Shown: positions 1-64,000 of the stretch, one piece after another
Layout: every line of letters begins with the position of its first letter
How positions within the stretch are numbered: the first letter of the stretch is position 1
Assembly: GCA_011109175.1 (NCBI GenBank)
Contig: RDEW01000005.1
Location: 541,523-605,522 of the forward strand
Reading direction: 5' to 3'
DNA length: 64,000 nt
Origin: Dicyema japonicum
Taxonomy: Eukaryota > Dicyemida > Rhombozoa > Dicyemidae
Made by a program: the position numbers and the translations under genes
The notes under the pieces: model-generated
What the model was told of the DNA's origin: nothing
Database searches by the model: none
What the model saw: only the letters and a program-made list of their open reading frames with translations

Positions 1-340
1 CATTCGGTTGATTAATTTTATGATAATTGACACAAGACAGGCACGTGAGCTGTCCGTGTTCTGAGAAATGAAGTCTTGCGATGTTCAACGGAGCTTATCA
101 AATCCTCCACTGTTGCTTGGAATGAAAGGGAATTCCACTTTTAGTATGTTAACTATTTTTCCAGGATAGGCGTCTAGTCGAGTTGATGCATGTTCCCATT
201 TAGGTGTTCCCCAAAGAGAGTTTAGTAGAGGCTATTAATAACACTTTGAGGAAACTTATATTTCCAAATTCTAATTTTCAAATTTATCATTAAATAATCA
301 TTTAATATTTTAATTCCTTAATCCATTCTAATCGATACTG
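1..340. other. No gene recognised
   Basis: AT-rich sequence with no coding frame or repeat that I can place. A short minus-strand frame at about 60-240 has no recognisable motif. Confidence 0.5.
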
Positions 341-364
341 TTGAAAAAGTAAATCTGTGGCATA

Positions 365-530
365 ATGACCACGTGGTGTCATGTGGCTACTTGATTGAAG
401 ATTTCTCTTCACTGGTGGTTCATTGGATCTACCTTACTCAGGAGGCGCCGAATGGCTGGTCGGTATTCTAAAGGATTCATCTATTCATTCCACCGAGAGA
501 CAATTTTTTCCCTGGCGAAGAGTTCTGGAG
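365..530 (+). repeat. SINE-A copy, partial
   Basis: This stretch aligns by eye with the fuller copy at 14185-14495: a head with a GTGGTG block, then a GATCTACC/GATCCACC block, a GGCGCC block, and a shared CATTCCAC-like stretch. Divergence is high and the 3' tail is missing. A third copy is at 2855-3080. The head has weak resemblance to tRNA promoter boxes. What is seen is the shared block order; calling it a SINE is an inference. Confidence 0.5.
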
Positions 531-599
531 TCGACCTCAGCTCCCCGTACAACACTCTCTCTATCACTGTGCTTGGATGAGGGTTCAGAATCAAGGAAT

Positions 600-840
600 T
601 AGTTAGTTTGGTTTAACCTTGATCTTTAATTTAATTATCAATTTAATTTTTATAGCAACTAATGGTCTTCACGTGGGTCACCTACTATGGAGAAGACTGT
701 TGTAACCAACAGACCCACCTTCTCTCCCTTGTCTAACAACTATTGCCTGATAGTGGCCACAAACGTTCGTCATTTTTAGTTACGTTCTTGTTAGCCAACG
801 GTTTCCTTCACTTGAAGGGACAGGAGTAAATAAATATTAA
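600..840 (+). repeat. Repeat family F, 3' end
   Basis: The 3' part (about 785-835) shares an AACCGGTTT-CACTTGAAGG-ACCGGGGGTAATAAAT signature with the reverse strand of 20938-21000. A (TAAA)-rich tail suggests a LINE or SINE 3' end. No protein is recognisable. Confidence 0.45.
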
Positions 841-954
841 TCCAAAGGATTTCTCTGGCAGTTGTCAGGGGTTAACAGCCACTCAATTACTTCAGATGAA
901 TTACTTTGACTGTTTTGTTACGTAATAAATTGAAACGAACAAGATTCGCTCAAA

Positions 955-1165
955 CAACCACGGGGATCTCCTGTTCGTGCACTAATACAATTCCCTAGAC
1001 GACTCAAGAATTCCATCGTCTCAGGCGCAACCAGACGTCCCAACAGCGAGTGGAAGAACAAAAATCCTTGGGTAGGACCGCGTACTTTGTCCGTTTCAAC
1101 CTCTCGTCATTCTCAGCGGCCGAACAGGCTAGAGGCACTGAGGAGTAGGAGGCAAACGTAATAAA
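955..1165. repeat. Dispersed repeat H, copy 1
   Basis: Shares a series of blocks with 44262-44440: CACGGGGATCTCCTG, CCCTAGA-GACTCAA, a (C)CAGACGT-AACAGCGAG block and GGGTAGGACCGCGT. About 180 bp are alignable at fair identity. No coding frame was recognised, so the class of element is unknown. Confidence 0.6.
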
Positions 1166-1289
1166 TTATTCAAATATTCTAATGTTATACAAATTAATAA
1201 TTTAGATTTCTCTTCCAACAGCGAATTTTACCAAATCTCCTTTTCATTAGTTTTTATTTTATTAGTCTACTATTCACTAGTTCAAAAAA

Positions 1290-1520
1290 CATAGGATTCA
1301 TTGAATCAAAGTGGGGATTTAACAAGGATTCACAAAGAATAGGGTCATTGGAATCAAAAGTGGGATTTAACAAGGATTCACAAGAATAGGGTCAGTGGAA
1401 TCAAAGGTGGGATCTTACAAGGTTCACAGGGGTTAGAGTCATTGGAATCAAAAGTGGGGATCTTACAAGGTTCACAGAGGTTAGGGTCAGTGGAATCAAA
1501 TGTGAGGATATAAAAAGATT
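1290..1520. repeat. Minisatellite, about 55-bp unit, about 4-5 copies
   Basis: Tandem imperfect copies, each containing a TGGAATCAAA core, then GTGGGAT-T-ACAAGG and TTCACAG or TTCACAA with AGGGTCA. Units diverge at a few positions and vary in length by several bases, as in an old minisatellite. The minus-strand frame across it is only a by-product of the repeat. Confidence 0.8.
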
Positions 1521-1639
1521 GCAGAAAAATGAGGACCACAGAGGTCGAAAACTCATTCAAGGACGTTGCCTGTCCTCGTGATAGTTTATTTTTTTTAAAA
1601 TCACAAAAAATAAAATAAAACTTTTTTTATAAAGTAAAA

Positions 1640-2500
1640 TATAATTATAAATCATCAATTATCTTGTATAATGTAGAAGTCGACAAATTCCACTGGGATC
1701 GAAATTCAAACAGATCCTGTTCAACCTGGGGGTTAAAAAAACCCATTTTTCTCAAACTCATTAACATCAACATGGGGATGTCTCTCACAAATATGATTCC
1801 TGAAGACGTGACCCAACAAAGAATACCTGATCTCAGAATGATGGAATTTACATGCCTCACAAAAAGGACAGGGAAACCTCCTCTTCTTGAAATGATGCCG
1901 TCCATGCCGACACAACTTGGTCGGCGTGGAGAACCTCCGATCACAGGCTCTACAATAGAGGTTACTCACATCCAATATTTCAGAAAGAAGAACCAAGTCA
2001 TCCCTGTCCACGGAATCAATCCCATTTAAATTATGCTAGGAATTACATTCCTTGTGGTTACATAAGAGACTGAGAGATCGTGAGGCTTTAGAACATGCTG
2101 ACGTACTCCGCTGCACCAATGCACATGCTTTTTGAGAGAAGAAGACATTGAAAACTTCTTTGTGCAATTTTCGCACCTTAAAGATAGCCACGAGGTGCGA
2201 ACTTGTATTTTTCCTGATTTTCCGTTCTCCCCTTATGGACTCTTGCGTATTTTTCAGAGGATACTTCTGACCTGTCGACCACAATTTGTGAGACGGCCAC
2301 CTGACTGTAAGGGATTTCATTCTCTTGGATGACAATGTCGGAAGGCTGGAGGGGATTTATGATCTCAAATACTTTGCTGAAGCACTTATGGTCCATAAAA
2401 CTCATGACTGATCTATAGAACCCTCCGCATCTCTATCTTAGAAAAAACAGAGAACCTTGCATTCCAGGATCAAATTGCATTCTTTTACAAGGAACTGTTT
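1640..2500 (-). pseudogene. Decayed zinc-finger ORF, likely LINE N-terminus
   Basis: On the minus strand a 92-codon frame (2011-1733) shows two zinc-finger-like units: CRACDRRF followed by a His cluster HGRHH, then CPFCEACKF followed by H-x3-NH. More frame from the same unit lies at 2405-2178 and around 1944-1645, separated by stops and shifts. N-terminal C2H2 fingers are known in R2-like LINEs, which are abundant here, so this is probably the 5' part of such an element. A broken host zinc-finger gene is the alternative. No RT motif is attached. Confidence 0.5.
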
Positions 2501-2509
2501 CAGGTCATG

Positions 2510-2850
2510 ACCGTTATAAGAGTTCAGGTCTTCTAACAGCTGTTCCAGGGAGAGGGACTCCTTTTTAGGAGTTCGAAAGGCGGATGACGGCAGCATTCCA
2601 GAAGCCTAATAAATTGAATGCTTAAAAAATGTCGAAATTAATTTATATTAAATATTTTATTAAATTAAATAAAATATTATTTTATAATAAAATTACCAAT
2701 TGGCTTAGTTTTTAAATGTCACATTGTTTTCTCAGTTAACAATCTGGTTTTCGTCCTGTCAGATTCATCTCGTCTCCTACAACTTAGTGAGACCATGGTT
2801 ACTTAACTAAGTAAGATGTCACATTGTAACAATAATACTGTCCTCGATCC
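2510..2850. other. AT-rich spacer
   Basis: No convincing gene. About 2625-2700 is almost pure A/T. Confidence 0.5.
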
Positions 2851-2854
2851 CCTT

Positions 2855-3080
2855 CGTTGATTACCTGATTGAAGGTTCTTTTCGTTTTCTCTGTTCCCTA
2901 TCGTCTCTTGATCTTCTAGTGTGGCGTCATGTGATCTACCTTTAGATGACGCCAAGTTACATATTAGCATAAAAATGGTTGTTCATCCCCACTCCATTGG
3001 TAGTCTCCATAGCTGCAAAACTTGATATTTTCTTACGTATCCGTTGGTTCTCTATGACTTGTGGGACTTTGAAATGTGCC
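2855..3080 (+). repeat. SINE-A copy, partial
   Basis: Carries the TGGCGTCATGTGATC block found at 14271-14284 and the block order of that copy, including a (C)CACTCCA(C/T)TGG motif and a CATAGCTGCAA/CACAACTGCAA stretch. The 3' tail of the family (CGGTGTATCCGGGGTTAATAA) is not retained. Confidence 0.6.
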
Positions 3081-3099
3081 TTAATGATGCTCTTGTGTT

Positions 3100-3820
3100 T
3101 TTTATAATTGGTATTTCCTGTTGGAATCTTAATTTTATTAAATATATTTTTTTAAATTTAATCTATTAAATTCGATTATACGATTGATTAAGTAACTCAG
3201 TAAACCACATTTTCTACACGAATAAACAAAATTCAAATTTATTATTTCTAGTATATTTTCCATGACAGCCAGGATGCCACAGTGTCTTAAGTTTCACATT
3301 GCAAATCGCAAAAGAAAAATTATTATGTCAACCAGAATCCTCTCTTCCGAGGAACGTCTGAGTGAACTGGCTCGTCTACGATGCGGGCACCACACCTATC
3401 TACCAACGTACGATATCCTCTGTCCCTTTTGCAACCTCTGCGTGTTGACAACAAACAACTTAGTTGAATGAATTAGCACAATATTCGTCTACAATGCCGG
3501 GACTTAGTGAAGCTGGGGTTACTAAACTAACAAAGATTTATCATACTAGCTATCCCATAATTGTATTTCACTCTCCTGTGCTCGTAATCGGGTTCCTGCT
3601 GATAAGGAAGACTTTCACTCATTATGAGTATAGGTAGACTGGTCACCTTAACCCTCAGACCAATTAACCACTATCTGATGGTAGATTAAATGATAGCTAT
3701 AAAAGTAATTCTTTAAAAAGTAAATAAAAAATTTATTACGGAAAAGAGACAAAGTGGTCATATAGGGGTCGCCCTTACTGCGTGGCTATTCCCTCTAAAA
3801 TTGTGTATTAAATTATGCGG
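3100..3820. other. Mostly unannotated; one short Cys/His-rich ORF
   Basis: A 69-codon plus-strand frame (3262-3471) contains RCGHH followed by CPFCNLC, a zinc-binding-like pattern at its C-terminus. It has no recognised family and could be the end of a decayed LINE ORF. The rest is AT-rich with no gene. Confidence 0.3.
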
Positions 3821-4149
3821 TTACGTAATTAAAATGATTGATGAGTAATCTCCTTCATCTTTTATTCCATGACCACCGTTGAGACGAAAAAAATAATTGA
3901 TCCCGACGAATTTGATAGTTCTCCCACTTGATTCTACACAGGCACGTTGGGGTCGTGTGGTTTTCTGATCCCGTTGTGTCAAGCCTCCTTCGTTATTTCT
4001 TAGGCCTGGTAATCTATTCCATGTTTCCCTTTTCATACTTTGAGACACAGAAACCCATTTCTCTTGTAGTTCAAGTTTGGATTCGGTGACTCAAATTAGG
4101 CACACGGTGGTTTTCAATATTGAATAAACCACCAAACAAATCCGATGAC

Positions 4150-4745
4150 TCATCACTAGAATTCATGACGCCAAGATGTTCTACCAAAATCAAGAACGAT
4201 TCGAAGGCAGACTGGATTGGTTTCAACACTTTGTGGACAGTTTTTTATTGGGCTTCGCTGTTGAAGACTTTCCTATTGACAAGGCAGATATTAACCTCCT
4301 GAAATTCAACAGAATGTTTATCCCCTATGGTCTTAACCCGAAACTATCTCCGGGCATCCTGAAATTTATTACCTGGCCGACGTGGACATGTCCGAACTGG
4401 AAAAATTTGTACAAAATCATACTCGCAAATGGGCCCCACCAGTTTTCCCTCTGTCTACTCTCCTTTTCTACACGATTTACCAGGACACTGAAATTATCCT
4501 ACGCGGACAACCAGATTATCGCTGCAAATCCCCTTCCAGGGCTGTGACGGTGGTTCGGTCACACCTCAACCATGTGTGTGACTGGCTATCCGTGAATTTA
4601 CTGTCTGTGTCTGCATCCAAGTCTCAGTTCACCCTATTGAAAGCGGACAGGGGATTTAATGGTGGACTTGAAGTATTCCTTGAAACATTCCCATTACTTA
4701 TATGCGATTCCAGAAGATCCTTGGAGTGACATTGACTCTTATGAC
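4150..4745 (+). pseudogene. LINE reverse transcriptase fragment (family F-RT)
   Basis: Two overlapping frames (4176-4547 and 4382-4729) together give the palm end of a reverse transcriptase. They include KLSYADNQIIA, where the catalytic pair YADD has become YADN, followed by DWLSVNLLSVSASKSQ, a segment typical of non-LTR RTs. The upstream part is too eroded for fingers motifs to be seen. The lost second Asp and the frame change show that the copy is dead. It is distinct from families A-E described elsewhere in the window. Confidence 0.65.
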
Positions 4746-4924
4746 CAAATAGTCACTGAAGATTTGCACTTCCCTCTTTGAGAATCGAGCTTACAAAATC
4801 ATGAGGCATATGCAATCACACATCATATCCATCCCCACTATCCTTTCAGAGGCGGAGACGTTGAGAAATGTCCAGGACTTCTATGTAGGGAGTTAGGAAA
4901 CCCATTTAGAGAAAGGCGGCCATG

Positions 4925-5110
4925 CAGTGGAATTTAGATTGACAATAAAAAGTGTACTCAGATAAAATTCCTCTGCAGACATAAAAGAAGACACATCCTG
5001 AATGCAGTTGGATCATTAGGTGGGAGTGAACCAAGGGATGTTATGAGATTCGAACTCGGAACCATCAGGATTTTGTAGGCACTTATGACAATTAGTAATT
5101 AAATAAAAAA
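4925..5110 (-). mobile_element. SINE-B copy, tRNA-like head
   Basis: The reverse strand reads TCCGAGTTCGAATCTC, a perfect RNA polymerase III B box, preceded by AATCCTGATGG-TCCG as in the copy at 55560-55815. The body is diverged. This looks like a tRNA-derived SINE rather than a tRNA gene, because the B-box segment runs on into repeat sequence and no acceptor stem closes. Confidence 0.6.
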
Positions 5111-5119
5111 TTTCAAAGA

Positions 5120-5520
5120 CAACGATAGAATCAAAATATGACACATCCCGGAAAAATAAAATATTTGTGATTAAGACAAAAAAATATTTTAAAAATTTGT
5201 TAATATTTTAATAATTTAGTTAAGCAAAAATAGGTTTGTTTGTCTATTGGTTTGTGGTTCGAATGATGGTAGCCATCTTTCGTATGAATTTTGATTCTAA
5301 CACTTAACTGACTTACCACAAATTATGTTTTAACTGTTGTCTACTAAAAAATTCAACGTTAAAAAATTTTCTCATTTTGGGTAAATTTAAAAAATTCAAT
5401 TGAGCTTATTTGGAAACAGAAACAAAGTAGTGAATTAATGCCAAAAGACTTAGAGTAATGGAAACCACCTCCCTTCGCAAGGACATCGAATTGTCTTTCA
5501 ATCAAATTTCTATTTTTGTT
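5120..5520. other. AT-rich spacer, no gene seen
   Basis: Long A/T runs and no coding frame with recognisable motifs. Confidence 0.5.
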
Positions 5521-5524
5521 ATAC

Positions 5525-5940
5525 TTCATCCATAGTGGACCCGGCCGACATTATCGACGTTGCGTTGCCTCTCACGATTGCAACAAAGATCAACTGAAGA
5601 AGCCACCGAATCTCACGTGCGTCGTGGAATTTTAGTGTAGCTAGGCGTCCAAGTTTCTTTAGGAAGCGATTTTCCACTTATTCCTCCAATTGTCTCGACC
5701 ACAATCGGATAGAACGCGAATTGATCGCTCAGCACTTTGCATTTCTTATCCTTTGCCCTCATCGATTTTTACGCGGCATACAGTGCGTCTACGGCGCTCC
5801 CGACAATATTGGACAAGCAAAGTGGGTCGACACAAGTAACGTCCTAGACCAAAGATTTCCCATTTATCCATTCTCACAACTTCTTCAGAGGTTTCGAAGG
5901 CGATCAGGACGAAGCAAAAATAATTTAAAGATATTTTAAT
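5525..5940 (-). pseudogene. Family E element, C-terminal domain
   Basis: Read on the minus strand this gives GKSLV-DVTCVD-LCLSNI, then a Lys-rich linker, then FYPIVVETIGGISG and a final VRGNATSI. The same order (VWD-T-VDT, linker, F-P-VE-G, REG-L, VRGN) occurs at 61320-61700 minus, 13480-13765 plus and 13875-14165 minus, and in metazoan RT elements with a C-terminal nuclease-like domain. Stops and one-base shifts show that it is dead. Only this C-terminal part is present, as expected for 5' truncation. Confidence 0.65.
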
Positions 5941-5980
5941 TGTGAAATGTTTAAAAGAATATTGATAGCTTTTTTCATTT

Positions 5981-6050
5981 AGAAATTGCTCAAGGGTAGA
6001 GTGGAAGCCTGTAGTTCTCTAGGTCCCCTGTTCAAATCCGGTTCTTGGGA
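5981..6050 (+). tRNA. tRNA-Tyr(GTA)-like relic
   Basis: The order matches a eukaryotic tRNA-Tyr: D arm GCTCAAGGGTAGAGT, anticodon loop CTGTAGT (anticodon GTA), AGGTC variable segment, then a T arm with a perfect GTTCAAATCC B box. A run of seven T follows at 6051-6057, the usual Pol III terminator. The anticodon stem pairs badly and the acceptor stem pairs only through several G-T wobbles with one mismatch. It is therefore more likely a pseudogene or the founder of a repeat than a working gene. No anticodon-loop intron is visible. Confidence 0.5.
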
Positions 6051-6059
6051 TTTTTTTAT

Positions 6060-6300
6060 AGTTTCATTTTATCGGTTACTCAGATTTTTTAATTTTTGAG
6101 AATAAAATAATGAAAAATGTAAGTTTTGTTAAATTATGAGTAATAATTTAACTTTAACTGACTTTTTAAGTTTTACACGATTCATATTCTAGTTAATGCA
6201 TGTTACAATCTCCCATCCATAAAGCCGTTTATGCAGAAGAATCACGTAGACATTCAATTGTAACAAATTATTATTTTACTATCTTAAAAGGTTAATTCTA
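6060..6300. other. AT-rich spacer, no gene seen
   Basis: Nothing recognisable on either strand. Confidence 0.5.
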
Positions 6301-6304
6301 ACTA

Positions 6305-8650
6305 AAATGTTCTCTATCCAATTCTTTTCCTCTTAGAGCAAGTAAACCCAATTGTCACAGTCCTTTTCCTCAATATATATTTCATCACTTCGCTCGAACT
6401 CTTCTCTTGAATTTCTTTATAATCAGAAAGAGAGTAAATATCCTTTTTCCCTTCACTAAGTTTATCATAACGCCGCGAAACGTCGACTTGGTTCCTATAT
6501 GATACAGTCATACTCTCCAAAGTCTTCATGATTACCAGCAATTGAACATACGTTCTTTCACTTATATAGATCTGGCATACTTCCACGAATGTGAAGTCAC
6601 AAAGCAATCCCAAGTGAGCACAATCGGGACAATCTTGACCTCTGCGTGGTGTATCAACTCCAGCTCTTTGGAAAGAAGGTCATATTTCCTCAGCTTTTCG
6701 CATTACACCTGCTGTAGATTTTGGGAAGATGTTATTCCCACTTCGACCAAGGTAATTTTGTTTCTCCTTTTATCAAAATCGAACAGGTCTGACTTATGCT
6801 CAATAATTATGTCCGTTTTGATAAAGTTGTCAACTCTGACTTCAACCGAGTCATTCATTATAATGGATTGCACTGAATGAGTTTTCAGTTTCTTCTCTTT
6901 TTTTGAGATTAAACTCTCTGCAAAAGTGGAAATGTAGACACCTCACGACTTCGTTATGTCTTCTTACATAATCCCCATGCAACATCTTTTCACACCTTGT
7001 GGCACAATGATCCACGGTCTTCTTCCATTTTTTACAATGGGTGACATTGCATTTTGTTCTCCAAAGAACAGATTCCTATCTTGAATAAGGCAGAATAAGG
7101 CTTCCGACCTTGGGGAGTTATTCCCTTTTAGAAGCCAATGAGAGGAATGCTCTATATTCACATAATCCTCCAACAAATTCTTATAAATAACGGAATGAAG
7201 ACTCTTCAATCCTATTTGATTCATTAAACCTTCTTTTTGCATGTTTGATATCAATTTAGTATCCAACTCAGAAGTGTCGCAAACAGAATACTTGTGCCTT
7301 AGAAATTCTTCAATTAATGCCAAATGTGTTTTCTCTGAAATTTCGGCTTGAAGAATTGCGGCACTTCTACTGCAAACAGTACTTCTGAGTTTCAAATACA
7401 AAAACCCATATAACATCACTTAAAAGAGAGATTGAGCGTAGCCCTCTCCCAAGGTAATTCCTCGTTAAATAAAGCCTCTGTTTGCATGCAGGTTTGAGAT
7501 GGACTCGATGTTTAATCAATATGGTGCGGATAGCTGAGTCAATCGAATCGTATTTACAGGGTTCCACATTAATAGTCCAATGGATACTTATATGTCAATA
7601 AACGGATAAGTGGGTCAAGCACTAAGACAAACATGGGGGATAGACTATCCCCCTGCAAATTCCCCTTTCAATCTGAATATCACGAATATTTTCATTATTC
7701 AACATTAGTTTCACTCTCCAATGCATAATCTCACAACTTTAATTCCGGATTTTTCAAGGACTTGCATTAAAAAGTTGTGGTCAACCGAGTCAAATGCTTT
7801 TTTGACGTCAATCCATGCATCATATAATCCACTTCCATATACTTTATTAATGATTTATTGACTAGTGCCTGTTCTTTAGCACCCTGACATCTCTTCCTTG
7901 TTCCCATCTGGTTTTCAGAAAGAAGGCCAAACGCTTCCACATAATCCGCTAGCTTGGCATTGATACACTTTGTCATAAGTTTATAGTGACGACATGCATG
8001 TAATAGGGCTTAAGTCCTTTGGAGACTTTGCCGCTTCGCATTTTGGAATCAAGTACGTAATTCCAGAAAAAACCAGTTTCCAGGGACGTACTCCCCGTTT
8101 ACAATTCAATGCATTTCGGTATAAATTCATGCAGCGAGGTAAATTTCTTAAGGAAGAAATTGTAGATCCCATCACAACCTGGGGCCTTCCAATTCGGCAA
8201 ATATTGAATCAAATACATTTTTTCGAGAATTCAACAGACACATTTTCAACACCAGTCATTTTTTTTCCGATATTAAAACTTTCCGAATTTAGATTCCTCC
8301 TTTTCCAAATTCTTCCCAAAAATCTGCGCATTTTTCCTTATCACTTGAGATATTAATATTATTTGTCGTGAATTCAAGTTCCTGTAGAAGGATTTTCTAT
8401 TCAATTCAAATATTTGGTTGTCCATACGAAATTTCCTTTTCGATTCAAATGTCGATATTTTTTTCTCCATGACTTTAATCCTATCTTGGATAAGAGACGT
8501 AATTCTGGTCCTTTCTTGGGATTGTTTTTTCCTGTAACCAACTATCGACAAATCATGGCACCCCATAGACTTCTCGTCAGCAGAAAAAGTCTTCGTAAAA
8601 AACTTTTCAATAAAAACAGAATGTGATCTCCATTGTTCAATTTTCTTAGT
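6305..8650 (-). pseudogene. Decayed R2-like LINE (restriction-like endonuclease type)
   Basis: Minus-strand frames line up in order with the intact element at 34783-37179. From the 5' end these are a basic/coiled N-region (8662-8273), RT block ENQMGTR-RCQGAKEQALVN (7976-7767), HLKP-RLYL-RN-LGRGL (7567-7367), the LHSVIY and LLKGNNSP-RSEALFCLIQDRN blocks (7419-6964), and an endonuclease region (6900-6305). In that last region shifted frames give ITLVEVGI and KYDLL equivalents. Many stops and shifts are present. The endonuclease segment 6545-6800 is nearly identical to 30395-30655. Confidence 0.8.
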
Positions 8651-9230
8651 CATATCCTCCATCCATTTTGAGGCTCAATTTTTTTGTAGAGTTTGATAGG
8701 CAGTTTGCCCAGCATCAATAATAGAAGAAATTTAATCAATTGACGTTGGGTGATTGACTTTAATCCAAGCATAACACGGTTCAGGCATTCGACAACATCC
8801 ACTTTTACATAAGGAATTTTCTTCGTACGGGGTTTTGAAGAATGGTCAATTGATTGATTAGTCCGTAACTCCTCAATAAAAGTGCGTTCACAACGAGCAT
8901 ACAACTTAGCCTCAATAAATGTCATAGGGGCTTAGAATCTGAGGTCCCCTTCGAATTATGTCCATTGCTTAATAATTGTTGACGCATTTTGGGCGTATAT
9001 CAGTCTTTCGAACTCAGGCATTGTTATTTCCTCCCCAAACTTAGACTTGAACCCTTCCAAGAGAGTAGCCCACCCACCTCTGGGGACACGACCGAGTCTA
9101 GAGCGCGTGCTTTCAATAACCTAGGTAGCCCATTGTTCTCGACAATCAGCTGTTGAGGAAGACATTATTGCTCGTAAAACCGGAAATTTCGTGTTGTTTT
9201 GGTGAGGACGAATCCTAGAAGACATTCAAT
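8650..9230 (-). pseudogene. Upstream ORF pieces of the R2-like LINE
   Basis: A 91-codon basic frame (8925-8650) and a shorter frame around 9225-8940 (containing LGRVPRGGWATLLEGF) precede the decayed R2-like RT on the same strand. No motif identifies them. Their position fits the N-terminal region of the element, but they could belong to another repeat. Confidence 0.35.
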
Positions 9231-9264
9231 TTATTAAATCAATAATGTAATTAAATTAGCACTG

Positions 9265-9330
9265 CCAACCATCCAAAGTGGACCCCGCCGACATTATCGA
9301 CGTTGCGTTTCCTCTCACGATTGCAACAGA
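9265..9330 (-). pseudogene. Family E element, extreme 3' end
   Basis: Fifty-odd bases here (GACATTATCGACGTTGCGTT and neighbours) match 5537-5590 almost exactly and encode the same minus-strand C-terminus, AIVRGNATSIMSAGST. A fragment this short at the end of the element suggests extreme 5' truncation. Confidence 0.65.
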
Positions 9331-9354
9331 AATAAAATAGTTATTATTTTTCTT

Positions 9355-10300
9355 AGAATTCTTGTTGCATATTTTAGAACTTTATAGATCAGGCATGTCA
9401 ACTATAATCATTTTTTCCGCATTTTTCAGACGTTTAAGAGCCACGTCAACCAAAAAGTGCTTTTTTATAATGATTAATTTCTCACAAATTTTCATTGTCT
9501 TAACGGCTTACATCAGAGAGAATAGTAATAGATTTTTGCTCACGCTTGTGTTTTGTTATGAAGGTTGTCTATTTTACTCTGCTACAAAAACAAGAAATAG
9601 TAACCTATCTAAGTTATCAAATTTTGCCATCAAATTTGCTGAAGGAGAAACGAAATTTCATAAGAACGACGTCATTATTCAGACTAAAAAACTCATTGCC
9701 GGCTCAACTATTTTTTTCAAAACAAGTGGAATTTTATTGCGCAACACCTATCAGAGCATATACAGTGAGAGAAAAGTACTAGTTATCTATTCTAATATCA
9801 GTTATATTTTTAATTTAGTTGATCTACGACACTATTCAAATTTCAATAAAAATTTTTGCTGGCTTTTGGTTGGATTCCTTTTCCAAATTTTGCTGGACCT
9901 CTAAAGAGTAAATCGGCTACGGAGGTGTCAAGTGCAATAAAGAGCACAATTTTTATGTTTAGAATACCAACCATTTTGGACACGGACAATGGCAAGGAAT
10001 TTTTAAATGAAAAAATGTTCGAGTTATGCTCAACATATGGTATAAAACAAGTCAGGGGACGTCCTTGGGTGCAGAGACAAGTCGAGCGTCTGAATCAGAC
10101 ATTGAAATTTATGATTTCTTCAACCTGCTTTTCAAAGAATTTGAATTTCAAATGGATAGACATCATTGAAGAAATTACAAGTTCCTATAATTTTGTCCAG
10201 CATTTGGTGATCGAGTTGTTAGAAGGGTCTATTTTGATAATAATAAAAAACACGAAAAAGTGGCTAAAACGAACACATTGATACATTCATATATCATGTT
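9355..10300 (+). pseudogene. Retroviral-type integrase relic (GIN/KRBA2-like)
   Basis: Two frames join across a shift at about 9860-9900. They give VDLRHYSNFNKNFCWLL, PLKSKSATEVSSAIKS, then IPTILDTDNGKEFLNE and GRPWVQRQVERLNQTLK. These are the DDE integrase core features: the D-N-G-x-E-F block and the Q-G/R-x-VER-N-x-T-LK block containing the catalytic Glu position. Such integrases occur in Ty3-like retrotransposons and in GIN DNA transposons. No RT or LTR is visible here, so the class is open. Frame breaks make it non-functional. Confidence 0.75.
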
Positions 10301-10309
10301 AAAGAAGTA

Positions 10310-10765
10310 TCTACCACAGGAATGATTGATCTAGAAGATGGTAGTGTGATTCAGAAAAATAGCAGAGACTTAGCGAAACTAGAATAATTTTACAATATAA
10401 ATTTCTTAATTTTTTCTAATAAAAACAGTTATTATTATTTTAGGGTAAATCTGATCATCAATAACGTTGAGATCATTTATAATATCATTAGAGTTATACC
10501 TTCACGAAGTTTCTATGGGAAGATAGCGTCCCGAAAATCATCAGGAAAAGTCAATTAGTAACGTTCTTCTGTTTAATCGAAATTTTAATTAAATGTATAT
10601 TATCAAAAATATGTAAATTATATTTTGTTAATGTTGTGGATAATTTTACTAGTTTAAAGCAAACTTTGTTCAGATATAAAACTTCATTTTTTCAAAAATT
10701 TAAGGTTCAATCATTAATACGGAACGATTGAACTTACGTGGTCGGCTGAGAACGGGTGGTTACGG
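10310..10765. other. AT-rich spacer, no gene seen
   Basis: Nothing recognisable beyond short A/T-rich stretches. Confidence 0.45.
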
Positions 10766-10769
10766 CCAA

Positions 10770-12340
10770 GTATAATAGGAAGGGATCAGCTCCAAAAAAT
10801 TTAGGGTGTAGATCCGTGGAGTTTGATCCCTGATGACAAAAAGAAGGTGTCTGCCGATATATTTAAACACTCCGACGAGGAACTACCTATTGCTGATAGC
10901 ACTGTCAGCATCTTTGAAGTGATGACAGCTATCAGGGAATGCAAGGTCAATGCTCCAGGATATGACCACATATCAATGAACCTTATCAAAGAGGGTCCGG
11001 ATATTTTGTTTGACTATCTGCGATGTCTTTATGATGGGTGTTTACGACTTGGCCACTTGACTTTAATATGGAAGAAAGCTGTTGTGAGGATGATTCCAAA
11101 ACCAGGGAAGCCAAAGAGAGATCCGGCAAGCTACAGACCAATTAGCTTAATATGTTCTTTCGCGAAAGTGATTGAACGTATCATTTTCAAAAGGCTAAGC
11201 AGACATATAGAAGAAAACGACTTTCTGATTTCGGAGCAGTGGGGTTTTTGTCCCGGAAGTGGCTGTGCAGACTGTTTCTTTCTACTGAATTCTGAAATCA
11301 TAAAAGCAAAGGATTCCAAGAGACAAATAAACTTATTATGTCTCTAAAAGCATTCGACAGTGTATGAAGCGTTGTTAAAGCAGCTTGTATCAGCATGTGT
11401 TCCGAGATACCTATTTGTTTGGCTAAGAAATTATCTTCAGGAAAGACAATCTTTTGTGAAGGTGTGTGGATATATATCTGATGCAATATCATTCAAAAGA
11501 GGAGTACCTCAAGGTTCAGTATTGAGCCCTATTTTGTTTAATATATTTATGGAGAGTTTTCCACGTTCGAGGAATATTAATACTAGTCTTCTTATGCGGA
11601 TGACGAAATCGTGGTGAACACATCTCTAAAATCTTCTATATCTGAAGGAAGAATCCGGGAGTATGTTGACCAGATTGAGCATTGGTGCAATTTGAGAGAG
11701 CTAAATCTCTCTGCTGAAAAATCTTGCGCACTCTGAATAAGCAATGTGAAAAAGAATCTGAAACAAGAATACACACTGGGAGTAAACAATGCACTCAGTC
11801 TGCGCTACATGGGGGTCGACTAAGGACACGCAGGAGATTACATGGACGAATTAAAGGGGAGAAAAAAGAGAACTTTTCAGTCGCTCCTATGTACATGGAA
11901 GTTACACGTTAGCCGCGACACTTACCTGTTTATCTTCAAAGGAGTTATTTTTCCTAGTCTACTTTATGGGTGCGTGGGGTGGTTCTTCTTTCCGAAGAGG
12001 GAAAAGATCTTATCTCTCCTAGAGAAGACTAGAAGAGCTGCAATTAAGCTCTCCTTAAACAAGAAACTGTGAACGAGGACGAAAACAAGCTCTTAAAGCC
12101 GATTAGCAGGATTGTGGAAGATCGGATCAATGGTTTCAGGAGGAGATCAAAGGTCCAGGACACATATATAAAGGTGGGGGAATAAAGATTAAAAAGCTGG
12201 GAGAAACGTTCCGAAAAAGATTAATAATAAAAAAAAGAGGAAGGGTCCAGGTGTGGAGTCCAAGCCTTATGGTAGGACTCAGATGTAATACCCTCCAGAA
12301 ATCTCCTTAACTCTTTTGTCAATAAATCCTTGTTGTTGTT
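10770..12340 (+). pseudogene. LINE family D, copy 1 (reverse transcriptase)
   Basis: The frame 10823-11347 encodes RT fingers and palm: AVVRMIPKPGKPKRDPASYR, PISLICSFAKVIERI, LSRHIEENDFLISEQWGFCP. After a shift at about 11347 come VPQGSVLSPILFNIFM (11509-11556) and, in another frame, YADDEIV (YADD codons 11593-11604). A third frame continues the thumb with LFIFKGVIFPSLLYG (about 11930-12000). No endonuclease is attached and the copy starts inside the RT, so it is 5' truncated. The 3' end at about 12240-12345 has a TTG repeat. Three or more frame breaks make it inactive. Confidence 0.85.
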
Positions 12341-12359
12341 GGAACGATTGAAAAAAACG

Positions 12360-13330
12360 TGGTTGTTGTGTTGGTGGCACCTACTATTCTGAAGAAGAAA
12401 TACCTCTAGTTTTTAAGACACAGCTTAAAAAGATATTTGATGTGGACGATGATGTCATTTCGGAGAAGACTTGTTACGAACTATTGTCAGAGAAAACAGC
12501 ATTTATAGAGATCTCTCTAGAAGAGCAGAAGATAACAATGAGAGCTGTCAAGAATCAAAGCTAGGATGTTCAAAGAAGCCCCAGAAATTTTATTCAAAGT
12601 TCTCAAAGATATGTTCAACGCATGCATAAAAATTGGTCATGTTCCACTGGAATGGAAGAAAACCATTGTACGGATGGTAGCGAAGACAGGAAGACCGAAA
12701 AATGATCCTGATAGCAACCGTCCGATTCGGTCAATCTCAAAAATCATGAAAAAATTGTCTTCCGGAGGCTTACAAATCAGCTGGAAAAAGAAGATTACTT
12801 CAGAAATGATTAATTTGGTTTTCGCCCAGGACGGTCATGCGATGATTGCTTATTTCATCTCAACTCGAGTTATGCAAAGCCAGAGAATCCAGATGTCTCC
12901 TGAATGTCATGTCTCGACATATCAAAAGCAGTGTTAACCACAGATCCATAATCGATCAGTTATCTCGGACGGAGAGTCCAAAGGAACTAGTGAATTGGGT
13001 GAAAGTATACCTAAAAGGAAGAAAATCCCATGTTAGATGCGAACGCTATTTTTCGAATATGATATTATGATATTATCAGGATTGCCCTACACAAAAGGCT
13101 CGACGAGAAGCTAGATGAAGATGAAAATTTGCTAGTAATGTCGATAAGAGATGCAGTAGAAAAAGGATGGAAAATTACCTGAAAAGAGATGCCATCATTG
13201 ATTCGTATGTTGCAGCACAGAATAAACGATAAGAGGGGTCTGAGAGCGCAGAGAAGAGTCCAAGCGTTTGCAGGACTTGCGGCATGAGGTCAACTAACTC
13301 CCTGTTTAATTATTCCTTCCTAATAAAGTT
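12360..13330 (+). pseudogene. LINE family D, copy 2
   Basis: Homologous to the preceding copy: the 12566-12937 frame contains IKIGHVPLEWKKTIVRMVAK and PDSNRPIRSISKIMKKL, parallel to the first copy but more decayed. It then jumps to a frame with YLKGRKSHVRCERYFSN (about 13010-13065). The palm is deleted, since no YADD is visible and 13075-13270 resembles the C-terminal and 3' part seen at 48840-49170. Two D copies in tandem, same orientation, suggest repeated insertion at or near one site. Confidence 0.75.
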
Positions 13331-13479
13331 GTTAAAGTTAAAAGGGAAGATTGCCATTTTGTTTGATTGGTTTTTTAAATCAATACATTGAATATCGATT
13401 TTTGAACGGCTCGTATTCAACCGTATCTCATTCTGAACCGGTCACAATAAATTAAATTTAATAAATTTTATACGAATAT

Positions 13480-13765
13480 TTTTAAATCGGTTCAGACACC
13501 TGGAGCAGCTGCTTCGACTGCGGAGAACCTAAAAATCAAGAAATATTCTTGCCTCGGGGATCGCTACCGATTTACTCCTGTTGCGACCGAATCATCGGGA
13601 GCCGTTGGTCCAATGACGGCTGAGTTCTTGCGAGAACTCGGAGGATTGCTTGCCAGAAAAAAAAGGGATCAACGAGAAGGGTTATGGCTAAGACAAAAGA
13701 TTGGAACAACCATACTCAGAGGTAACTCGTTCGCAATCCACGCAGCAGGCTTCCTCAACTGACAA
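13480..13765 (+). pseudogene. Family E element, C-terminal domain, copy
   Basis: A single open frame reads ENLKIKKYSCLGDRYRF, TPVATESSGAVGPMTAEFL, RELGGLLARKKRDQREG, LWLRQKIGTTILRGNSFAI and ends AAGFLN-stop. It is the best-preserved C-terminus of family E here. It also serves as the uninterrupted reference for the insertion at 61403-61473. Confidence 0.7.
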
Positions 13766-13874
13766 TTGTTTAATTGTTAAAAAAATTATTCTTTAAAAAA
13801 AATTAATAAAGTTAATGATACACGTTCAAAAAAAATTTATTAATGGAAATAATTTTTTTAAACAATAACAATTT

Positions 13875-14165
13875 ATTGAAGAATGAAACCAAATAGTTAA
13901 AGGCTACTGGCTGCTCTCAGCATTGAGAGCGCATTTCCCTTACGATCTGTAAGGGGATGCGCTCAATGAGCAGCCCTTCTCTCTGACATCACTCCTCCTT
14001 TAGCGACAACGATCCAATTTTGTTGAGCAGGGCTAACGACCTGCTTCCTATGACTCCCGAAGTTTCGACTGCGACTGGTTCAAATGTGTACTGCTCGCCG
14101 AGGCATGTGTACTTATTTGCTTTAAGTATTTCTGCTTTCTCTGCAGCTGAGCCTGGATGGAAATA
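13875..14165 (-). pseudogene. Family E element, C-terminal domain, copy
   Basis: On the minus strand: LGEQYTFEPVAVETSGVIG, SRSLALLNKIGSLSLKEE, a stop, then QREGLLIERIPLQIVRGNA (with a small shift at the end). It lies head-to-head or tail-to-tail with the plus-strand copy at 13480-13765, about 110 bp away. Confidence 0.65.
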
Positions 14166-14184
14166 ATTAAGATAATCAATTAAC

Positions 14185-14495
14185 TCAATAATGGCCGCGT
14201 GGTGCCTCGTGGCAATTGGTTGAAGTTTCTGTTTGTTCGTCTGTTCCTTCTCTCTCTTCCTATTAGAGTGGCGTCATGTGATCCACCAGTCTAGGTGGCG
14301 CCCAGTGCCAGGCCGGCACAAAAAGGATCATTTGCTCTTCCACACTCCACTGGAGGGGGTTCCACAACTGCAAGTATTGACGTCTTTTACCCATTATGTT
14401 GATTCCGTATGGACTCTGTTTCAGTGGAAACTGGATAAACTTAATTAGTTGTTTCCTTTAACTGTCTCGGTGTATCCGGGGTTAATAAATAATAT
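14185..14495 (+). mobile_element. SINE-A, most complete copy
   Basis: About 300 bp with no long ORF of its own. It starts near GGCCGCGTGGTG and GGTTGAAGTTTC, a weak A-box/B-box-like pair. It then holds the TGGCGTCATGTGATCCACC and GTGGCGCCC blocks and ends in TAGTTGTTTCC, CTCGGTGTATCCGGGGTTAA and TAAATAAT. The same 3' end is found alone at 61413-61463, and a very close relative occurs on the minus strand at 50395-50460 at the end of a LINE C-type C-terminus. A shared LINE tail is the hallmark of SINE/LINE partnership. Confidence 0.65.
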
Positions 14496-14639
14496 GTCGC
14501 GAGCGCTGAGCGTGATGACAGGTGCCAACATCTGTCATGTTAATTAAAATTAATAAATACTTAAGTTTTGGAATAATTCGTACATTTTTATATAAAATCA
14601 TTATTTTACTAATAGAGATTAATCTAACTCGTAGCGTGG

Positions 14640-16740
14640 CGTTATGTGGTCCACCAATTCAACTTCAAAAGGTCAACCCAACAGGCCGACACGAGAGGGA
14701 AGCTATTGTTATTGAAATCGGACTCCCTAACGATACTGAACGATCCAGCGAAAAATACAAGGACCCCACTAGAGAGACGGATCGGCTTACCTCACCGGAT
14801 GTAACATTCTGCTCATTGTCGCTTTCATCAAAAATTGATTGGTCAGTCCTCTACGAAACAAGAAGCGACCATAATCCAATTGTGATGAAGGTCATGAGAG
14901 AAGTCAGAGTGAGGAGAACACCTGCTAGTTAAAACTACAAAACTACTAATTGGGAATTGTATCGCGCAATCTCTGATGATAGACTGAAGAATTGTTACTT
15001 TGTCAGCTTCAAATCGCTAGAAAAAGTGATCAAATACTTTACTTGCACAATCCTAGAAGCAAGATCATTGGCAATTCCCAAGCATCGTCTAAACTCCTCT
15101 AATGGTGGAGGGAAGTCGGCATTGATCAAAGAAAGAAATCACCTCAAAAAATCTAATTGGATCACATTAAAAACGAAACTCCGGATCAGAGCTCTAAACA
15201 ACGAAATAAAGGCCAGAGAGTTCAAGGCCCTGAAATTGAAGTGGAATCGGATTCTTACAAAGGTAAATCGCAACCGTAGTACCGGAGAAGTGTGGAAAGC
15301 CATCCGAAATGTTGCAAAGGGAGAAGAAACTTCCCCCGAGGATGACTATACTCAACGAGACGTTAACAATTTGATAAAATTCTACACAAAAATTTCGTAC
15401 AAGAACACAGGAAGTCGGAAGTGCTTCTCTCTTCATGGAGAAAACTGAAGAAGGATTCTAACCCAGTTTACTTCTCGGATGAAGACGTGAAGAATGCGCT
15501 GCGTTTTACAAGAACAACGTACTCTGCCGGTCCCGACAACATTCCAGTAGTGTTATTGAAGAACCTTGGAGATATTGGAGTCGGTTTTCTAACGTCGGTG
15601 TATAACTATTCAATTAATTGTAATGTAATACCGTTGTTATGGAAGCAAGCCAACATCCGACCTATACTGAAACCTGGAAAACCTAAGGAAGGTCCGGCAT
15701 CATTTAGACCTGTGTCATTGTTATGTTCCGTATCGAAAATCCTGGAGAGATTTGTGCTTGGGAAAATCAAGGCTTTCTTACCAGAAAAGAATTTTCAACG
15801 TGGATTCAAGAGCGATTGATCTAAATTAACGTACCTACAGAAATTAACCAACTTCATTAAAGAAAAATTTTCAAACAAACCAAGGCATTTGAAAAAGTCT
15901 TATGTTCCATTGATATTAACAATGCCTTTGATTCTATTTCGAGAAAAATATTATCAAAGAAAATTTTCCAGTCCGAGATCCCGGGGAAGCTTAAACATTG
16001 GATAACAAATTTCTTAAGTGGATGAAGGGGACGTGTATGCCTCGGAGGACTGAAATCAATCTCACGTCTTCTCCCAAACGGTGTCCCCCAAGGATCTCCT
16101 TTATCCTCCGCCTTATTCAATTTATACCTGGCAGACCTCCCGACACCGGAATCCAATAACGATGTTCTACTCACATGTGCGGACGACATTGTTTTGGCCT
16201 CTCATGATCGGGATATCCAAAATGCTACAGAAAGATTACAAATTAACCTGGACCGACTCAACGACTAGGTAATGAAGAACCGACTAACGATAAATTTCAG
16301 AAAGTCGGTCACGTCTATGTTTACTTCGGACAAAAGGCTGGGGAAGATGACTGTCAAGTTAAAATTGGACAACGTTGAAATCCCCTTCACCAAATGTCAG
16401 AAGATCCTGGGCGTGACACTGAATACACACCTATGTTTGTCACCACACGTGGCAAACATTGTCCTGAAGTGCGAGAAGAGGATCAATGTATTAAAATGTT
16501 TATCTGGAATATGGAAGACTGGTACCCACCCGGTCTTGATGAACATTTACAAGCAATACATCGAACCATGCTTCTCGTACGCGTGTGCTTCGTGGGGACC
16601 TTCATTATCATGGACGACACTAAGAAGATTGAGGACGTTCAAAAGAAGGCTTTCAGAATGACGGAGCGGTGGTCTTTTGGCGGAGCGCATCGGGATCAGG
16701 TGATAGTTAGTTTTGGTTTTACCGTGGTCTTGGGTGTAAA
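14640..16740 (+). pseudogene. LINE family C, APE-type, near 2.1 kb
   Basis: Frames in order: the end of an apurinic-type endonuclease (14650-14930: TSPDVTFCS, WSVLYETRSDHNPIV, the S-D-H catalytic end); a basic linker (14957-15448: ALIKERNHLKKSN, NRNRSTGEVWKAIRN); RT fingers (15421-15819: RPILKPGKPKEGPASFRPV, SLLCSVSKILERFV); a shift; the palm with GVPQGSPLSSALFNLYLADL and CADDIVLASHDRDIQ, where YADD has become CADD at about 16174; and the C-terminal frame 16272-16661 (MFTSDKRLGKMTVKLKLDN, YIEPCFSYACASWGPS). Roughly four frame breaks and a missing endonuclease start show a dead, 5'-truncated copy. Confidence 0.85.
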
Positions 16741-16744
16741 ATAA

Positions 16745-17205
16745 ATAATCTTAGGTAATAATTATTATGAGTAAAAGTATTTTATAAAAGATTTACACCA
16801 ATTTTTGCTGGCATACCATAATTTTTGACAATAAAATTAAAAAGCTAACCCACATCAAGTTGTCCTGATGCCTAGTAAAGTTACCATAAAAACTACTGAA
16901 GAGTACAACATTATAAAATGCATGCTGGAAGGACAAGACCTGAATCTATCAGCAACTCGGATGTGTAGAAAAGCTTTTTATAATTTAATTAAAATTTTAG
17001 GAGGAATAAGCAGGAATTTAATATTATCGTCGTATACTCGCATGTTCCGGAATTTGCTCCTTAACAGGTATGGGGTCGTATGTACGCATGTTCCGGAATT
17101 TGCTCCTTAACAGGTATGGGGTCGTATGTACGCACGTTCCGGAATTTGCTTCCATATTCCCCGTATACCTAACATGAAGTGTGGAAAAATATTTATTATA
17201 TGTTA
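16745..17205 (+). other. Unassigned ORF with 46-bp tandem repeat
   Basis: A plus-strand frame from 16868 (KVTIKTTEEYNIIK, MLEGQDLNLSATRMCRKAF) runs into a 46-bp unit (17041-17086 and 17087-17132, then a partial third copy to about 17150). The two full units are identical except at their junctions. The protein is not recognised. The repeat probably arose by local duplication and is not part of a conserved domain. Confidence 0.4.
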
Positions 17206-17436
17206 TTTATAGGCGAGTTGTCTTTGACCGATTCCAAAGAGTATCATGGTATTCCTGGATTTAACACTGTTGTGGAATCAGATGTTCAGGAATATCCAAA
17301 AAGTTTTAATATGGATGAATTGGAAGTTGTAGAAAATCCCGACATTTATAATAAATATCATGTTATGGACGTAATCGCCCAGTGTTGTGCCGTGGATGCA
17401 CACACCTTGCAAGATAGTATCGTTGTTCTGTAACAT
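17206..17436 (+). CDS. Hypothetical protein, possible last exon
   Basis: An open frame of about 75 codons follows an intron-like acceptor (TTATTTATAG at 17204-17213) and ends at TAA 17431-17433. It is acidic and hydrophilic (SLTDSKEYHGIPGFN, NMDELEVVENPDIYNKYHV, MDVIAQCCAVDAHTLQD). I do not recognise a family. Base composition is less A/T-extreme than the flanks. It could be a host exon or part of an unrecognised transposon. The true 5' boundary cannot be set. Confidence 0.35.
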
Positions 17437-17439
17437 TCG

Positions 17440-18720
17440 TATATAAGAACGAGGGTAAAGTTTAATCCTATGAACGTCTTTTGACCAGGTAGAACGCTCA
17501 TAACCGCGGCCTGTCAACTTGACGCCATCGACAGAAATCCACTGCTTTTCCCTGGTGATCTTATTTTAATGATACGGTCGGTCCCCAATGTCGTCGACTG
17601 TGTAACAATCTTTTGTGCGGTGTAACGTTTGACCGTGCCTGGCCTAGAATGACGCGATGGCTCTTTCAGAACATTGGGCTATCGATATTGGGGGATGACT
17701 CCTATTGTGTGTTCAATGCTTCCAACCCATAATGTAGATTTTGACATAACAACCAACCATATTTTTATTTTAATAAATTTTACAAAATAAAGAAGAAAAT
17801 AATAAAATATTAACATTAAGTATGTCGTCATTGGACAAAATCATCTCCTTACATGAGAAGACTTTACGCCTTTTACCGAGTCAAACGGATCCTACACTAC
17901 TCTACCGAAGAGACCTCAATACTAAGCGGATTCTTCCGATTCTACCAAGGACAAGGAAATCCACTATGTTCATCCGTGTCACGATCAGAAAATGGGTGAT
18001 CCTCCCTCAGAAATCCGTCTCCATCGATTTCCTGTATAGGCACGAGCGCAGACACTTCCGTTATATAGTAGGTCCATAGATGAGTACAATATTTAAATAG
18101 AAAGGGTGATAAAGGGAACCAGATCATCTAATTAGTTCAGTCACTGCTTCTCCCTCTCGATGTTTCATTGAGTTGTATGAATAAAACAACTCCCAAATGG
18201 TCAAGTTCATAAGTTACCGGTCCTATATTGATGGAGTAGGTGATATTAATATCTCCAATAATGGAACACGCTGACTGTCCAGGATGCACAGAGATCTTCG
18301 GGATTGATTATTTCCTAAAAATTCATTTCCAAGTTCATGAAAAATTTGAAATTTAAGATTAGTAATAGTCAACTGTCTCGGAAACTTGAATACAAGATCA
18401 TATGTGAGAGCTAATTAATCTGAAGTGTCCTTAATTTTTTAATAGATATTTTAAGTGCCATTAAATGTCCATATCAATTCAAATACGTGACATTTAGTCA
18501 GTAAAATCACGTGCCAATTGTAATGTGAATCTTTTTCTATTAATTCTTTTACGCCTCAGAGAATTTTTGACAGAAAGCCTTAGTAATTTCTCAAGTAGAG
18601 GAAATTGCCTCAGACAAACTTTTATTGATTTGTCTGGGGTAACCAATTAATTATTTAATGAGAAAAATGAATATTGTATAACAAAATAAACTTTTATTGC
18701 TAATAAATATCAATAAATTT
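17440..18720. other. No recognised gene; one short ORF
   Basis: A plus-strand frame of 85 codons (17822-18079) is Arg/Ser/Leu-rich without a recognised motif. The remainder is AT-rich, with no repeat that I could match elsewhere in the window. Confidence 0.4.
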
Positions 18721-18724
18721 ATTT

Positions 18725-19152
18725 TTAAAATAAATGCCCTAATAAATGTTTCTTGATAAAACTATAAGCACAAACGACGAAAGTTGAGGCACTGAATATC
18801 ACGACTACTGCAGAGAGGACCACATTTCTTTTGATTTGGAGGAGCTTTTCTATCTGATATCGATACTGCTATGCCTAATTACAAAAACTGACCTTGTCAC
18901 GTGTTGTGTAGTGGATAATCTTTTTCATTATGACCTTCAATCTCAGAAGGAAGTAGTCTGTGATGGAGAGAGAACGGTCTAATCTTGAGGTTATAAAGAC
19001 ATAATACTCCAACTCGATGACGTCAGCAATTTGACACAAAAGGAGGGAAATTTCCTCAACTCTAAAATAACATTAATTAAGTAAAATCGTTGAAATAACA
19101 AAACAAACTTTAATCGGTCTCTTTCTGATAAATCTGAAGATTTCATCCCCAT
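18725..19152 (-). CDS. Small tail-anchored membrane protein, unknown family (3 exons)
   Basis: Proposed CDS: complement of 18725-18868, 18893-19061 and 19109-19152, 357 bases, 118 residues plus stop. Removing introns of 24 nt (18869-18892) and 47 nt (19062-19108), both GT-AG, joins three frames without a stop. The first ATG follows an in-frame TAG. The product has a charged N-terminal half (SSDLSERDRLKVEEISLLL, ITDYFLLRLKVIMKKI) and one hydrophobic segment near the end (VVLSAVVVIFSASTFVVCAY) followed by a basic tail. That is the layout of a tail-anchored protein. I do not recognise the family. Support is the clean splice solution and the hydrophobic segment, so the model is plausible but unproven. 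Confidence 0.5.
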
Positions 19153-19159
19153 AATATTC

Positions 19160-19540
19160 TATCCGGGCGTAATTTTACTATATATGAATGATTTTGTCGA
19201 GTGTATTGATTTTTTCGTAAAAACTCTGAAATTAAGTGATTTCAATTAGATAATTAGCTCACTTTAAAAAATTAAAATTTTCTACTGAGTGACTCGCCTT
19301 TGAAGTTGTTTGATGAGCAATTAAATAATTATTATAACATGTGTTTGGAAATTATAGCCCATTAAAGTCAAAATTATATGTTTGATCAAAATCATAAAAA
19401 TAAATTAAATTCTGTTTTCAAGTTCTTTATTTAAATTTGACTTTCCCCCTAACTGAGCAGATTTAGAAACCAGCTGCAGTCCGACTCAGAAATGTGGCAA
19501 AATTTTCCCAATTTTGAGGTTTTTTCCAAATATAAGGGTC
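19160..19540. other. AT-rich spacer, possible 5' flank of the minus-strand gene
   Basis: No coding frame or repeat recognised. Confidence 0.4.
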
Positions 19541-20190
19541 TTCTTAAAAGCTAAATAAAAAACTTGAAAAATTTACTTTTATAATAAAATTATAATGTGT
19601 AATAAAATCTAGAATAATTATTAGATTTTTTGATAAATTCATGTGAGTTTGTTTTTTTTGTAGTGAATGCACAATATGACTAAGAACAGAAAATCCTAAC
19701 TCTTTCTCTTGTATTTTTTGCTGCACATGGGGCTATAAAAATTATGGCTCTCGTGAAAGTGCTAATAATAATGCACAATATCTGCTTGTGGTTTTACAAA
19801 CATTTTCACGAGTTTCTTGTTTGATTACATTAAAATGTATTATGAAAGCACGTTCTGTATCCTTAATGTGAACGTCTTCTTCATCACTTCTAAGTTGATC
19901 ATTTAATGTCTCTAAAATTTCATTTTTCAATTATTTTCTGATTAATCAGGCTGTTTTCGTTATCAAATGAACTTCCAAGGAATTTTCAAAGCAAATTGGT
20001 GATTTAATTTTACAAACAATAAGTTTAATGTTGGTCGGGAAACCTTTGAATCTCAGAGAATAAAAAACTTCATAAACTTCCGTATTTAATTGGTGCCAGT
20101 TTACTCAATTTAACGTAGAGAGACTTCAAGTTGGATTTCTTCACTTTCGAGTTGCTTTAGAGATACCATATTTCTCACAAATAAATGCAT
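19540..20190 (-). pseudogene. Decayed unidentified ORF on minus strand
   Basis: Successive minus-strand frames (around 20190-20110, 20070-19940, 19930-19742 and 19726-19544) read as protein-like but are split by stops. Fragments include KYGISKATRK, EVYEVFYSLRFKGFPTN, ETLNDQLRSDEEDVHIKD, RAFIIHFNVIKQETRENV and LGFSVLSHIVHSLQKKQ. The family is not recognised; a transposase or an old host gene are both possible. A 44-bp LINE-tail insertion interrupts it at 19728-19771. Confidence 0.35.
19728..19771 (+). mobile_element. 44-bp insertion consisting only of a LINE/SINE-B 3' end
   Basis: The segment contains TTATGGCTCTCGTGAAAGTG and ends CTAATAATAAT, the same end as LINE B and SINE-B. It is flanked on both sides by TGCACA (19722-19727 and 19772-19777), consistent with a 6-bp target-site duplication. 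Removing it rejoins the minus-strand sequence on either side. Confidence 0.7.
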
Positions 20191-20199
20191 ATAGATCTG

Positions 20200-20470
20200 A
20201 CTGTGTTTCCCTGATTATGAGTTATTAAGAGTCCTGGAGGATCACGAAGGAGATAAGTATCTTGATGTTACCGAAACTATCCCTTGGACTAAGCGACAAA
20301 GGCATTCCTAGAAGGGAATTGTTGTTATGTAAGACTTCTCTAAATTTGTTTATAGCATTAAATGACTATGCTATTCTACAGCATAGGTGTGGAGCCCAAA
20401 GACTATGATTAGATTGATGTTGTGATCCCTGGAGTACTCTGAGAAAACCATATCCAGGCAGCTAATAAGG
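20200..20470 (+). mobile_element. LINE family D, 3' end fragment
   Basis: Contains AGGTGTGGAG-CCAA and a CCCT-AGTACTC stretch resembling the 3' end of the D copy at 12245-12300. A short frame (LLRVLEDHEGDKYLDVTETI) at about 20220-20290 has no recognised motif. The assignment rests on the 3' similarity only. Confidence 0.35.
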
Positions 20471-20474
20471 AGAG

Positions 20475-20935
20475 ACTATATTTACATTGTGAGAATTCCA
20501 CAAATTGAAGTTTTCTATCTCCATTTGGGGGTTTTACTAAAAAAATTCATTATTACAATTAAAATGATAAAATTTCCCCAACATCTAGGTTTTCTCCGCA
20601 GTTTGGGCTTTCCAAAACCAGTTACTCTTTTTAAAGCGCAAAATTATTGCTAAAAAGACTCTTACCACATGGGCACCTATTTCTTATAATTAGAACCTGT
20701 CATTCACGTGGAGTACTTATCTTATAATCTGAACTTGTCTTACCACGTGTAGAGTTGAGTAAACACTTTGTTATCAGCAAAATCTAAAAATATAATGAGA
20801 CTGAAAACATTTACGTTAATCGATAATTAATTTAATGTGTCTAGACATCGATTTTATTATTTTTTAAGAAATACAGTAAAACTAATTTTAGTTATCAATC
20901 AGCGATTCCCTTTGCTCCGAGTAATTAACTTATTA
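20475..20935. other. No gene seen
   Basis: AT-rich. An imperfect local repeat of CTTATAAT and CACGTG motifs lies at 20690-20750. Confidence 0.4.
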
Positions 20936-20937
20936 GT

Positions 20938-21240
20938 TCTTATTATTTATTACCCCCGGTCCTTCAAGTGAAAAAAACCGGTTGCTAACAAAAACATTAC
21001 AGCCAAGAGCAGTGCTCCCAGAGCTTCAACAAGTATATTTGGTTATGTAGAAAACTATAAGGTGGACCTGGACAAAAGAAGATTGACCTTTCTCCTCGTC
21101 GTCAAAAAAGCACGATGAACATAGTGAAGAGTACGATTGTCAAATCCTGTACAGATATATAAATTCAAGTGATGACCACAACGTAAACGCGCCTACTGGA
21201 CACGAACTTTTCTCGATAAGGAAGCTATTAGTTCTTAATC
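20938..21240 (-). repeat. Repeat family F, 3' end, second copy
   Basis: The reverse strand of 20938-21000 repeats the AACCGGTTTTTTTCACTTGA and GGACCGGGGGTAATAAATAA signature of 785-835. The rest is not assignable. Confidence 0.4.
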
Positions 21241-21304
21241 CGTCCACGTTAAAGAACAAGGGGAGAGGATTGATCTAATCTAGTGGTTCTCAACCCATCG
21301 GGTC

Positions 21305-22990
21305 GCATTTATTTTATTAACCCCGAAATCAAGAGAATAAAAGTTATCGTCTAATTAAGTGATCCCGGTGTTCATACCAGTCTTTTCCTGCGGTTAGTTT
21401 TGGAGTCCTGAATTAATTTCCACAACGGGGAAGGTTTCTTCTCATATCTCGGGAAGGCGTCTATATATAGTTTGATGTCCGGCCCGAAGGGATGGTTAGG
21501 GGACTTTGCCATCTTGAGGAAGTCCCGGTTGACGTTCCGTAAAGTATTCCATGATTGGGGAACGTTTAGTGTTCTCCGTAGTAACGAGGTGGACGTCTTT
21601 TTCCACGATCTCAATAGTATTCTGAGAAATCGATTTTGTAAAACTTCCAGCTTGCTTTGTGCACGGTTACACCAGAGACCACGGTTACACAAACTAACTA
21701 ATCACGTGATCCCAGCACGCTCTAGCAGAGACCTCATCTTGGCCTGATGCTCCTCTCTCAACCCCACACAAGCACGTATCGGTCGAGTGACTGGACCTTC
21801 CCAGTCATGACGGCGCATTCATGGTTCATTCGTATCAAGGCTTCAATTGGCAATGGTGGCTGGAACTCTCCAGAAATCCAGCATTCCGTGATTTTGGAGG
21901 ACTTTTCCGACTAGCCTCGATCTTAAAGACATTCGTCCAAAAGATGAATGGGCCCCATGTACCACATGCATATGAGATGCATGGTCCAATAAATTGTTTA
22001 TATGCTCAAAACAGAATGCTTTTGGATCGTCCATAAGCCTGTGAGGTATTTCAGAACATTAGTTTTCTTTTCGCATTTCGTAATTACGTTTTCAACATGG
22101 GGGAGAATGACATATGCACGTCAAAAGTCACCAAAAGGATCTTTTGGGATTTTCTGAAAGGAATAGCTTCATTGTTTGCCTTCAGTTCGACTGTCCGTCT
22201 TCCCAGTCTCTTTTCTGAAGTGAATAGGGTTGTGACAGATTTTCTCTGCTGGCAGTTAGGCGATTTTTCGATATCCATTCGTCAAGACGGTCCAGGTTTT
22301 TTTTGCAATTTCGAAGTGGCAATTTCGATGTCCTGATCGCGTGACACAATGACGATGTCGTCGACGAAAGTTAGAATAATATTAATTTCGAAGTCTGGAG
22401 TGGGGAGGTCTGCCATGAATAGGTTGAATAAAACTGGAGACAAAGGGGATCCTTGGGGAACCCCATTATGGAAAAGCCGTGAAATAGACCTTGACTGACC
22501 AATGCAGACGCGTCCCCTCCGACTACTAAGAAAGTTAGCTAGAGTTTGAGCTTTCCAGGAATCTTTGGTAAAATTTCCAATTAAGAATCCTCCTTGACAC
22601 AGAGTCAAAAGCTTTGTGGACGTCTATAGAGCAAAGTAACATGCTTCCATCTTGATATTTGTGCTTTCACCTCCCTGTTTTTTAGTTTATTGTTCAAAGC
22701 CTTCAGTCTAAACTTATCCTCATTAGTTAATCGGCCAGACTTTTTGAGTTCGTTTCTTTCCTTGGTTAATGCCGACCTGCCATATCCCCTGGTGTAGTTA
22801 AGGTGGTGTTTAGGTACAGTGATCTCGCATCCAAGATAGTGCGGTTTACATAAGCGACTACTTTGTCCATGGAAGTAATGCCATTCAGGTACTGCAGTAG
22901 GTTGTCAGTAAGTGTACGATAAAGTCTCCAATCTGCGCGTTTGTAGTTGAATTGTTCTGGGGACCTCCTCCTAGTTGACGTTTCTATCTT
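21305..22990 (-). pseudogene. LINE family C, minus-strand copy with internal deletion
   Basis: Order on the minus strand: a linker (22990-22640; SPEQFNYKRADWRLYRTLTD, YLNGITSMDKVVAYVNRTIL); a jump directly to RT palm (22640-22282; MLLCSIDVHKAFDSVSRR, SRRGRVCIGQ, GVPQGSPLSPVLFNLFMADL, FVDDIVIVSRDQDIEIA, where YADD has become FVDD); KSVTTLFTSEKRLGRRTVEL (22278-22084); and the C-terminal frame 21692-21372. The RT fingers are deleted between linker and palm. The element ends at 21310-21370 in a (reverse) CGGGGTTAATAA tail. Stops and the missing segment make it inactive. Confidence 0.85.
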
Positions 22991-23039
22991 GATTTTTAAA
23001 AGACTTTATAAAACTATTACATATTTTAACTTATGTTTT

Positions 23040-23480
23040 ATATTAAATATTTTTTGCAGACTGAGCCAGATAACATAAGCCCTGAGCTTTTAAGATATGG
23101 GTCAAAAAAACTTAGCGAAACAATTGCAAAAACCTAAATGACATCTTTGAAAACCAATAACCGATCTAGGACTTTGGAAATGGATTATTAATAACCATAC
23201 AAAAATAGAACAAAGCAAAAGGACAAGTAGAAAATCTCAGCCCGATCATACTTATGAACTCGATACGAAAAATGCTGGCAAACATCGCACTAAGAATAAA
23301 GGGTGTGGCGATCTATACCATCCAGCAAGTCAAAGTGGGTTCCGAGAAGGGAGGTCTACGGCAGACATTGCATGGAGCCATAAATGGCACTGTGCAAGGC
23401 GTCTATTTTGATCAACGTACGCTTTTGAAGCTCTGTAAGCAGAATCATACAGATAAAACCAAATTTCGGAACCAATTAAC
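23040..23480 (+). pseudogene. LINE family B RT fragment
   Basis: The sequence is very close to the reverse strand of 53700-54050. It encodes EPDNISPELLRYGSKKLSET, then shifted pieces equivalent to NSIRKMLANIALRIKG and REGRSTAD. The start at about 23060 is abrupt (5' truncation) and several one-base indels break the frame. High nucleotide similarity to copy B suggests a recent common source. Confidence 0.8.
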
Positions 23481-23489
23481 TGATGAACA

Positions 23490-24260
23490 TCTTATGTAAC
23501 TCTTACGTACGTCGTCATCAAAACGGAGTCCCTGTTTGAGAACCACTGATCTAATCCATTGGATATGTTCCTTTTAATTAATAATTTTGTCAGTTATTAA
23601 AAACTTGAAATTGAACTTTTTAAAAAGGTATCATCTAGAACTCATATTTGTTCACGTGGGAGAACCTTTCCGTGTGTCGAGTCTTTCCAGATTATGTCTT
23701 TCTGCTGTTGAGGGTCTGCATTGCGCATTTCCTGACTACTCCGGCCGTTTAAATTTGATTGATCTTATTTTTATAATAGAATTTAGCTAATTTTTGTTTT
23801 TACTTGGAAAAGCCTGTGTCTCATTATATCACGCTTATCAAGATCCTAACTGAATAGGAAGAGCCTCACTCAAGGAAGCGAATATCCAAACTTGAGAATT
23901 TTGGTCTGAACAGTAGTCGTCAACATTGAACGCTATCCATTTCGTCATTAACAAAATGATCCTTTACCGTCAGGTAGTCTTAATCTAAGCACGTGGCAGA
24001 AAATTTCAAATGTCTTCCATCACCTTAGACTAAGTAATTTCCTAAATAAGGAAAGATGTGAAATCCTTGAAACCGGTCAATCCAATTTTGTAACAATTTA
24101 AAATTAAACAACGTAAACTTTTTAATGTGACAATTAAAAATCGTGATTAATTGTTAAAGTACTCGAATCAATGGAACCTCAAACAAGTAAAAATAAATAA
24201 GCCCACAAATGGCCGTTACCAAGGACTTTTATGATTTTTAAAGAACTATACGCTGATTTT
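23490..24260. other. No recognised gene
   Basis: A 67-codon plus frame (23587-23790; SRLCLSAVEGLHCAFPDYSG) has no recognised family. The rest is AT-rich and precedes the gene at 24265. Confidence 0.4.
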
Positions 24261-24264
24261 ACCA

Positions 24265-25443
24265 ATGTTGGCCAAAAAGAAACTGTCGGAAAAAAGGTCA
24301 GTTAAATTTCTGGTGGAGACTTCGCTTTGCAACAGCAAACATTCGTCGGCAGAGACACACGTGGCTCCAAAAGCAGGGGTTTTCGACGAAATCCTCAATT
24401 CCACGGGATACGAGCAAGTCAAAAAATTTAAAATTTACAAACGAAAGAAATTGGAGTTGCTAAAGGCTCGTCAAAAATATCTACGAGAATGGCAGCACGT
24501 GCTCATGGGATGTAAACTGACAAAGAGCAGGAGTCAAATGATCCTAATAGTCGACACATTCATGGACAAAAAATCGGTGACAATTACTATTAACTGCAGG
24601 TGGACAAAAGCCTGTGGAAGGACACGAGCGTTGACAAATTCTCTGACTTTTTGAAGAAATACAACATATCGGGGGAAATCGAAGTCATCTCGGAGATGGC
24701 GAAGGTCCACGATATCTTTGAGGCCAAAATAATCCATTTTTTGAAGGAACTGATATTTTTAATTTACGAAATATTCTTGACCATCCGAAACTACTTCTCC
24801 ATGGACGGCTACAAGAACGTGATCAGGAGACTCTTCTTAATACAAAAAAACTTAATCTTCAGAAATAATGAGTTTAAAACTTTGACCAACAAAATCAACG
24901 ACGCCATTGAATTCGTAAAACAGGCAAGCTTCTCTATGGACTCGTACCTAACAAGATTTCAAGAAATTTACAAAAAGCTTGAGAACATAAATTTTTTCTC
25001 CGAAAAATGCTTAAAACAGATTTTTTTGAGTCTCCAAGATACTGACCTTGTTGAGAATTACATCCAAAGAGAACACATGGAAATTCTTCCTGAAATCAAA
25101 CACGTGGATTCCAGAATTTACAGACATTTGAGTGCGAATTTAGTCCATAAGTCACGTGTCCTTTTTTGGTCAAATAAGGCTGTCTTCGAGCACTCCAAAA
25201 ACTCCACTTATCGTCAGAGTAAGGCTTTAGCAGACAAAAGAGACTTTGAATCATCGAAAATTGACGGGATGCTGAGACAGAGAAGTTTTTGTAACAACAT
25301 CACTGCGATTCTCCCCAAACTTTTAAAATTGTCAGCAGAGATGGGCATATCAACAAACTGTTACCAGAAGATGTAGTCAGACAGGAAAAGTTGGTTCAGG
25401 TCCGTTTTCTTATTTATTTTAGGTAAAAAAGAATTTTGTATAA
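24265..25443 (+). CDS. Hypothetical helical protein with 23-nt introns
   Basis: A lysine-rich frame starts at ATG 24265 and runs to 24576. Removing 23 nt (24577-24599: GT start, an ACTATTAAC branch-like motif, CAG end) continues seamlessly into the frame at 24600-25376. The 3' end can be completed by a second 23-nt GT-AG intron (25400-25422), giving a tail LLPEDVVRQEKLVQ-VKKNFV and stop TAA 25441-25443. The frame must change once between about 25290 and 25340, by a further intron or an indel. The product would be about 370 residues, Lys/Glu/Phe-rich and mostly helical (DIFEAKIIHFLKELIFLIYE, MDSYLTRFQEIYKKLENINF). I do not recognise the family. Base composition and the long open frame contrast with the surrounding repeats and argue for a host gene. 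Confidence 0.6.
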
Positions 25444-25449
25444 ATAAAT

Positions 25450-25735
25450 TAAATAATAAAAATTTAAAAACAAAATTAAACAAAATTATTAATTTTTCAG
25501 GTGAATTAAATATGGCTATCAATTTCTTACACGAAAACTAACTTTGTTACAATAAATGTTTAAACTTTCTAAGATAGCAATTCACTTCCATGATTGAGCC
25601 GTTCCTCTCCTCGGCTATTCCTCTCCTTTTTCTAATCAACGAGCTGATGACACTTAGGATGGGAAGCAATTTTGGTCCTAAAATCTCCGAGTTCACTCAA
25701 AAAATTACAATCTATTCTGATGAGAAAGAATCAAA
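25450..25735. other. Spacer, no gene seen
   Basis: Downstream flank of the gene at 24265. A/T-rich to 25560, then mixed sequence without a recognised frame. Confidence 0.4.
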
Positions 25736-25739
25736 TTCC

Positions 25740-26290
25740 TACTGATGCGACTACGCTTATATAATGGATTTGTCCGACCAGTCCTCATGTATAACGTCGG
25801 TACTTGGGGAACATCAAAGAAACAACTTGACTCTTTTCACAGAGGCCAACTAGAAAACTCCTCGGATACTCTTGGCCAAAGAAAACTCAAACAATAAATT
25901 ATACAAACTGACTGATTGTGGACCAACATTCTGAACGTACGTGAATTCCGCTGGCGCCTTTTTGGACATATTCTACGGATAGATGAACAGACACCATGCA
26001 ATGCGCCATGGAAGAATTTAACTGTATCTCTTGCATTCAGAGGACGTCCGAGTAGTTGTCTTCTATGGACACTCGCGGAGGATTACGCAATGATCGGGGA
26101 CCGACTGATAGACGCGGACGATATGGACGAAATCAGGAAAGAGCACGACAACGAAAAGGATGGAGAAGACAAACGAAAGGATTATCGAAAAGCATACCAC
26201 ATGCGAAACCATAAACAGTGTTTACTGGTAATGCGAATGTCTTTAACTAATCTTCGAGTTTATGCCCTTGCAGAATAATGTCATTTATGA
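25740..26290 (+). pseudogene. LINE family A/B, C-terminal fragment
   Basis: Frames give RLYNGFVRPVLMYNVGTWGT, FHRGQLENSS, then EFRWRLFGHILRIDEQTPCN and FRGRPSSCLLWTLAEDYAMI, DRLIDADDMDEIRKE. This is the C-terminal block seen at the ends of elements A (41460-41940), B (53070-52575) and 58265-60295. Only the C-terminus is present, as in 5'-truncated LINE insertion. Confidence 0.8.
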
Positions 26291-26300
26291 CACCGCCTTA

Positions 26301-26830
26301 TCAAATGAGGAGAAAATCCTCCAGATTTACGTCAGCCAAACGATATTCAGTAATAATCCGGAAAAGGTTCCAGTTTGAGGATTTGTATATGTAGGTCGGC
26401 TTCTTCTTATCACAAAATACCTCTCTCCTGATCTTCAATAAAATAGGGATGTGGTCGCTTCTGGTATCGTATATGACGGACCAAGTTACTCTTGGAGAGA
26501 GGGTTGGAGAGCAGAGAGTGATGTCTGCGGATGTAGGTTGATCAGAATTCCTGAAAGGGATTCTTGTGTGTTTCGAGGGGTCATTAATGATCATCAGTTT
26601 TCCAGACTGCGAGAGTGGAAGTCTTCCTCTTGCATCGGCAGGCTGACTTGACAGCCAAAGGGGATGTTTGGCATTCATGTCTCTGCAGTTCAAGATATCC
26701 CCCATATTTTCCGAAGTAGATAAGTCAACCATTGAATACTTCTTAGGGCATGAGCCAGGAGGAGGTATATAGACGTTCACCAGTGGATTTTGTCGGCACA
26801 AGCAGATGTTCTCCCTTTGGTTCCTTCCTT
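26301..26830 (-). pseudogene. LINE family C, endonuclease fragment
   Basis: A 166-codon open frame (26801-26301) encodes the C-terminal half of an APE-type endonuclease: VNVYIPPPGSCPKKYSMVDL, NCRDMNAKHPLWLSSQ, TSADITLCSPTL, WSVIYDTRSDHIPILLKI. The last contains the S-D-H catalytic end. The GDF-N-HH block is degraded to CRDMNAKH. The region is homologous to 42490-42800 minus and 14790-14930 plus. Confidence 0.8.
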
Positions 26831-26834
26831 GGAT

Positions 26835-27480
26835 TAATTAGTTATGACTGTTTGTGTTGGGGTTACCATTGTAGACCTGAGGTTAATTAATAATAATGTT
26901 TCTCGACTGCATCCATCATTCGGCCCTCGATCACAGCATAATTTTCCGCGAGTGTCCATGGAAGACAACTTGCAATTTTTTATTGTATATGACGAAACAT
27001 CTATGAAGCTTTCAAATCATGAATATCCAATTTGTTAGCAATTTTAAGCGTCATTTCCTGAAGCACATCATTAGTACGAGTATGGTTGTATTTTCTTTCA
27101 TTTTGTATCCACTTATATAAAGGTGTGTAAAGTAGTGCTAGTTGTAATATTTTTTGAATTTTCCAATTTTTGCTGCAAATATTTTATTTCTTTATTTTTT
27201 TTAAACTAAAATTTATCGGTTCCAACAGGCATTTTAAATTTTCTGCTTAGAGAAGTCGAGCGATGACTGGAATTTCTTTTTGTACTAAATGAAAAATTCA
27301 TTAAATTTCAATTTTAGGAGGAAAATCATTAAAATTTGGATTCATTAAGTAAAATATTCATTAAATGAAAAATTCATTAAACAAAAAACAAATGTAATTT
27401 TTTTGTCGGCATACCATCCTTACCGCAAATAAAAATATTATCCACGCAAGCAAATTTTTGTCTTGCTCCTTTTGTCACAC
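26835..27480. other. AT-rich spacer, no gene seen
   Basis: Includes local direct repeats of ATTCATTAAA (27290-27400). A TTTTTG(C/T)CGGCATACCAT motif at 27403-27418 also occurs at 16803-16819, suggesting a shared but unidentified repeat. Confidence 0.4.
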
Positions 27481-27489
27481 CAGCGTTTG

Positions 27490-27790
27490 TTTTGTGAAAG
27501 ATCAAGATGAAATATATTTGTTGAGATTTTTACTTGATAATTAGGATGTCGATTTTTTCACGTATAAGAAGTATCGACTCGAAAAGAAAGCGGAAAATTT
27601 CATAATAAAGGGAAATTATACCTGAAGGATGTAAACTACACAAGCTCGTAATTGTTTCCACGAATATAGAAGAAATTAAAATAATCGCTCGGGAGATTCA
27701 TGAGGCCAATCATTGTGTGCATTGGAAACTCTTTGTAGAAGATTTTTTATAATAAAAAATGAGATCATCGACAAGTTGTTAGAGAATGGA
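27490..27790 (+). pseudogene. Integrase zinc-binding region relic, plus strand
   Basis: With one or two shifts this reads KYRLEKKAENFIIKGN, YLKDVNYTSS, VSTNIEEIKIIAREIHEANH-C. This is the start of an H2C2-type integrase zinc-binding domain, as in GIN and Ty3 integrases. The integrase core next to it (27870-28760) is on the opposite strand, so the two do not form one intact gene. Confidence 0.55.
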
Positions 27791-27869
27791 ATATTTGCCA
27801 ATTCTCAGTACTACTAAATGATGATTCAACTCATATGAATGAAAATTTGCTCTCAAACCATTCACGACT

Positions 27870-28760
27870 GCTTCATCATTTTTTTAATGTAGCCTACATA
27901 AGGAGAATTGGATTAAATCCTTTGATGCCTCTGTAACGACGAAATGGATTGTCACCTAATTTATATATAAGGCATGCATTTTAATCTTTAATCTGTTTTT
28001 TCCAACATTTATTTGGATCATCCGATAACATCTTCGACAAAGTCTGATTGAATCTTTCTACAATTCCTAAAATAAAAATAATTCAATAGTATTGACTACG
28101 TGGGTTGTTTGGAGGTGAATGAATTTGAATAATGTTATATTTCTTGCAAATTGCAGTGACATGTGAGTTTTTAAACTCGGAGCCATTGTCCGATAGTAAA
28201 TATAAACATGGTCCATAATCCATGAATATATCCTCAAGGTTGTCAGCAACTTCCAAACCACTTTTTTTCTTTAAGCTTTTGTAACAGCATATTTTGAATA
28301 AATATCAATAGCCGTTAAAAGCCACAAATAACCATACTCGCTAAACCTAGAGAATATAAAACTGATACCTTTTAAGATCTATTAAATCTATTTGGGCCGA
28401 GTTGCAATTATATGATTTTCTTCATATTCCTTAAGACTTTTGGCAAAAAAACATGTCTCACAATTGAAAACAACATCTCTTCACAAAAAATACCGTTCTC
28501 TACAATATGTTTCTAAGATGTTTTGGCCACAATGTGTTAAATCATGAATTTGAGTATCGACAAACTTCATTTCCTCAACGTTGTCCGAAACGATAACTAA
28601 TTTATCGCCTTCTGGTCTTTTAGATACATTCTTCCTCCTTTAAGAACGAAGCTCTTGGACTTTTTCAGATCCTGCACATAGCATATGCAGGAACATCAGA
28701 AGGTAAGCCTCCTTCCAGAATAATTTTGAGATTATCATATTCAACAGATGTCTTAACAAA
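27870..28760 (-). pseudogene. Integrase core relic, minus strand
   Basis: Shifted minus frames give CETCFFAKSLKEYEENHI (zinc-finger end), EYGYLWLLTAIDIYSKYA, YGPCLYLLSDNGSEFKNSHV, HSPPNNPRSQ, GIVERFNQTLSKMLSDDPNK and NPFRRYRGIKGFNPI. The SDNGSEF and GIVERFNQTL blocks are the second Asp and Glu regions of a DDE integrase. It is related to 9355-10300 but from a different subfamily. At least four frame breaks. Confidence 0.75.
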
Positions 28761-28949
28761 CAAGCGTGACATAATAATTCAAATTAGTATTAATAGTTTA
28801 TAATAATTTTATACAATAAAATTAATATTTTATCTTACTAAAAATTAGAATTTTAATCCAAAAGAACAATTTTTATAGATTCAAAAAAAATCCAAAAAAT
28901 TCAAAAAATCGATATTACAGGTAGCGCATAGTTGCAAACAGCGCTCGCG

Positions 28950-29800
28950 ACACATTATCCGGATTGAATTATACTGTGGGATCAATAGCATGCCCCCGAA
29001 TACAATGGAAGATATTACAGATATTCTTTACGCTACACAGTGCTCATTTGAAGCACTTACTGTTCACATGGAGAACGACTGGCTACAATCAATAAATGGG
29101 CGACTTACTAAACTAAAGACTCACGCTGAGAAAATCAGCGCACTAGCACTAGTTGGTCATGATGACTCAACGAGAAAAGCTTTGTGTGCTTATGCATACA
29201 AGAAGTCTGGAGAAAGCGTTGTGTTCAATCAATGAAGAGATTAGAATTGTTGGAAAAAAGATTAGGATGCACAAGTCGAGAAAGGAATTTTGAAGAAACA
29301 ATTTATGCTCTGAGCTTAATAGAAGGCGCTTTTATAGGAAGATGAGAAAGGAAGGTCGCAGTTCTGTGTACATCGAGGAATGTTCAGTTTTTTGGAAAAA
29401 CATGTGGAAGGAAAAATATAAGAAGGATGTGGGACTCTCTATATCCAAAAAGATTACTGGGAAAGAGGAGACATATGCTGACTTTTCGAAAGAAGGATTG
29501 CTGGGAATAACTCTGGACTACCTATATGGATTATTACGTTTATAAAAAACTTATGAAAATGTGGACACTCCAACTTAAATTAAATGGTGTTGTGAATCTA
29601 AGGGGAATATTCCAAGGGGATTCCTTATCCCCACAGTTATTTGTATTATTGATTGAATTGACTATTAAATGGTAAATACTCTAAAGTGACCATGGATGCT
29701 AAGGGAAATACTCTTACCTATGCTACTAACCACTTGCTGTTTATGGATGATCTTAAATTGACATCCTATGAGGATGACACAATGCTCTTGCTATTCCCAA
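28950..29800 (+). pseudogene. R2-like LINE fragment, plus strand
   Basis: Frames 28990-29235 and 29342-29545 carry the pre-RT region of the R2-like family (LNRRRFYRKMRKEGRSS, VFWKNMWKEKYKKD, ITGKEETYADFSKEGL). The last matches TGSENSYADFTKEAI of the intact copy. RT core pieces follow after a large deletion: LKLNGVVNLRG, GDSLSPQLFVLLIE and a YATNHLLFMDDLKLTS equivalent (about 29565-29770). Multiple shifts; inactive. Confidence 0.75.
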
Positions 29801-30655
29801 CAGTATTTCTGTGAGAATAATTCTGATCCTTTTCCCGTACATCTTTCCAAAATGACACGCACTCATCTCTGTAACTTTACAATCACTATTATTGACGTCA
29901 TCGTTGAGCCTCCGATAAAACCTCCTCTTGTTTACCTCAAAACAAAAATTATTTCGTCTAAAGGATTTTTTGATTCATAAATTGAGATTTTTTTTCCATG
30001 ATCTTGATTTTGTCTTCAATTAGGGTAAAAATCCTTTTCAGTTCTCCCTTCTTTGATTTCTTGTATCCAAACGACCATAAAACATGAAACGTTTTCTCCT
30101 TTTCTTTCTTTGACTACTTCCCAGTAAATTCATAGACCTAGCAACAATTTTCTTTAAATTTGGCGATTCTCTTTTCCACGTTTTCCTTCCAAAAGCTTTT
30201 TACTGATTGCATCTTTGTCAATTTCTCATATGCGCATCATAAATAATGTCAATTTGATATCACTGGGATTCCTCAGAATCTCCGTTTCACAGAGTTGACA
30301 ACCATTGAGATCCACTTGATACTGTCACCTGATCGAATCTCAGTGATTAATGATTTAAGGGACAGCAGTTTCACACAGAGCGTTGAACATACGCATACGT
30401 TCTTTCACTTATATTCAAAGATCTGGCATACTTCCACGAATGTGAAGTCACAAAGCAATCCCAAGTGAGCACAATCGGAACAATCTTGACCTTTGCGTGG
30501 TGTATAACTCCAGCTCTTTGTAAAGAAGGTCATATTTCCTCAGCTTTTCGCATTACACCTGCTGTAGATTTTGGGAAGATGTTATTCCCACTTCGACCAA
30601 GGTAATTTTGTTTCTCCTTTTATCAAAATCGAACAGGTCTGACTTATGCTCACTT
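29800..30655 (-). pseudogene. R2-like LINE fragments, minus strand
   Basis: Two joined pieces. First, 29820-30240 reads, with shifts, like the basic pre-RT region (DKIKIMEKKISIYESKK, RRFYRRLND) also present at 8662-8400. Second, 30395-30655 is an almost identical copy of the endonuclease segment 6545-6800 (GATCTGGCATACTTCCACGA and neighbours match base for base over long runs). The pieces come from distant parts of the element, so this is a deletion or rearrangement product. Confidence 0.75.
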
Positions 30656-31085
30656 CGCGAGATCAGGACATCCAGAAGGACACATAAAGAATACAAATTA
30701 ACCTGGACAGGCTTAATTCCTGGATAATAGAAAACCGGCTCGTTGTGAATGCAAAGAAGTCGACTACGTCACTATTTACCTCTGACAAAAAATTGAGAAG
30801 GAAGACAGTCACCTTGATGTTAAACAAGATCGGCATCCCTTCCCACAGATGTCAAAGGATCTTGGGTGCGACAATTGATATGCATCTCTGTTTGACACCA
30901 CACGTAGAAAACATTTTATTGAAATGCTGAACGTATTGAAAAGTTTATCGGGAATATGGAAGAGTAGTACTCACCCAGTCTTGATGAACTTGTACGAACA
31001 GTACATCGAGCCATGTTTCTCATATGCATGCGCTTCGTGGGGACCGCCAACATCTGGGACAAATACAGCACCGATAGAAAAGTGC
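30656..31085 (+). pseudogene. LINE family C, C-terminal fragment
   Basis: Frames 30745-30930 and 30924-31127 give STTSLFTSDKKLRRKTVTL, MLNKIGIPSHRCQRILGATI, LNVLKSLSGIWKSSTHPVLM and YIEPCFSYACASWGPP. They are collinear with 16290-16600 of the longer C copy. The start is abrupt, directly joined to the R2-like fragment. Confidence 0.85.
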
Positions 31086-31560
31086 CCCAAATATAGAAAG
31101 TGCCACAAATATAGAGGGTACATATAATTCTTACATTTTAAAACTATTATTTGTATTTTTTAATAACAAAATATGTTGTTTCATAAAAAAGAGAATTTAT
31201 TTAATGAGAAATAATCAGTTATTTTGAACTCAGTATTATACTTATTTCTTAGAATCTTTGAAATTTTTATTCTGAATTTATAGTATTCTTTAAGCCCTTC
31301 AGGGCAAGTATTGAATAAATAAGTTTCGAGATTATTCATTATTGACTCTTTTAAACATAATTCTTCAATCTCATCATTTCCATTATACAAAGTCCCATTA
31401 TCTTCAATTCCGTTTATTTCAAGTTCCATTAACCCTGAAACATGTTTATCAATTAATTCAGATGCTTTTTTAAATTAATTTAACGACCACATGTTCTCTG
31501 TTCGTTTATTTTCATCAACAATTGACAATCGTTGTTGTTGTTACTCGACTCCAAGCTTGT
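31075..31560 (-). pseudogene. Tigger/pogo transposon, 3' end
   Basis: An 82-codon minus frame (31429-31181; ETYLFNTCPEGLKEYYKFRI) matches the C-terminal piece of the element at 57293-58268 (LEENIFNLFPEALKDYYNFR). Outside it, 31083-31125 carries GTGCCCCAAATATAG-like repeats that resemble the terminal repeat of that element. Only the 3' part is present. Confidence 0.6.
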
Positions 31561-31594
31561 CCTACAAATGCAATTAATCTTCAATAGGGTCGAT

Positions 31595-32215
31595 TAGTAT
31601 TCCTTTACATCGTCAAGACATATCATTTCATAAAGAACGTTGTTATAATATGTCTTAAAAGAATTTAATGACCCTTTTCCTGCCTCCAAGCCACGTGGTC
31701 AATGATTCGTGTGAGCTCCTTCATCTCAGCCAAATGTTGTTTCTCGTCCCTTTCGCATTTTTCTTTGAGGATGGTGTTTTAGCGGAGTATTCGTCCCTTT
31801 TTGTTAGAAAACAAGAAAAACTTAACGTCCAAAGCTGAGGTTGAACATGAAATCGCCTGAGCTATTTCAGTTCGGCATTTTGAAATGGCCTCTGCGATTT
31901 TAACTCTGTGAGATTCAAATTTCTTTTGCTGAAATCTGACAGATTTTTTCGTGAATTTCGGTTCTTCGTAAGCAAAGTTCCGTAATCCTAATTTTCTGTG
32001 AACGGGAACACTACATTGATCATTTTTTGAATCCTCGATTCAAGATTTCGTATTTTATTTTTCGAGACTGGCTGTTTTATTGGCCCACTTTTTACTAACT
32101 TAAAAATCAAAGTTGTCCTTTTCTCCAAATCCGTGATCTTTTGATCGAGTTGCTGCTGTTGTGCCTATTCTTCTGTGATTTCCTGACCCTTCCTTTCTAA
32201 TATGTAGTTCGACCA
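31595..32215 (-). CDS. Outer dynein arm docking complex protein (ODA1/CCDC63/CCDC114 family), fragment or indel-broken
   Basis: Minus-strand frames give a charged coiled coil: QQQQLDQKITDLEKRTTLIF, SKNKIRNLESRIQKMINVV, FTKKSVRFQQKKFESHRVKI, then LKEKCERDEKQHLAEMKELT-RIIDH. The last matches the family segment LKER-EKD-xQH-AEMKEL-R-IDH, and IRNLESRI matches its I-LENRLDKA block. A 30-nt GT-AG intron candidate (31797-31826, TTCTAAC branch-like motif) falls where the family has STxAYD-ARDE. Even after removing it, two one-base shifts and one stop (in the EN-GLRN block) remain. These proteins anchor outer dynein arms on motile cilia. Start not visible; possible stop at 31595-31597. The family call rests on a long ordered match; whether the gene is live cannot be told. 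Confidence 0.7.
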
Positions 32216-32239
32216 GTTTAGTACCCATTATTATCAGCA

Positions 32240-32565
32240 AAGCCTTGATCTCTTAGATTATTTTGATATGGTTGCTTAGGCTACGGGTTCGAATCTCGCT
32301 GCTGTTCACCTGGTGGAAGGTTCCACGCATCTACGATGCAGAAAGGGTTTGACGAGTGACGCCGTCATCAGTGGATACTCACTGCGGAACTGGATTGTTT
32401 AGAAAGGACACTCACACAAGAAAAAAAGAAGTGAAGATCATTCCTTGGTTCTACGATTAGTTAACTGTTCTTTACTTAATAAAGTGTGTGTCCTGCCTAT
32501 GCGGAGCTATAAATACTATGGCTCTCGTGAAAAGGCTTTATTATTATACTTGTGTCGACTGAGTG
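32240..32565 (+). mobile_element. SINE-B, full-length copy with LINE tail
   Basis: Starts with a tRNA-like head containing a perfect B box (GGTTCGAATCTCGC, 32286-32299). It continues with GGTGGAAGGTTCCACGCAT, GACGAGTGACGCCGTCATCA and a body ending AATAAAGTGTGTGTCCTGCC. Its 3' end GCGGAGCTATAAATACTATG, GCTCTCGTGAAAAGGC, (TTA)n is the end of LINE B (reverse strand of 52545-52595). Related copies are at 46561-46885 and 55560-55815 (minus). This is the layout of a tRNA-derived SINE mobilised by a partner LINE. Confidence 0.8.
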
Positions 32566-32569
32566 AGCA

Positions 32570-33440
32570 GATAATTTGCCTGCAATTCCCTTTTTCGTTT
32601 TCAAGGAGGGCCAACTCAGACCAAAATAATAAAAATCGTTACATTTGGCGATGTAGTATTTTTCTGTTTGCAATCGTCGAGGTTGACTTGCTACCTTCGA
32701 ATGTGTAGTACTTTTTTAAGAGCTTCTTGAGTTCATCGACTTCCAAATTGTCAGAATTCTACATATTTTTTGGTTTTATCGTTCCCAGATGTTATAATAT
32801 TATTGATAGACAACTGTATTTCATTTAAATATCATTTTTTACTAAAATTAATGAATTTATTTCAAATAGGAGATATTAAAAATATTACATTTTGTCAAGA
32901 GATGGTATACAGGGAAAACATTAAATAACCGACGCCCATAGAGAAACTAATCAAAAAAAACAAAAATGGACACAAATGCCAAAAAAGTGCTCGGCCGCAA
33001 CGAACTTGTGTAGGCTCAAGGAATCAACACCGAGCAAAGATGAGAGCCTTAATCCAATTCGTCAGGATCACTTTATTTAGTTTTTCGGTTTAACAGTGGT
33101 CTTTGGAATTAATTTTAATCAAGTGGTTTCAATGTTCCCTCGCCCTTATTCAACACATGTGCCGTGCCAGAAAACTCGTCACCTCACGGGTGGGATCTGG
33201 TAACGAGAATTCACCTTCACTAAAAAGTTCATATATCGGACTTGAGACACGTCAGTCAGATCCTATGTCATCAGGCCGTTGACTGTCCTAGGACTTTTAA
33301 TTGTCTCTCTAACAGAAGTGCAAAAAAATTACCAAAATTTTATCTTTTTTTTAATTTGAAATAAAATTATAATAAACGTAAAATGATACAAAAATTAAAA
33401 ATAATTTGATTAAGTTTGACTTTTACGTTTTGGTGGTCCT
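32570..33440. repeat. Mostly spacer; repeat G copy at 32980-33115
   Basis: Repeat G shares ACACCGAGCAAA-ATGAGA, a GGAATCACCTGA/AGGATCACTTTA block and a TTTCGG/TTGCCGG block with 61200-61290. No coding frame is recognised in either copy. A 23-nt GT-AG stretch (33434-33456) just before ORMDL could be a 5' UTR intron. Confidence 0.4.
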
Positions 33441-33464
33441 TGTTATTATTCATAGGTAGTTTTA

Positions 33465-33980
33465 ATGGGGTCCTCCTTTGATCAAACAAACTACAACTCC
33501 TCAGTCTTCCAATATAACGGATTCTGTGTTGTCTACATTTTCGTCATCATCCTCATACACTTTTTTTGTATAAGTATCCCTTTCTTTTCCTCTGCCTTCG
33601 CTTGGACTCTTACCAACATCATTCACAGTGTGGTTAACTTTCACCTAACTTATTTTTAGATAACTTTTTTCGCCTTTCATTACTTCGTTGGTAGTCCCTG
33701 GTTGTTTCCTCTTGACAACAACCGACCCTGCAAATCTGACTCAGTGGGAGCAGATAGACTATGGAGAACAGTTCACCTTTAGCAAGAAGTTCCTCCTGGT
33801 AACACCAATCGTTCTGTTGTGATTTTTGCTTATTCTAGGTTTTTACTGGCATCCTTCTACACGAAACATTCATTTTCATATTTTATAGTGAATGCAACCT
33901 TTATGCTTCTCGTGTTGATCCCAAAGTTCCCTCAAATGCACGGAGTGAGGATAAATTTTGATTCTCTTTTCGGGAAGTGA
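33465..33980 (+). CDS. ORMDL: ORMDL family protein (sphingolipid regulator of the ER)
   Basis: Exons 33465-33632, 33660-33815 and 33839-33980 with GT-AG introns of 27 and 23 nt. The joined protein follows ORMDL end to end: the [12 protein letters not shown] block at the first splice, [20 protein letters not shown], then [16 protein letters not shown] across the 23-nt intron and [13 protein letters not shown] near the C-terminus. Length is about 154 residues against about 153 in animals. Hydrophobic segments near residues 19-41 and towards the C-terminus fit the multi-pass ER protein that restrains serine palmitoyltransferase. One extra base between the SPW and LTQWEQ blocks (33693-33724) breaks the frame, so the copy is either a young pseudogene or carries an assembly indel. 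ATG 33465 lies just after a TAG in another frame and gives a normal-length N-terminus. Confidence 0.92.
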
Positions 33981-33984
33981 CTAT

Positions 33985-34780
33985 AGTTTTGTTACTTAAT
34001 ATTTTGGCTTTCTATATTTCCTATTTATGCTTAATTGCTTATGTTATCTATAAACGCTCTGATTGACTTACTAATCGATGGAGTCGTCAATTTATAGTGA
34101 TGAGGCTGACTAGTTCACGTGGTTATCAATTTCTGTCCTGTTTTATTGACACACAAAAGCTTTTATTTCGTCTTTAATGGGAGTTATACTCAACTAAGCT
34201 GGAAAATAGAAGGGCACCATTGACTAAGGTTCTTTTAGAGTGATTAAGTTTGAATCTCAACTTTGGATTGTCTTTGATTCCAATATTATGAGTTTTGATT
34301 GAAATTTAAGTAAAAATTAATGTTTTCAAAAGATTTGATTTTAATTGTTTAGTCAAAGTTATTCCTCACTTGACGAGGGTTTAAGGACAATGATATATTC
34401 ATATCTGAGTGACTCTATTTGTTTAAATATAATAACTTATTATATTTAGATTCAGAGACTATACGCTTAGCTTTTTAAGCAACGAACACTTGGGTTTTGG
34501 CATCACTAAAAATACTATATAGCGTGCTAAATTATTTTATTATCATTTTATGGGTGATATTAAAATGATTTGCAATTTAAATTAGCATTTTAAAAAATTA
34601 ATTTAAATTAAAAAAAACACTTATAGCATAATGTATGTTCTTTTTTAACAAAATTAAAAAATAATTATTCCAAATTCAATTTTATATTAAAATAAGTATA
34701 AAAAATAAAAATAGCATTTTAGCACTTAAATTGCCCTAATAAATTTATGTTTATTTTTAATTATGATACGAGTCACAAGT
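33985..34780. other. AT-rich spacer, probable 3' region of the adjacent LINE
   Basis: Very A/T-rich, no protein recognised. The part next to 34783 would be the 3' UTR of the minus-strand R2-like element. Confidence 0.4.
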
Positions 34781-34782
34781 AA

Positions 34783-37240
34783 TTAATTAGCTAATCTCCT
34801 CTTCTTGGGGCCAACGTCAATTGTCAGTATAGGTGTGTTTTCGTTGTCGCACAACCCACATCCCGAGACTCCCCTAGGTCGACATTCCTTATCAGCTTCC
34901 TCCTCATCAGGTATCGATACTCCATGTCTATCTTCAGCTTGCATGCTCTCCAACGTCTTTCTCAATACTAACGTTTGGATGTACGCTTTCACCCTTTCCT
35001 CCAGTTTGAGGGCATCCAGATGGCCCTTGAAGAATCTCGAAACAATCCCATCCCAGGTAATGACTACAGGGATTATTTTTACCTTTGCGCGATGAATACA
35101 TCCGAGTTCGTTCGCCAGTAAGTCATACTTATGGAACTTTTCCACCTCGACTTGCTTGAGGCAGTTTTGGGACGTGATCCCAATTTCAACGAGAGTAATC
35201 GTATTACGCACCTTATCATGAACGAAAATATCGGGTTTGTTATTCTGTACAGCCGTATCTGTACTAATCGTTGTGTCTACACGAATCTCCACAAATTCAT
35301 TTGAGACAACAGATTGGACTGAGTGGGTCTTCAGTTTCTTAGTTTTTCTTATTCCATATTGACGGCAGAGGTGTAAGTGAATACATCTGACCACCTCGTT
35401 ATGCCGCCTGAGATACGAGCTATTCAGCATTCTCCCACATCTAGTTGCAAGGTGATCAACGGTCTTCTTTCCTGAGTTACAATGTTTGCACTTGGCTTCT
35501 CCATTATCAAAAAACATGTTACGATCCTGAAGCAGACACAGCCTTCCTTCGGTTACAGGAGAATGATTTCCATGAACTAACCACCCTGAGGATTCAGCAA
35601 TATTCACTTCGGTATCTTTCAGACACTCAAATAGAATAGAGTGCAGCGATTTCTCTTCAATTTTTCCCAGTAGATATTCATGTTGTATTTCCATCAATTT
35701 CAACATTGTCAAATCCTTCACATTTTCAATGTTGTACTTTCTTGAGATGAATTCTACGATAGTGGCCATGTGTATTTTCTTTGAATTAATGACCCGTAGA
35801 ATTCCCGCTCTTCTTAGGCAGTAATTTGCCTTATGTTCCAAATCACTATAAAATTGGAGGAGCATTCTTTCTGCTTTGTTACTGACTGACTCGAGGCCTC
35901 TTCCAAATTTATTTCTTGGTAGATAAAGTCTTTCTTTGTTTGCCGGTTGCAAGTGGATATGACTGTCCATAAGAATTCTGCGAATATTTTTATCAATCTG
36001 TTCAAACTCTCCAGGTTCGATATCAATCAATCCAATGTAATAGTTGTAAAGGGAGATTGCATACTCATTCATAGCTTTAAACAGGTTCACTGAGTTTAAA
36101 TCCGTCTTCGTCAAATTTTTGATCCGCTTAGATACTTCTCCATAGATTTTATTCATAATTTCTCCTTTAAGAACATTGCTGTTCTTATCTTCAAGAACTC
36201 CCAAATATCGGTATCCATCCAATCCATCAAGGAAACGAGCTTTCCCAGACAAGGACTTGACATTTGTTGCAGATTTGTCAAAGTTCCTCTCCAACCCGGC
36301 TGCATCAAAAAACGAATCAACTTCTTCCATCATCATAACCATTGAATCACTTTTGTGAGAAAACAACTTTATATCGTCCATAAACAGAAGGTGATTAGTG
36401 GCATATGTTGGCTCTCCATTTCCCGGGCTTCCCATAGTTACTTTAGGAAATTTTCCATTCAATATTCGGCTAAGGGGGTCCATTAACAAAGCAAAGATCT
36501 GTGGCGAAAGAGAGTCCCCCTGTAGAATTCCTCTTCTTATTCTAATCTCCCCCAACACTTTTCCTTCCAAATTCAGTCGTATCTTCCATTTCCCAACAAG
36601 TTTCGTGATAAAACTCACAATCCAGAAAGGCAGGCCAGAATTCTGGAGCACTTCGCCCAAAAACTCGTGGTCAACGGAATCAAATGCTTTTTTAACATCG
36701 ATCCAGGTAGAACATAAGTTACTTCCATTTCTTTGATTTAAATATTGGTTCACCAAAGCTTGTTCTTTGGCTCCTTGACACATCCTCCGAGTTCCCAATT
36801 GATTATCACTTAAGAGATCGTACGATTCAATATATTCAGATAATTTCTTGTTCACACACTTTGTCAATAGTTTATAGAGATTAGGCATACAAGTAATTGG
36901 TCTTAACTCCTTGGGTGAATTACATACGTCCACTTTTGGTATAAGATGTGTTATCCCCGTGTAGAACCAATCACCAGGCGTATATTCATCATTTATGATC
37001 TTCTGAATCTCCTCGCAAAGATGTTCATGAATCGAAGTAAAACTTTTGATAAAGAAGTTATAAACTCCGTCGCACCCAGACGCTTTCCAATTTGGAAGCA
37101 TCTTGATAGTATCGACGATCGCTTCCTTTGTAAAATCGGCATAAGAATTTTCAGATCCAGTCACTCTCTTGTTCAACAAGAATTTGCTCTCCTTTCGATC
37201 ACTCTCATTCCAAATGGTTGTCCAAAAAGGTAGACATTCC
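34783..37240 (-). mobile_element. R2-like LINE with intact RT/endonuclease frame
   Basis: One open frame of 798 codons (37179-34783). RT: catalytic Asp in DVKKAFDSVD (residue 161), GILQGDSLSPQIF (217-229) and FMDD (266-269, in place of YADD). A CCHC knuckle follows (C564, C567, H576, C581), then a restriction-like endonuclease with KPDIF (D650) and ITLVEIGI (E665), and a basic end PKKRRLAN. This order (RT, CCHC, PD-(D/E)xK nuclease) defines R2-like LINEs. Family members are usually longer with N-terminal zinc fingers. Here coding potential continues to about 37240 and stops at a palindrome, so the copy is 5' truncated. No rDNA is nearby. It is the only long LINE frame in the window without breaks and may be the youngest insertion. 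Confidence 0.93.
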
Positions 37241-37262
37241 CTTCATCGAATATTCAGTAAAA

Positions 37263-37315
37263 CCTCTCGAATCCGCCAAATTTGGGACATGGGTAATTAC
37301 GGCGGATTCGAGAGG
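37263..37315. repeat. Perfect 15-bp inverted repeat
   Basis: CCTCTCGAATCCGCC (37263-37277) and its exact reverse complement (37301-37315) flank a 23-base spacer. It is preceded by TTCAGTAAAA, reminiscent of the CAGTAAAC end of the Tigger element at 43128. It may be a collapsed MITE or a hairpin. Confidence 0.7.
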
Positions 37316-37379
37316 CAAATTTAATTAATAAAATGCATTTTTTTAATTTTAAAGACTAATTAAAAATTAAAAATATGGA

Positions 37380-37555
37380 TTCCGAGATAATTCTGTAAAA
37401 AGCAAGGTGGATACATTCCCTTTGCTCCTCAGGTCATTTAAGGATCGTCTTGAAATAACACGTCTCAATCTTCCGGAAAAGATTTCAGACACTCTTGTGA
37501 GCGAAATCCTTGAATTTTGCCCGATAAATTTTATAATTTGGACTTATTCAGATTT
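37380..37555. other. Short spacer
   Basis: No motif recognised; joins directly to a LINE 5' end. Confidence 0.4.
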
Positions 37556-37559
37556 TTTT

Positions 37560-37833
37560 TAATCTTGTACAAATACGTTTTTTTTGGTTGAGCTGGTGAC
37601 GTGGCTCTTGATCTCAATGTCTGAAAACACAGTTTCAAGCCATTGGACTTCTCCCTTCTCACGTTTAACGTCAGGGGACTCTCTAGCGTTTGGAAACGGA
37701 AGGAACTGGTCGAGGATCTTTCAAAATACAAGGTTTCAATCGCCTGCCTTCAGGAGACCAAACTTATAAACGGGATCGAAGAACAACATGGGAACTTCCG
37801 ACTAATCTTCCTTCCAGGTGGAAACAAGCACTA
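37560..37833 (+). pseudogene. LINE 5' end and start of endonuclease
   Basis: Begins with a leader GGTTGAGCTGGTGACGTGGC, nearly the same as that at 39058-39077. It then encodes FSLLTFNVRGLSSVWKRKEL and SIACLQETKLINGIEEQHG, the first two motifs of an APE-type endonuclease (N-V-R-G and Q-E-T-K). The frame stops at 37831 where the sequence jumps to an opposite-strand element. Confidence 0.8.
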
Positions 37834-38960
37834 GCCTTTTGACAGGAAAGTTTTTGGCGTTTTTGATGAGTTTTTCGACATCCGACGTACTGATTTCAAT
37901 CGATTTTCCTTGAGGAATTTGAACGTTTTCAATTTGCATGGACGAGAGCATTTGTTCATGTCTATGTGACTCACTTTTGCATAGTGGTCCATTATGACAT
38001 TTGCCTGATGATTGAAATCACGTGGTGTTTGATTTTTGTCAATACTGGTGGCGTGGGTTGTCTCCATTCTAGTCTCGAAAAGTTCATGTGTGTATCGAAA
38101 GTCAGACCCAATATTTTTGCCATTTGCTAAACGGCAATTCTCTTCCCTCCGCAGTAACTTCTATTGTCCTGTTTGACAATCTTTTGTCTAAGGAGAGTTG
38201 TAACAGATTTTTCGGTATTGATTTTCATTAAACCAATAGTCGTGTTGTATTCTTTCCGTCGCTGTTTGGGTGTTCTGATCCCGTGAGGCTAAGACGATAT
38301 CGTCTGTATAAGCCAGAAGCAGGTCGTCTTCTCCATTCGGCGTCGGAATGTCAGCTGTAAATAGGTTCAATATGAATGGTGATAGCGGCGAACCCTGGGG
38401 TACTCCATTTGGGAATAAACGGGAGACAGAGTGAATGTTTCCAATGCACACTCTACCTCTTCGTCCGCTAAGGAAGTTTGTCAGCCAGCGTTTGAGGGTT
38501 TCAGGGATATCTGATTGGTGGATTTTCCATGTTAGATTCTTCCTCGGCACAGAGTCGAAAGCTTTGTGGACGTCTAGTGAGCATAACACAGTTTTCTGGT
38601 GTCTTGGCTTGTACAGAAATCCAGAGCGAATAAAGTTAGTCAGGGATTTGAGGAAGCTTGTTGTGGACCGATCCTTTTGAAACCATGCTGAAATAATTTA
38701 TCGAGAGTCCTTTCAGTGATTTTTGCGAGGATAAGTTTTTCAAGAATTTTTGACATGGAGCATAAGAGAGAAATAGGCCTGAAGGAAGCTGGGTCTTCTT
38801 TCGGTTTTCCTGGCTTCAATACTGGGCGAATGTTTGCAAGTTTCCATATAGTTGGGATTGAATTATAATTAATCGAACAGTTGTAAATTTTGGTCAGGGT
38901 ACCGATTCCCTCATTGCCTAGGTTTTCAGGAGGATTATGGAATTCCGTGTGGACCACGAG
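37831..38960 (-). pseudogene. LINE family C RT, minus strand
   Basis: From 5' to 3' on the minus strand: RT fingers (38957-38640; ANIRPVLKPGKPKEDPASFR, PISLLCSMSKILEKL), a shift, palm (38589-38188; LCSLDVHKAFDSVPRK, GRRGRVCIGN, GVPQGSPLSPFILNLFTADI, YTDDIVLASRDQNTQTATE, with YTDD in place of YADD). The 38067-37831 frame (NHQANVIMDHYAKVSHIDMN) is pre-RT sequence that lies 3' of the palm, so the order is rearranged. The C-terminal part is missing. Confidence 0.85.
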
Positions 38961-39044
38961 AATGTGTTACTTTGTTTGGCTTAGGGATGCCATTACTCCT
39001 TTTCCGTGAAATAAGTTAATTGATTCCTTTTCAGTCTTCCCAGC

Positions 39045-41995
39045 GGCGGTTTATTTGGTTGAGCTGATGACGTGGCTCTATTGCACACATGTCTTTTTCG
39101 TGCTTTTCTTCGGGATCTTTCACTATTAGCTCGTTCAATGTAAGAGGATTAATGTCGGATATAAAAGAAGAAATTTATGCGTGGATCTTGGATCGTACAA
39201 GGTAACCGTTACGTGCTTACAGGAAACGAAAGTAAAAGGCGGACTAGATGAAATCAACAATGATTTCCGCCTGATTCTGCACCCTTCGAATTGTCCACAC
39301 TACGGCATGGGATTTGCAATACAAAAAGAACTGAACAATCGAATCCACAAGACGTGGAGGGTGAGCGATAGAATATGTGTTTTACAATTAAAATACGGTG
39401 AAAGGAACAATTCCATAATCTCCATTATTAATTTACATGCACCAACTTCGGTGAGAGTATCAATCAATGGAGACGAACTAGACGACTTTTATTCCTCCCT
39501 GTCGCAACTATATGCATCTTTGGAAACATCGTTCATGACATACATCGCCGGAGATTGGAACGCAAAGGCAGGACGTGGGAGTAGTCACGAAGAATTCATG
39601 GGAGCCATGGGAAGGGGGATCAGGAACATTCAGGAGAATCGCTTATCGAATTTTGCAATACATTCAAACTATTTCTATGCAACACTGCTTTCAGCAGCTA
39701 CCGAAAGGACAAATCTGGGATTATCAAGCCTATATATAACCAAATAGATTACATTATCTGCAAACAAGCCTACAAGGCACTGCTAACAGATTCTCGGAGC
39801 TACAGTGAGACACTAGTAGATAGTGATCACAGATTGGTTGTGGCACGTTTCCTTTTCAAACGATATTTTGGGGTTTCCAAAGCGGCTGGTATGAGGATAC
39901 TGAGGGGAGGTTCGCAGTAGAGCAACTCTGCATGGTGGGACCGACTCGGGAAAGCTATCAAAATACATTGAGAGAAAAGATCAGACAGTGGAATAAAGAA
40001 AAAATGCTTGGAGCTGTGGCAAGACACCATCGATTCAATAAAGTGCGCGGCCCATTCAACAGTCGGAGTAAAACCGAAGCATTTCAACGGGCACTATGAC
40101 CACGAGCTTGAAGAACTATCCAAATTGCAAAGGAACCTACGTTTACAGGTCGAAACCTGTCAGGACCAGGCAAAGGAACACACTCTAAGAGTCATGCGGA
40201 ACCAAACCCTGTATAAAATAAAGAAAAGAACGAGGGAAATAAAGGAAAATAAACTTGCTGGAATGGCTAAAGAAGTAGAAAGACTCAAAAACGGAGCGCA
40301 AATGTTCAAGGCTGTTCACCTACTACATAGAGACACGCAGTCATTAAAAATCACAATACATGATCAGTTTGGAAAGACTATGTTAAACAAAAATGAAATT
40401 TTATCGGCCACATCCAGACATTATCAGCAGGCCTTCAATCAAAACCACGGGGAAAAATCAAACAATTTGATGATGAAGCACGAGAACTAAATATTCCGGT
40501 AACGATTCTGGAAACAAAACAAGCCCTGACAAAACTGGAACTTCTCAAATATGCACCTACCGAGATCTCTGAGCTATTAACTGAGATATACAACAAATCA
40601 TTCAAATACAACTCACCCCTGGATGAGTGTAATGGCACACTAATTGCACTACAAAGACCGGGCAAAGCTAAAGGCCCCTTAACGAATTTAAGACCCATCG
40701 TACTATTGACGATTCTACGGAAAACACTATCACTTATATTGCTGAACAGGATTGGATCTGACATCGAGAACTTTCTCTCTCACGGTTAAAGTGGATTCAG
40801 GTCAGGGAGATCTACAGCTGATGTGGCCTGGGGACATCGATGGCTTTGTGCAACACATCAAAAGTACAAGGGGCTATTGGCATCCTTGGCATGGACATGT
40901 CCAAAGCCTTTGACTCTATACACAGAGGGAAACTTTTGGATATCTTGGAGAAGTTGGTTGACGAGGACAGTGTCAGAATGATCCGTCTATTACTTGAAAC
41001 AACGAAGCTAAGTGTACGTTTTGGAAATTTGGAGTCTGTCCCATTCGAGACGACGTTCGGGGTACCGCAGGGAGATTCCTTGTCACCGGTACTTTTTGTG
41101 ACATATCTGGAGGCAGCATCAGAGACTTCAGACTATTAATTGGCGATCTACCTCAAACTGAAGTGATTTATACAGATGATATCGACTATATATCCAGCGA
41201 CGAGAAAACATTAAACTATATACGGACAAGGATGCCAGATGTCCTAGAAAAATGATTCATCAAAATCAATACGGAAAAGACGGAGACAACTACCATACGC
41301 CGTGAACTAACCCGAATTGATGAAAAATGGGAGATACTGTAAAAAATTGGGTCGTTGCTCGGAGACGCTGAGGATATCACCAACAGGAAGATGTTGGCCG
41401 TCGCGGCCTTTAGAAAAATGGAGTAGTCTGGAATCATCGTAAACAAATTAGCACACAATTACGTGTAAGACTATACAATGCCTTCGTGAAACCAATCCTA
41501 ATATACAACGCTGCAACCTGGGGTGTTTTAGAAGCGGTAATGGACAAACTAGTTGCCTTCCATCGTAAGCAACTCCGACTGTTGATGGCATCAACTGGCC
41601 AAAAAAAATTACAAACAAGAATCTATACAGAGTATGTAATACAAGACCATTGAGTCTGGATATCCTGGAATCAAGATGGCGTCTGTTTGATCACATCCTT
41701 AGAATGAGCGAGATGACGCCTGCTAAAATAGCAATGGATAACTATTTCTGCCCAGAAGTGAATACCTCGTTTCGTGGAAGACCTCGCATAACTTTTCCAG
41801 AGGTTCTACACAAGGACCTGACCAATGTAGGACGAAAGCTGAAAACTGGAGATGATCTGGATACGCTCGGAATAACTGCCTGTAACCGCGGAGCATGGAG
41901 GAAGTTGGTCAAGAGAATTGTGAAAAAAATAACCTGAAGAAAAATACGGCACAAGCGGAACCTTAATTAAATAAATTACATTTTTGGTTCTTCGA
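39045..41995 (+). mobile_element. LINE family A, nearly complete, APE type
   Basis: A leader with GGTTGAGCTGATGACGTGGC precedes the coding region. Endonuclease: SSFNVRGLMSDIK (about 39130), TCLQETKVKGG, YGMGFAIQKEL, INLHAPT, AGDWNAKAGRG (about 39550) and DSDHRLVVARF (about 39820). A charged linker follows (40008-40490). RT: GILGMDMSKAFDSIHRGKLL (about 40880), FGVPQGDSLSPVLF (about 41055) and YTDDIDYISSD (about 41168; YTDD for YADD). C-terminus: SRWRLFDHILRMSE, FRGRPRITFPEVLHKDL. The 3' end is CGAAAGTGCTATTAATAATA. The linker and the endonuclease are each interrupted by shifts, and there are stops in the thumb (about 41254 and 41341). It is structurally the most complete plus-strand LINE, but not functional as written. 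Confidence 0.9.
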
Positions 41996-42069
41996 AAGTG
42001 CTATTAATAATAATAGCGGCGGTTTGGGTGGGTCAGTCCTCATGTGGTTTTTGTGAGAGATTTTCGCGT

Positions 42070-43085
42070 AGTATTTTATTAGGGCATTTTAGTCTTTTGG
42101 CTGAATTCGTAATTTCCGGGTGTCTTCTCATCCACCTTCGAGATATTTTGAATAGTCTTCCAGACTTCGGATGTTGACCGGTTACGATTTAATGACGTAA
42201 AGACCATCTTCCATTTAGCTCTCTGTATTTTGAATTCATTGGCTTTTATTTCCTCGTTCAGCACTTTTAGACGGATCCCTGCTTTTTTGAGACGGTTTCG
42301 TTCCTTGATCAGAACCTTCTTTCCGTACTGTCTCGTGTAAACGACATATCTTTTAGGGACAGCCATTGTTATTGCTTCCAGGATGACTTTATTGACGTAG
42401 GCAACCAATATGTCAAGGGAGGTAAAGTTTTCCATTTGTATATTAGCCAAATGTTGGTCCGTAACTGATCGGAATAATTGGACCAATTAATCGTTGTTGA
42501 AAGCTGTGGTGAACAGAGTGTGATATCTGGGGAGGTTGGATTGTCAGAGTTCCTTTGAGGTGTTCTTGTGTTTTTTGATGAATTATTGATGATTGTCAGA
42601 TTGCGACAACAGGAAATTTCCTCTTGTATCTGCAGACTGATTTAGCAGCCAGAGAGGGTGTTTGCCATTAAAATCGCCGCATATCACGACTTCCAAATTT
42701 CCAATGCTGATAAGTCCGGCATAGTGTAATGTTTCGGACATGAGCCCGGAGGCGGAATATACATGTTTACAAAATATAGTCTTCCTTTTGTTGTGCCAAC
42801 AGATATTCTGATTGTCTCCGTGGTTTCATCACTTCCCAAAAGTTTCTTCGCTTCGAGTGTTTGGTCCTCATACTTTATGCCTTTTCTGATTAATCTAAGT
42901 AGTCCTCCTCCACGTTTCTTAGTGTATTATGTTGTATCCCGGAAAGAGGGGCGTAGTATCTTTTGCTGATACTTCGAGTCTTGAATGAACACGATGTCAG
43001 CTTTAAGTTTAACAATCAGAGTTCTAAGTTCAGTAATTTTGCCTTTTATTCCGTTCACATTCAGTTGTATAACGAAGATCCTGTC
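42070..43085 (-). pseudogene. LINE family C, endonuclease plus linker, minus strand
   Basis: The 5' end (43085-42490) carries, with shifts, FVIQLNVNGIKGKITELRTL, ADIVFIQDSKYQ, LYFVNMYIPPPGSCPKHYTM and TSPDITLCSPQL. The catalytic Q-E-T-K block is changed to QDSK. The 135-codon frame 42486-42079 is the basic linker (LIKERNRLKKAG, NRNRSTSEVWKTIQNIS), homologous to 14957-15450. RT is absent, so this is a 3'-truncated or interrupted copy. Confidence 0.85.
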
Positions 43086-43127
43086 CTTCGACTTGTGTAA
43101 TACAGTAACCTCTTTGATTAGTTAATA

Positions 43128-43873
43128 CAGTAAACTCTCTTAAATTTGCCATTTTTCTAAATAATTTTTTAAAGTCTTTAAAAATTACTGAAAATTAAAA
43201 CAATAAAACTATATTCCAGTAGCATGCCTTGTTGTGAATTCAGTGGTCGATATACAAGACTTGCTATCGAACAAAAAGTGCAAATATTGCGTTGTATGGA
43301 CGACAGCAACTTATTATCATGCAAAGGAATAGCCGATAAATTTTCTTTTTTGTTTTAAGTAAACTTTTACAGTTGACGCTATCTTAAAGAGTTGTGAGTC
43401 AATTTTGGAACAATTCCAAACTAAAAATTCATCAACAAAAACAGTCAAAAAGTTGAAGTTCCCGCAATTTGATGAAAAGCTTGTTGAGTGGATGGATTCG
43501 ATGAAATCAAAAGGTATTCTTAATGTTTTTAAATTTTAAGGTGAATTGTTGAACGATGCATTAATATCCAGTAAAGCAGAATGTTCTTTCCTAAAATTGC
43601 TACAGAAATAATTCTGCCATTTGGGAATTATTAAAACAAGTCCATTTTAATAGACACAAATTGGAGTATCTTACTGGATTAATGGAAAAAGAAAACATGC
43701 CAGTTTATAAATCACATAAAAATTTGAACCTTAAAGACACTATCAAAATACCCTGGGAAGATGTTTCCCAATAACTATTTCAAAATTATTGATTAAATTC
43801 TTAAATTTGCCTTTTCTCAAATATGACGCAAAAATGCTGGAATCAAAAATGGCAAATTTGGGAGAGTTTACTT
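43128..43873 (+). mobile_element. Tigger/pogo DNA transposon, about 745 bp, inactive
   Basis: Terminal inverted repeats: AGTAAACTCTCTTAAATTTG at 43129-43148 and its near-exact reverse complement at 43846-43871, each next to TA, the usual target. Inside, an ATG at 43224 begins a psq-like helix-turn-helix (IEQKVQILRCMDDSNLLSCK, GIADKF). After a shift comes a CENP-B-type DNA-binding region (VKKLKFPQFDEKLVEWMDSM, KSKG). The DDE core is missing. This is a non-autonomous or deleted member of the Tigger group. Confidence 0.8.
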
Positions 43874-43874
43874 A

Positions 43875-44260
43875 TTAACTTTTTTATTGTTGGTTAAATA
43901 ATGCAGTTAAAATAAATTTTACTTAAAGTGACGATCAATTGTCCTCGTCTTATTTGGCTAGAAAGATATTGCATCCTCATGCATCTATAAACTTCATAGT
44001 CACACGATTGTAAATAAAAGTTGATAAACAAAAACAAGGCTAGTCAAAATCCTTAGAGAAAATTAAATACTTATTTCAACACTTTAGTCAGTCTATCCTT
44101 TCAGCTTGAAATTGGGAAATATAATAAGTTGATCAGAGAATATAGTTGGGTTCTTGATAAAAATAGGAAAAGTCCTTTATTTCTTTTATAAATAAAATAA
44201 AAAAAGAGGTCCCGGACTGTATGGCTATTCCTTCTCAGGATGGCGAGCGAGATTTGCTCA
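43875..44260. other. AT-rich spacer
   Basis: No gene recognised. A short minus frame at 44325-44101 is not protein-like. Confidence 0.4.
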
Positions 44261-44261
44261 A

Positions 44262-44440
44262 ATAGCAAGCAGCGATCACGGGGATCTCCTGATCGTGCGG
44301 AAATCTGATTCCCTAGATGACTCAAAAATTCAATGGTCGCAGGCGTAAGTGAACCAGACGTTTAAACAGCGAGCGGAACAAACAAAAAAATCATCGGGTA
44401 GGACCGCGTGCTTTAATCTTAATGACTTCTCAGCCTTCTT
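44262..44440. repeat. Dispersed repeat H, copy 2
   Basis: Matches 955-1165 block by block: CACGGGGATCTCCTG, CCCTAGATGACTCAAAAATTC, AACAGCGAGCGGAAC, GGGTAGGACCGCGTGCTTT. No coding capacity was recognised. Confidence 0.6.
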
Positions 44441-44444
44441 ACCG

Positions 44445-45710
44445 GCAGACAGATTTTTTCATCAGCAAGAATTTAGGGAGGGAGTGTAAAATCATTTTGA
44501 CAAGGATGTTAAAGACTATTAGGACGAGAGATATGTACGGAGAGAAATATCTAATTCCAACCCTTCCAATTCTGACCGTCTGTGTGGCCTGCTTCCAACC
44601 AGAATCAGTACTTTGCAGGATTAGAGAAAAGATTCTATAATCTCCACTTCTGAGGGAAGTGAAGGAAATTTTGAACATGAGATAAGATTTAAGTTATCCG
44701 TGAAGTAGTAATGAAGATCTTCATTAATTCTAAGTAACACCATATAATAATAACCGAAAGTCATCACTGATTACTATAACTGAAGTGAATATTCCATGTG
44801 TTGTCTAAATATATACAGGACACCATTGATGTATATAAATCTTTCATGACAACGCCAATCTTGTGTTATGCATATCTTAAATTCACTAATGATGATCAGG
44901 GAATTATTACTTGAAGTTTACAAAGATTACTTTTTGAAATACATTTTGCTATATTACATTTAAAAAAACTGACTGAAAAAGATATCTAATATTCTAATCG
45001 TTCTAGGATCTTTCAAAAATATCACAACGAGAATACAAAGTCATCCTATCAAAGTAATAAGAACTATTGAGTACCATAACAAATTGGCTATAAGAAAATA
45101 AATCTAAAAATAGCGCATCATACCTAAAATTTTTATAATTTTATTTATAAGTTGGTCAAAGTAATACTGAACGGGAATGGATCCAACGAGGAAACAGAAA
45201 GTCCAAGGCGTTATTAATTCTAGAGATTCGTGAAAGGGGATTCATAATAATTCTAATGATGGGAATACTAACCTTGAAGTTGGACAATTCATGGAAATAT
45301 TCCTTCTACTTCTTCGGTTTTAACGATTTATAAAGTCTGGTTGTTTGGGGGTTATCTATTGCGTGGTCCTGTTCGCTATGATTCGTGACTATCCGTCCCA
45401 ACATCCATGGATCACAAAAACGAGATATTTTTATCACCAGAAACACACAAAGGTCACAAAATACAAAAATATCAGTAAATTATAATTTTTCACAAAAAGG
45501 AAATTCCATTTAAGAAGATGTTCACATAAAAACAGTGTATTTACTTTTGTCAATTTGCCACTGTTTGGGGGATCTTCGGTACCAATGTGTTGCTTCCAAA
45601 GTATTTGTATGCAATATTCAGATTTCAAGTAAAAATGTATATTAATAATTTTAAAGCAAATATTCTTTTTAATTTTGCCTCAAATCATGATAGTATTCAC
45701 CTATTTGACC
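44445..45710. other. No recognised gene
   Basis: Short frames (44422-44640 plus; 45628-45434 minus) have no recognisable motif. Otherwise AT-rich. Confidence 0.4.
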
Positions 45711-45714
45711 TCGA

Positions 45715-45935
45715 TTATTTTATTATTATTATTATAAGCAACTACATAGAATCATATAAACTATAATTCTATTCGTGCCGCGTCCGAACAATCCTCTTAA
45801 TTAGCCTTTCCCATCCCCTCCTGTCCGATGCCAAGTTCCGCAGACTACTAAGGTCTTCACCGTCCTTTAGTTGTCTGGTTACTGATCTCAGGTCACCATT
45901 AAGGACTTCCGGAAGAGTTATTCTTATTCTTCGAG
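45715..45935 (-). pseudogene. LINE family A/B, C-terminus and 3' tail
   Basis: The minus strand encodes RRIRITLPEVLNGDLRSVTR, QLKDGEDLSSLRNLASDRRG and WERLIKRIVR, the C-terminal block of the A/B LINEs. A (TAA)n-type end follows at 45715-45735. It abuts the SLC17 exon at about 45938, so this 5'-truncated insertion marks where the host gene is interrupted. Confidence 0.8.
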
Positions 45936-45939
45936 TATT

Positions 45940-46432
45940 TTGTCAGATTATATAATCAACAAAAAGTTACTAAGCATAACAAAAACACGGAAAGTCTATA
46001 ATTTCTCGGTAGATTTCCGTAGTATCGGTAGGTTACGATCCACCGGGGTTTCTGCAGATTCTTCGACATTTCTGAAAAAAAACAATGTCAATATATCAAT
46101 TTTCGTTTTTAGTATTGGGCATCTGTTGGCTGGATGTCAACTATCAAGGAATTCAACATACATATTGGTTATTGCTCCAAGGTACATTGGAATCAATACG
46201 GGGATATCTAAAACATTTGGTGGATTAGCAGAAATCATTGCTCCAATAGTGAATGAATACATAACATACAATCAGGTGGATAATAATTATGATGACCTTT
46301 TAGTTCGACATTGTAAATTGGAGGATCGTTTTCATAATTTCCACAGCCTTCAACGTCTTGGTAAGCATCTTTTTTCTGTGTTATTCCAGTGGCAAGATTC
46401 AAGAGTGGGCACAGAATGTATTGGAAAAATAA
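45940..46432 (+). CDS. SLC17 (vesicular glutamate/sialin type) transporter, 3' part
   Basis: The frame begins SDYIINKKLLSITKTRKVYN, matching the VGLUT segment that precedes a transmembrane helix. It continues through VIAPRYIGINTGISKTFGGL and AEIIAPIVNEYITYNQ (family motif DIAPRYA-ILMGISNG-GT). Removing a 28-nt GT-AG intron (46276-46303) continues in phase into NWRIVFIISTAFNVLVSIFF, CYSSGKIQEWAQ and TAA 46430-46432, as in family ends EWQYVFLIA and SGEKQPWA. A 23-nt GT-AG candidate lies at about 46009-46031 in the poorly aligned stretch. These are 12-helix anion transporters of synaptic or lysosomal vesicles. Only about the last 130 residues remain; a LINE abuts the 5' side, so the gene is truncated unless upstream exons lie beyond it. 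The usual long cytoplasmic tail is absent. Confidence 0.88.
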
Positions 46433-46560
46433 CCTTGAATAACCTAATAATTCTTATTTTGGGCTAAATTGGTTGTAATCACATATTAAGTCAATTTAAC
46501 AAAACTTTAAAAAATGAAAGTGTTCTTTTTTAGACAGCTATCGACCTCACATCAAAATTA

Positions 46561-46885
46561 AGAATATAATAATAATATTTGCACTGTCCGAGGAGCCATA
46601 TATAGCTTCCCTCATGCAGAACACAAACTTTATTTTAAACAAAGAATAGTTATAATAGCTAATCGAGGGAGGATTAAGGAATGCTCTTCACTTCTTTGTT
46701 TTCTTGGGTGTATGTCCTTTATAGACAATACGGCTCCACAGTGAAGTTCACTGATGACGCCGTCACTCGTCAAGCCATTGCATATTGATGTGTGGAACCT
46801 TCAAACGAATGTGCAGTATCGGGATTCAAACTAGCGACCTTCAGGCCTCTTTCCCGGCAACCGTTATACTGCGTCGACCTGCCAG
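46561..46885 (-). mobile_element. SINE-B copy, minus strand
   Basis: On the minus strand: a tRNA-like head (ACGGTTGCCGGG, GGTCGCTAGTTTGAATCCCG with a B box), GAAGGTTCCACACAT, GACGAGTGACGGCGTCATCA, a body, and a LINE-type tail GCTATATATGGCTC-TCGGAC ending in TATTATTATTAT. It is collinear with the plus copy at 32240-32565 over its whole length. Confidence 0.8.
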
Positions 46886-46959
46886 AAAAAAAATCCATAA
46901 TAAAAGAAATCTAAACAGGGAAGAGTAAAGGGAACTATTGACCAAAAAATAATATTTAC

Positions 46960-47260
46960 AAAAAAACGTGGTTTTGTTGTGGTATGCCTGTTGTAAAAAG
47001 TGCTTATACAAAAAGGGTTACAAAAATCAAAAAGGCCGCCTCTTGAGAGGTTTTAAGAAGAATAGTATTAAGAGCATTAGGATCCTTCTCTGGGACTGGA
47101 TAAATTCAAATCACCGACCAGAAGAGAATCGACATACCATTTTGAAGATAAAAAATGTATTAACAGTTGAATTCTCGACAAAAGCATGGGGAGTTTTAAA
47201 TTTACAAACCTATTATGTGAGTTGAAATTCCTGTAGAGCGCCAGAATGACTGAAAACATT
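46960..47260 (-). pseudogene. LINE endonuclease fragment, minus strand
   Basis: A 60-codon frame (47259-47077) ends in SSKWYVDSLLVGDLNLSSPR. The V-G-D-L-N block is the central motif of APE-type endonucleases. The flanks are eroded and the family cannot be assigned. Confidence 0.5.
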
Positions 47261-47264
47261 CGAG

Positions 47265-48250
47265 TGATTTTACGATTATTATTATTAAAAACACTTTCAC
47301 AGAACTAAAGAACGTTATATTAACTAAGGTCCCGTTTGAGCCACACGTTTCTAGATTTGCTTCACTAGGCGTCTCCATCGCCCTCTGCTTTTCGCATCTG
47401 TTCGTAGATCATCTAAGTCTTCTGCAGATTTAATTTTTCTTTCAATTCCATTAAGATCTTTATTCAGAGCCACGGGTAGAGTGACTCTGGGTCTTCCTTT
47501 GAATGATGATTTGTTCTCATTGTTAAAGTAATTGTCCATTTGCAGATGCGTTTATGTCCATTCTAAGCACGTGCCCAAACAGTCTCCATCTTGATTCAAT
47601 ACTGTCGATGCTTATTGGCCTCGATTGTGCCACAGAGTATAATTTCTTATTTGAAATCTTCTTGGGCCAACCTAGGCCCATTAAATTGCGTAATTGTTTT
47701 CGATGAAATATGTCCATTTTCTTGAGCTCTAGCTCTGTGACTCCCCCGTATACCCGAGTTGTACATAAGCACCGGCTTTATTCTTAAATTCTCGAGGGAT
47801 TTTCTCTAAAGCAACTCCAAATTCCAGATCATTTTCTGACAAAAAATCTATGTCATCTTTATATATAATCTCCATCGGCATGCATCCTTCACATTTTGTT
47901 CTAAGAGTTCTCAATGCCGCTTCCAGGTATATGACAAATAGAACCGGAGATAGAGAGTCCCCCTAAGGTATTCCAACTGTTGTCCCGAAAGGCTTCGATG
48001 TTCTGTTCCTAACTCGTACATTTAATTCAGTATTTGATAATAGGAAACGGACAAGTCTTATGTTATCCTCATCAAGGAAACTTCCAGCAACGTCCAACAA
48101 AGTTTTTCTGATGACAGCGTCAAACGCACTGGACATGTCCACTCCCAAAATCTTAAAATCACTCGTGTATCTTTGACACATGGAACATATCCACCTGTGT
48201 GACCAAACAGTATCACCCCAATTCCTATTCCCGAAACCAACCCGCCCACA
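47265..48250 (-). pseudogene. LINE family A/B, RT and C-terminus, minus strand
   Basis: On the minus strand: ILGVDMSSAFDAVIRKTLLD (RT Asp block), GTTVGIP-stop-GDSLSPVLF, EIIYKDDIDFLSENDLEFGV (YADD changed to YKDD), a jump to the C-terminus MDIFHRKQLRNLMGLGWPKK, ESRWRLFGHVLRMDINASAN and FKGRPRVTLPVALNKDLNGI. The 3' tail at 47265-47300 reads (reverse) GTGAAAGTG, (TAA)n. The thumb is deleted and one stop lies in the RT, so it is inactive. Confidence 0.87.
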
Positions 48251-48329
48251 GAGAAGTTGTGTTAAATCCCAGAAAATGAGAATTCGAGATCACTTAATTA
48301 ATTTAGTAATTAAATTAACTATTGGTGTT

Positions 48330-49185
48330 CTTGGATTAATAATAATTGAAGAGAGAAGTCCTACAAGAATCAATTTTGAACCCTCTATTATTTAATGTTC
48401 TAATGGCCGGTTTCCCAGGTCAACAAGTACATGATCTCTGATACGCAGACGACGTACTACTGTCTGATGTGTGAGATCGAGCATGATCTCAGAGAGGAGG
48501 CTCAATGTGTAAATAGAAGAGAACTGTCAGAAGAAAAATCTAGCGCAATGAGGTTATTCGTTCGGAATAGTAAAGGAAATCAGAAAGGCTCCCTATTCGG
48601 AATCAATACTGTGAGATCCCTGAAGTGTTTCGGAAAAGCTATTGAGAAAACTGGAAGTACATTATGTGACTTAATACTCCGAAGGAAGAAAGCACACCAT
48701 GCGATCTTATGTATGAGGAAATTAAGACTCGAAACAGATATTTATTTTTTCACGTACAATCATTCTATCGCTCCTCTATGGACTAGAATGATGGTATCAC
48801 ACTGCATACAAGTATCGTTTTATCTTGCTTCTTAAAAAATCAGGGATCAAGATTGCCTTGCACAAAAGGCTCGACTAGAAGTTAGATGAGTATGAAGATT
48901 TGTTTGTAATGTCGATCAGAGATGCAGCAGTGAAAAGGATGAAAAACTTTATAAAAAGAAATGTCATCCTTTACTCCTATGTCGCTCACGTAAATCAAGA
49001 TAAGAACGTAAATCAATTTGGTGACCACAACGTAGGCGCGCCACCAAAAATAAAAATTATTGTTCTTTTGATGTGGAGACTCAAAAGCAGTGAGTTGTAT
49101 GACTTTTTACATCTGTCAAGGAATTGTAGACAAAGAATTGTGAAATGGTCCCTAATTGCGAGAACGTTTGACTCCTAGTGTGGGT
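48330..49185 (+). pseudogene. LINE family D, copy 3
   Basis: A shifted frame at 48350-48480 reads like ESILNPLLFNVLMAGFPGQQ, a YADDVLL equivalent (TACGCAGACGACGTACTACT at 48443-48462) and continues as DRA. Further frames carry the thumb and C-terminus (48431-48835). The 48838-49170 part (ARLEVR, SIRDAAVKRMKNFIKR) matches 13085-13240 of copy 2. It starts inside the RT palm, so it is 5' truncated. Confidence 0.7.
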
Positions 49186-49189
49186 GATC

Positions 49190-49565
49190 AGATGATGTGT
49201 TATTAGACAGTCAGTAATTATATTTATAGAATAATTTTGAATCATTTATATTTTTTCGACGTTTGTTATTAATGATACCCCAACTGGGAACAGTTCATTT
49301 CATCGTTATTCTAATCTATTTTTCCAATAGCCAAATAACGTGGAGTATGTTGAGCTTCCAAGATTTTTCGCATACATACGAGATATGCTTTAAAATGATA
49401 ATAAAGTATCAAATACAACACCAATTATTTTAGAATTTTTGATCACAGGTAAGATAGAGTTGCTTAGAAACAGCATTGTTTCCATGTTGAACTTACGAAG
49501 CTCTGTAGTGAAAAGCGTTACTGTTGACTTTTTGTCAGAAGTGATGAAAAGATTTTAGTTTATCC
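49190..49565. other. Spacer, no gene seen
   Basis: AT-rich, nothing recognised. Confidence 0.4.
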
Positions 49566-49569
49566 AAAA

Positions 49570-50335
49570 GAAATTTGTTCTGGTTGAAGTGGTGACGACG
49601 TTTCTATGTCTTATTCGTATTCCTTACTGACTTTTCCGTATACTTACAACATCTCTGTCTCTCAAGAAACACAACTGGCATGCGATCTAACAAAATACAA
49701 CATCTCTGTCTGCTGTCAATACGATTGTACAATGTATAGAACTGTGTGGCAAATTCCACCATTTTACTCTCTCATCGGCCTGCCTAAACTATGGTCTCGG
49801 ATTTGCAGTCCATCAGGACCACACTACTGTGTTACAAAAGTGTGGACAGCATCTGATCGTGTCGGAGTGCTGCAAATCAAATGCGGATATAAAATCAACT
49901 CAGTCATTTCCATTATAAATATGCGAGTCTTTACAAATATCGAAGAGCTGGACGCATGTTACTCTACTCTCATGATTGTATACAACTCGCTTTCGTCCTC
50001 ATACATTCTTCTTGTCCCCGGGAACTCGAATGCCAGGGCTGGAAAAGTCAAATCAGAAGAAAGGGAAGAAATCGTCGCAACCTTCTTGGTGAGTCACTAA
50101 TACAAAATTCGATATCATATGGAAGACTTGAAACTAGCAGTGATCACAAATCACAAACCTGTCAATAATACTAAACAGAATTAATGGAATACATGGAAAA
50201 CGCAAAGATATCGCCTCAGTACGATACGACACGGAAAGGCTACGTTATGAAGAATCTATCAGTCTTCGATATAGTACAACTCCATTAACGAAAATCAACC
50301 AGCAAATAAAGTATGGGAGGAAATAGTTGTTGCTA
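49570..50335 (+). pseudogene. LINE endonuclease, plus strand, with 5' leader
   Basis: A leader like GGTTGAAGTGGTGACGACGT (compare 39058) precedes the frame 49606-50100, which contains RVGVLQIKCGYKINSVISII, LVPGNSNARAGKVKSEERE and, after a shift, SSDHKSQTC. The central D-x-N-A motif has become NSNARAG (Asp lost) and the early Q-E-T block is partly duplicated. A decayed endonuclease half of a family A/B LINE. Confidence 0.75.
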
Positions 50336-50400
50336 TATACATTAATAATTTATTATTATAACCCGATAATAGATATGCTATATACATTAATAATTTATTA
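50333..50400. repeat. Short direct repeat
   Basis: GCTATATACATTAATAATTT occurs at 50333-50352 and again at 50378-50397, separated by 25 bases. Confidence 0.7.
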
Positions 50401-50600
50401 ACCCCGGGATCACTGAGAAAGACAAAAGTAAAGTCAACTAGTTAGATGATCCCAGTTCCTGTAACCAAACGTGACATCCTAAGCCTGTGCGTCTCCATTG
50501 TTCCCACTGTCGAACGGAAATGCCTTCTTTGATCTCTGAAATTTGGGTCATCATCAAACTCAGAAAATTCTATTTGTACTGACAGCCACATCTCTTCTGG
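50395..50600 (-). pseudogene. LINE family C type C-terminus with shared tail
   Basis: The minus frame ends EMWLSVQIEFSEFDDDPNFR, DQRRHFRSTVGTMETHRLRM and stops. It is followed by a 3' end that reads CTAACTAGTTGACTTTACTT, CCCGGGGTTAATAAATTATT. That end resembles SINE-A (14445-14495) and LINE C (21310-21370). Confidence 0.65.
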
Positions 50601-50756
50601 GAAAAATTCATAATCAATGTTCTTGATAATTTGTTTTTAAATCTTATATTTTTCTCTTTTCTGTGAAGATGCGCATAGCTGTATTATCTTTTATCTCCTG
50701 AGATTTTGATTATTTTCCAGTCAACGTAATTTTAAGACGGGGAGAGGGTGTTGAAA

Positions 50757-51035
50757 CTAACTGTTGCATAGAAATGGACTAATTACTTGGCGGTAGTTAG
50801 GGAAGATTCTGATTCCTCTTCTATCTTGATTTATAAATATTTCATATTTTTGGACTCCTGCATTCGCATTCCTGTCTTTGCAACTAGCAGTCAATAAAAA
50901 TATCAAAGTTCCTTCATATTTCTTTCTAATCCTAATAATAGAGGTCAAGTTATTCAGGATTTTTACTAACACGTTAAGTTTAGGTTCCATTTTTAATTGT
51001 ATTACACAGACACTGTTATTAACTTTGAAAAACAT
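50757..51035 (-). pseudogene. LINE endonuclease fragment, minus strand
   Basis: A 92-codon frame contains VNNSVCVIQLKMEPKLNVLV, KDRNANAGVQ (central motif D-x-N-A-x-AG) and FPNYRQVISPFLCNS, the order of A/B-type endonucleases. Immediately downstream on the plus strand, 51050-51115 carries a LINE B/SINE-B-like 3' end (GCGGAGCTATAACTACAGTA). Confidence 0.7.
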
Positions 51036-51119
51036 TAAGATTAGTTATAATAACTGTTCTTTATTTAAACAAAGTCTGTGTCATGTATGAGCGGAGCTAT
51101 AACTACAGTATTTTAATGT

Positions 51120-51355
51120 TGAAGGTAAGAAGGGTTAGTTGTTTTCGAAATCTCATACGCCTTGTAGACATGCGTGCAATAGAGGCACTTTCCACTTCAA
51201 CCAAAAAATAATTTAAAATTATCTAGTCACCTGACCAGTTAAAAAGAATATTATACTTTCTCTTAAAAGTATAATAATAAAAAATTTTTCGTCTATAGTT
51301 CGTGACATACATATCCTCGGGGCACAACATTTGTGTCCTCGATTTCATGTTGCAA
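51120..51355. other. Spacer, no gene seen
   Basis: AT-rich, nothing recognised. Confidence 0.4.
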
Positions 51356-51359
51356 ATTA

Positions 51360-51730
51360 CCTGCAAACGATTTCCCTCAGAAAGTTAGAGAGCCATCTTT
51401 TCAGGTTATAGTGGATATCCGTTTCAAATATCATTTTCGCTGAGACTTTCTTTTTATTGAACCAAATGCTTTAGTAATGTCCAGAGAAATAAGAGCGGTC
51501 AATAAATATGGCTGCGGCGCGGTAATCTTTCTTAAATAAATTGGGAGAGGGTCGTCAAGTGTAGAATGGTTATCTAAGGAGCCATGTTGAAAGATCGACA
51601 TTGGGATGCCATCTAGAATACAATCAGGATCATTCTTTGGAGAATTCTTACAACAAGATTGATATTGCTTACAGGTGTACCATCTCCGACTAGGTGGCCA
51701 ATTTATAAATTGGTTTATTTTCATTTTCAC
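51360..51730 (-). pseudogene. LINE RT fragment, minus strand
   Basis: A 99-codon frame (51730-51431) has a diverged fingers region and ALISLDITKAFGSIKRKSQR, the first catalytic Asp block of an RT. It is close to 56187-55918 (DITKAFNLVPRKLLTKKIFE). The palm with YADD is absent. Confidence 0.65.
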
Positions 51731-51826
51731 TAATAATAAAATTATTAAATAAAATATTTTTATTGGTTAACCTGTTGAAATAAAATTTTTTAATAATATA
51801 CAAAAATGTAACTTTTATAGAACTTG

Positions 51827-52081
51827 ATGGTACTTTTTTTAGTTTTATCATTTATAGGAAAATCTACTAAAAGAATTCATGATTATTGATAAAAATAATA
51901 GCGGGTATATCGAAAAAGATGAACTAAAACAAACCTTAAAAGAAATGAAATATATCATAAGTGATGACATGATCGCAAAAATGATAGACCAAATTGATGC
52001 TAACAATGACGGGAAAATATGTTATCATGGTTATAATTTGTTGATATATTAGAATTCCTTAAAGCTTTTAAAGATAGTTGA
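51827..52081 (+). CDS. Calmodulin-like EF-hand protein with 23-nt intron
   Basis: Proposed exons 51827-51829, 51858-52029 and 52053-52081 (67 residues, stop TGA). The first loop DKNNSGYIEKDE (51888-51923) has Asp/Asn/Ser/Glu at calcium positions 1, 3, 5 and 12. The second loop DANNDGKICYH-E gains its position-12 Glu only when the 23-nt GT-AG intron 52030-52052 is removed, after which FLKAFKDS and stop follow. The linker LKQTLKEMKYIISDDMIAKM is typical of a calmodulin lobe. The start is uncertain: ATG 51827 followed at once by a 28-nt intron is the simplest model, but the exon could be the C-terminal lobe of a larger protein cut by the adjacent LINE relic. A calcium-sensor role follows from the family. 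Confidence 0.85.
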
Positions 52082-52089
52082 CATTATTA

Positions 52090-52540
52090 CTAACAGGGTT
52101 GATGGGGTTTGAAGTCTTTTAATAAAAATTTGTTTTAAAATATGATCCTTATTAAGTAAGCACATGTTATTAACGTAATTTGTAAGTGAATAGCTTTATA
52201 TTGGCTTATTATCCAGAATTATGACTTAGTTTGGGAAATTCTTCTTGAGTCGCCTAGAACAGACATTATCAATGTACATTTATAGGAGGAATGAGATGAG
52301 TGTTGGATTAACAACGACTGACCACTATGATTGATAAGCTAAAGTCACCCCAGAAAATAAACTAGTTAAGCTACCACAATTACAAAGATTATCGTAAGGA
52401 AGAGTCTATGAAAGTAAACTGTAAGAGATTATAAAGTAAATGACCCAAACAATTAGGTCAATTAGCAATTTTGGAATAATTGAAAAAAATATTATTGTTA
52501 TTAAGGAAATAACAAAATTGGTCATTATTTAACTCATTAT
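52090..52540. other. AT-rich spacer, no gene seen
   Basis: 3' flank of the EF-hand gene. No motif recognised. Confidence 0.5.
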
Positions 52541-52544
52541 TATT

Positions 52545-55510
52545 ATTAAAGCACTTTCACGAAAGCCATAATGATTATAGCCCCGCATGTGCAACACTCG
52601 AAGAAACAATATTTATAGTTAGTCTTTTCCATCTACCTCTGTCGAATGCGAGTGATCTCAATTCGTCCAGGTCTTCTCCCGTCTTTAGATTTTTTCTCAC
52701 ACGATTTAAGTCTTTGTTTAGGGCTGTCGGAAGTGTCGATCTAGGTCGTCCGCGGAAGGGTTTTTCGCATCTGTCAAAGTAATCTTCCATCGCTTTGTTA
52801 GCGGGTGCGTCCGGGTTCATTCTTAGTACATGCCCAAATAGCCTCCACCGGGCATCTATCACATCCTTGCTGATGTAAGAACACATACACTTGTTGTAGA
52901 TATCAGTGGTTGATATTCTACGTGCCCACTCCATTCCGAGTAAGCTTCTTAGTTGCCTTCTATGGAACGAATCCAGTTTTATAGTTCTTTGAAGGAACTT
53001 CCACATGTCCCAGCGTTATACAGTAGGATCGGTTTCACAAACGCGTTGTAAAGCCTGCATCTGATGTCAACTTCAAGTCCTTTGGCCCTTAGCCATCCTT
53101 TCTTCAGTTTAGCCATTGCCGCATTTGCCAATGTTTTCCTCCTTAGTACATCTTCAGCGTCTCCTAGTATAGAGCCGAGCTTATTAGTACGTCTCCATCT
53201 TTCATGAGTAATATCGTCTTCTCTTTTGATTTCCGTAATTTCAGTTTTGTTAACATTTACGCTGAGAAACCATTTCTCAAGCTCCGCAGGTGCATTTTCT
53301 AGCAGGTGTTGGAGTGCGGTCACATCCCGTGATACAAAATCCACATCATCCGCATAAGATGTCTCTTCTATGTCTCCTATATAGCATTTACGGAGGTCGC
53401 GGAGTGCAGATTCAAGGTATATGGTGAATAGTAAAGGGGAGAGGGAATCACCCTGGGGTGTCCCAATCGTTGTTTTGAAACTGCGGGAAGTTGCTCCTTC
53501 TGTCCTCACAGATAGTCTTGTGTTCGCAAGTAGTAGTCTGATTATCCTAACCGACGATTCATCCAATATTTGCTCAAGCACATTCATCAGTTTCTGTCTG
53601 TTTATTGAGTCGAAAGCTCTGGAGAGATCTATTCCCAACACGGTTGTTGCGCTCTTGAATCTTTGGTGCGTTGCGCAGCGCCATCTGTGGCTCCATACAA
53701 TGTCTGCCGTAGACCTCCCTTCTCGGAACCCACTTTGACTTGCTGGTAGGTATAGATTCGCCATACCCTTTATCCGGCTTAGTGCAATGTTTGCCAGCAC
53801 CTTGCGTATCGAATTCAGAAGTATTATCGGGCGGAGATTTTCTACTGGTCCTTTTGATTTGTTCGGTTTTTGTATGGGTATTAATAATCCATTTCCAAGT
53901 CCTAGATCGGTATTAGTTTCAAAGACGTCATTTAGGGTTTTTGCAATTGTGTCGCTAAGTTTTTTTGGCCCATATTTTAGGAGCTCAGGGCTTATGTTGT
54001 CTGGCCCAGCACTCTTGTTGTTCTTCAGTTTATTTATCTCTAATTCCACCTCTTCCACTGTGATTGGGATTTTTAGCGCCTTTGCTTCTCCTGGGAAAAG
54101 GGGAAAGTCATTATTTTCTTTATTCAACAGTGTTTCGAAGTGTCGTGCAATCAATTCTGCTTTTTCTTTCGGGTTACCCACGAATTTTTTATCTTTGTCT
54201 TTGATATGAAGGATGTTTTGTCCTTTCTTTGTCCGCAGCAGCCGCAAAGCCGCATACATTCTTGAATTGTCTTTTAGGCATTCCACATCTTTTAATAGGG
54301 ATGTAATAATTTCCCGTGAGTGTTTTCAGTTCATCTTTTTGATTTTCCACTTTAGTTTCCTTTGTTGGATATTTAGCTCTTTTTTTTACTCTCGTCTGAC
54401 GTGTTTGCCGCTTTCAGTCGTAGCTCTCTGCAATGCTTTTCCATATTTGGCACGTTCGGGTGGTGATCCAATTTTAGGGCGTGATGATTTCGGACTCCAA
54501 GGCATATTTTGGCCGACTTGGAGATTGCCTGTTTTGTTTGATTCCACAGAGTTCGTACTGATGATTCCGGTGCGGTTTTCACCATAAGAGTCTCGATTTG
54601 TTCGTGATATTTAGCTTTACAAGTTGGCTCTAACCACAATTTTTCTGTCTGAAAGTATATATTGGATCTTGTCTCGCCTTCTTCGCGTTTTCAATGTATT
54701 TTCTCCCAGTCAGGTGCTTTTTTACACAAAGTTTTGCAATGACGATCCTGTGGTCGCTGTCGGTTGTTGTTCCCTGGTAGGAACATGCATCATTTATCAG
54801 GTGTTTATCAGACTTTCGGCAGATAATGTAGTCGATTACACAAAGTTTTGCAATGACGATCCTGTGGTCGCTGTCGGTTGTTGTTCCCTGGTAGGAACAT
54901 GCATCATTTATCAGGTGTTTATCAGACTTTCGGCAGATAATGTAGTCGATTTGATTATATATATTCACGGTCTCTCCGACAGAGTTTTTTCTTTGTCCGT
55001 GCCACGTCGTCTTATGGCAAGCTGAGTGCGTAAAGGCCGTGTTGCACAGGAAAAGGCTATTTGCCTCGCAGAAGTTTACCAGAGAGGCTCCAGATGCATT
55101 TCTCCTTCCGCGCCCGTGTCTTCCAATAGAGGATTCTTCGGGCCCCATTCGCATTCCGGCCTTTGCATTCATATCTCCCGCAACAAAGACAAGAGACGAG
55201 GAAGCATTGTTAGAGTATGTGCTTGATAGTTCTGAGTAGAATTCCTCGAGTTCACCGGGGTTCTTGATTACTCGTCCACAGTGTGGTGCATAGACATTTA
55301 TGACGGTTAGTAGACTCTTGGACGGGCATAGTTCATTTAGTTTGACTTGTAGGACACATATTCGGTCGTTGACTCTCCAATAGCGATGTAATTTTTTGAA
55401 GTAATCCACGTGTAGGGCAAATCCCATGCCTTAGTGCTTGCATTCAGTTGGGAAGAGAATCAGTCGGTAGTTGTTCCATGTCTCATCGCGTCCATTTAAC
55501 TCATCTGAGA
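52545..55510 (-). mobile_element. LINE family B, nearly complete, APE type
   Basis: On the minus strand: endonuclease (55500-54630) with YRLILFPTECKH, a stop, GMGFALHVDYFKKL, VNVYAPHCGRV, AGDMNAKAGMRMG and TDSDHRIVIAKL; a linker (54639-54373); and a 435-codon RT frame (54286-52979) with GPVENLRPIILLNSIRKVLA, LGIDLSRAFDSINRQKLMNV, IGTPQGDSLSPLLF and YADDVDFVSRDV (intact YADD). A shift then leads to the 143-codon C-terminus (53006-52575; ARWRLFGHVLRMNPDAPANK, FRGRPRSTLPTALNKDL). The 3' end is GGCTTTCGTGAAAGTGC, (TAA)n. The endonuclease start (N-V-R-G, Q-E-T-K) is missing and its S-D-H end is duplicated (54724-54951). It is the best-preserved APE-type RT here, with few breaks. Confidence 0.92.
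54724..54951. repeat. Perfect 114-bp tandem duplication within LINE B
   Basis: 54724-54837 is repeated exactly at 54838-54951. The unit is 38 codons, so the minus-strand endonuclease frame stays open and carries two copies of the DSDHRIVIAKL end. Confidence 0.9.
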
Positions 55511-55559
55511 TACAATTTGGACTAAACAGCTCATTTATTTTTTCAAACCCCAACTTTAC

Positions 55560-55815
55560 AATAAGCACATCACACTTTATTAGAGTAAAGGACAGTTATA
55601 ACTAATTGTAGAAAGGGAAGATAAATGAATTAATTTTTATTGTTGGATGTATGTCATTTGCAGACGATCCCATAGTGATGTATTTATTGATCAGGATTCA
55701 CTCGTTATACGTGTGTAACCTTCAGCCAGAGTGTAGAGCGGCGAGATTCGAACTCGGACCCATCAGGATTGTGTCCGGCACTTTATAACTAAGTGATCCC
55801 AGACCGACAAGGGAG
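55560..55815 (-). mobile_element. SINE-B copy, minus strand
   Basis: The minus-strand head reads ATCACTTAGTTATAAAGTGC, CGGACACAATCCTGATGGGT and CCGAGTTCGAATCTCGCC, the clearest tRNA-like head of the family (A- and B-box regions). It is followed by GAAGGTTACACACGT and the family body. The LINE-type tail is replaced by other sequence at about 55555. Confidence 0.75.
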
Positions 55816-55819
55816 AGGA

Positions 55820-56400
55820 CGGGGTCGAGAATCCTGTACAGATCTTCATCATTTGTTGAGCGAACTGAGTCGCTGATTGAATGCTTCTGTCCTTGGAGGC
55901 AAGAATGATATCGTCTGCTAGGAGAAAATTAGGCAGTTTTCATTACGGGTTTGTGGCATCTCGTTTATGTAAAGATTGAAGAGTGAGGTAACAATGGGGA
56001 GCCTTGAGGGAATCCATTTGGAAGGTAGCGAGATCTTGATTTGATGTTTTTTGCAGAGTAGTTGTGATCGTCTTTTATTTAGGTAGTTCCCAAACCAACG
56101 CTTCAAGTTCGGGTGGGTGTTCGTTTCAAATATTTTCTTTGTAAGGAGTTTCCTGGGAACTAAGTTGAATGCTTTTGTGATGTCCACAGATGTAAGTACT
56201 TTTGAGGGTTAAATCCTTCCGCAATTAATTGTGTGAGGGTTGTAAGGTGTGTTGTGGTCAAAATGCGGAGAAATTAGGAACCACATCTACGAGGTAAGTA
56301 CTTTTGAGGGTTAAATCCTTCCGCAATTAATTGTGTGAGGGTTGTAAGGTGTGTTGTGGTCAAAATGCGGAGAAATTAGGAACCACATCTACGAGTTGTA
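55820..56400 (-). pseudogene. LINE RT fragment (family C type) with internal duplication
   Basis: The minus frame 56187-55918 encodes MDITKAFNLVPRKLLTKKIF, ETNTHPNLKRWFGNYLNKRR and SLFNLYINEMPQ, the RT Asp block and beyond. The PQG block is degraded to SRLPIVTS. Upstream, 56192-56395 consists of two exact copies of a 102-bp unit containing the RT fingers end. Confidence 0.75.
56192..56395. repeat. Perfect 102-bp tandem duplication
   Basis: 56192-56293 is repeated exactly at 56294-56395. The length is a multiple of three. Confidence 0.9.
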
Positions 56401-56790
56401 GACTCCGTCAGCAAAGGAAGTATTTCTGTTCAAAACACAGAATGTGGGGGCGAAAGTCAAAAGAGTCTCTCAAAATTTAGCTTGCTCTCCTTAAAAAGAC
56501 GGATGAATTTTGTTCATTTACATTCTTGTAATCCTAAAGGTCAATCAAATTATTAATGTTTATTTTCTTGACGGATTACGTTTTAATTCTGAAAGATTAT
56601 CTGATGTCATATTTAAAAATATATTCTTTTGTAACCTGTCATCCGAACTGATTACAGCTTGAATTATTATATTATTGATCAATTAGTTTTAAACCTTGGA
56701 GATGAATTTCTTTGTAATGGGGAAGAGTAGAAGAGCCATTGATGACATAAAATAAACTGAAAGACACGTTGCTGCGGCAATTCGTACTCC
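56400..56790. other. Spacer, no gene seen
   Basis: AT-rich, nothing recognised. Confidence 0.4.
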
Positions 56791-56796
56791 TTTAGA

Positions 56797-57142
56797 GATT
56801 TTTACTGGATCATCCTGGCTTTCGATCGTAATCTTTCAGAATTCGATGGTGAAGCACGAGAACTAATATTCCGATAACGATTCTTGTTGGTTGAGTCGAT
56901 TGACACCACTCTCATTGTAATGTCTTTATCATATTCTCGATCAATCCTCTCTACGCTTTTTTTAATTACGATTTTTACTGGATCATCCTGGCTTTCGATC
57001 GTAATCTTTCAGAATTCGATGGTGAAGCACGAGAACTAATATTCCGATAACGATTCTTGTTGGTTGAGTCGATTGACACCACTCTCATTGTAATGTCTTT
57101 ATCATATTCTCGATCAATCCTCTCTACGCTTTTTTTAATTAC
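56797..57142. repeat. Perfect 173-bp tandem duplication at a LINE 5' end
   Basis: 56797-56969 is repeated exactly at 56970-57142. Each unit contains the LINE leader GTTGGTTGAGTCGATTGACA and the first codons of the endonuclease ORF (ATGTCTTTATCATATTCTCG), so the LINE promoter and start region are doubled. The unit also contains GGTGAAGCACGAGAACTAAT, seen in LINE A at 40473-40491. Confidence 0.9.
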
Positions 57143-57292
57143 ATCTTTCAATGTTAGAGGAATTGCCTCAAACATCAAACAGAACATTCTATGTACGTAT
57201 CTGAAAAGATACAAAACCGGTGTGGCATGTCTACAAGAGACGAAGATGACGAAGGTGAACGAGATTTATGATATGACAATTACCGGTTAATA
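57055..57292 (+). pseudogene. LINE family A/B, 5' end
   Basis: From an ATG at 57092, the frame encodes SYSRSILSTLFLITSFNVRG, then IKQNILCTYLKRYKTGVACL, QETKMTKVNEIYDM and, after one base, DNYRLI. These are the N-V-R-G and Q-E-T-K motifs of an APE-type endonuclease. The frame is cut at a TA where the Tigger element starts. The element resumes at 58265, but about 110 codons of endonuclease are missing in between. Confidence 0.85.
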
Positions 57293-58268
57293 CAGTGCAA
57301 CCTCCATTTGGGGCGGACCTCCTCATTGGGGCACATCTATTTTTGGGGCAGTTTGAAAATTAGATCATTTTTATACAGTAATATCCAAATTTGGAAATTA
57401 CCTGAACCTCTTAGTGGGGAACTTAATTTATAAAGTCTTGCAATTAATATTAAATTTAATTCTTAAACTTCGCGTGCTAGATTTGCGTTTTTGTTGTCAT
57501 GGGGAGGAAGCTTACTCTGGAGTTAAAGCTTAAAATTGCCCAAGAAATCAACGAAAATTGTTTCATGAGCGAACGAGATATTGTCAAAAAGTATAAAATT
57601 AGTAAAGGTTATCTGATAATTCTATTGTTTAGGAGCAGTATCTAGAATTAAACAAAATATATGAACTTTATAAATAATGGGTCCGTACAATCAAATCAAA
57701 TTTCACAGAGAAGAGAAATTCGTCTGTCACAGAAATTCGATAAAATTGTTTATGAATGCTTTTTTAAAGCAAGGGAAGAATTTATTCCCGTTTCAGGACC
57801 TATTCTTAAAAACATTGCTATAAAAACATCATTAATTCAACCCTTAGATATGGGAGTTATTAAATCGTTCAAATCCAATTATTTAAATAATTTGATGGAT
57901 TTTACTTTATCTTTTGAGGATAAGTTTACAACGTTGAATTTAAAGCAAGTAAATCTCAGACAAATAATCATTATTGTTGGGAAGACAACAAATACACTCT
58001 GAATCAATTACTAATTGTTGGAAGAAAATTGATGTCGTTTTCAAACTCTCTCATTGGTGAATAATGAATTGGAGAGTTTAGATAACATAATTAAAGATAT
58101 ACTGAAAATAAAGTAGAAAATGATGACGAGAATATATACGACGGAGTAAAATGTACCTATTCTCATTTGGAAACAATAACAGCGATGAATACACTTGAAG
58201 AGAACATTTTCAATTTGTTTCCTGAAGCTTTGAAAGATTATTATAATTTCAGAAAAACGTTGCATTGG
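57293..58268 (+). mobile_element. Tigger/pogo DNA transposon, about 975 bp, inserted in a LINE
   Basis: The left end CAGTGCAACCTCC follows TA and carries internal GGGGC repeats; the right end ACGTTGCATTG-gTA is an imperfect inverse. Coding pieces: a psq-type helix-turn-helix from ATG 57500 (MGRKLTLELKLKIAQEINEN, SERDIVKKYKISKGYL); a CENP-B-type domain (57661-57835; LSQKFDKIVYECFFKAREEF, PVSGPILKN); then a direct jump to the end of the DDE domain (TSLIQPLDMGVIKSFKSNYL); and a C-terminal piece (LEENIFNLFPEALKDYYNFR). The central DDE core is deleted, so this copy could move only with help from an intact element. Confidence 0.85.
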
Positions 58269-60295
58269 TAATCACGGAAGGGGATATCGAAATTCTGGAA
58301 ATTTTATGATCGACTTTTGTAATACCTACGATTTGTTTCTGTGCAACACGGCATTTCAGCACGCCGCCCGACACAAGACCGCCTGGGTAGGTTGTAGAAC
58401 AACCAAAAATGGAGAGGAACAAAAAATATTCAATCAAATAGATTATATTTTGTGCAAGCAGTCGCACAAGAGATTATTAGTGGACTCCCGTTCGTATGGA
58501 GGATCATTGACAAATAACGATCATAAGATCGTAGTCTGTCGGTTGAATCTTAGCAGGCTTTATGGAATATTATATGCGAATCATTCACGTCCCAGAAAAA
58601 CACAGATGATAGCGGGAGAAGAATTAGTAAGTAATCCTGCACTCTTCACGAGATACCAGCAGCGAATAGACCAGTATCTATCCAATATTTTTATTGATGG
58701 CCTACCCCACATCGTGTGGAATAGAATCTCTGAAGCCATAATGACGGCTGCCGAAGAAACAGTTGGGATTTGCGAAAATACTATGAAAGGAAGATGTGTT
58801 TACGGATTCCGAGATTCGCGGAGCACGCCTGAATAACAACAGAGCTGCTGGCTATGACAATATTTGTGAAAAGTTGTTAAAATACGCACCAACTCAGCTA
58901 ACAGGAAAGATAACTTTTATATTCAACGAGATATTCAGGACTCATTGTTCAATTAAAACCGCGATGGAAGTTCTACTTCCTTTACAAAAACATAGCAAAA
59001 CTGCAGGTCCAATTGAAAATCTCAGGCCGATCGTGCTTCTGACTACTTTGCGAAATACATTGTCGATTACAACATTGAATATCAAATTCAGTTGAGCAAT
59101 ACTTGTCACCAAGTCAAAGCGGATTCAGACTAGGAAGATTGAAATAGCATGGAGTCATCGGTGGCTTACGGAAATATGTCAGAAGTACAGAAAAACAATG
59201 TATATTCTGGGAGTCGACTTATCGAAAGCATTCGACTTTGTCTGCCGAGATAAACTACTGCAAGTTCTCAAGGACATAATTGATAAGGACTGTTTGAGGA
59301 TTGTGTGTTTTTTTCTGACTGATACGAGCCTCATAGTTAAAGTGGGGAAGGGCTATTCTGAAAAATTCACGACCGTGATTGGTACTCCGCAAGGGGACTC
59401 GCTTTCGCCAGTTCTTTTTGCAATCTATTTGGAAGCTGCGTTGAGGGACGTTAGAAAAGAATTGGGTCACTTAAATAATCATTTTGTGGAATTAATATAT
59501 GCTGATGACATCGATTTTGTGTCTGAGGATGTGGAGGTACTAAGAACTGCAGTAGATAAAGCCACAACAGTTCTGGAGAGGTGGTCTTTGAAGATCAATT
59601 CAGAAAAAAACAGAGTTTACTTCGATTCAGCGGTTATCGACACGGATTGATGAAAAATGGAGGTCTACTAAAATGCTCGTTTTTGGGTGATGCTGAGGGC
59701 ATTGCTCGTAGAAAAATGTAGGCATCGTGTGCACTGAAAAAGATGTGGAGTAATTGGACTTGCAGAAAACTTATCTCCTTAAATCTTCGGATGCGCTTAT
59801 ATAACGCGTTCAAACAACCAGTCCTATTATATAACTCGGGAACTTCAAAAACTGACCTTGACAGATTAGACACATTTTATAGAAATCAATTGAGAAAAAT
59901 TGCGGAAATCAAATGGCCACAGATTATCAAAAACGACACTCTCTACAAATTATGTAAATGCAAACCGATAACAGAGAAGTAATTACCTCACGCTGGCGAC
60001 TTTTCGGGCATGTTCTGAGAATGGACGAAGTGATTCCTTGCAATCAAATCATGGAAGATTACTATTCAAATCACGGAATTGGATTTCGGGGTCGGCCAAG
60101 ATGTACGCTTCCCCTCTGCCTGAATAACGATTACGCACGAATTGGCGTTCAACTCAAAACTGGAGACGATCTTGAACGCGCGAGAAACAGAGTAGATGGA
60201 GAAGGCTGACTGAAGGATAGTCGAGTGTACGGCACGAGCGAACCCCTAGGCATTTTACGTGCTTATGGCAACGAGGAAGTGCTATTAACTAACTA
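58265..60295 (+). pseudogene. LINE family A/B, main part
   Basis: Endonuclease end: HGRGYRNSGNFMIDFCNTYD, LFLCNTAFQHAARHKTAWVG, TNNDHKIVVCRL (58280-58550; catalytic D-H kept). Linker to 58836. RT: AGPIENLRPIVLLTTLRNTL (about 59010), LGVDLSKAFDFVCRDKLLQV (59207-59266), IGTPQGDSLSPVLF (about 59378) and LIYADDIDFVSEDV (about 59490; intact YADD). C-terminus: RLYNAFKQPVLLYNSGTSKT, SRWRLFGHVLRMDEVIPCNQ, FRGRPRCTLPLCLNNDYARI to 60209. Several one-base shifts separate the pieces. The 3' end GCAACGAGGAAGTGCTATTA is followed by two TAAC units. Together with 57055-57292 this was one element. Confidence 0.88.
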
Positions 60296-60299
60296 ACGA

Positions 60300-60995
60300 T
60301 TGTGGAAACAAATAAAAGCCCTGGACAAATTAAATAACAATAGAGTTGCTGGCCCTATCAACATTAACGCAGAACTTTTCAAATATTCACCGACCGAGAT
60401 TTCTGAGCTATTAACTGAGATATACAACAAATGGACAAATTAAATAACAATAGAGTTGCTGGCCCTATCAACATTAACGCAGAACTTTTCAAATATTCAC
60501 CGACCGAGATTTCTGAGCTATTAACTGAGATATACAACAAAACATTCAAATATAACTCACCCCTGAATGTGGATAATGGCACACTAATTGCACTACAAAA
60601 CCTAACCAAACTAAGGGCCCCTTAACGAATTTAAGACCCATCGTACTAATGACGACTCTACGCAAGACACTATCGCATATAGTGTTAAATAGGATTAGAC
60701 CTGACATTGAGAACTTTCTTTCACTGTCAAAGCCGATTCAGGTCAGGGAGATCTACAGTTGATGTGGTCTGGAGACATCGATGGCTTTGTGCAACATATC
60801 AAAAGTACAAGGGGGCTACTGGCATCCTTGGCACACAAGAACCTGACCAATGTAAGACAAAAGCTGAAAACAAAAGACGATTTGGATACGCTCAGAATAA
60901 TTGCCTAGTAACCGTGGAGCATGGAGGAAGTTAGTTAAGAGAATTGTCAGAGAAAGAATAACCTGAAAACAAATACGGCACAAGCGGAACTTTAT
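60300..60995 (+). pseudogene. LINE family A fragment with deletion and 110-bp duplication
   Basis: RT fingers frame LNNNRVAGPININAELFKYS, PTEISELLTEIYNKTFKYNS and GTLIALQNLTK (60431-60625). It continues to SGRSTVDVVWRHRWLCATYQ (60707-60830) and then jumps to the C-terminus (60835-60960). It is very close in sequence to 40510-40880 and 41815-42000 of LINE A, so it derives from the same source. The palm and YADD are deleted. It ends with the family 3' sequence AAATACGGCACAAGCGGAAC. Confidence 0.85.
60322..60541. repeat. Perfect 110-bp tandem duplication within a LINE fragment
   Basis: 60322-60431 is repeated exactly at 60432-60541. At 110 bases it shifts the frame, so it would destroy the ORF had it been intact. 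Confidence 0.9.
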
Positions 60996-61059
60996 TTAAA
61001 TAAATTACTTTTTTCTGCATTGAGAACCAGCCTATCAAACAGGAATATAAAACAATCAA

Positions 61060-61300
61060 TACCTTCCAAAAATGGCCAGTAAGGATTTGCAAAGGTTCTC
61101 TACACCTTTTGAGGAATTAGTGAGGAAAACCGGAGCCTTACTACTCTCCAATAAATGTAGAAACCCCCGCCCTATCCGGAAATGCGTTGGAACCTAGGAA
61201 AAACACCGAGCAAATATGAGATGGCTATTCGAGGCGGACGGAATCACCTGAAGGCTATGTAGTTATTTAATTTGCCGGTGATTATTGGTTTTTAATAATA
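61060..61300. repeat. Repeat G, second copy
   Basis: 61200-61290 shares ACACCGAGCAAA-ATGAGA and following blocks with 32980-33115. No protein recognised; a few TAA units at 61295-61310 may be its tail. Confidence 0.45.
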
Positions 61301-61319
61301 ATAATAACAAAAGAATCTA

Positions 61320-63090
61320 ATGTTAGTTGAGGAAGCCGGCTGCATGGATAGCGAACGAGTTTCCTCGGAGTTTGGCCATTTCAATCTTTTGTCTCAGCCA
61401 TTACGCTTTCGTTAGTTGTTTACTTTAATTTTTTTCTCGGTGTATCCGGGGTTAATAATAATAACGCTTTCGTCGATCTCTTTTCTTTCTGGCAAGCATT
61501 CCTCCAAGTTCGCGCAAGAACTCAGCCGTCATTAGAGCAACGGCTCCCAATGACTCGACCGCAACATGAGTAAATTGGTAGCGGTCCCCGAGAGAAGAAT
61601 ATTTCTTGATTTTTAGGTTTTCCGGGGTCGAAACAGTTGCCCCAGGTGTCTGAACCGATTTGATAAGATTAGTGCTTGAAAATGTGTCAACACAAGTTGC
61701 GTCCCAGACCTAAGATTTTCCGGATGTGTAGGGGAAAAGGGTCATCCCGTCAGGTCTCTTTCAATCTCCTCGAATGAGACCCATTGGTTCAAGCTGAGAT
61801 GAGAAGCCTGTAGCTTTCAGAGCTCTGACGATCACATCATTCAGAGCAGCGTGACGTAGTCCTATTCCGGCACTTCTTTTGCAGGACAGCGGATACAATC
61901 CTTTCGCATCGACTATTTTCCCGCATCGGCATCGGTGCTCCTGGCATACGTCTAGTCCTAGCATTTGACGATTCCAATCCTCAAAGAATCGTTGTCAAAA
62001 TAAGTCCCTAGGTTTGGGCAAGGTATGGCACCAAGCCATGCTCCACTCCCTCAACTTGAAGCTGACACCAAACAAGCCAGATGATGTTGGTTTGCTTCTT
62101 TTTTAAGGGTCTCCCAAAATTTTAGAGCAGACAATGTTATCATAATTACTTTGCTTCGTTGTGTCTTCGAGGATTTTGAGTCCGGACAGGTTTTATTTCC
62201 GACAAGCTTCGTCAAATGACTCATTCCAGCGAAGTCCAATAGTGTGATGAAGGAATTGCCGTATCACATGGCTGCAGTTTGAGAGAGATGACAGATATGC
62301 CGATTATGCAACCTCCAGCGCCGATCTTAGACCGACAACCCCAAATCGAGAGAGAAGCTTACATTGATTCAACCAAGTTCGTCTATGTGGACGTTAATAA
62401 GTGACTCAACAGTTTGCTTAAGAGATTTGTCAATCGAAAGTAGAATGTCGTATTGTTTGTAGCAGGGTGAACATCGGAGTATATATAAAAGCTTGGGTAG
62501 TCCGATGTTGTTTCTCATCAGGATGAAGAATCTGTGAGAGTCGAGACATGACATTCTTTTCTCGACGCATGTTAATTCTTCATTTTTGGAAAGCAGATGG
62601 TTCTTGAATTCATCTTCGCTGAGTGGGGATCCGAGGAAATATAATTTGTCAACTGGCACAGTCGGGATTTCGGGAAGCAGTTCGTTAATAGACTCCCTGA
62701 TAAAGAAAAAGTCGGTGTTTGGATAAGAGACATTTATTAGCTCTAATTTGTTAACATTGATGTTCATGCCCAAGTGTTAAAGCGGGTAAAGCTTTACGTA
62801 GTGAATTGTACGTTTCCTTAATGATCCTCCAATTGTGGCATCGTCGAGGTACCAGAGATTTAGCTGTGCATCGATTGATCTCACAATTTCATCATTGGTC
62901 AGGCCAAATCAGAGAGGTCCAAGAGGATCTCCTTTTTAGATCGCTTTTTTGATTTAATAAATTCATTTTCATAAACCAGAGACGTATCTTCTCAATAGGA
63001 TAATTTGACAAGAGGTAATAGCTTTGGAGCCCTATTCCAGCACGTTTCCGTAATTTTATCTCTTCTGAGAGAATTGAATGCATTCTTTAT
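61320..63090 (-). pseudogene. Family E retroelement: RT with C-terminal nuclease-like domain
   Basis: On the minus strand: RT with RKRAGIGLQSYYLLSNYPIE (63040-62980) and LNLWYLDDATIGGSLRKR (about 62868-62815; catalytic YLDD). A 134-codon frame follows (62773-62369; MGMNINVNKLELINVSYPNT, YFLGSPLSEDEFKNHLLSKN, FILMRNNIGLPKLLYILRCS). After a gap come [51 protein letters not shown] (61964-61761), GKS-stop-VWDATCVDTFSSTNL and YQFTHVAVESLGAVA (61700-61500). The Cys cluster, R-H-x2-LND, EP-GL-R-DGK and VWD-T-VDT are the marks of a PD-(D/E)xK-like domain found with such RTs in many animals. Stops, gaps and an inserted SINE/LINE tail make it inactive. The exact clade is not certain. Confidence 0.75.
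61403..61473 (+). mobile_element. 51-bp insertion of a SINE-A/LINE-C 3' end with 10-bp TSD
   Basis: ACGCTTTCGT occurs at 61403-61412 and again at 61464-61473. Between them, 51 bases read TAGTTGTTTACTTTAATTTT, CTCGGTGTATCCGGGGTTAA and TAATAATA, the end of SINE-A (14445-14495). The homologous family E copy at 13640-13720 lacks the insert and runs straight through, which confirms the boundaries. Confidence 0.92.
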
Positions 63091-63540
63091 TTCCAACTAG
63101 ATTACAATGCATTCATTTGAAAATTTTTTTGTCTGAAGAAACACCATGCTGCATAAACCCTAGCCTCACATCCGATCTGGATACTAACACCCATTTGTTT
63201 AGGAAAGAACTCCTATAAAAGTTGTCGGTTCTTTAAGTAGATGCCATCTGTACTTCAAGTCACCTGAAATAATTCCAGACCGCAGTGGAACGGATTAATT
63301 AATAACATCGTTAAATTCTACTAATTGATTATGTCGAAATCACCAATTGTTCCATGCCAAACATCTTAAAGATATATAATCGTTCTATTACTTACATTTT
63401 TCAACATCATTCAAGAGTGTTCATAATTGTGACGTTCCATGTATAGAATTTAATTAATAAGTTCTGTCATTTCTAATTGATTTGATTAAAGTCAAACTTA
63501 TAAAGTGATCAATTGCCGACCATGTTAAGGATCTATCATC
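63091..63540. other. AT-rich spacer, no gene seen
   Basis: Nothing recognised. Confidence 0.45.
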
Positions 63541-64000
63541 GTAGTTTATTTAAATTTAAATCTTCATTTGAATTCAAATGTATAGGCGTCGTATTTTGAT
63601 TCCAAGTGGTTATATTATATTGCTAAATAGTATCCCTTAATATATAACAAAGATTAGAATTCAAATCGTTATACTAATCGGCACTTATTGCAATAATAAT
63701 GTTATAGGTCTAACCTTCATCTGGAAGATAAAATTCATAATATAATTGTAAGGCGTCGTAGTTCGATTCCAAGTGGTTATATTATATTGCTAAATAGTAT
63801 CTTTAATATATAATAAAGATTAGAATTCAAATCGTTATACTAATCGGCACTTATTGCAATAATAATGTTATAGGTCTACGCTTCATCTCGTAGATTAAAT
63901 TCATAATATAATTGTATAGGCGTCGTAGTTTGATTCCTGCTGGTTATAGTATATTGACATATAGTTTATTTAAATTTAAATCTTTATTTGAATTGAAATG
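63540..64000. repeat. Tandem repeat, 167-bp period, to the window edge
   Basis: GGCGTCGTA-TT-GATTCC starts units at 63585, 63752 and 63919. The first two units are nearly identical over their whole length. The block AGTTTATTTAAATTTAAATC (63543-63562) recurs at 63963-63982, so the array may extend beyond the window. The second unit's GTTCGATTCC matches a Pol III B box, perhaps by chance. Confidence 0.85.

Follow-up and report, generated by a model that had tools for sequence, protein, structure and literature searches.

Here we report an ORMDL gene on the forward strand of a 64,000-nt stretch of DNA (the window), and two ultrashort introns that appear to divide it, together with a survey of introns, frame breaks and splicing components elsewhere in the source genome, which comprises 64.67 Mb in 191 contigs. 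The gene lies at positions 33465-33980 and consists of three exons. Exon 1 (33465-33632), delimited by translation, spliced alignment and the Pfam match of the joined protein, provides 56 codons from an ATG that alignment indicates as the start, and encodes the N-terminal part of the PF04061 domain. It is followed by intron 1 (33633-33659; GTTAACTTTCACCTAACTTATTTTTAG), a 27-nt segment in phase 0 with a CTAAC motif inside, and by exon 2 (33660-33815, 156 nt), which was placed by translation and spliced alignment and whose frame is broken in the assembly. Intron 2 (33816-33838; GTTGTGATTTTTGCTTATTCTAG) has 23 nt and phase 2, and exon 3 (33839-33980), supported by translation and alignment, ends with the TGA codon at 33978-33980.

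ORMDL is a housekeeping gene, and the proteins of its family reside in the ER membrane, where they bind and restrain serine palmitoyltransferase. With the frame break masked for profile and structure matching, the joined protein scores 148.7 bits with the PF04061 profile (cut-off 27) over its whole length (positions 1-135 of 135), and matches ORM1-like protein 3 among the solved structures with an E value of 1.8e-38; the family members listed in these structure matches run from ORM1/ORM2 (yeast) to ORM1-like protein 3 (human). We found 64 ORMDL relatives, with identities of 32-53%. The full-length PF04061 match is shared with ORMDL1-3 and Orm1-2, from which the present copy differs in being frame-broken in this assembly and in having a function that is predicted from its family. 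The whole domain is recognized by its profile and the assembled reading frame is not intact; since the break in exon 2 is probably an assembly indel, as discussed below, the family assignment is retained for the gene, not for the frame as assembled. A search of the genome for the PF04061 family returned two overlapping matches, both at 33465-33980, and no second copy or haplotype; a DNA search of the genome likewise revealed no further copy. Neither search recovered an intron-less ORMDL paralogue, which the initial annotation had raised as a counterexample to a split gene.

Several fragments of retrotransposons surround the gene. Pfam searches identified reverse transcriptase domains at 34786-37242, 38191-38697 and 52982-54325 on the minus strand and at 59096-59647 on the plus strand, as well as endonuclease domains at 26304-26837 and 54633-55430, both on the minus strand; matches below the cut-off to a reverse transcriptase (10805-11344) and an integrase core (9850-10278) were found on the plus strand. 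The first 10 long open reading frames of the window gave two matches, both to retrotransposon domains, and eight without any match, and nine more gave six retrotransposon or integrase matches (two of them under the cut-off) and three without a match. No other host gene was found among these 19 reading frames scanned against Pfam, a result that may miss genes made of short reading frames. Rfam searches of the window yielded nothing over the gathering scores, and ARAGORN detected no tRNA in it.

The borders of both introns can be read from homology. We aligned 12 of the 64 ORMDL relatives to the locus with a custom-written, frame-shift-tolerant spliced protein-to-DNA aligner, which placed intron 2 at 33816-33838 in all 12 alignments. 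Intron 1 was placed at 33633-33659 (27 nt) with seven references and at 33630-33659 (30 nt) with the other five. Donor 33628 combined with acceptor 33659 was rejected, as the start of exon 2 then falls in the wrong frame. The two segments begin with GT and end with AG at exon joins that homology fixes, and each contains a stop in frame, the terminal TAG in 33633-33659 and a TGA in 33816-33838, just as had been noted at first reading. In a comparison with one reference, none of 300 shufflings of the letters of both introns reached the alignment score of the real sequence (368.5, against a shuffled mean of 323.5, a standard deviation of 14.6 and a maximum of 363.0). Judged by homology, both ORMDL introns are real, and they are presumably spliced out in the living cell.

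In order to place these lengths in a genomic context, we collected introns from four conserved gene families by spliced alignment. The resulting pool contains 70 introns from 14 gene copies, namely 27 from Prp8, five from each of two aldolase genes, 31 from ten actin copies and two from ORMDL. Their lengths range from 20 to 29 nt, with a median of 24 and a mean of 24.2, and their mean GC content is 21%, under settings that permitted intron lengths of 15 to 200, 300 or 400 nt. All 70 are of the GT...AG type, the aligner having demanded AG and penalized GC donors. Acceptors are mostly TAG (53 of 70), and donors begin with GTT in 36, GTA in 28 and GTG in four cases; because GTG donors are this rare, the 27-nt form of intron 1 is favored, and the 30-nt form with its donor at 33630 is a possible variant. 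Two near-copies of other actin loci (L052 and L054, resembling L051 and L053) and two diverged actin relatives, L060 with one intron of 78 nt and L061 with eight of 21-46 nt, were left out of the pool. Loci L048 and L049 were retained despite nearly alike introns, so that the 70 introns are not all independent. The introns of Prp8 measure 20-26 nt and include the shortest of the pool, a GT-AG intron of 20 nt on the minus strand (C87:1219669, L026), which is flanked by sequence in close alignment with two Prp8 references and has a length that is not a multiple of three. We searched the 70 introns for a shared branch-point motif and found none at a fixed place; YTRAY occurs in 24 of them at scattered distances.

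The narrow range of about 25 nt that characterizes dicyemid ultrashort introns therefore recurs from gene to gene, and the ORMDL introns are of ordinary size for the genes sampled in this genome. The initial proposal that two ultrashort spliceosomal introns split an ORMDL gene is well backed by homology and by 68 more introns in the 13 other gene copies, all of 20-29 nt. The same evidence bears on the suspicion that the joins are fortuitous, the segments being noise in a decayed stretch full of repeats. The several retrotransposon fragments of the window would fit such a setting, but the failure of all shuffles to reach the real score and the recurrence of the same intron type in Prp8, actins and aldolases speak so strongly against chance that its probability is negligible.

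Removal of both introns does not yield an open frame. The residues beside each join match ORMDL without a gap in four references, as the initial annotation had stated, but the continuity claimed there after removal of the two introns does not hold: exon 2 changes frame internally, at a break within 33702-33744 that the annotation had missed. A 12-residue stretch ending at 33701 and an 11-residue stretch beginning with WEQ at 33745 lie in different frames, with a net offset of +1 nt, and a single frame shift within this interval was required in all 12 spliced alignments. With both introns removed, the unshifted frame still stops at the TAG codon at 33780-33782, and the gene as assembled and spliced as described encodes no full protein.

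Another mode of splicing could in principle mend the frame, either through a 67-nt intron (33628-33694) that replaces the 27-nt intron 1 or through a 58-nt GT-AG intron (33687-33744) within exon 2. Both begin with GT, end with AG and preserve the frame downstream. In alignments that disallowed frame shifts, the 67-nt intron came out best with ten of the 12 references and the 58-nt form, in which the 27-nt segment is retained, with one; the remaining reference favored a 28-nt form at 33730. The 67-nt and 58-nt forms, however, lose the G-S/T-P-W/F/Y residues common to the four relatives aligned, far exceed the 20-29 nt of the pooled introns, and have a GC content of 33% and 50%, respectively, against the pooled mean of 21%; moreover, forms without a frame shift score 17 to 64 units below the frame-shift form, which itself pays 22. 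On the grounds of lost residues, length, GC content and score we rejected alternative splicing as the remedy for exon 2 and consider it very unlikely; no GT-AG intron was found that cures the break without loss of conserved residues.

Breaks of this kind are found in other genes as well. A census of the 14 gene copies called 11 breaks in 6314 codons, distributed over eight copies that include ORMDL and the single Prp8 gene, a total that may be ten, given that one of the Prp8 breaks is doubtful: conservation is poor around it, and reference-free splicing placed a 23-nt intron there instead. Ten of these breaks were called in the 13 copies other than ORMDL, two of them in Prp8, and the copies affected besides ORMDL are five of the ten actins, one of the two aldolases and Prp8 (contigs C115, C111, C45, C159, C112 and C87; loci L048-L050, L059, L055, L063 and L026-L027). 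As far as a count by eye can tell, four of the ten sit within homopolymers of four or five letters. Because further breaks are called in other conserved genes, an assembly indel becomes the likelier cause of the break in exon 2, and, judging from the assembled sequence alone, we regard it as the most likely one. It seems that residual indels persist in the assembly or that several actins are pseudogenes, and the actin copies with breaks could indeed be real pseudogenes. Single Ns were present in four of 20 U2 loci read, two of the four overlapping, and may point to a scaffolded draft assembly, although withheld stretches are likewise displayed as N.

Whether the ORMDL locus itself is a pseudogene, with relics of introns and a true mutation in exon 2, has to be weighed against this background. 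The break is present in the assembly, and there is no other ORMDL copy found in the genome to cover for it. On the other hand, the coding sequence is well conserved outside the break and has no further stop, the locus is the sole copy found of a family listed from ORM1/ORM2 to ORM1-like protein 3, and comparable breaks in Prp8, one aldolase and five of ten actins seem to characterize the assembly and not this gene in particular. We therefore hold a decayed ORMDL gene to be unlikely. A bolder idea, to which we give only a slim chance, is that the animal itself copes with the breaks called in ORMDL, Prp8, several actins and one aldolase, which would then be no sequencing errors: it might tolerate them or decode them, be it through frameshifting on the ribosome or through an additional, unrecognized step of RNA processing. 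If true, such breaks would occur in a lineage that already splices introns of 20-29 nt. For annotators of the present assembly, the frame break in ORMDL serves as a warning.

The genome also encodes the parts of a splicing machinery. Among the best candidates scored, there were at least 25 matches to U2 snRNA, 22 of them over the cut-off, and at least ten to U6, nine over the cut-off, as well as at least 11 to U1, all of which remain under the Rfam cut-off (69.0 to 45.7 versus 69.5). The sequence ACTTAC lies close to the 5' end in all six U1 matches read, and the GTAGTA stretch that pairs with the branch site is kept in the two U2 copies inspected. Prp8 is present as a single-copy core splicing gene, SF1 is present, and a candidate for U2AF65 (C114:219969-221071) is recognized by piecewise matches, each below the whole-protein cut-off. 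The U1, U2 and U6 RNAs and Prp8 that go with U2-type introns can thus all be found, U1 with sub-cut-off scores. Given these components, together with SF1 and the U2AF65 candidate, the ultrashort introns are most likely removed by an ordinary major spliceosome.

Dicyemids are tiny worm-like parasites that live in the kidneys of octopus and squid, and Ogino et al. 2010 is reportedly cited for the ultrashort introns of Dicyema. The lineage of the present genome was approached through aldolase. With a query joined by eye, the best match among 7999 scored candidates was the aldolase of Dicyema acuticephalum (A4PCF1; 528 bits, 73% identity); the next match reached 433 bits, and the other 119 among the matches listed showed at most 62% identity. 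In spliced alignments with A4PCF1, the two aldolase genes are identical to it at 271 of 360 and at 259 of 359 residues and have five introns of 23-27 nt each; the D. acuticephalum protein is devoid of segments corresponding to these introns, which bears indirectly on their removal from mRNA. On the evidence of this one gene, with the intron size as a further indication, the genome looks like a dicyemid's, though probably not that of D. acuticephalum. The GC content of the window is 31-42% in 2-kb bins; for the published genome of D. japonicum, PMC6736024 gives 67.5 Mb in 377 scaffolds with 4.1% gaps and a GC content of 36.7%.

Ultrashort introns of dicyemids are already known and have been in print since 2007, and the ORMDL gene is a further example. 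The literature describes 16 introns of dicyemids that average 26.2 +/- 1.9 nt (PMC2222250, 2007), a median of 27 bp in Dicyema sp. with about two thirds of introns below 30 bp (PMC6543705, 2019), and a mean of 38.2 bp in D. japonicum (PMC6736024). The introns described here resemble the published ones of Dicyema in their lineage, as judged by aldolase, in their GT-AG ends and in a narrow range of about 25 nt, and differ from them in being slightly shorter, with a median of 24 and a minimum of 20 nt versus the mean of 26.2 (n=16) or the median of 27 bp, and in the genes concerned, which here include ORMDL. The mean given for D. japonicum exceeds that of our sample of four conserved families, a difference to be expected where some introns are long. 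PMC2222250 draws a comparison with the introns of Paramecium (20-35 nt) and of the Bigelowiella nucleomorph (18-21 nt), which are similar to the present ones in size and uniformity but belong to unrelated lineages, where shortening was convergent. The initial annotation had placed 23 nt close to the lower limit known for a eukaryote; the length itself stands, but for this organism it is no surprise, considering the dicyemid introns of about 26 nt (PMC2222250 and PMC6543705). Still shorter introns are the 18-21 nt quoted for the Bigelowiella nucleomorph in PMC2222250 and the 20-nt intron placed in the Prp8 gene of the present genome.

Taken together, these observations make it very probable that the ORMDL gene of the window, the only copy recovered, belongs to a dicyemid genome and is split, like the other genes sampled, by ultrashort U2-type introns that are removed by an ordinary major spliceosome, and that the break in exon 2 is an assembly indel. 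We propose that ancestral introns most likely shrank to the usual length of the lineage, about 24 nt. During splicing, U1 would act at the donor, SF1, U2AF and U2 would assemble at the acceptor end, and U6 and Prp8 would operate in the core. The predicted product, from what is known of the family, would be an ER membrane protein restraining serine palmitoyltransferase. With ORMDL, a documented dicyemid trait extends to a further gene and proves recognizable from raw sequence, and an intron of 20 nt is found in the animal's own Prp8. Dicyemids could serve as an animal system for understanding how U1, U2 and U2AF fit on 20-24 nt without a fixed branch-point motif.

Two further observations concern repeated loci of this genome. 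Matches to U2 snRNA are numerous genome-wide (for example, loci L003-L022) and range from full length to shorter, with six of them on contig C115. Among the actins, the loci C137:1183609-1184823 and C137:1197299-1198513 have a common stretch of 1280 bases with 100% identity, and the loci C94:965106-966273 and C94:1001667-1002834 are inverted relative to one another and show 98.6% identity across 4406 bases, with 13 gap openings; these pairs represent either recent duplications or uncollapsed haplotypes.
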